Source: a virus
Virus record (IMG/VR): IMGVR_UViG_3300043464_000804
Location: 1 to 26,071 of that record
Strand: one strand, 5' to 3'
Length of the DNA: 26,071 nt
The position numbers and the translations under genes are program-made. Positions 1-26,071 of the stretch are shown here, in pieces. Under the pieces are notes generated by a model, which saw nothing but the letters and a program-made list of their open reading frames with translations, ran no database searches and was not told the DNA's origin. The number at the start of each line of letters is the position of its first letter. Position 1 is the stretch's first letter.

Positions 1-28
1 ACGTCTCTGGGAAGACGGTGTAGGGCGT

Positions 29-192
29 CAGAGACTACGTCTCTGGTGTCAGAGATGTCAGTGTACATCGTCACTTCGAATATAAGCAACGGCTTATATA
101 AGCGACTACTTATATACCGATTTTCAACGAAAAATCGCTGTCCGACTTATGTCGTAGACATAGAGCTAAGTCGTTGATTTCTATAGGAAATC
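29..192. repeat. Run of consecutive stem-loops at the left edge
   Basis: At least six hairpins follow each other with almost no spacer: CAGAGAC/GTCTCTG (loop 3), ATATAAGC/GCTTATAT (loop 4), TATATAAG/CTTATATA (loop 6), CGATTTT/AAAATCG (loop 6), CGACTTA/TAAGTCG enclosing TATGTC/GACATA (loop 3), and GATTTC/GAAATC (loop 5). The second and third share the bases 95-99, so they cannot both form at once. The run is plainly visible in the sequence; its function is unknown. Confidence 0.8.
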
Positions 193-350
193 CACACACA
201 CATGATCGTGTGACGCAGCGCATTATGCGTGATCACATGCGCTGGCAGCGCGCAAACGCTAGCGTGACGAGGGTGGGCGGGCGTGGGCCACCCGTACCCC
301 CTAGCGCTATTATATACACAACGTTACACAGAACAGGTATTTTAACTTAT

Positions 351-366
351 GTTAGTGGTCACTAAC
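351..366. repeat. 16-bp near-perfect palindrome, operator-like
   Basis: GTTAGTG and CACTAAC flank a 2-bp centre. The very short spacer suits a dimeric protein binding site in duplex DNA better than an RNA hairpin. No promoter consensus is obvious beside it, so an operator role is a guess. Confidence 0.5.
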
Positions 367-544
367 TAGCATGCCCACAACCTGCCTCACTCATCATCAA
401 GCTAACACTTGTTAATAACATGTTCTCAATACGCAGATGATGTCGCGGCTGAGTGACAACACATCGCCCACAAATAACAATGTCGTCTAAACAGCGTTTG
501 AGCGACAATGTCATAGACTTCTGCAATGCTTCATAGCAAGGGTG

Positions 545-594
545 ATGTTCGTAATATCAGTCATTAGCTTGATAATGTCTATTATTACGAACAT
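545..594. repeat. Nested inverted repeat
   Basis: ATGTTCGTAATA at 545-556 is exactly complementary to TATTACGAACAT at 583-594. The 26-nt interval contains a second stem, CATTA at 562-566 with TAATG at 573-577. It ends one base before the iteron-like tandem repeats at 596, so the two may form one functional unit. Confidence 0.75.
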
Positions 595-595
595 T

Positions 596-655
596 GCAAC
601 ATCATTTTTGCGCAAGCAACATCGTTTTTGCGCAAGCAACATCGTTTTTGCGCAA
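596..655. repeat. Three 20-bp tandem repeats with TTGCGCAA core
   Basis: Three head-to-tail copies of a 20-bp unit (596-615, 616-635, 636-655) differ at one base only (A in copy 1, G in copies 2 and 3). Each carries the 8-bp palindrome TTGCGCAA, at 608-615, 628-635 and 648-655; in the third it grows to a 12-bp palindrome (646-657). The 20-bp spacing puts successive palindromes on nearly the same helix face. The arrangement resembles iterons of a replication origin or a cooperative repressor operator. Which one cannot be told from the sequence. Confidence 0.8.
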
Positions 656-660
656 AAGGC

Positions 661-689
661 TTGACAACACATGTCCTCATGTGTAAAAC
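661..689 (+). promoter_or_regulatory. Candidate sigma70 promoter with palindrome in spacer
   Basis: A perfect -35 hexamer TTGACA (661-666) is followed after exactly 17 bp by TAAAAC (684-689), a moderate -10 match. The spacer is almost entirely the inverted repeat ACACATG-tcct-CATGTGT (667-684). A protein bound there would block RNA polymerase. The three TTGCGCAA repeats end six bases upstream of the -35. No gene starts soon after, so any transcript would be a long leader or a small RNA. Confidence 0.45.
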
Positions 690-840
690 TGGTGCTGTCA
701 GGTGAACGGGTAACGGCAGCATCTGGCAACGTCTGCAAAGACGTTAAAGCGCTACTGCGGGATAGACATTGAAACAGCGCAACAGGATGGCGAAGGCAGC
801 GTCCTAATGTCGAAAGGCTTCCGAGTCACGGGGATGTTTT

Positions 841-881
841 CTGTGTAAAGGCTTAGCAGGAAGGCTAAGTCCGTCTACACA
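841..881. repeat. Strong two-part stem-loop
   Basis: The outer stem TGTGTA/TACACA (842-847/876-881) encloses an inner 8-bp stem GGCTTAGC/GCTAAGTC (850-857/864-871, one G-T pair) with a 6-nt loop. Small internal loops separate the two stems. No T-run follows, so it is not a standard terminator. It would be stable in RNA or as a DNA cruciform. Confidence 0.65.
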
Positions 882-999
882 ATAGTAATAACATTATGTT
901 GATGTGTTTTAATGAAAAAACATCATCGCTAATAGTTAAAAATATCCTTAACACTTGTCAACGAAATGCTAATTTGCACTGATGTATTAGCGTTTTATT

Positions 1000-1052
1000 T
1001 GATGTATATTTCAATGAAATAAACATTGAAACAAATATTGAAATATACATCA
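1000..1052. repeat. 16-bp perfect inverted repeat, AT-rich
   Basis: The arms 1000-1015 and 1037-1052 are exact reverse complements, reading TGATGTATATTTCAAT on the left, with 21 nt between them. Parts of the motif recur nearby: TTTCAATGAAA inside the left arm and CATTGAAACA in the loop. This is the longest perfect inverted repeat noted in the window. AT-rich arms and the absence of a T-run argue against a terminator; a DNA-unwinding or protein-binding site is possible. Confidence 0.75.
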
Positions 1053-1094
1053 TTATTATTTTGTTGAAACATCAGCGCTAACATTAGTAACAAC

Positions 1095-1148
1095 GTCAAC
1101 AATCTATATAGCTATATAGTTGACAACATACACATTGTTGTTTAGAAT
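1095..1148 (+). promoter_or_regulatory. Strong sigma70-like promoter with overlapping palindrome
   Basis: TTGACA (1120-1125), 17 bp, then TAGAAT (1143-1148) gives a perfect -35 and a 5/6 -10 at ideal spacing. A 16-bp perfect palindrome CTATATAGCTATATAG (1104-1119) abuts the -35, and an outer pair GTCAAC/GTTGAC (1095-1100/1119-1124) overlaps it. A regulator bound there would touch the -35 region. Transcription would start near 1155, about 45 nt before the first gene. This is the best candidate for the promoter of the downstream gene block, read by host RNA polymerase. Confidence 0.65.
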
Positions 1149-1151
1149 GTG

Positions 1152-1192
1152 TTTCTAATGAAACAGGTGTTAGCGCTATGTTTCGTTAGAAA
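1152..1192 (+). promoter_or_regulatory. Long stem-loop in predicted 5' leader
   Basis: The 14-nt arms 1152-1165 and 1179-1192 pair with one G-U, and the loop holds the palindrome TAGCGCTA (1171-1178). The structure lies between the predicted start point near 1155 and the ATG at 1201, close to where a ribosome would bind. It could stabilise the mRNA 5' end or limit translation of the first gene. That role is inferred. Confidence 0.5.
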
Positions 1193-1200
1193 GCTATTTA

Positions 1201-1452
1201 ATGCCATTTCAAACAAGAGAACAACTGAAGTCTAAAGTTTTTCATCCTCCTCATAGCTACTATTCGTTAGCAATGAAAGAAATCTTTAAGCAACGAGAAG
1301 AAGTGAAGACAGTTGCTTTTCATTCTGATGTTTATTACGTTAGAAGTGCATTAGAAAAACATACGGGATATCTGATACCCCTACCGCTAGTTGAAAAGGC
1401 AATGAGAGCTGAAAAATGGTATGAAGGTGTTGTCAACCGAAGAAGGAAATAG
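1201..1452 (+). CDS. Hypothetical protein, first gene of the late block
   Basis: An 83-residue protein starting at the ATG right after the leader hairpin. It is basic and probably alpha-helical, without signal peptide or membrane segment. The segment around residues 22-60 (SLAMKEIFKQ and SALEKHTGYLIPLPLVEKAM) looks like a small helical domain. I do not recognise the family. The ribosome-binding site is weak (AGAAAG about 10 nt upstream). Its position directly behind the best promoter of the window supports it being expressed. Function unknown. Confidence 0.55.
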   Translation: MPFQTREQLKSKVFHPPHSYYSLAMKEIFKQREEVKTVAFHSDVYYVRSALEKHTGYLIPLPLVEKAMRAEKWYEGVVNRRRK

Positions 1453-1483
1453 ACTGATAAATCGGCGCTATCAACGATATACT

Positions 1484-1500
1484 CTATGCTCCCTGCATAG
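1484..1500. repeat. Stem-loop between the first two genes
   Basis: CTATGC/GCATAG with a 5-nt loop. The stem extends on both sides with two mismatches (about 1477-1489 against 1495-1507). No T-run follows. It is the only structured element in the 128-nt gap at 1453-1580 and continues the style of the left region. Confidence 0.5.
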
Positions 1501-1580
1501 TCTATATAGAAGGATATTTTTGTTGAGAGCCGATAGGCGTTTGTTGCCTGTTGTTTGTTTTGCTGTTACAACGCGCTCTT

Positions 1581-1832
1581 ATGAAAACTGCTGCTTGGCA
1601 ACGTAAAGAAGGCAAAGACCCCAAAGGCGGCCTCAATGCCAAAGGAAGAGCTTCTTACAACAAAGCCACTGGTGGCAATTTGAAGCCTCCTGCGCCAACT
1701 CCAAAGAATGAGAAGGATGCTAAGCGGCGTAAGAGTTTCTGTGCGCGTATGAGTGGTATGCCGGGTCCGATGAAAGATGACAAAGGCAAGCCGACGCGCA
1801 AAGCGTTGTCGCTAAAAGCATGGAATTGTTAA
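1581..1832 (+). CDS. DUF6321-like small basic protein
   Basis: An 83-residue, strongly basic protein. Its body carries the motif set I associate with DUF6321 proteins of phages and environmental viruses: AWQRKEGK near residues 5-12, GLNAKGRASY, then RRKSFCARMSGM around 48-59, and a C-terminal KALSLKAWNC. The conserved Cys in SFCARM and the final WNC are the most recognisable points. The ATG at 1581 is preferred over an upstream TTG at 1551, because the conserved region begins just after it. Function is unknown; the charge suggests nucleic-acid contact. The next gene starts one base after its stop codon. Confidence 0.75.
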   Translation: MKTAAWQRKEGKDPKGGLNAKGRASYNKATGGNLKPPAPTPKNEKDAKRRKSFCARMSGMPGPMKDDKGKPTRKALSLKAWNC

Positions 1833-1833
1833 T

Positions 1834-2097
1834 ATGAGTGATGATGACTTTCGTCGCCTTGAAGGCAAAGTGGATAAGTTGGCTGATGCTGTCATGAAGC
1901 TTGTTCTTGTTGAAGAGAGGCTGGCAAATCAAGGCGAACGCATCGGTAGGGTGGAGCAGCGTGTTGTTGCTGTTGAAACTTCTGTAGGTAGGACAGATAA
2001 GACGGTGCAGATGTGGGTGAATAGGGGCATTGGTGTTTGGAGTCTTGCCATTACTTTGTTTGCTCTTGTGCAGTTTGGTAGTAAATTTTTTAATTAA
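1834..2097 (+). CDS. Coiled-coil protein with C-terminal membrane segment
   Basis: An 87-residue protein. Residues about 4-58 show heptad-like spacing (LEGKVDKLADAVMKLVLVEERLANQGERIGRVEQRV), typical of a coiled coil. Residues about 66-83 (GIGVWSLAITLFALVQFG) form a single hydrophobic segment suited to the inner membrane. The layout resembles the XhlA-type holin-associated proteins and similar small phage membrane proteins. A lysis role is therefore possible, but no endolysin is seen nearby. There is no clear Shine-Dalgarno sequence, so translation is probably coupled to the preceding gene one base upstream. Confidence 0.6.
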   Translation: MSDDDFRRLEGKVDKLADAVMKLVLVEERLANQGERIGRVEQRVVAVETSVGRTDKTVQMWVNRGIGVWSLAITLFALVQFGSKFFN

Positions 2098-2102
2098 CGC
2101 AT

Positions 2103-2627
2103 ATGCCGTACAAATTTTACGATTCTGTATGTAAGAATTGCGGTGTAGACGGAGCATTGTTCCGCGAAAAGTTTAGTAAACAAAATAATAAATTTTACAA
2201 ACAACCGAACTGTAAAGATTGTGATTTCAAAAAACATAAATCATGGGTAAACACCAATAGGCAGCGCGTTCGCGAATTGTGTATGAGTTCTTATTTTAAG
2301 AGAACTGGCGGTAGAAAAAGACGTAGTAGTAGTCAAATGACGGATGAGCTTCGTAAGCAATATGCTCTTGAAAAATCTCAAATGCGTGCTACTAGAGCGA
2401 AACAAGCGCGAGTACAATGGGATCGCGAACTAACATCTTTTGTAATGCAAGAAGCAATTGATCTTCAAAAACGTCTATATTTGTTAACTGGTATTAAACA
2501 TCATATTGATCATGTTGTGCCTTTAAGAGGCAAGAATGTCTGCGGGCTTCATGTATGGAACAATCTTGCAGTGATTCCTATGACGGACAATCTAAAAAAA
2601 GGAAATAATTTTGCCATTCATGCGTGA
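2103..2627 (+). CDS. HNH endonuclease with N-terminal zinc ribbon
   Basis: A 174-residue protein. Two CXXC pairs (C10/C13 and C37/C40) form a probable zinc-binding ribbon. A basic helical linker follows (about 50-120). The C-terminal HNH (beta-beta-alpha-metal) nuclease motif reads HHIDHVVPL at 133-141, CGLHVWNNL at 147-155 and NLKKGN at 163-168, the usual form in phage HNH proteins. It would cut DNA; it may be a free-standing homing-type enzyme or a packaging-associated nuclease. It ends within the start of a second, shorter HNH gene. No good Shine-Dalgarno sequence precedes the ATG. Confidence 0.85.
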   Translation: MPYKFYDSVCKNCGVDGALFREKFSKQNNKFYKQPNCKDCDFKKHKSWVNTNRQRVRELCMSSYFKRTGGRKRRSSSQMTDELRKQYALEKSQMRATRAKQARVQWDRELTSFVMQEAIDLQKRLYLLTGIKHHIDHVVPLRGKNVCGLHVWNNLAVIPMTDNLKKGNNFAIHA

Positions 2628-2883
2628 TGGAAAAAGAGATTTTCAAGCCGAGCTTGATTGGGAAAAGGATAATAAGCCTTCGCGTGTCAAAGAGCGTTCA
2701 AAGCGTAACGCTGCTAGGGCTATGATGATGGAAGAAGGGAAGGCTTACAAAGGAGACGGTAAAGACGTCGATCACAAGAAGCCTTTGTCGAAGGGTGGTG
2801 GCAATGGGCGTAGTAATTTACGTGTTGTCGCTGCCAGCAAGAACAGAAGCGTTAAGCGTAAACAAGACGGAAGTCTTCGCTAA
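2611..2883 (+). CDS. Small HNH-type endonuclease
   Basis: About 90 residues. It has a basic helical N-terminus and a compact HNH core: DVDHKKPLSKGG at 52-63, NL at 69-70 and KNRS at 77-80. This matches short phage HNH proteins of about 80-100 residues. The start is uncertain: TTG at 2611 has AAGGA seven bases upstream, while ATG at 2620 (MRDGKRD) has it sixteen bases upstream, so the TTG fits better. Either start overlaps the end of the preceding HNH gene. The stop TAA overlaps the ATG of the next gene by one base. Confidence 0.75.
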   Translation: MPFMRDGKRDFQAELDWEKDNKPSRVKERSKRNAARAMMMEEGKAYKGDGKDVDHKKPLSKGGGNGRSNLRVVAASKNRSVKRKQDGSLR

Positions 2884-3257
2884 TGGCTCGTACAAACGAA
2901 AAGCTGTGGGAGTCTGCAAAGGCTCAGGCTAAGGCTAAGATGGGTGGTAAACATTCTGCCAGAGCGATGCAGCTTGCTGGTAAAATATATAAAGACAAAG
3001 GCGGCGACTACACCGGAGAAAAGACAGAAGCTCAGAAGTCTATGACGAAATGGACTAAGGAAGAATGGACAACGTCGTCTGGAAAGCCCTCTGAAGGGAA
3101 ACGTCGTTATTTGCCAAAGGCAGCGTGGTCTGCTTTGAGCGAGTCTGAGAAAAAAGCTACCAATGCAGCCAAGGCTGCTGGTGGTAAAGCTGGTAAGCAA
3201 TTTGTTGCTCAGCCAGAGGTTGTGGCTGCTAAGACAGCAAAATATAGGAAGAAATAA
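2883..3257 (+). CDS. DUF5872-like basic protein
   Basis: A 124-residue, lysine- and alanine-rich protein. The central part KWTKEEWTTSSGKPSEGKRRYLP (about 56-78), then KAAWSALS and a K/A-rich tail ending KTAKYRKK, match what I recall of the DUF5872 family, found in phages and in large environmental viruses. No catalytic motif is visible. The strongly basic composition suggests DNA or RNA binding, which is inference. Translation is probably coupled to the HNH gene through the TAATG overlap. Confidence 0.75.
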   Translation: MARTNEKLWESAKAQAKAKMGGKHSARAMQLAGKIYKDKGGDYTGEKTEAQKSMTKWTKEEWTTSSGKPSEGKRRYLPKAAWSALSESEKKATNAAKAAGGKAGKQFVAQPEVVAAKTAKYRKK

Positions 3258-3258
3258 A

Positions 3259-3936
3259 ATGGTGCTCTCTCGTTTGTTGGGTAAAGGTGTTGGTGGTGCC
3301 ACTCGTCGTGGTGCTGCTAACAAAGGCAAGAACAGGCTTGTTGGCGATCTTGATGATGATGTTGTCAAGGAAACCAAGAGCGATGTTGCTCAAATCAAGA
3401 AGGCTTTGAATGCACGTGCTGACGAAGCTGAAGACACCAAGCGTGGTGCTGCTCTTCGTCGCCAAAGCGTCCAAGAAGCTGGTGGTAGGGCTCTGCTGCG
3501 TACAGGCAGTCGTGCAGGCGCTGTAGCAGGCGCTGGCATGGCTGGCTATGGTGCTGGCAGCGCTATGATGGAGGATGACGAAGACAAGACGCCTAAGCGT
3601 GTTTCTGTTGCTTCTCGTTCGATGGATGAAGACAAGCCTGCTCCGCGCAAGGAAGAGGCTAAGAAGGAAGAGAAGAAGGAGACGTTCAAGGAAGCGTTTG
3701 CTGCTGCTCGTAAGGATGGTGACAAGACGTTTACGTGGCAGGGCAAGCGCTATACAACGGAGATGGCTTCTTCGCCTAAGCCGTCTGTTCGTGAAGGTCG
3801 CAATGAGAACATTGACGACGAAACACGCAAGCGTGCTTCTGAGATGTATAAGGGTGGTGCCGTTAAGAAGTATGCCAAGGGTGGCGTGGTGAATTGCGGT
3901 GCTTCGATGAAGCCTCAGCAAAAATGGAAAAAGTGA
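3259..3936 (+). CDS. Charged Lys/Gly-rich phage protein with AKGG tail
   Basis: A 225-residue protein. The start at 3259 follows the previous stop by one base. Residues about 77-103 are Gly/Ala-rich (GGRALLRTGSRAGAVAGAGMAGYGAGSAMM), possibly a membrane-active or flexible helix. A charged linker follows (KEEAKKEEKKE). Next comes FKEAFAAARKDGDKTFTWQGKRYTTEMA near 144-171, a motif I recall from several aquatic phage proteins of unknown role. The C-terminus has a KGGAVKKYAKGGVV-type motif. Function unknown; a virion-associated role is possible. Confidence 0.65.
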   Translation: MVLSRLLGKGVGGATRRGAANKGKNRLVGDLDDDVVKETKSDVAQIKKALNARADEAEDTKRGAALRRQSVQEAGGRALLRTGSRAGAVAGAGMAGYGAGSAMMEDDEDKTPKRVSVASRSMDEDKPAPRKEEAKKEEKKETFKEAFAAARKDGDKTFTWQGKRYTTEMASSPKPSVREGRNENIDDETRKRASEMYKGGAVKKYAKGGVVNCGASMKPQQKWKK

Positions 3937-3980
3937 GTGTTCCTGTTATATACGCAGGTCTTAAACAAAGGAAACGAGAA

Positions 3981-4187
3981 ATGAAAACATGTGCTGGTTG
4001 TCCCAATCCCGCTGCTTGCGCTAAAGCAGGTAAGTGTTTGATGGCTGGTAAGCCTGCAATGGCAAAGGGTGGTGCTGTTAAAGGCAAGAAGCCCGGTGCC
4101 GCGCTAGCGATCATGATTGCTATGCCTGCTAAGGGTAAGGGCAAGACGAAGATGGCTATGGGTGGCTGTGCCACAAAGAAGAAATGA
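3981..4187 (+). CDS. Small Cys- and Lys/Gly-rich protein
   Basis: A 68-residue protein starting at an ATG with a good Shine-Dalgarno sequence (AGGAAA). The N-terminus CAGCPNPAACAKAGKC (4-19) has four cysteines spaced like a small zinc- or disulfide-binding knot. The rest is Lys/Gly/Met-rich with AKGG and AMGG motifs shared with the preceding gene. I do not recognise a family. Its stop overlaps the next ATG (ATGA). Function unknown. Confidence 0.6.
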   Translation: MKTCAGCPNPAACAKAGKCLMAGKPAMAKGGAVKGKKPGAALAIMIAMPAKGKGKTKMAMGGCATKKK

Positions 4188-4342
4188 CGCCTAAGCAACA
4201 AGCCAAAGTTGGCAAGGTGATGAAGGAGTTTAAGGAAGGCACTCTGCATCAGGGTGCTGGCAAGAAAGCTCCTACGGTGAAAAATAAAGGTCAGGCCATT
4301 GCCATTGCCTTGTCGGAAGCACGTAAAGCTAAGAAGAAATAA
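4184..4342 (+). CDS. DUF6496-like 52-residue basic protein
   Basis: A short gene starting at the ATG that overlaps the previous stop codon (ATGA). The product begins MTPKQQAKVGKVMKEFKEG and ends with GQAIAIALSEARKAKKK. The pattern 'KVMKEFKEGTL...GQAIAIALSEA' is the signature of DUF6496-type proteins in phages and bacteria, whose job is not known. It is basic and probably helical. It is the last of the small basic-protein group and abuts the next gene without a spacer. Confidence 0.75.
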   Translation: MTPKQQAKVGKVMKEFKEGTLHQGAGKKAPTVKNKGQAIAIALSEARKAKKK

Positions 4343-5602
4343 GTGAGCATAACAAGCTATCCCGCGCTAGTACGCATTGCCTCTGATGGTAACACCGTTA
4401 CTATTGGAGGCACTAGCGTTGATGCGTTCGGACGAGTTCGTGTAAGTAGTCCGTTAACTCTGTTTGATTCTTCGCATCGCTACGCTGATAACAACCTCTG
4501 GGTCAATAGCATCACTGGCACTGCTGCCGCTACGTTCAGTGCAAATGAAGGGTTGGTCAATCTAACTGTTGGAAGTGCTAACAACGACCAAATCATTCGA
4601 GAAACTATAAAGGTTTTTGCATATCAACCGGGCAAGAGCTTGTTGGTGATGAACACGTTTGTGTTCGGTGCAGCTAAGGCAAATCTACGTCAGCGTTGTG
4701 GTTATTTTGGTGTTGACAATGGAATGTATTTTGAGCGAGATGGACTCAACATATATCTTGTTGAACGTAGCAGTGTTAGCGGTTCTGCAGTAAATACACG
4801 TGTAGCACAAGCAAGTTGGAATCAGGATAAGCTAGACGGCACAGGCCCATCTGGTATTACGTTAGATGTTTCTAAAGCTCAAATCTTGTATATGGATGTT
4901 GAGTGGCTGGGATTGGGTACGGTGCGAATGGGTTTTGTCATTGATGGTGTGTTTGTTCCAGCACACAGCTTCCATCACGCCAACCTTGTTACCACAACGT
5001 ACATCACCACTGCATCTCTGCCTCTGCGGTATGAGATGACAAACACAGCCGCCACTGCCAGTGCAAGCACGCTCAAGCAGGTGTGCTCGACGGTGATTTC
5101 CGAAGGTGGCTACGAGTTGCGCGGCGCACAGTTGTCTGCCGGGAATGACATTACAAGTCCAACGACGTTAACCACTGCTGGTACGTTTTATCCGGTGGTT
5201 TCAATCCGTCTGAAGTCTACCCGGCTTGATGCGATTGTTATTTTGACAGCAATATCTATTCTGGGCATAAGCAATAACGCCAATTACAAGTGGGAAGTTG
5301 TGGCGTCTGGAACTACAACGGGCGGTACATGGGTTAGCGCAGGAACCAACTCTGGAGTTGAGTACAACATAACTGGCACTGCGTTCTCAAGCACTAATGG
5401 ACGTATTTTGGCGACGGGCTTTTTCCAAGGCTCCAACCAAGGCTCAAGCAGCGTTGACATCTTGAAGGAAGCGTTGTTTGCTTCTCAACTAGAGCGTGAC
5501 TCGTTTACTGCCACCCCATACGAACTGACACTTGCTTGCGCGGCTGCGGCTAACGGGAATCAGGTGTTGGGTTCTTTGGACTGGGAAGAGATAAGTCGAT
5601 GA
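4343..5602 (+). CDS. Beta-rich probable virion protein
   Basis: A 419-residue protein starting at a GTG directly after the previous stop codon. Its N-terminal half matches what I recall of a family widespread in aquatic phages: DAFGRVRVSSPLTLFDSSHRY near 27-47, IRETIKVFAYQPGKS near 85-99, GYFGVDNGMYFE near 119-130, and GPSGITLDVSKAQILYMDVEWLGLGTVRMGF near 168-198. No enzyme motif is visible. Composition is that of a soluble beta-rich structural protein, perhaps a head or tail appendage. Its location upstream of the terminase, away from the tail genes, is unusual. The next gene overlaps by four bases. Confidence 0.6.
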   Translation: MSITSYPALVRIASDGNTVTIGGTSVDAFGRVRVSSPLTLFDSSHRYADNNLWVNSITGTAAATFSANEGLVNLTVGSANNDQIIRETIKVFAYQPGKSLLVMNTFVFGAAKANLRQRCGYFGVDNGMYFERDGLNIYLVERSSVSGSAVNTRVAQASWNQDKLDGTGPSGITLDVSKAQILYMDVEWLGLGTVRMGFVIDGVFVPAHSFHHANLVTTTYITTASLPLRYEMTNTAATASASTLKQVCSTVISEGGYELRGAQLSAGNDITSPTTLTTAGTFYPVVSIRLKSTRLDAIVILTAISILGISNNANYKWEVVASGTTTGGTWVSAGTNSGVEYNITGTAFSSTNGRILATGFFQGSNQGSSSVDILKEALFASQLERDSFTATPYELTLACAAAANGNQVLGSLDWEEISR

Positions 5603-5940
5603 GCAATAAAAAGCGAACAGTGGCACAGACGCTGACAACAAGCAGCCAAGATGTTTATGTTGTTCCGCCTACATTTAGGGCTGACATCAGCAGCATCTTT
5701 GTTTCTAATGGAAGCGACAGCACCGTTAACGTAACGCTACAATGGTATCGTGCTAGCGATGCAGCGTCGTTCGACATTATGGATGCTGTGCAAATGAAAT
5801 CACGTAGCATTCTGCAGATTACAGCACCTCTCTATCTTGATAAGAACGACAAAATTGTTGGCTTTGCTAGTGTTGGTAGCAGCGCCATCACCGTGTCTAT
5901 TCGCACAGAAGAATTTTTTGCCAGTAATACACAATCATGA
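5599..5940 (+). CDS. Small beta-sandwich-like phage protein
   Basis: A 113-residue protein with alternating hydrophobic residues throughout (DVYVVPPTFRADISSIFVSNGSDSTVNVTLQWY, then ILQITAPLYLDKNDKIVGFASVGSSAITVSIRTEE). This points to a single immunoglobulin-like or jelly-roll fold. Similar small proteins sit beside structural genes in other phages. It overlaps the preceding gene by ATGA, and its stop overlaps the start of the small terminase gene the same way, so the three are probably translated together. Probably a small virion or fibre-associated component; no specific function can be assigned. Confidence 0.55.
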   Translation: MSNKKRTVAQTLTTSSQDVYVVPPTFRADISSIFVSNGSDSTVNVTLQWYRASDAASFDIMDAVQMKSRSILQITAPLYLDKNDKIVGFASVGSSAITVSIRTEEFFASNTQS

Positions 5941-6299
5941 AACAACTTAACGAACAGCAAAAGAAATTCATTGACGCATTGCTTGGCGATGCCAATGGTA
6001 GTCCCGTTCGCGCTAAAGAGCTTGCAGGCTATAGCAAAACCTATCCTACGAAGGAATTGATGTTTACTCTGAAAGAGCACATCATCGAAGCAACTCAGCT
6101 ATACATTGCCATGCATGCTCCTAAAGCGGCTATGGCTGTCATCAGTGGCATCGATGATCCTACAGAGCTTGGCATCAAGGAAAAGCTGTCTGCTGCCAAA
6201 GACCTTCTTGACAGGTCTGGTGTTGTTAAGACGGAGAAGCTGGAAGTGCAAACAAGTGGTGGCATTATGATATTGCCTCCGAAGGACTCCTCTGAGTAA
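5937..6299 (+). CDS. Terminase small subunit-like protein
   Basis: A 120-residue, mostly helical protein. The N-terminal LNEQQKKFIDALLG and RAKELAGYSKTYPTKEL (about 4-41) resemble the DNA-binding part of phage terminase small subunits. The middle (APKAAMAVISGIDDPTELGIKEKLSAAKDLLDRSGV, about 60-95) resembles their oligomerisation helices, and the tail GGIMILPPKD is typical. It would bind the viral packaging site and hand the DNA to the large subunit. It lies two genes upstream of the large subunit, which supports the call. Confidence 0.7.
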   Translation: MKQLNEQQKKFIDALLGDANGSPVRAKELAGYSKTYPTKELMFTLKEHIIEATQLYIAMHAPKAAMAVISGIDDPTELGIKEKLSAAKDLLDRSGVVKTEKLEVQTSGGIMILPPKDSSE

Positions 6300-6301
6300 T
6301 A

Positions 6302-6763
6302 ATGACTAGAGAACTGGGACATTGGCTTCTTCCTCAACCTGTAGAGCGCACTGAATACGTCAAAATACCACGTCTTAGAAAAGGAATGCTCATCCCCTTT
6401 GGATATAGGGTTGAGGAGTCTGATCCAAATTGGTATGTCCCAATACCAAAAGAGCTTGATGCTCTAAAGATTGCTGAGCAATATTGCAAACGATATACGT
6501 TTCAGCAAGTTGCAAACTGGCTTACAAAACAAACAGAACGTTCAATATCTGGCGATGGGCTAAGGAAACGGCTTAGAGATGAAAGACGGCGAAAGCATAA
6601 ACACAATTTCTATGTTGCCCTTGCCAGCAGATACAAAGACGCGCTCGAAAAGGCAAAAGCCTTCGAAACCACCCTTGGCAAAAAAGACAAAACAGCCTTC
6701 TTCGATCAAGAGCCCTATCTCAGTCTCTACGAGCGACACCCAATCCCTGAGCGCATTGAATGA
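6302..6763 (+). CDS. HTH DNA-binding protein of the packaging module
   Basis: A 153-residue protein starting two bases after the small terminase stop. Residues about 48-96 (PKELDALKIAEQYCKRYTFQQVANWLTKQTERSISGDGLRKRLRDERRR) look like a helix-turn-helix: a helix, 'TFQQVANWLT', a turn and a basic recognition helix. A basic coiled helix follows. In related phages I recall this segment at the N-terminus of, or next to, the large terminase. Here it is a separate frame ending eight bases inside the large terminase gene. It probably helps recognise DNA during packaging. Confidence 0.55.
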   Translation: MTRELGHWLLPQPVERTEYVKIPRLRKGMLIPFGYRVEESDPNWYVPIPKELDALKIAEQYCKRYTFQQVANWLTKQTERSISGDGLRKRLRDERRRKHKHNFYVALASRYKDALEKAKAFETTLGKKDKTAFFDQEPYLSLYERHPIPERIE

Positions 6764-8168
6764 AGTAGAGATTCAGAGCATCATCTTCAAGCCCAATACA
6801 GGCCCTCAGACAGCCTTTCTAGCGTCTTCTGAGCGTGAGGTGCTGTATGGAGGTGCTGCAGGCGGTGGCAAGAGCTATGCGATGCTTGCAGACCCGCTGC
6901 GCTACATCAGCCATCCACAGTTTTCTGGATTGCTTCTGCGTCACACTACAGAAGAACTACGAGAACTTGTGTGGAAGTCTCAAGAACTCTATCCCAAAAT
7001 CATTCCCGGCATCAAGTGGAGTGAGCGTAAGTTTCAATGGGAAGTGCCGGGTGGTGGCAGGCTGTGGATGTCCTACCTTGATAGAGACGAAGATGTGTTG
7101 CGCTATCAGGGTTTGTCGTTTAGCTGGATTGGTTTTGACGAGTTGACTCAATGGTCAACACCATTTGCATGGAACTACATGCGTTCTCGTCTTCGTACAG
7201 CAGCGTCAGACCTGCCGGTGTACATGAGAGCATCAACAAATCCGGGTAATAGAGGGCATGCTTGGGTTAAGAAGATGTTCATTGACCCTTCACCACCCAA
7301 TGAGGCCTTTTGGGCTACCGACATTGACACTGGTGATGTCATGACATACCCTGAAGGACATAGTAGGGCAGGGCAACCGTTGTTTAAGCGACGATTTATC
7401 CCTGCAAAACTGTCTGATAACCCATATTTGACCAAATCTGGTGACTATGAAACAATGCTTTTGTCGTTGCCAGAGCATCAAAGGCGTCAACTACTAGAAG
7501 GAGATTGGGATGTTGCGGAAGGTGCTGCATTTCCTGAGTTCAAACGATCAATTCACGTGGTTGAGCCTTATTCTATTCCTTCCGATTGGACTCGTTTTCG
7601 TGCTTGCGACTACGGCTATGGTAGTTTTACTGCTGTGCTATGGTTTGCTGTTGCTCCTGACGAGTCTTTGGTGGTCTATCGCGAGCTATATGTCACAAAA
7701 GTGCTTGCCGAAGACTTGGCAGAACAGATTTTGAAGCTTGAAGCTGGTGAACGTATTCGATATGGGGTGTTAGATAGCTCATGTTGGGCAAAACGTGGTG
7801 ATACAGGCCCGTCTATCGCTGAAAGAATGATTTTAAGGGGATGTAAGTGGCGTCCTTCTGATCGTAGTGCTGGTAGTCGTGTTGCGGGTAAGAATGAAAT
7901 ACATCGACGTCTTCAAATTGATCAATTTACAGGGCATCCGCGCATAACATTCTTTCAAAACTGTACACAAACCATTGCTGATTTGCCAACAATACCATTA
8001 GATAAGGCAAATCCAGAAGATGTTGACACTAAAGTTAAGAACGACCACACATACGATGCTTTTCGATACGGTGTTATGACTCGTCCACGTAGTGCAAACA
8101 TCTTTGATTTTGATCCAGCTAAACAATCGCGTGGTCAGATCGTTTTCGACAAGAATTTTGGCTATTGA
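6756..8168 (+). CDS. terL: Terminase large subunit
   Basis: A 470-residue protein counted from the TTG at 6756. The motor ATPase has Walker A GGAAGGGKS (32-40) and Walker B WIGFDE (124-129, with catalytic Glu129). The C-terminal RNase H-like nuclease shows three acidic positions: D285 in RACDYGYG, D340 in GVLDSS and D434 in TYDAFRYG. It cuts and pumps viral DNA into the capsid through the portal. The frame is open upstream to 6579, but that part is a low-complexity S/K/P-rich stretch overlapping the HTH gene. The TTG overlapping the HTH stop by eight bases fits coupled translation better. The start remains uncertain. Confidence 0.93.
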   Translation: MNEVEIQSIIFKPNTGPQTAFLASSEREVLYGGAAGGGKSYAMLADPLRYISHPQFSGLLLRHTTEELRELVWKSQELYPKIIPGIKWSERKFQWEVPGGGRLWMSYLDRDEDVLRYQGLSFSWIGFDELTQWSTPFAWNYMRSRLRTAASDLPVYMRASTNPGNRGHAWVKKMFIDPSPPNEAFWATDIDTGDVMTYPEGHSRAGQPLFKRRFIPAKLSDNPYLTKSGDYETMLLSLPEHQRRQLLEGDWDVAEGAAFPEFKRSIHVVEPYSIPSDWTRFRACDYGYGSFTAVLWFAVAPDESLVVYRELYVTKVLAEDLAEQILKLEAGERIRYGVLDSSCWAKRGDTGPSIAERMILRGCKWRPSDRSAGSRVAGKNEIHRRLQIDQFTGHPRITFFQNCTQTIADLPTIPLDKANPEDVDTKVKNDHTYDAFRYGVMTRPRSANIFDFDPAKQSRGQIVFDKNFGY

Positions 8169-8211
8169 TGACTTTGATGTATAACCCGACACCGCTACAT
8201 AGGAAATAATT

Positions 8212-10293
8212 ATGGCTATTCGTAACGATAACAATTTCATTGACGATAAATCTATTGGTCTACCAGATGACAGCGGTGAAACCACGTTTGCTGGTGGTTC
8301 GCTCATCAATTTTGTCAAAGAACGATATAGTCGTTCGAAGCAATCTCGTCGTTATGATGAAGAACGTTGGCTTCGTGCCTATCGTAACTATCGCGGCATC
8401 TATGGTCCCGATATGAAGTTTACAGAGACTGAGAAGTCTCGCGTATTCATCAAAGTTACTAAAACAAAGGTGTTGGCGGCATATGGTCAAATCATTGATG
8501 TATTGTTTTCCGGTAGCAAGTTTCCTCTTTCTGTTGATCCTACTCCGCAACCGTTAGGCATTGCTGAGCATGTCCACATTGACGTTGCTGAAGAACAAAA
8601 GAAGGCTGCTGGACAGCCTGTAGCGCCTTCTATTGACATTACAAAGCCTCTTCCCCCCGGCACCAAGATTTCTGATTTGTTGGGATCGATGAAGAATGCT
8701 TTCAAAGGGCTTAATGTCAAAGAAGGTGCAGGCAAACTACCTACGCAGGTAACGTTTTCTCCAGCACAAGTTGCTGCACAGAAGATGGACAAGAAGATTC
8801 GTGATCAGCTTGATGAAAGCAAGGCTGCGACACATCTTCGTTCTACATCGTTTGAGCTTGCCCTATTTGGTACAGGTATTATGAAGGGTCCGTTTGCAGT
8901 GGATAAGGAATATCCGCGTTGGGAAAACGGTAAATATAAGCCCATTCTAAAAACTATGCCGAAGGCGCAGCACGTTAGCGTCTGGAATAGCTACGTCGAT
9001 CCTGATGCCAGCAACATCGATGAGTCTTCATATTTCATTGAGCGTCATAAGCTGAATAAGACTCAGTTGCTTGAGTTGAAGCGTCGGCCTATGTTTCGTA
9101 ACAGCGTCATTGACGCACTTGTTGCTGACGGTCCCAACTATACAAAGGAATATTGGGAAGACGATTTGAGCGATTATCAGCCCAACATGGGTGTTGAACG
9201 TTGGGAAGTTTTGGAATATTGGGGAAATGTCGATATTGAATTGCTTCGTGATAATGACATCGATATTCCTTCTGAGTTTGAGGACAGCGTTGAATTGCAG
9301 GCAAACATCTGGTTTAGTGGTGGCAAAATCATACGTCTTGTCCTCAATCCTTTTAAGCCTGCTCGTATTCCCTACTACGTGGTGCCATATGAGCTAAATC
9401 CGTACTCAATGTTTGGTGTTGGCGTCTCTGAGAACATGGACGACACACAAACTCTGATGAATGGGTTTATGCGGCTTGCTGTAGACAACGCTGTGCTTTC
9501 TGGAAATCTCGTATTTGAGATTGACGAAACCAATCTAGTGCCCGGTCAAGACTTGACAGTGTACCCCGGTAAGGTGTTTCGTCGTCAAGGCGGCGCACCC
9601 GGTCAAGCCTTGTTTGGAACATCGTTTCCTAACGTAGCTCAAACCAATCTTCAGCTATTTGATAAGGCGCGAGTGCTTGCTGATGAGTCTACCGGCATGC
9701 CTTCGTTTGCTCACGGACAAACAGGCGTAAGCGGTGTTGGTCGCACATCATCTGGTATTTCTATGCTGATGAATGCTGCCTCTGTCAATATCAAAACTGT
9801 TATCAAGAATATGGACGACTATTTGCTTCGTCCTATTGGTGAAGCTTTCTTTAGCTTCAACATGCAGTTTGATCCTGATCCTGAGATTGTTGGTGATCTT
9901 GAAGTTAACGCACGCGGCACTGAATCGTTGATGGCTAACGAAGTTCGTAGTCAACGTCTGCTTCAATTCTTGCAGGTTGTACAAAATCCTGTGCTGGCTC
10001 CTTTTGCTAAGCTGCCCTACATTGTCAGGGAAATTGCTAAGTCGATGGACCTTGATCCAGAGCTTGTATCTAACGATATGGAAGAGGCAGCTAAGCAGGC
10101 CCTGCTGTTGCAGAAGATGCAGCCTCCTGCAGCGCCTGCAGCGCCCGGTGGTGCCCCTCCTGCGCCGGGAGAACAACCAATGCCAGTGTCTGATACGAGC
10201 GGTGGTGGTGGTGGCAACATTGGTGTTGGCACTGCTCCTACACCGGGTGAACAAGGCTTTAGCGCTGCTCCTCAACAGCCTCCGATGCAATGA
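8212..10293 (+). CDS. Portal protein
   Basis: A 693-residue protein with AGGAAA eight bases before the ATG. It follows the terminase, and the next gene overlaps its stop. Recognisable portal-like segments include RYDEERWLRAYRNYRGIYG near 44-62, the central ERWEVLEYWGNVDIELL near 326-342, PYYVVPYELNPYSMFGVG near 387-404 and MNAASVNIKTVIKNMDDYLLRPI near 522-544. The last 60 or so residues are Pro/Gly/Ala-rich and probably disordered. It would form the dodecameric ring at the capsid vertex where DNA enters and the tail attaches. The length is close to that of P22-type portals. Confidence 0.87.
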   Translation: MAIRNDNNFIDDKSIGLPDDSGETTFAGGSLINFVKERYSRSKQSRRYDEERWLRAYRNYRGIYGPDMKFTETEKSRVFIKVTKTKVLAAYGQIIDVLFSGSKFPLSVDPTPQPLGIAEHVHIDVAEEQKKAAGQPVAPSIDITKPLPPGTKISDLLGSMKNAFKGLNVKEGAGKLPTQVTFSPAQVAAQKMDKKIRDQLDESKAATHLRSTSFELALFGTGIMKGPFAVDKEYPRWENGKYKPILKTMPKAQHVSVWNSYVDPDASNIDESSYFIERHKLNKTQLLELKRRPMFRNSVIDALVADGPNYTKEYWEDDLSDYQPNMGVERWEVLEYWGNVDIELLRDNDIDIPSEFEDSVELQANIWFSGGKIIRLVLNPFKPARIPYYVVPYELNPYSMFGVGVSENMDDTQTLMNGFMRLAVDNAVLSGNLVFEIDETNLVPGQDLTVYPGKVFRRQGGAPGQALFGTSFPNVAQTNLQLFDKARVLADESTGMPSFAHGQTGVSGVGRTSSGISMLMNAASVNIKTVIKNMDDYLLRPIGEAFFSFNMQFDPDPEIVGDLEVNARGTESLMANEVRSQRLLQFLQVVQNPVLAPFAKLPYIVREIAKSMDLDPELVSNDMEEAAKQALLLQKMQPPAAPAAPGGAPPAPGEQPMPVSDTSGGGGGNIGVGTAPTPGEQGFSAAPQQPPMQ

Positions 10294-10514
10294 TAGAGAA
10301 ACAATATCTTGCCAAACTTGGCACTCTGACGCAATATCACCAATGGGAAGCGTTCATGGAAATGCTAAATGCTCATATGGACAATCATCAGCGAAAGCTT
10401 GAGCAAGCATCAGAAGTGACAGAGCTATACCGAGCACAAGGTGCCATTATGGCGCTTAAGTCGCTCACAAAACTGAAGGACGAAATCAATGGGCTTCGGG
10501 AAAAAGCGCAGTAG
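10290..10514 (+). CDS. Small helical protein after the portal
   Basis: A 74-residue protein overlapping the portal stop by ATGA. The sequence (YHQWEAFMEMLNAHMDNHQRKLEQASEVTELYRAQGAIMALKSLTKLKDEINGLREK) is almost entirely amphipathic helix and probably a coiled-coil hairpin. No signal peptide or membrane segment is present. Similar tiny proteins follow portal genes in other aquatic podoviruses, as I recall, but have no known role. The next gene starts 26 bases inside its end, again pointing to coupled translation. Confidence 0.65.
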   Translation: MIEKQYLAKLGTLTQYHQWEAFMEMLNAHMDNHQRKLEQASEVTELYRAQGAIMALKSLTKLKDEINGLREKAQ

Positions 10515-12195
10515 TAAAGTTGGCGTTGGAGCCATCACTACAAACAAAAAGAAGTTGTTCGCTGAAGGCGGGATGATGGACGATGGAAAGTCTGTTGATC
10601 CTGTCAGCGGCAATGATGTGCCTACTGGTTCTCTTGCTGAAGAAGTGAGGGATGACGTTGACGCTAAGTTGTCACCGGGTGAGTTTGTCATCCCTGCTGA
10701 TGTTGTTCGTTTTATTGGTCTTGAGCGACTGATGAAGCTGCGAGACGACGCTAAGCGTGGTCTTGCTCGTATGAATGACATTGGTCAAATGGGAAATGCT
10801 GAAGCCGTTGGTGAAGCCTCTGATGACTCGTTTGAAGAAGACGACGACTTCGAAAACGAAATCGATGGCATCATGAAGGAAGTCGATCAAAATGAAATTG
10901 GTCGTCAGACGGAGATGGCATTCAATATTGGCGGCTTTGTCAACGCTAGTTATTACGACATTGAGAAAGCACCAAAGAATCCTGCGCTAGACATTCGTTT
11001 TTTCAAAGACAACGAAGGTAAAGACTTCTACATGCCGTTCATCAACGGCAAGCCTATGAAGCCTATGCCTAATGGTGCTATACAGCAGAGTAGCAGACCT
11101 ACAAAAAGAATAACTCCTAGTGACCCTCTCGGCGAAGCTGGTGGTGGCGCTGGAGGAGGAGGCGGCGCAGGTGGTGGCGGTGTAACAAACAATACATCAG
11201 CAACAACAGGGTCAACAGCGACACAACAACAACAAATTTCAGACTCACAGAATGCTGGAGCAAGCTCTGGTATCAGTGGTGTTTATACGGGTAGCAACAT
11301 TGCAGACTTTGGTCGTAATGATATGATTTACAATCCCGGTGGTAGCGGGCCTGCTGGTGAAGTAACACTACAAGACCTACACTCTGGCATCACTAGTTCC
11401 GATGTAAGACTTGCAACCACCATTGCTAGCTCTGTTGCTTCCGCAATGGGTATTCCCGGTATTGTAACCTTGCCCATGCGCCTTGCTATCAATAAATTTG
11501 GTGCTGATAAATACAATGAATGGATTGGTAAAGTTAATCAAGAAATTGTGGGCGACGCTGGTGGAATTGATACATCCACTACAGAAGGTAGAGCCGGTGC
11601 AGCTTCACAGATTGATCAGCTTACAGACAACACCTCTTCTAAGCCTGCAGCGTCTGCTGGTGCCATTGGTACAGGCAGCATTGCCGCCCAAGCAAGTGCT
11701 GCTGTAGCAGATGCGTTAAAAGGCACTGGGCTTTCTGACGAGCAGATTGGCACATTTGCACAACGTGCTGCAGATGCTATCATTAGTGGTGCTGATCAAA
11801 ATAATGCCATCAACAACGCAAAGAATGCTGCGGTCGATGCTATTCAAGAAAAATTTAGTGATCAATTTGGTCTAGCCAATGTAACCAGAGAAGACATTGT
11901 AAACACCGTCTTCAATCGTCAAGCAGAAACACAAACAAGTGTTGTCGATACAGGCTTTAGCATGCCATATGAAGCTCCAGCATTTGACAGCACTGGTGAC
12001 TTCAGCATGCCATATGAAGCTCCAGCATTTGACAACTTTGACTCGGCTGGTGTAGACTTCTGGGGTTGGGATAATTTTGGTGGCGGCTACGACGGAGGCT
12101 ATGGCATCGGCGGTGGTAGCTATGGCGGCTACGACGGAGGCTATGGCGGTGGCGGTGGCGGTGGATTTAAGCCGGAAACGTTTCAACTCAACTAA
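10489..12195 (+). CDS. Virion-associated protein with acidic N-terminus and Gly-rich tail
   Basis: A 568-residue protein; its ATG lies inside the preceding gene with AAGGA upstream. The N-terminal region holds FAEGGMM, DAKLSPGEFVIPADVVRFIGLERLMKLRDDAKRG and an acidic stretch (about 100-140). The 'LSPGEFVIPADVVR' motif recurs in phage proteins near portal genes. Next come a poly-Gly linker (about 219-232), a long Ala-rich helical part (about 305-480), and a C-terminal tail with a duplicated SMPYEAPAFD and GGYDGGYG repeats. The location between portal and scaffold suggests a virion or assembly protein, perhaps internal. The exact role is unknown. Confidence 0.55.
   Translation: MGFGKKRSSKVGVGAITTNKKKLFAEGGMMDDGKSVDPVSGNDVPTGSLAEEVRDDVDAKLSPGEFVIPADVVRFIGLERLMKLRDDAKRGLARMNDIGQMGNAEAVGEASDDSFEEDDDFENEIDGIMKEVDQNEIGRQTEMAFNIGGFVNASYYDIEKAPKNPALDIRFFKDNEGKDFYMPFINGKPMKPMPNGAIQQSSRPTKRITPSDPLGEAGGGAGGGGGAGGGGVTNNTSATTGSTATQQQQISDSQNAGASSGISGVYTGSNIADFGRNDMIYNPGGSGPAGEVTLQDLHSGITSSDVRLATTIASSVASAMGIPGIVTLPMRLAINKFGADKYNEWIGKVNQEIVGDAGGIDTSTTEGRAGAASQIDQLTDNTSSKPAASAGAIGTGSIAAQASAAVADALKGTGLSDEQIGTFAQRAADAIISGADQNNAINNAKNAAVDAIQEKFSDQFGLANVTREDIVNTVFNRQAETQTSVVDTGFSMPYEAPAFDSTGDFSMPYEAPAFDNFDSAGVDFWGWDNFGGGYDGGYGIGGGSYGGYDGGYGGGGGGGFKPETFQLN
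11959..12147 (+). repeat. Two in-frame direct duplications in the Gly-rich tail
   Basis: A 31-bp sequence is repeated exactly at 11959-11989 and 12004-12034 (period 45 bp, 15 codons). A 24-bp sequence is repeated exactly at 12082-12105 and 12124-12147 (period 42 bp). Exact identity at the DNA level means recent duplication by slippage or recombination. Both keep the reading frame. Confidence 0.85.
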
Positions 12196-12223
12196 AACCA
12201 ATCTACATATTGTTACTCACCAA

Positions 12224-12239
12224 ATTATTTCTAAATAAT
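12224..12239. repeat. AT-rich hairpin before the scaffold gene
   Basis: ATTATTT/AAATAAT with a 2-nt centre lies in the 65-nt gap between two genes, just upstream of the AAAGGA ribosome-binding site of the next gene. It is too weak and lacks a T-run to be a terminator. It could be a processing site or a spacer. Confidence 0.35.
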
Positions 12240-12260
12240 CATTAAAGGAATTCTTAACAC

Positions 12261-13118
12261 ATGTCAAATGCAATTGCAGTACCTGTACAAACTAAGGTGG
12301 CTCCGTTTTCTCTGCGCCGCAATGCACTAGAAGATCGCATCAAGAAAGACGAGGAAGAACTTGAAAACCTCAAATCCAACGTCAATGATAAAGAAGCTAA
12401 GGAAGAAACTTCTGACGAAAATTTGTCGGCAGAAGAGAAAACTTTCAAGAAGCGTTACGGCGATCTTCGTCGGCATTCGCAAAAGGTTGAAGACGATCTT
12501 CGAAAAGAAGTCGATGAACTGAAAGCACTTGTTCAAAAGACTACAGAGAAGCAGATGAAGCTGCCTGCGCGTGATGAAGACATTGATATGTGGGCAAAGC
12601 AATATCCTGATGTCTATCGCATTGTTGAAAGCATTGCGCTGAAGAAGGCAAAGGAAACGCAGAAGTCTCTTGAAGAGCGTATGCGTAAGGTTGATGAGAG
12701 TGAGCGAGAAACGTCACGCGAAAAAGCACGTGTCGAATTGCTGAAGCTGCATCCCGACTTCGATAAGATTGAAGACAACGAAGACTTCCACAATTGGGCA
12801 GAAGAGCAACCAAAATGGGTACAGGATGCGTTGTATGAGAACGATGATGACTTCCGCTCTGCGGCACGTGTCATCGATCTTTACAAGGCAGATCGAAACA
12901 TCAGCAAGCGTAAGGCGTCAGAGGATAAGTCTGCTGCACAGGCTGTTAACACCCGTGGCCGATCTACTCCGAATGCAACGGCAGATCAAGAAGGCGTTTT
13001 CTATGAAAGCCAAGTGCAGAAGATGTCCATCACTGAATACGAAGCAAATCAAGAAAACATTGTAAAAGCAATGCGTTCTGGTAAATTTGTATACGATATT
13101 TCAGGAAATGCGCGTTAA
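12261..13118 (+). CDS. Capsid scaffolding-like protein
   Basis: A 285-residue, highly charged and mostly helical protein. Acidic and basic residues alternate through a predicted coiled coil (about 20-100, EDRIKKDEEELENLKSN to KEVDELKALVQKTTEKQ). KLPARDEDIDMWAKQYPDVYRIVESIALKKAKE follows (about 99-131), then further helices. A polar linker and a small C-terminal segment (MSITEYEANQENIVKAMRSGKFVYD) come last; scaffolds often use such an end to touch the coat protein. It sits directly upstream of the major capsid gene, the usual scaffold position. It would direct procapsid assembly and then leave. Confidence 0.72.
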   Translation: MSNAIAVPVQTKVAPFSLRRNALEDRIKKDEEELENLKSNVNDKEAKEETSDENLSAEEKTFKKRYGDLRRHSQKVEDDLRKEVDELKALVQKTTEKQMKLPARDEDIDMWAKQYPDVYRIVESIALKKAKETQKSLEERMRKVDESERETSREKARVELLKLHPDFDKIEDNEDFHNWAEEQPKWVQDALYENDDDFRSAARVIDLYKADRNISKRKASEDKSAAQAVNTRGRSTPNATADQEGVFYESQVQKMSITEYEANQENIVKAMRSGKFVYDISGNAR

Positions 13119-13153
13119 CACTTGACACTGCGTTAAAAACGTGTTTCAACGGG

Positions 13154-13183
13154 GACGTTGTCAGAAATGGCAACGTCTTTTTT
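13154..13183 (+). terminator. Intrinsic terminator between scaffold and capsid
   Basis: A 9-bp stem, GACGTTGTC against GGCAACGTC with one G-U pair, has a 6-nt loop and is followed at once by six T. It lies about 35 nt after the scaffold stop. It should separate the packaging and scaffold transcript, at least in part, from capsid transcription. Confidence 0.85.
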
Positions 13184-13225
13184 GTTTCTGTCAAGAGTTG
13201 TATCGACAACCCAAGCAGATAGCCG

Positions 13226-13329
13226 TTGTAGTTAATTGAAACTAGATCAGTTAAGTATAACCACCTATTTCTCGCAAGGCCCGATAAAATCCTAAGACAG
13301 TATTAAATGCTAATATAGGAGAAATCATC
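13226..13329 (+). promoter_or_regulatory. Possible capsid promoter and leader
   Basis: Downstream of the terminator, a TATAAC hexamer (13256-13261) resembles a -10 box. The best -35 candidates are TTAATT (13232-13237, 18-bp spacing) or TTGAAA (13236-13241, only 14 bp), both weak. A small stem GTTGT/ACAAC lies at 13197-13210, and GGAG stands before the capsid ATG at 13330. Since a terminator cuts off upstream reading, some promoter is expected here. The exact site is a guess. Confidence 0.3.
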
Positions 13330-14400
13330 ATGGCATTTGCTGCTGCTCCGGGTTGGGGCAATCTTCCTAATGGTAACTGGTCGCCGGTTATCTATTCCAA
13401 GCAAGTTCAGCTTGCTTTCCGTAAGTCTTCCGTTGCTGAAGCTATCACGAACAACGACTACTTTGGCGAAATTGCCAATGTGGGAGATTCGGTGAAGATC
13501 ATCAAGGAACCTGAAATCTCTGTCAAGAACTATGCGCGTGGCACTCAAGTGACGGCGCAAGACCTCGACGACAGCGACTTCACGCTGGTGGTCGATAAGT
13601 CGGCTTACTTCGCGTTCAAGGTGGATGACATTGAGTCTTCGCAGTCGCACATCAATTGGATGTCTCTGGCGTCTGATCGTGCTGCCTATCGTCTGAAGGA
13701 CAACTACGACCAAGACGTTCTGGGCTACATGACGGGCTTCCAACAGGCTGCTCTGAATGCTAACGCCACTGTGGCTCGTACCACCGCTTCTGGCACGGCT
13801 GCTGTTGCTACGGCTGACAGCGATGAGTTGCTGGCTACGATGAAGCTGAAGAAGGGTTCTTTCGCTAGCATCACGACGGCGTCTGCTGGTGAGCATTCCA
13901 TCCCTGTGACTCCGCGTCTGCCGGGTACGACTTCTCTGCCGACTGATCGCGTGTCGCCGCTGATGATCATCTCTCGCATGTCTCGTCTGCTGGATCAACA
14001 GAACGTTGACTCCAATGGTCGCTTCCTTGTGGTTGACCCGATCTTCGTGGAAATGCTGAAGGACGAAGACAGCCGTCTGCTCAACAGCGACTTCGGTGGC
14101 TCTGGTCTGCAGAACGGTCTTGTGCTGAGCAACCTGCACGGCTTCAAGGTGTATGTGTCGAACAACCTGCCTGCTATCGGCACCGGTCCCGGCACTGCTG
14201 GTACGGCTAACCAGAACGACAACTACGGCATCATCGTTGCCGGTCATGAGTCGGCTGTGGCTACTGCTGAGACCATCACCAAGACCGAAACCTATCGCGA
14301 TCCTGACAGCTTTGCTGACATCGTTCGCGGTATGCATGTCTACGGAAGGAAAATCCTTCGGGCCGAGGGCATCGTAAGGGCCAAGTACAACGTCGCATGA
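13330..14400 (+). CDS. Major capsid protein
   Basis: A 356-residue protein, highly expressed by its context: its own ribosome-binding site (GGAG), terminators on both sides, and codon choice richer in G and C than the flanking genes. Segments typical of phage coat proteins are seen: WSPVIYSKQVQLAFRKSSVAEAITNNDYFGEI near 17-48, GDSVKIIKEP near 52-61, VDKSAYFAFKVDDIESSQ near 88-105, a central RFLVVDPIFVEMLKDE, and C-terminal LSNLHGFKVYVSNNLP and MHVYGRKILRAEGIVRAKYNVA. These fit the HK97-type coat fold. It is the main shell protein. Confidence 0.92.
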   Translation: MAFAAAPGWGNLPNGNWSPVIYSKQVQLAFRKSSVAEAITNNDYFGEIANVGDSVKIIKEPEISVKNYARGTQVTAQDLDDSDFTLVVDKSAYFAFKVDDIESSQSHINWMSLASDRAAYRLKDNYDQDVLGYMTGFQQAALNANATVARTTASGTAAVATADSDELLATMKLKKGSFASITTASAGEHSIPVTPRLPGTTSLPTDRVSPLMIISRMSRLLDQQNVDSNGRFLVVDPIFVEMLKDEDSRLLNSDFGGSGLQNGLVLSNLHGFKVYVSNNLPAIGTGPGTAGTANQNDNYGIIVAGHESAVATAETITKTETYRDPDSFADIVRGMHVYGRKILRAEGIVRAKYNVA

Positions 14401-14407
14401 TGTTGAA

Positions 14408-14432
14408 GGGAGGGCTTCGGCCCTCTCCTTTT
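14408..14432 (+). terminator. UUCG-loop terminator after major capsid gene
   Basis: An 8-bp GC-rich stem (14408-14415 with 14420-14427, one G-U) is closed by a TTCG tetraloop and followed by CTTTT. UUCG tetraloops are unusually stable. The short T-run suggests partial termination, lowering but not stopping transcription of the next gene. Confidence 0.8.
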
Positions 14433-14445
14433 GAAAGGAAATATA

Positions 14446-14853
14446 ATGGCTGCTGTTCAATCTCTTCGTAATCGCGCCTATGTTGTGGAAAAGGATGTGT
14501 CGCTTGCCGCCACTTCTGGTACCGCCGTAGGCATCGCTGTGGGCGCTGGCACTCTGGTGTTGGCTGTCGGTTTCCAAAACTATACTGTGGTGCCTGATAT
14601 CACCACGTATACGATGGACATCACCGATGGCACCACCGTATTCGCCAACGACCTCAACTTCGACAACACCGCTGCCAACTCTATCAAGATTGGTACCACG
14701 GCTGGTGTGGTCGCTGCTAACGACACCATCGACGTTGTGACTACCATCTCTGGTTCTCCCGGTGTTATCGCTGGTCGCGTGTTCGCTATTGTTGTTGATG
14801 TCAATAAGGATTGGGCTGCTCCCGGTACTGTTGACCGCGACACTCTGGCTTAA
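14446..14853 (+). CDS. Small capsid-associated (decoration-like) protein
   Basis: A 135-residue protein with AAGGAAA eight bases before its ATG. The sequence is beta-rich (AVGIAVGAGTLVLAVGFQNYTVVPDITTYTMDITDGTTVF, then TIDVVTTISGSPGVIAGRVFAIVVDV), with few charged residues. It lies directly after the major capsid gene, between two terminators. That position and the size are typical of head decoration or cement proteins, which stabilise the shell from outside. I recognise no specific family, so the role is inferred from context. Confidence 0.5.
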   Translation: MAAVQSLRNRAYVVEKDVSLAATSGTAVGIAVGAGTLVLAVGFQNYTVVPDITTYTMDITDGTTVFANDLNFDNTAANSIKIGTTAGVVAANDTIDVVTTISGSPGVIAGRVFAIVVDVNKDWAAPGTVDRDTLA

Positions 14854-14866
14854 GCTGTGTGTTAAC

Positions 14867-14906
14867 AACAGAGACGGTGGCTATGCTGCTGTCTCTGTTT
14901 TTTTTT
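14867..14906 (+). terminator. Strong intrinsic terminator
   Basis: A 9-bp perfect stem, AACAGAGAC (14867-14875) with GTCTCTGTT (14891-14899), has a 15-nt loop and runs straight into a tract of nine T (14898-14906). This is the strongest terminator in the window. It closes the capsid expression unit. Confidence 0.9.
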
Positions 14907-14920
14907 GTTTTAGGAACATC

Positions 14921-15340
14921 ATGGCAATTACATCAGCGGTTTGTAACAGCTTTAAGCAAGAATTGTTGGGCGGTGTTCACGATCTAGACACTGATGTAAT
15001 CAAGATGGCGCTTTACACAAGCGCTGCTACGTTGGGTGCTAGCGCTACGGCATACACTACCAGTAATGAAGTGGTAGGAGTAGGATATGTTGCCGGTGGC
15101 AATACATTGACAGGCGCTACTATTTCTTTGGATGGCAGTGTTGCCATTGTAGATTTTAGTGATACAACGTGGAGTGATGCAACCATCACTGCTAGAGGTG
15201 CTATACTCTATAACAGCAGCAAGAGCAATAAATCCATTGCTGTTATTGATTTTGGCTCAGACAGGACGTCCACTAATGGCTCGTTTGTTGTGCAGATGCC
15301 TGTAGCTGATGGTGCCAATGCCATCATCAGAATTAATTAA
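14921..15340 (+). CDS. Small conserved phage structural protein
   Basis: A 139-residue protein. The ATG at 14921 follows TAGGAA and begins MAITSAVCNSFKQELLGGVHDL, the start I recall for this family; the open frame upstream would cross the terminator. Later segments, KMALYTSAATLGASATAYTTSNEVVGVGYVAGGNTL (about 27-62) and ARGAILYNSSKSNKSIAVIDFGSDRTSTNGSF, are also typical of a common but unnamed phage family. Beta-rich, without enzyme motifs. Probably a virion component. A similar-looking gene follows, and the two may be distant paralogues. Confidence 0.65.
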   Translation: MAITSAVCNSFKQELLGGVHDLDTDVIKMALYTSAATLGASATAYTTSNEVVGVGYVAGGNTLTGATISLDGSVAIVDFSDTTWSDATITARGAILYNSSKSNKSIAVIDFGSDRTSTNGSFVVQMPVADGANAIIRIN

Positions 15341-15354
15341 CAAAGGTAGTAAAT

Positions 15355-15756
15355 ATGGCTAATTCACTCTATCCAAAATGGAAAGAAGCGTTGCTGCAGA
15401 ACAGCAGCAATTCTGCGCTTACTGGCACAGTGAAGGCAGCGCTTGTTGACACTGGCACCTACACATATAGCTCTGCACACGAATTCCTCACTTCGCTTAC
15501 TGGTGTTGTCGGTACAGCGCAGACGATTGGTGCTACGAAGTCATATACCGATGGTGTGTTCGATGGTGGTGATGTCACCTATACTGCTGTCACAGGCAAT
15601 AGCGTTGAAGCTTTGGTGCTGTACATTGACACTGGTACGGCTGGTACGTCTAGGTTGGTGGCATTTATTGACACAGGTGTCACTGGTTTGCCGGTAACGC
15701 CTAACGGTGGTAACATTTCTGTTACTTGGAACGCTAGCGGCATCTTCGCGCTGTAA
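15355..15756 (+). CDS. Small conserved phage structural protein
   Basis: A 133-residue protein with AGGTAG before its ATG. Its sequence (MANSLYPKWKEALLQNSSNSALTGTVKAALVDTGTYTYSSAHEFLTSL, then VEALVLYIDTGTAGTSRLVAFIDTGVTGLPVTPNGGNISVTWN) matches a family I recall from many tailed phages, whose exact role is not defined. The logic is like that of the preceding gene: a short helical start, 'ALVDTGTYTYSSAHEFL' against 'ALYTSAATLGASATAY', then repeated beta strands. This suggests related folds. Probably a head- or tail-surface protein. Confidence 0.65.
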   Translation: MANSLYPKWKEALLQNSSNSALTGTVKAALVDTGTYTYSSAHEFLTSLTGVVGTAQTIGATKSYTDGVFDGGDVTYTAVTGNSVEALVLYIDTGTAGTSRLVAFIDTGVTGLPVTPNGGNISVTWNASGIFAL

Positions 15757-15766
15757 GGAATAGAAC

Positions 15767-16168
15767 ATGGCTGACAATGTAGGATATACCCCCGGATCAG
15801 GCGCAACTGTTGCCGCTGATGATATTGGTGGTGTCCTGTATCAGCGGGTTAAGCCGGTGGCGGGAGTGGATGGCGTTGCAGTTGATGTATCTGATGATGC
15901 TCCCCTGCCCGTAGCTGACAAGCACTCTGAAAGTCTGCTGACGCGCATCTTGCAGATGCTGATGGCACCGCTGGGCTATGACAAGAGTTTGCAGCGTCAG
16001 CGGGGTACGGTGCTTGTTGAGTCGGGCACGGTAACCACGGTAACCACGGTAACCACGGTAGCCAACGTCACATCGCTAAACAACATTGACACCTACAACG
16101 CCCGTATGACTGTGCTCGACACCAACCGCACGGCATGGGCGCAATGCGTTCGTAGCCGCATCACCTGA
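15767..16168 (+). CDS. Small phage virion-associated protein
   Basis: A 133-residue protein with AGGAAT before its ATG. The start MADNVGYTPGSGATVAADDIGGVLYQRVKPV is one I recall from many phages, where it sits among structural genes. A predicted helix follows (SESLLTRILQMLMAPLG), then a Thr/Val-rich stretch TVTTVTTVTTVANVTSL (about 88-104) encoded by a DNA tandem repeat, and a short C-terminal domain. Function unknown; probably structural. From here to about 17960 the sequence is clearly richer in G and C than the later tail genes. Confidence 0.6.
   Translation: MADNVGYTPGSGATVAADDIGGVLYQRVKPVAGVDGVAVDVSDDAPLPVADKHSESLLTRILQMLMAPLGYDKSLQRQRGTVLVESGTVTTVTTVTTVANVTSLNNIDTYNARMTVLDTNRTAWAQCVRSRIT
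16027..16062 (+). repeat. 9-bp tandem repeat, four units
   Basis: The unit CACGGTAAC occurs three times exactly (16027-16053), and a fourth unit has one change (CACGGTAGC, 16054-16062). It encodes TVTTVTTVTTV inside a coding gene. Units of 9 bp keep the frame, so copy number could change by slippage without breaking the protein. Confidence 0.85.
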
Positions 16169-16182
16169 GATATACATATGGC
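16167..16182 (+). promoter_or_regulatory. Translation leader resembling T7 gene 10
   Basis: GAGATATACATATGGC around the ATG at 16178 is the same 16 bases as the well-known leader and start of phage T7 gene 10, except that the upstream AAG of the AAGGAG core is missing (here CCT). The stop codon of the previous gene lies inside it. It may be chance or convergent selection for an efficient start. Confidence 0.4.
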
Positions 16183-17803
16183 AAACACATTCAAGAAGGT
16201 CATTGACACGCAGGTGTGGCGGCAAATTCCGCCCATGCCAACTGCCCATGCTGCTGCGGTCAACGTGTGTAGCGATCTGCGCAATGACATCTCTCGTAAC
16301 CCGTTTGTGTACCAGTTGGTATCAGCGGCAATTCTCAATCGCTACAACATCATCACGAAGGGGTCTGCGTTTGCAGTGAACCCCGGTCTTGGCGGCACGT
16401 TCGGTGCTGGAGCAGCCTCGGCGTTTGTTCCGTCGTTTGGTCTTGTGGGCACGATTGCTGCGGGGTCGACAACGACTTCTGTAGTGCTCACAACCGCCCT
16501 GCCTACTGCTGTGGGTGTGAACATGCTTGCTAACCGAGGCGGCTCGGGTGAGTATGGCTACAAGCTGCGCATTATTGACAACGCGGCAGGCGGGTCAGGC
16601 AAAACTGTTGAACGGTATATCACTGGCAATACCGGGGGCACTACGCCAACGATCACGGTCTTGTCAGCTTTCGGCTTTACGCCCACCACTGGCTCGCGCT
16701 ACGAAATTGTTGCGGGCCGAGTGGCAATGCTGTCAGCAGGTACGCTGGCGGCAACTTCATGGCGTTCGTTTGAAGTTGCAACGAATACGCTCGCGTCAAT
16801 GACGCAAACCAACCTCCCGGCAACCATCGGTACGGACTCAAGCCTGATGGTGCTAGATGAGCAGTACGTACCGTACAACAACTCCCCCGGCGACGGAATG
16901 ATCAAGGGGGCATTCAACTACGACACCGGAGTTGTAGCACGGTATGCTCTGACTGCTACGGCCACGGCAGCAGGCACGCTGACGGGTCAGGCTACGCTAG
17001 GCGATGCGGTGGTGCTGGCAAACGAATACCGCAATTTCCAAATCCGGATTGTTGAAGACACGACCAACGTAACGGCGGTGGGTCAGCGGCGGATCATCGC
17101 CAGCCACACTGCAGGAGCAAGCCCTGTTTATACGCTGGGCACCAACTGGACGGTGACGCCTTCGGCAACGGCAAAGTTCGTTATCGAACTTCCTAATCTG
17201 ATTCTGCTGCGCTCTTCCGCCACAACCACGGTGTACACGTACAACTACACCGACGCGACCATCAACAACGGCACCAACAACATTGTTGCCAACGCTTGGA
17301 GCACAGCGTACTTTGGTGCGGCTCCTGCTGCGAATGCGGCTGGCGGGATGTGGGCACCCTCATGGGGAATTGAACCGGATCAAAACAGGTACGGACGGAA
17401 TTCGTTCTGTTACTTCTTCCGAGGCGGTGCAGCAACGCTGGATGTGCTGGACATTGCAGGAGCGATCACGGGCACATGGACGGGTGCGATTGTTTATGAC
17501 GGCTCCCCCGGTGCGCTTCCAACCACGGGGTCGGGTGGGTGCTACAGCCCGTTTGACAACGAAGGGCGCATGTTCTACATGAACCTGTATACAGCCTCGC
17601 AGATCAGCCAGATGTATCGGTTTGACGTAGAAAATCGCGTGCTGTCTGCGTTCACTCCGACAGACTTCTTGCAGACAGGCACTGCAGTGGTGGGGAATCG
17701 AATGGCTGCTTACTGTGCCATTGACGGCACAGACACTTATGACACGGTGTTCTTGCAGTCGCATCTCTCCACAGTCGCACAAGAATGTGTGGTGCTGGTA
17801 TGA
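16178..17803 (+). CDS. Large beta-rich virion protein, uncertain role
   Basis: A 541-residue protein. It begins MANTFKKVIDTQVWRQIPPMPTAHAAAVNVCSDLRNDISRNPFVYQL (about 1-47) and continues with long alternating beta stretches rich in Gly, Thr and Ala. Segments such as YGYKLRIIDNAAGGSGKTVERYITG, FRGGAATLDVLDIAGAITGTWTG and MYRFDVENRVLSAFTPTDFLQTG suggest a repeated-blade fold like a kelch or other propeller. That is inference from pattern only. It lies among virion genes, so a capsid or tail appendage is most likely. It is G+C-richer than the later tail genes. The next ATG overlaps its stop (ATGA). Confidence 0.55.
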   Translation: MANTFKKVIDTQVWRQIPPMPTAHAAAVNVCSDLRNDISRNPFVYQLVSAAILNRYNIITKGSAFAVNPGLGGTFGAGAASAFVPSFGLVGTIAAGSTTTSVVLTTALPTAVGVNMLANRGGSGEYGYKLRIIDNAAGGSGKTVERYITGNTGGTTPTITVLSAFGFTPTTGSRYEIVAGRVAMLSAGTLAATSWRSFEVATNTLASMTQTNLPATIGTDSSLMVLDEQYVPYNNSPGDGMIKGAFNYDTGVVARYALTATATAAGTLTGQATLGDAVVLANEYRNFQIRIVEDTTNVTAVGQRRIIASHTAGASPVYTLGTNWTVTPSATAKFVIELPNLILLRSSATTTVYTYNYTDATINNGTNNIVANAWSTAYFGAAPAANAAGGMWAPSWGIEPDQNRYGRNSFCYFFRGGAATLDVLDIAGAITGTWTGAIVYDGSPGALPTTGSGGCYSPFDNEGRMFYMNLYTASQISQMYRFDVENRVLSAFTPTDFLQTGTAVVGNRMAAYCAIDGTDTYDTVFLQSHLSTVAQECVVLV

Positions 17804-17964
17804 GCATTTCCGAACTGATCCAGCTTGTCAGTTATAAGCTGGCGGCACTGAACTCTGCGCGTGCGTCAGCCGCTTCTATTGGGGATTTGAATCAGGTGGT
17901 AACACTTGACGCGCAGATTTCGCAGACGCAACTGACGCTGGATCAGCTAAAAACTCTGGCATAA
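17800..17964 (+). CDS. 54-residue helical phage protein
   Basis: A short gene opening at the ATG that overlaps the stop of the large beta protein (ATGA). The product, MSISELIQLVSYKLAALNSAR through ASIGDLNQVVTLDAQISQTQLTLDQLKTLA, is a predicted helical hairpin. The second helix has heptad-spaced Leu, Val and Ile. Short proteins of this kind often sit next to phage structural genes; none has a known role that I can name. Ribosome coupling through the overlap supports expression. Confidence 0.65.
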   Translation: MSISELIQLVSYKLAALNSARASAASIGDLNQVVTLDAQISQTQLTLDQLKTLA

Positions 17965-17967
17965 AGC

Positions 17968-19191
17968 ATGCTGCTTACCCTGCTCCAAAGCGCCGGGGCA
18001 GGGCCTTCCGCGCAAACACTCACTCAGGCAGCGCGATTTGACAACGCTCAAGCGTTCTATAGCGCTGTTGTCTCGTCTGTCAGCGATGTTGTTCAGACGG
18101 CTCGTTTTGACAACGTTCAAGCGTTCTATAGCCCTGTTGTTGCAATTGATAGCAGTCTTGTTCAAGTAACAAGATTCGACAACGCTCAAACTTTCTATAG
18201 CGCTGTTGTCTCGCCTGTTAGCAATGTTGTTCAAACGGCACGTTTCGACAACGCTCAAACTTTCTACAGCGCTGTTGTCTCGTCTGTCAGCGATGTTGTT
18301 CAAGCAACAAGATTTGACAACGCTCAGACTTTCTACAGCGCTGTTGTCACAATTGATAGAAATCTTGTTCAGACAGCGCGTTTTGATAACATTGAGACTT
18401 TCTACAGCCCTGTTGTCACGACTGTTAGCAATGTTGTTCAAGCGGCACGTTTTGATAACATTCAGACTTTCCATAGCCCTGTTGTCGAGACTGTTAGTAA
18501 TGTTGTTCAAACGGCGCGTTTCGATAACGCTCAGACATTTTACGCAGCTACAGTTGTATTTTTCAATGCGTTACAGCCATCACTCGTCAGCAATACGCAG
18601 ACGTTTTATAGTGCCACAGTTGCAGCGGGAACAGTATCGCTCACCCCGTCGATTGTCACCAACAATCAGACGTTTTATGCAGCTACGGCTCTATCTGTCA
18701 TTACACTGGAGCCGCCATTCGTCAGCAACACGCAGACGTTTTATGCACCAGATGTTCTTCGTGGAACAGTAACACTACTTGCTGAACGATTTGATAATGT
18801 TCAGACATTCTATCAAGCGAATGTTAGACTAGACGAACTTGTTGTTCTATCCGGTGTTTCTGCAACAGCAGCCGTTGGAACACCGACATTTTCTCTTGAT
18901 TGTAGATTTGCAGTTACAGGAAATAGCGTAACGTCTTTCAATGGGAACGTTGTTGTAACAACAACCGTGTTCTCGTATGATGCTAATGCGTTTGATAAAA
19001 ACAGAATTGTTTACGTTGAAGCGAAGACACCTGCAATTGCTAGGTATGTTTATGTTGAAGCTCAACCAAGAACGCTGTATGTTGAACCAAAATCGACAGC
19101 GCGAACAGTTGTGATAGATAGAGACATTAGACAAGTGTATATAAGCCGTGGTACAACAAGCAAAGAACGTACAGTAGATATAGGAACATAA
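17968..19191 (+). CDS. Twelve-repeat beta protein, probable fibre or spike
   Basis: A 407-residue protein. After a short leader (1-19) come twelve tandem repeats of 22-23 residues (about 20-293). The consensus is like QTARFDNAQTFYSAVVSSVSDVV, with the core FDNxQTFYxxxV nearly invariant. Repeats 1-7 are alike and share DNA sequence; repeats 8-11 change to 'xxSNTQTFYxxTV'; repeat 12 returns to RFDN. A non-repeat part follows (294-350), then a Tyr/Val-rich end (YVEAKTPAIARYVYVEAQPRTLYVEPKS). One strand or turn per repeat would suit a solenoid or trimeric fibre shaft. It precedes an adaptor-like gene, so it is probably part of the tail. Confidence 0.6.
   Translation: MLLTLLQSAGAGPSAQTLTQAARFDNAQAFYSAVVSSVSDVVQTARFDNVQAFYSPVVAIDSSLVQVTRFDNAQTFYSAVVSPVSNVVQTARFDNAQTFYSAVVSSVSDVVQATRFDNAQTFYSAVVTIDRNLVQTARFDNIETFYSPVVTTVSNVVQAARFDNIQTFHSPVVETVSNVVQTARFDNAQTFYAATVVFFNALQPSLVSNTQTFYSATVAAGTVSLTPSIVTNNQTFYAATALSVITLEPPFVSNTQTFYAPDVLRGTVTLLAERFDNVQTFYQANVRLDELVVLSGVSATAAVGTPTFSLDCRFAVTGNSVTSFNGNVVVTTTVFSYDANAFDKNRIVYVEAKTPAIARYVYVEAQPRTLYVEPKSTARTVVIDRDIRQVYISRGTTSKERTVDIGT
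18025..18846 (+). repeat. 69-bp coding tandem repeats (12 copies)
   Basis: Twelve head-to-tail units of 66-69 bp encode the FDNxQTFY repeats. The first seven or eight keep long blocks of shared DNA sequence, for example variants of cgtttcgacaacgctcaaac. The last units share mainly amino acid positions. This gradient suggests recent expansion or homogenisation at the 5' end. All lengths are multiples of three. Confidence 0.9.
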
Positions 19192-19192
19192 T

Positions 19193-19510
19193 ATGTCGTT
19201 TAGATGGCCTAACAAAGACAAAGACGAAGTGTTGGACTACAGCGTTGATTGGTCACGCTGGCTTGGCGCTGCCACTATCTCTAGTGTGTCATGGTTTGTT
19301 GATAATGATTCTGGTGTCAAGACAGCCTTTACTAATGGTAGTGTAGTGAATGGGCTACAAAATGTCACAGCCACCAACACAAACACTGTTGCTACCATCA
19401 ATTTGGGACTCGGCACTAATAACATTGAATACAAAATCTATTGCCGCATTACAGACAGCACTGGTTCCATTGCGGAGCGTACAGTGAAGCTTCGTATCAA
19501 GGAACAATAA
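19193..19510 (+). CDS. Fibre-tail adaptor-like beta protein
   Basis: A 105-residue protein with TAGGAA eight bases before its ATG. It begins MSFRWPNKDKDEVLDYSVDWSRWLGAATISSVSWFV and ends IEYKIYCRITDSTGSIAERTVKLRI. This 'WP.KD.DEVLDYxxDWSxxLG' pattern and immunoglobulin-like strands match proteins labelled phage fibre-tail adaptor in other genomes, as I recall. It would link a fibre or spike, perhaps the repeat protein just upstream, to the tail tube. Its stop overlaps the next ATG by one base (TAATG). Confidence 0.6.
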   Translation: MSFRWPNKDKDEVLDYSVDWSRWLGAATISSVSWFVDNDSGVKTAFTNGSVVNGLQNVTATNTNTVATINLGLGTNNIEYKIYCRITDSTGSIAERTVKLRIKEQ

Positions 19511-20232
19511 TGGCATACAACTATCTCGAAATCACCAATGCCCTGCTTCGTTCTTTGAATGAGGTGGAGCTTACTTCTGTTAATTTCCTCACCTCTAAAG
19601 GCTTCTATGCTCATGCTAGGGACGCTGTCAACAATGCTCTTCGTGACATCAATCAAACTGGTCAAGATTGGCCTTTCAATCACGTAGAGCAGACAGACGT
19701 ATTGTCCGATGGTGTTAGTCGCTATGCCTTCCCAGCAGATTCTGCCAAGATTGATTTTGATAGCTTTCGAATCAAAGAAGACGCTACGTTTGGCAACAAT
19801 ACTGTGCGTCTGGAAGTGATTACGTATGACGACTATCTGAAGCACTATGTAGACCTTGAATATTCAACAGATACTAGCCGACTTGATGTACCTAGAAAGG
19901 TATGCCATGCTCCTAGTGAAGAATATATTGTTGTGCCTCCTCCTAATGAAGACTACGAGCTTGTCTATGAATACTACCGTATTCCTGTAGACCTTGTAAA
20001 CCCTACAGATGTTCCTTTTATTCCTGAGCGATATAAGCATGTCATTCTTGATGGTGCCAAATATTATGCTTATATGTTCAGAAGCAATGAACAAGCTGCC
20101 AATATTGCTAAAGGCAAGTTTGAAGAAGGATTGAAGAGAATGCGCACCATCCTTATTAATAGGTATGAGTACATCACTTCAACATATATCCCGCAAGGCA
20201 GTATGATTGTTACCGGATCGAGAATATCATAA
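19510..20232 (+). CDS. Tail tubular protein A-like (head-tail adaptor)
   Basis: A 240-residue protein from the ATG overlapping the previous stop. The start YLEITNALLRSLNEVELTSVNFLTSKGFYAHARDAVNNALRDINQTGQDWPFNHV (about 4-58) is characteristic of the gp11-like tubular proteins of short-tailed phages. A beta-rich middle and a helical end (FIPERYKHVILDGAKYYAYMFRSNEQAANIAKGKFEEGLKRMRTILINRYEY, about 174-225) follow. It would form a ring below the portal and carry the nozzle. The next gene begins immediately after its stop, the usual gp11-gp12 order. Confidence 0.75.
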   Translation: MAYNYLEITNALLRSLNEVELTSVNFLTSKGFYAHARDAVNNALRDINQTGQDWPFNHVEQTDVLSDGVSRYAFPADSAKIDFDSFRIKEDATFGNNTVRLEVITYDDYLKHYVDLEYSTDTSRLDVPRKVCHAPSEEYIVVPPPNEDYELVYEYYRIPVDLVNPTDVPFIPERYKHVILDGAKYYAYMFRSNEQAANIAKGKFEEGLKRMRTILINRYEYITSTYIPQGSMIVTGSRIS

Positions 20233-22188
20233 ATGGATAGGTGGCAAACATACCCTGTTGAGTTTCGTGGCGGCTTGGTAACAAGCCTATCGCCGCTTCA
20301 ACAGGGCATTCAAGAACCCGGCAGTGCCCGTGTTTTGCGTAACTATGAACCATCTGTTGACGGTGGGTATAGGCGTATTTTAGGATGTCAGAAGTTTGAT
20401 ACAGCAGTAGTTCCTTATTACGGAAATGCTGTTGTTCAAGGAGGCGGGCAAACAGGAACAACGCTGTTGCTTGCTGGTGTTACAGCACCACCTGTTGTAG
20501 GCAGCACCATTACCATTGGTGCCAACACCTACACCATTGCTTCTGGTGGTGTTAGCTATAACAGCACGTTGCAGTCGTTGACGCTCACTCTGACATCATC
20601 TTTGGTGTCTAGTCCTGCTGACGGCGCTGCTGTTACGTTCAGTAATAACAATAGTCTCATTACAGGCGTTGCAGCATGGGATGGCTCTGTCGTTGCTGTA
20701 AGAAGCAGCGATGTTTATAAAAGCACTGGTAGCGGATATACACGAATAAATGTTCCTTCACATGGCACTGTATTAGTAAATGGTGGTTCTCAAACAGGCT
20801 CGTCGCTGGCTGTCGATGGTTTGACATCAGTGCCGCAAATTGGGGATACATTCACCATTGCTGGTGTCAATCTAACATACATCATCACTGCATTGCCAAC
20901 TGTCACTGCTGGTGGCGCTACGTTGGCAATATCGCCTACGCTTAATAGTAGCCCTGCTGATAATGCTGTCATCACCTTTAGAAGCACTAAATTCACTACA
21001 GGCACCAAAGCTAGATTTGAACGCTATCGCATTGGTTCTACGGAGAAAATTGTTGGTGTTAATGGTGTTAGCTTTCCTTTTGTTTACGATAACACTACCT
21101 TTAAGAAGCTCACAACAGTGCCTGATATTGAAGGTGCTGAATATGTAGCTTGGTTTAAGAATAGTTTGTTCTTTGCTAAGGGAGATGCTGTTTACTTTTC
21201 TTCTCCGTTTTCCGATACAGACTTTAGCGCTGCTAGTGGTGGTGGTGTAATTAATGTTGGTGGAAACATAACAGGACTCGTTGTCTTTAGAGAACAACTC
21301 ATTATTTTCTGCGAACAGGCTATTAAGCGTATCACTGGGTCCACCATTGCAGACTATCAACTGCAGCCAATTACAGAAAAGATTGGATGTGTATCTCCTG
21401 ACACCATCAAAGAAGTTGGTGGGGATGTTATGTTCTTGGGACCTGATGGCTTGCGATTGTTGTCTGCCACAGATCGTATTGGCGACTTCGGTTTGGCTTC
21501 TGTATCTAATCGGATACAGACAGAACTAACACAGCTTATTAGAAGCAGCACCTCCTTTTCTTCTCTCACTATCAAATCTAAAAGTCAATATCGATTGTTT
21601 GGATATTCCGCTAATATCACTTCCGATAGTGCTAAGGGAATATTGGGAACACAGTTTTCTGATAGAGTGGAATGGGCAGAACTTAGAGGAATTAAAGCTT
21701 ATACAGCAGACAGCGACTATCATGAACGCGAAGAACTAATCATTTTTGCTAATAATGATGGATATGTTTATAAGCTTGAAGAAGGAAACACTTTTGATGG
21801 AGTCAACATCAAAGCTTCTTTCTACACTCCTTATTTGCCCATCAGCGATCCGCGAATTAGAAAGACTTTGTATAAGCTTTACACATACTTAGACCCTCAA
21901 GGAAGTGTAACCATTACCTTGAGCATGAAGCTTGACTTCGATGACAAAGGTAGTGTACAACCGGACGCTATTACGCTTTCTAACGCTACCAGTAATGTTG
22001 GTATTTTTGGAAATGCGTTGGCTAATTATGGCGCCGTTGTTTTTGGTGAGAAGCTATTGAGAGTGTTTGATTCTCAAATAGTTGGGAGTGGTTTCTCAGT
22101 TTCGTTGCAGTTTGAGAGCAATAGCAATGATCCTCCATACAGCTTTGACGCTGTTACAATTGAATACGCATCTCACGATAGGCGCTAA
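20233..22188 (+). CDS. Tail tubular protein B-like nozzle with two inserted domains
   Basis: A 651-residue protein. The start MDRWQTYPVEFRGGLVTSLSPLQQGIQEPGSARVLRNYEPSVDGGYRRILGCQKFD (about 1-56) matches gp12-like nozzle proteins. The region from about 255 to 530 reads as propeller blades, for example VYFSSPFSDTDFSAASGGGVINVGGNITGLVVFREQLIIFCEQAIKRITG. Two similar beta domains interrupt the first part: 70-136 (GGQTGTTLLLAGVT to SPADGAAVTF) and 184-249 (GGSQTGSSLAVDGLT to SPADNAVITF). It would form the tip of the short tail through which DNA passes. Confidence 0.78.
   Translation: MDRWQTYPVEFRGGLVTSLSPLQQGIQEPGSARVLRNYEPSVDGGYRRILGCQKFDTAVVPYYGNAVVQGGGQTGTTLLLAGVTAPPVVGSTITIGANTYTIASGGVSYNSTLQSLTLTLTSSLVSSPADGAAVTFSNNNSLITGVAAWDGSVVAVRSSDVYKSTGSGYTRINVPSHGTVLVNGGSQTGSSLAVDGLTSVPQIGDTFTIAGVNLTYIITALPTVTAGGATLAISPTLNSSPADNAVITFRSTKFTTGTKARFERYRIGSTEKIVGVNGVSFPFVYDNTTFKKLTTVPDIEGAEYVAWFKNSLFFAKGDAVYFSSPFSDTDFSAASGGGVINVGGNITGLVVFREQLIIFCEQAIKRITGSTIADYQLQPITEKIGCVSPDTIKEVGGDVMFLGPDGLRLLSATDRIGDFGLASVSNRIQTELTQLIRSSTSFSSLTIKSKSQYRLFGYSANITSDSAKGILGTQFSDRVEWAELRGIKAYTADSDYHEREELIIFANNDGYVYKLEEGNTFDGVNIKASFYTPYLPISDPRIRKTLYKLYTYLDPQGSVTITLSMKLDFDDKGSVQPDAITLSNATSNVGIFGNALANYGAVVFGEKLLRVFDSQIVGSGFSVSLQFESNSNDPPYSFDAVTIEYASHDRR
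20440..20979 (+). repeat. Two diverged copies of an inserted beta domain
   Basis: Coding segments 20440-20640 and 20782-20979 encode two versions of the same roughly 66-residue domain: GG-QTG start, VG-T/D-TITI centre, 'SPADxAxxTF' end. They share protein pattern more than DNA sequence, so the duplication is old. Domains of this pattern occur in other phage proteins, as I recall, and may bind a surface ligand. Confidence 0.65.
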
Positions 22189-22199
22189 AGGAAAAGTAC

Positions 22200-25100
22200 A
22201 TGGCTGGCTACATTAGGCAAGACACAACAAACAACATTGCTGACGGAAACGTCATCAATGCTTCAGACTTTGACAACGAATATAACGCTATTGAAGCAGC
22301 ATTTAATGCAACGACAGGGCATACTCATGACGGCACTGCTGCTGAAGGTGCTGCCATTACGAAGATTGGGCCTACGCAGGATGTTGTAGCTAGTGCGACA
22401 GCGTTGACGCCTAAGACGGATAACACTGTTGACTTGGGTAGCGCTGCGTTGGAGTACAAAGACTTGTACATTGACGGCACAGCCAACATTGACAGCCTTG
22501 TTGCCGACACTGCTGACATCAATGCAGGCACTATTGATGGTGTCACTATTGGCGGTGCTAGCGCTGGTGCTGCTACGTTCACCACTGTTGGGGCTACGAC
22601 AGGTAACATCACCACCGTCAATGCTACCACTGTTGACACCACCAACATCGAGGTAAGCAACGTCAAAGCCAAGGACGGCACTGCGTCAATTACGCTGGCT
22701 GACTCCACAGGCGTGGCTTCATTCTCGGCAGCACCTGTGTTGTCGGCCCTGACGGCCTCGCAGGCGGTGTTTACTGACGCCTCAAAGAACTTGGTGTCCA
22801 ACGCCATCACGGGCACGGGCAATGTGGTGATGTCCACCTCCCCCACGCTGGTGACGCCTATCCTTGGCACTCCCACCTCGGTCACGCTGACCAACGCCAC
22901 GGGGTTGCCTCTCTCGACGGGCGTTACGGGCACGCTTGCAACGACGAACGGCGGCACAGGGCTGACTTCGTTTACCTCCGGTGGGGTGGTGTATGCCTCC
23001 AGCACAAGTGCGCTGGCTACGGGGAGTGCGCTGACGTTTGATGGGACGAACTTTGCGGTTAGCGGTGTTGGAGTTTTTGGGGCCGGAACAACGAAGCTAC
23101 GAACCTATTCTGATAGCACATACAGCGGCATCTTCAATGGCGCATCCCTTACGGCAGCAGAGTCCATTTACATGGGCGCGGGGGCTCAGTTTTTTTATGT
23201 GGCGGGGGCCGAAGGCATGCGCCTGACCTCTACAGGTCTATCGCTGGTAAACAACCCGATCATCAACGCAGGCACCGCCAACGGCGTGGCTTACCTCAAC
23301 GGCAGCAAGGTGCTGACCACGGGGAGTGCGCTGACGTTTGATGGGACGAGCCTCGGCGTGGGGGCAGGAAAGTTACAGCTTAACTCCATTGGAGCCGCTA
23401 GGACAATATTCACCAATACTGTGGATGGTACAGATGATGGATACGTAATTATCACCCCCGGCAGTCTTGCAACAACGGCTAGGGGCGGCTATTTTGCAGT
23501 TGCAGGAAACGAAAACAGTACATTCAGCAATGGCGGTAATGCTGTTATAACGGCGGGAAATGTAGCCGGTGCAAAAGTAAAACTGCAATATAACGAATCA
23601 GACGTTGCAGTAGTCTCCGTTGACGGTCTAGAGGTCAAGCAAAGCCAACTGATCGGATATTCCTCATACGCAGGCATTGGCACCAACGGGCTGGCGGTAG
23701 CGGGCAACGTGGGGATTGGGACGAGTTCGCCGGGAGCGAAGTTGGATGTGTTTGGCAGTGGAAACATTGTCCGCTATGGCGACGGTACAAACACCTTTAA
23801 CGTGCGCTTCAAGGGTCCGAATAACTGGGACCAGCAACTAGATACCGCAGCCGATAAATTTAGTATTCGTCGCAACTCTGTGGACTTTGTAGTAGTTGAC
23901 TCCTCCGGCAACCTCGGGATTGGGACAAGTTCGCCTGCTGCAAAACTTGATGTAAACGGAAGCATTGCGATTCCAAATAGCACTCAGGCATATCAGATTA
24001 AAGATACTGGCGGCACAGGTCGATATGTCATGTATTACTCCGATGGTGTAAGCCCATCATCGGGAAATAATTTGCTAATCGGTAATACGCTAAATAACGC
24101 CGTAATTTTCTTTTCTAACAACACCGAACGCATGCGCCTCGACTCCTCCGGCAACCTCGGCTTGGGGGTGACGCCGAGTGCTTGGAGTGGGTATGGCGGT
24201 GTACTTGAACTAAAAGGCCAGGGTTTTGTAGGTAGCGCCACTGCCAATATGCAAGTTGGTGCTAATTTCTTTTTCAACGGCAGTAATTCAATTTACAAAA
24301 CTAGTGCTGCGGCTTCTTTTTATCAGCAAAATTCGGGTACGCACATTTGGTACACCGCCCCCTCCGGCACCGCAGGCAACGCGATCACGGGCGCAAATGC
24401 CTTTGTGCAGGTAATGACTGTCTCTTCCGACGGCACATTCCGAGTCAAGGGAGCAGGCACTGCTGGAAGCACGGATGCTTTCCAAGTGTCGGGTTCAGCG
24501 CCTGCGTCGGCGATGGTGCTGAATTCAAGTGGCAACGTGGGTATTGGTGTTACAAACCCTAGTGTTGCTCTTGTTGTTGCTTTTGCCACTGATGGAATTA
24601 TCGGTAATTATTTTTCCAGCACTGGAAATAACAGCAGAATCTCATTTAGCAATGCAGGCTTGTTAAACAACAACGTCAGCATTGGTTCCGCTTCTGATGC
24701 AATGGTAATGTACACGGGAGCCACAGAACGCGCCCGCATCACGAGCGGGGGGTTCCTTAAAGCGAGTAATGATGGGTCGTATGTTGGCAGCACCGGTTCT
24801 TACCACGAACTTCGGAATACCGGCGCAGGTGGTGATTGGACTGCGGTTGTTGCCAACGCTACCGGAACAGGAGCAAATGCGTACGGTATTCGCGTCGCAT
24901 ACACAGGAGCTGCTCCAAACGGAACTGGAAATTCTTTTTTGAGTTGTGATGACACAGGAGGAGTACGATTTGATGCACGCTCCAACGGTGGCCTTGCCAA
25001 CTACAGCGGTAACGACGTCAACCTTTCCGACCGCCGCGAGAAGACCAACTTCGCGCCTGCTAAGTCCTACCTCGACACCATCTGCGCCATCCCAGTTCAG

Positions 25101-25349
25101 ACGTTCAACTACATCGACCAATCGGAAGATGACCCCGGCTTGACGCTGGGTGTGGTGGCGCAGGACGTTCAAGCGGTCGCGCCTGAGTTGGTCATGGAGT
25201 CGAACTGGGGCACGGCAGAAGAGCCCAAGATGCGCCTGAGCATCTACCAGACCGACCTGCAATACGCGCTGATGAAGTGTGTGCAGGAACTCAAAGCCGA
25301 ACTTGATTTCGTCAAGGCGGAACTTGCAACCCTGAAAGGACAACCATGA
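22200..25349 (+). CDS. Tail fibre with C-terminal S74 self-cleaving chaperone
   Basis: A 1049-residue protein. The N-terminus MAGYIRQDTTNNIADGNVINASDFDNEYNAIEAAF is the virion-attachment end of many podovirus fibres. A long shaft follows with Ala/Thr/Gly-rich strands and collagen-free repeats such as GIGTSSPxAKLDV (around 502-516 and 574-588) and GSALTFDGT (twice). The last 107 residues are an intramolecular chaperone, peptidase S74: SDRREKTNF at 943-951, then VQTFNYID, LGVVAQDVQAVAPELV and a final coiled coil. Ser943 and Lys948 fit the Ser-Lys dyad of this family. The domain trimerises the fibre and then cuts itself off before Ser943. The mature fibre would bind the host. Confidence 0.88.
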   Translation: MAGYIRQDTTNNIADGNVINASDFDNEYNAIEAAFNATTGHTHDGTAAEGAAITKIGPTQDVVASATALTPKTDNTVDLGSAALEYKDLYIDGTANIDSLVADTADINAGTIDGVTIGGASAGAATFTTVGATTGNITTVNATTVDTTNIEVSNVKAKDGTASITLADSTGVASFSAAPVLSALTASQAVFTDASKNLVSNAITGTGNVVMSTSPTLVTPILGTPTSVTLTNATGLPLSTGVTGTLATTNGGTGLTSFTSGGVVYASSTSALATGSALTFDGTNFAVSGVGVFGAGTTKLRTYSDSTYSGIFNGASLTAAESIYMGAGAQFFYVAGAEGMRLTSTGLSLVNNPIINAGTANGVAYLNGSKVLTTGSALTFDGTSLGVGAGKLQLNSIGAARTIFTNTVDGTDDGYVIITPGSLATTARGGYFAVAGNENSTFSNGGNAVITAGNVAGAKVKLQYNESDVAVVSVDGLEVKQSQLIGYSSYAGIGTNGLAVAGNVGIGTSSPGAKLDVFGSGNIVRYGDGTNTFNVRFKGPNNWDQQLDTAADKFSIRRNSVDFVVVDSSGNLGIGTSSPAAKLDVNGSIAIPNSTQAYQIKDTGGTGRYVMYYSDGVSPSSGNNLLIGNTLNNAVIFFSNNTERMRLDSSGNLGLGVTPSAWSGYGGVLELKGQGFVGSATANMQVGANFFFNGSNSIYKTSAAASFYQQNSGTHIWYTAPSGTAGNAITGANAFVQVMTVSSDGTFRVKGAGTAGSTDAFQVSGSAPASAMVLNSSGNVGIGVTNPSVALVVAFATDGIIGNYFSSTGNNSRISFSNAGLLNNNVSIGSASDAMVMYTGATERARITSGGFLKASNDGSYVGSTGSYHELRNTGAGGDWTAVVANATGTGANAYGIRVAYTGAAPNGTGNSFLSCDDTGGVRFDARSNGGLANYSGNDVNLSDRREKTNFAPAKSYLDTICAIPVQTFNYIDQSEDDPGLTLGVVAQDVQAVAPELVMESNWGTAEEPKMRLSIYQTDLQYALMKCVQELKAELDFVKAELATLKGQP
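23019..23349 (+). repeat. 31-bp exact repeat, 300 bp apart, in the fibre gene
   Basis: The 31 bases at 23019-23049 recur exactly at 23319-23349, beginning acggggagtgcgctgacg and encoding GSALTFDGT. The offset is exactly 300 bp, so recombination between them would delete or duplicate 100 codons in frame. A 20-bp repeat, gactcctccggcaacctcgg, also occurs at 23898-23917 and 24141-24160. Confidence 0.9.
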
Positions 25350-25678
25350 CAACCTTCACTTGGATCATCGAATGGATGCAGTGCAAGCCCAATGAGGGCG
25401 ACAACACCGACGTAGTTGTCACTGCTGGCTGGCGCTGCAACGGCGCTGACGGCGACTACGCCTCTACGGTGTACGGCACCTGTTCATTCCCCGCGCCCGA
25501 GGGCTCCTTCACGCCCTATCCAGACCTGACGCAAGACATGGTGCTGGGCTGGTGCTGGGACAACGGCGTGAACAAGGACGCAACTGAGGCTGCGGTGCAG
25601 TCGCTGATCGCAAATCAGATCAACCCGCCCGTCGTGCAATTGCCGCTGCCATGGTCATCCGCCCCGCAAACGGCCTGA
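25346..25678 (+). CDS. DUF7936-like fibre-associated small protein
   Basis: A 110-residue protein whose ATG overlaps the fibre stop (ATGA). The sequence FTWIIEWMQCKPNEGDNTDVVVTAGWRCNGADGDYASTVYGTCSF, then FTPYPDLTQDMVLGWCWD and NPPVVQLPLPW, matches a small protein that I recall following S74 fibres in many phages (DUF7936 or a close family). Its role is not known; the position suggests fibre assembly or association. The region is G+C-rich. The next gene begins inside its last 28 bases. Confidence 0.65.
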   Translation: MTTFTWIIEWMQCKPNEGDNTDVVVTAGWRCNGADGDYASTVYGTCSFPAPEGSFTPYPDLTQDMVLGWCWDNGVNKDATEAAVQSLIANQINPPVVQLPLPWSSAPQTA

Positions 25679-25914
25679 TTGGCTGGACCCTGCGCCGCAC
25701 GGGCTTCGCGGGAGTAACGCTCCCGTGGGGCATCTACATCTTGCCCGAGCGCTTGCAAGACGAACGGCTCATCAAGCATGAACGCGAACACGCACGGCAG
25801 ATTGAAGAGCACGGTGTGATCGGGTTCTACGCACGGTATCTGTGGTTCACCCTCCGCCACGGCTATCGAAACAACCCCCTGGAGGAAAAAGCCCGAAAGG
25901 CAGAAGACAAATGA
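25651..25914 (+). CDS. Small HEXXH protein, possible metallopeptidase
   Basis: An 87-residue protein whose ATG lies inside the preceding gene. Residues 43-47 read HEREH, a HEXXH zinc-binding motif, followed by ARQIEEHG (48-55). GYRNNPLEEKAR (71-82) supplies a candidate third ligand, Glu78, in a gluzincin-like spacing. I recall similar small phage proteins with 'GYxxNPxE' ends, but without a proven function. There is no signal peptide; the N-terminus is moderately hydrophobic (GFAGVTLPWGIYILP). It might be a compact protease or a binding protein that kept the fold. The next gene overlaps its stop by ATGA. Confidence 0.6.
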   Translation: MVIRPANGLIGWTLRRTGFAGVTLPWGIYILPERLQDERLIKHEREHARQIEEHGVIGFYARYLWFTLRHGYRNNPLEEKARKAEDK

Positions 25915-26071
25915 ACGAACCCAAGATCACTCTCTCCGATCTGTCTGTCAACGACATGAACGTGCTGCTCGCCGGTTTGGGCAAGCTGCCGCTGGACGCT
26001 GCGTACCCTGTGTTCATGAAGGTCAAGGCGCAAGCTGAAGCGCAGATCACGGCACCCGAGCCCGCTGGCCT
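25911..26071 (+). CDS. Small helical phage protein, cut by window edge
   Basis: The frame opens at an ATG overlapping the previous stop (ATGA) and runs off the window with no stop; 53 codons are visible. The product begins MNEPKITLSDLSVNDMNVLL and continues AGLGKLPLDAAYPVFMKVKAQAEAQI. It resembles short phage proteins with an 'L..LP...A..V..K...Q' helical pattern. No function can be given. It is G+C-rich like the two genes before it. Confidence 0.55.
   Translation, partial: MNEPKITLSDLSVNDMNVLLAGLGKLPLDAAYPVFMKVKAQAEAQITAPEPAG

Follow-up and report, generated by a model that had tools for sequence, protein, structure and literature searches.

At the left end of a viral contig of 26,071 bases, the whole of which is called the window here, three nearly identical 20-bp units, each with a TTGCGCAA palindrome, stand directly before a TTGACA hexamer. 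Do these repeats form an origin of replication, a repressor site for a promoter, as the sequence-only reading had proposed, or an element of another kind? The repeat itself is real and was correctly described. According to our analysis, it is probably no origin and possibly an operator, and most likely it is a variable element that precedes an sRNA gene conserved in phages of this group.

The tandem array and the promoter beside it

The features on which this analysis is based are as follows:
545–594, no strand assigned: inverted repeat directly left of the array (arms 545–566 and 573–594, 86% complementary)
596–655, no strand assigned: tandem array, 3 × 20-bp GCAACATC[A/G]TTTTTGCGCAA, a candidate variable upstream promoter element
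661–666, + strand: predicted −35 hexamer TTGACA of the sRNA promoter, kept in 19/19 loci
682–690, + strand: predicted −10 region TGTAAAACT, with TAAAACTGG kept in 19/19 loci and a presumptive choice of the exact hexamer
691–885, + strand: probable extent of the small RNA gene, with a presumptive start (~696) and 3′ end
1201–1452, + strand: first ORF downstream, 83 aa

The array units occupy positions 596–615, 616–635 and 636–655, with start-to-start distances of 20 and 20 bp and identities of 95–100%. This tandem arrangement is beyond chance: the best self-identity of three copies was 0.975, whereas 100 dinucleotide shuffles of the window reached no more than 0.70. Across all 26 kb of the window, the octamer TTGCGCAA is present at just three positions (608, 628 and 648). 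Its count is unremarkable (1.34 expected) and was dropped as standalone evidence, because three or more copies were reached in 15/100 shuffles. The palindromes were said to lie on nearly the same helix face; by calculation, the face shifts by ~34 degrees per copy at 10.5 bp per turn. The T-tracts of the array are located at 604–608, 624–628 and 644–648. Likewise, a single base (595) separates the array from the inverted repeat, whose outer 12 bp are perfect by eye, just as described before. The array also adjoins the TTGACA, but the distance of six bases given earlier applies only if positions are counted: the array stops at 655 and the hexamer begins at 661, leaving five bases between them.

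In all 19 window-type loci (window included), TTGACA is followed by TAAAACTGG at a spacing of exactly 17 bp, with a variable spacer sequence. The −10 element could be TAAAAC (684–689) at 17 bp or an extended −10 (TGn plus AAAACT) at 18 bp. The locus thus shows the conserved TTGACA and the −10 at 16–18 bp that characterize a sigma-70 promoter, although the −10 is weak (TAAAAC). A stricter sigma-70 scan did not list the promoter at 661, because it demands a T at position 6 of the −10. Since an RF02932 match lies downstream and the first notable ORF starts only at 1201 (no Pfam or PHROG match), the hexamer at 661 has the appearance of a −35 that belongs to an RNA gene rather than to a protein gene. 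Conservation supports the prediction of a sigma-70-type promoter at 661–690 that serves an sRNA gene overlooked in the sequence-only reading.

Promoter and RNA are conserved, the array is not

The number of TTGCGCAA copies differs between the 19 loci: there are three in the window, L259 and L293, two in L003, one in L248, where the first unit reads TTGCGTAA instead, and none in the other 14, all of which retain the promoter and the RNA. Counted by units, five loci carry 3, 3, 3, 2 and 2 copies, three near-identical loci (L258, L263, L276) contain one degenerate related unit without TTGCGCAA, and 11 have none (L302, for instance, is without a related unit). TTTTTGCGCAA was present in the records of 4/18 relatives, and the inverted repeat at 545–594 was seen by eye in the five array-bearing loci only and not in the other 14. 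Copies 2 and 3 of the window share a G not seen in other array carriers. These counts skip duplicates of the window's stretch itself and of loci already counted (e.g. L001, L002, L083–L085, L233 and re-fetched regions) and include near-duplicates (L258/L263/L276 and L255/L271). Relatives that keep the region but lack the repeated octamer had been named as a refutation of the sequence-only reading, and 14 of the 19 loci are of this kind.

Comparison of window positions 1–3000 with the relatives by blastn revealed conserved blocks at ~54–375 and 637/680–890, and the segment 376–636, which aligns with the four closest contigs only, is the least conserved. In 9 of the 14 loci lacking TTGCGCAA, GGGGACAGAG was found on either strand within 200 bp before TTGACA, so that the slot in front of the promoter is variable. 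This motif resembles sequences that we take to belong to REP-like elements. A AATGGGGACAGAG-like motif fills the array slot upstream of TTGACA, in either orientation, in L004, L242, L255, L271, L282, L285, L286, L290 and L292.

The sequence following the promoter matches Rfam family RF02932 (Betaproteobacteria-1), and its predicted parts are:
696–704 with 720–728, + strand: 5′ hairpin (97–99% of cells paired; both-side changes in 8/9 pairs, 13 sequences)
728–826, + strand: RF02932 match, model positions 1–120, 67.3 bits
749–811, + strand: predicted pseudoknot 1, helix 749–753/776–780 crossed by 765–770/806–811 (covariation, 71 RNAs)
784–822, + strand: predicted pseudoknot 2, helix 784–788/801–805 crossed by 795–800/817–822 (covariation, 71 RNAs)
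842–881, + strand: 3′ stem-loop domain past the end of the Rfam model, 842–846/877–881 and 852–857/864–869 (83–88% of cells paired)

The Rfam scan covered positions 1–2200 of the window. The score of 67.3 bits exceeds the gathering cut-off (49.4 bits) of this family, which Rfam types as sRNA, the match spans the whole model, and it was found in two scans. Both consensus helices are present (749–753/776–780 and 795–800/817–822, the second with one mismatch in the window), and folding of 690–930 gave a z-score of −3.5. No terminator was identified at the 3′ end of the RNA.

For the structural analysis, 149 pattern hits in the loci examined were dereplicated to 72 sequences, and one of them (L232), which on inspection by eye was a chance match, was then discarded. 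Beforehand, only hits with enough flank and with GGT, GGC, GAT, GAC or AGT immediately preceding the core had been retained. In the resulting alignment of 71 RNAs (A1), in which the window's row substitutes for L003, 89.1% of the cells of the two crossing helix pairs can pair, compared to a mean of 70.6% after shuffling. Changes on both sides affected 302 cells (shuffled mean 88; 51–91 with helices slid by 1–3 columns), and the covariation score was 0.513 versus 0.172. As the double-pseudoknot model was drawn from the same 71 sequences, the comparison with the slid controls favours the model. Pairing failed at columns 46/84 of helix 2 in 48/71 sequences and at columns 66/79 in 24; therefore, these helix ends are unsupported. 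The Rfam consensus line holds just one helix from each crossing pair. The second alignment (A2), with 13 of the 19 window-type loci, retained both the 5′ hairpin and the 842–881 domain; two of its core helices are invariant and hence uninformative in that set, and further pair types did not exceed the shuffles in these 13 sequences (499/500 as high). Covariation supports a model in which the RNA folds into a compact double pseudoknot with two crossing helix pairs.

Overall, these comparisons show that the conserved feature of the locus is the predicted promoter together with the putatively pseudoknotted RNA, and that the array is not conserved. The array itself appears to be a recent, lineage-specific addition just upstream of the sRNA promoter.

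The phage and the wider distribution of the RNA

The large terminase subunit encoded in the window (6579–8168) shares 60–80% identity with 13 phage records, including HMO-2011 and Roseobacter CRP phages, which identifies the window as a contig of an HMO-2011-type podophage. The array-bearing virus is a freshwater phage of this branch. RF02932 was detected in 2/50 records with related terminases (50 of 80 loci scanned) and in none of the six named phages searched whole (MW202701, HMO-2011, CRP-1, CRP-207, HTVC033P, phiM6). Using our own model R1, the RNA was found in three (window, L003, L004) of 83 sources, many of which are short. Within the RNA-bearing group, terminase identity is 84–99% (full-length matches). 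As far as seen, the RNA is restricted to the part of the HMO-2011-type branch nearest the window.

In a 59.9-kb relative (G060), the RNA lies at 12895–13026 on the minus strand, in a region with few long ORFs that separates leftward virion genes from a rightward early module with GP88, integrase, primase/helicase, DNA polymerase and exonuclease families. From this layout it follows that the window-type RNA is not attached to a primase gene and stands between divergent early and virion modules. The integrase gene of this relative (L339:2313–3503) implies that some HMO-2011-type podophages may be temperate. Further observations concern the surrounding genes. In close relatives, the genes of the early region include members of the ADP-ribosylglycohydrolase family (Pfam PF03747; L345:5–868, minus strand; L338:18632–19459). 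Window positions 1551–1832 encode a DUF6321 protein (Pfam PF19846, PHROG 4689), with DNA-level matches around the ORF in Pelagibacter and Synechococcus phages. An endonuclease VII-like ORF (2103–2627, PHROG 1035) sits beside an ORF that looks HNH-like by eye (2611–2883), where the virion module begins, and blastn skips ~2110–2646 in the close relatives L293, L248 and L259, as if the former ORF were absent there. At the left end of the window (1–60), there are repeated CAGAGACTACGTCTCTGG-type inverted repeats that continue in L003 and L345.

The same intergenic region contains another conserved element:
45–380, no strand assigned: second conserved noncoding block, with the dyad GTTAGTGGTCACTAAC at 351–366

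This block shows 70–79% blastn identity to relatives and several possible hairpins, and both strands fold about equally well. In L004, L341 and L342, it is flanked by two GTTAGTGGTCACTAAC-type dyads. It may represent an RNA leader, an origin or an operator, and as a candidate origin it ranks above the array.

Pattern scans revealed at least 119 stretches with the RNA pattern in viral contigs and 27 in bacterial contigs, several of the latter being chance matches by eye. When bacterial genomes were searched again, RF02932 scored above the cut-off in 9/9. In a census, it was found in 4/250 genomes of one bacterial family (three already known) and in 0/14 control genomes, so that its occurrence in bacteria is sporadic. 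A nucleotide search with window positions 655–900 gave no match against named phages and only one weak 26-base match against plasmids; a search with the family member L213 retrieved two phage records. In the literature searched, no paper on the RF02932 family was found; the family reportedly stems from a 2017 paper in NAR.

Near 71 loci among the matches listed, a pattern-selected and non-random sample, we counted a helicase cluster 28 times, a primase cluster 26 times and a ParB-like cluster 19 times. These clusters were assigned via their L325 members to the PHROG primase, helicase and ParB-like families; in Pfam, the primase matches Toprim with a score that stays under the cut-off. In 19/26 primase loci among the matches listed, the primase stop codon lies 90–103 nt before the core motif of the RNA, i.e. 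near the 5′ hairpin, and this primase is carried by 25 of the 60 listed loci with at least 1.1 kb of upstream sequence. A primase/helicase of PHROG 239 occurs in seven of the loci listed, 1.1–2.1 kb downstream of the RNA. In Acidovorax phage AP1, a replication/partition protein gene is followed by those for helicase and primase, then by the RNA (RF02932 confirmed) and, further on, by terminase, and a primase-like gene is located upstream of the RNA in MW202545. In other phages and prophages, genes for primase, helicase and ParB-like proteins sit upstream of the RNA, which often begins shortly behind the primase stop codon. Most likely, RF02932 RNAs are carried in the replication modules of a large number of phages and prophages, whose hosts, if named, are mainly Betaproteobacteria.

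Possible roles of the array and comparison with known systems

It appears probable that the array is a young and dispensable tandem duplication upstream of the sigma-70-type promoter of the RF02932 phage sRNA, which it would modulate. The occurrence of TTGCGCAA in 5/19 loci versus promoter and RNA in 19/19 fits a young duplication and not an iteron origin. Measured from the likely start at ~696, the units would place T-tracts at about −50, −70 and −90, i.e. about two helical turns apart. Such a spacing would suit a predicted UP-like or curved element tuning promoter strength, and it is this spacing that makes a modulating role of the array probable. The same young duplication could also act as a weak, dispensable repeated site for a putative DNA-binding protein. 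Against this reading, three contigs have an intact palindrome in each of their three copies, a slight argument for protein binding rather than drift. Both cooperative regulator binding and neutral duplication keep real weight.

A purely neutral origin, in which an AT-rich segment was duplicated by strand slippage and, lying outside the promoter core, was tolerated without any function, is in our view rather unlikely. It would account for copy numbers between 0 and 3 across relatives, for the low conservation of the segment around the array, and for the G common to copies 2 and 3 of the window and missing from other carriers, as turnover predicts. However, units are retained exactly in several contigs, and units placed immediately before the −35 are likely to affect transcription in some way. 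We regard as unlikely, too, an operator at which a phage or host repressor or activator cooperatively binds the TTGCGCAA dyads and controls the sRNA promoter. Here, the repetition of identical dyads in almost the same phase, five bases away from the −35, and the retention of three copies in the window, L259 and L293 have to be weighed against a dyad of just 8 bp, the altered first copy in L248 (TTGCGTAA) and the lack of any transcription-regulator match among the early-region proteins scanned, a subset of the early genes. Of the cooperative repressor site suggested earlier, the promoter has stood, being conserved in 19/19 loci and apparently serving an sRNA gene; the absence of TTGCGCAA from 14/19 loci with the same promoter speaks against the site. 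The other earlier suggestion, an origin at which an initiator protein binds the units as iterons, is highly improbable. The array does consist of tandem direct repeats of constant length with dyads, and the GC skew of G060 flips its sign at the RNA intergenic region dividing the divergent modules, but this change tracks the change of coding strand at that boundary. Moreover, no initiator gene adjoins the array in the window (the ORF at 1201–1452 has no family match), the first gene of some size that flanks the opposite side, as seen in the carrier L259 (read as L345), encodes a GP88-family protein, and the more conserved dyad-bearing block is found at 45–380. We dropped the origin because the array is unconserved, has no adjacent initiator and varies in copy number even among close relatives, and because the skew follows the coding strand.

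If the array is a variable promoter element, an apparent origin becomes an element that precedes the gene of a structured RNA, and a minor case of sequence turnover close to a promoter between near-identical phages. An Rfam family named merely for its host class is now placed in phage replication modules, with a predicted double-pseudoknot fold, and it is the RNA rather than the array that is worth following. More speculatively, and with considerable doubt, RF02932 could be a phage replication RNA that travels with primase genes and acts in DNA replication or its control; the HMO-2011-type lineage would then have relocated the RNA, added a promoter and varied the upstream slot. Such an RNA might bind primase or helicase or act as an origin-linked RNA, and this lineage might have tuned the RNA level via the slot before the −35, with tandem units in one of its lines and different short repeats elsewhere.

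Compared to known systems, the window RNA resembles RF02932 in scoring above the curated cut-off and in having both inner consensus helices. It differs from the consensus line in that the 71-locus alignment supports two more helices crossing the consensus helices, from the model in its conserved 3′ stem domain past the model end (13 window-group sequences), and from the family as named in being phage-borne, with its own predicted promoter and a variable upstream array. Puniceispirillum phage HMO-2011 and the Roseobacter CRP podophages share a large terminase subunit 60–80% identical to that of the window, but RF02932 was absent from all six named phages searched. Some of the RNAs GOLLD, ROOL and OLE are linked to phages. 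These three are described as large structured bacterial RNAs (PMC12286853); the RF02932 RNA has in common with them that it is a conserved structured noncoding RNA, but it is much smaller, and the likeness is one of kind. With iteron-type origins, the array shares tandem direct repeats of ~20 bp, but it is unconserved, without an adjacent initiator, variable in copy number and abuts an sRNA promoter. UP elements stimulate transcription through the C-terminal domain of the alpha subunit. With these and with phased A-T tracts, the array shares A/T-rich tracts that precede the −35 and lie about two turns apart, and it differs from UP elements by its GC-containing dyads.
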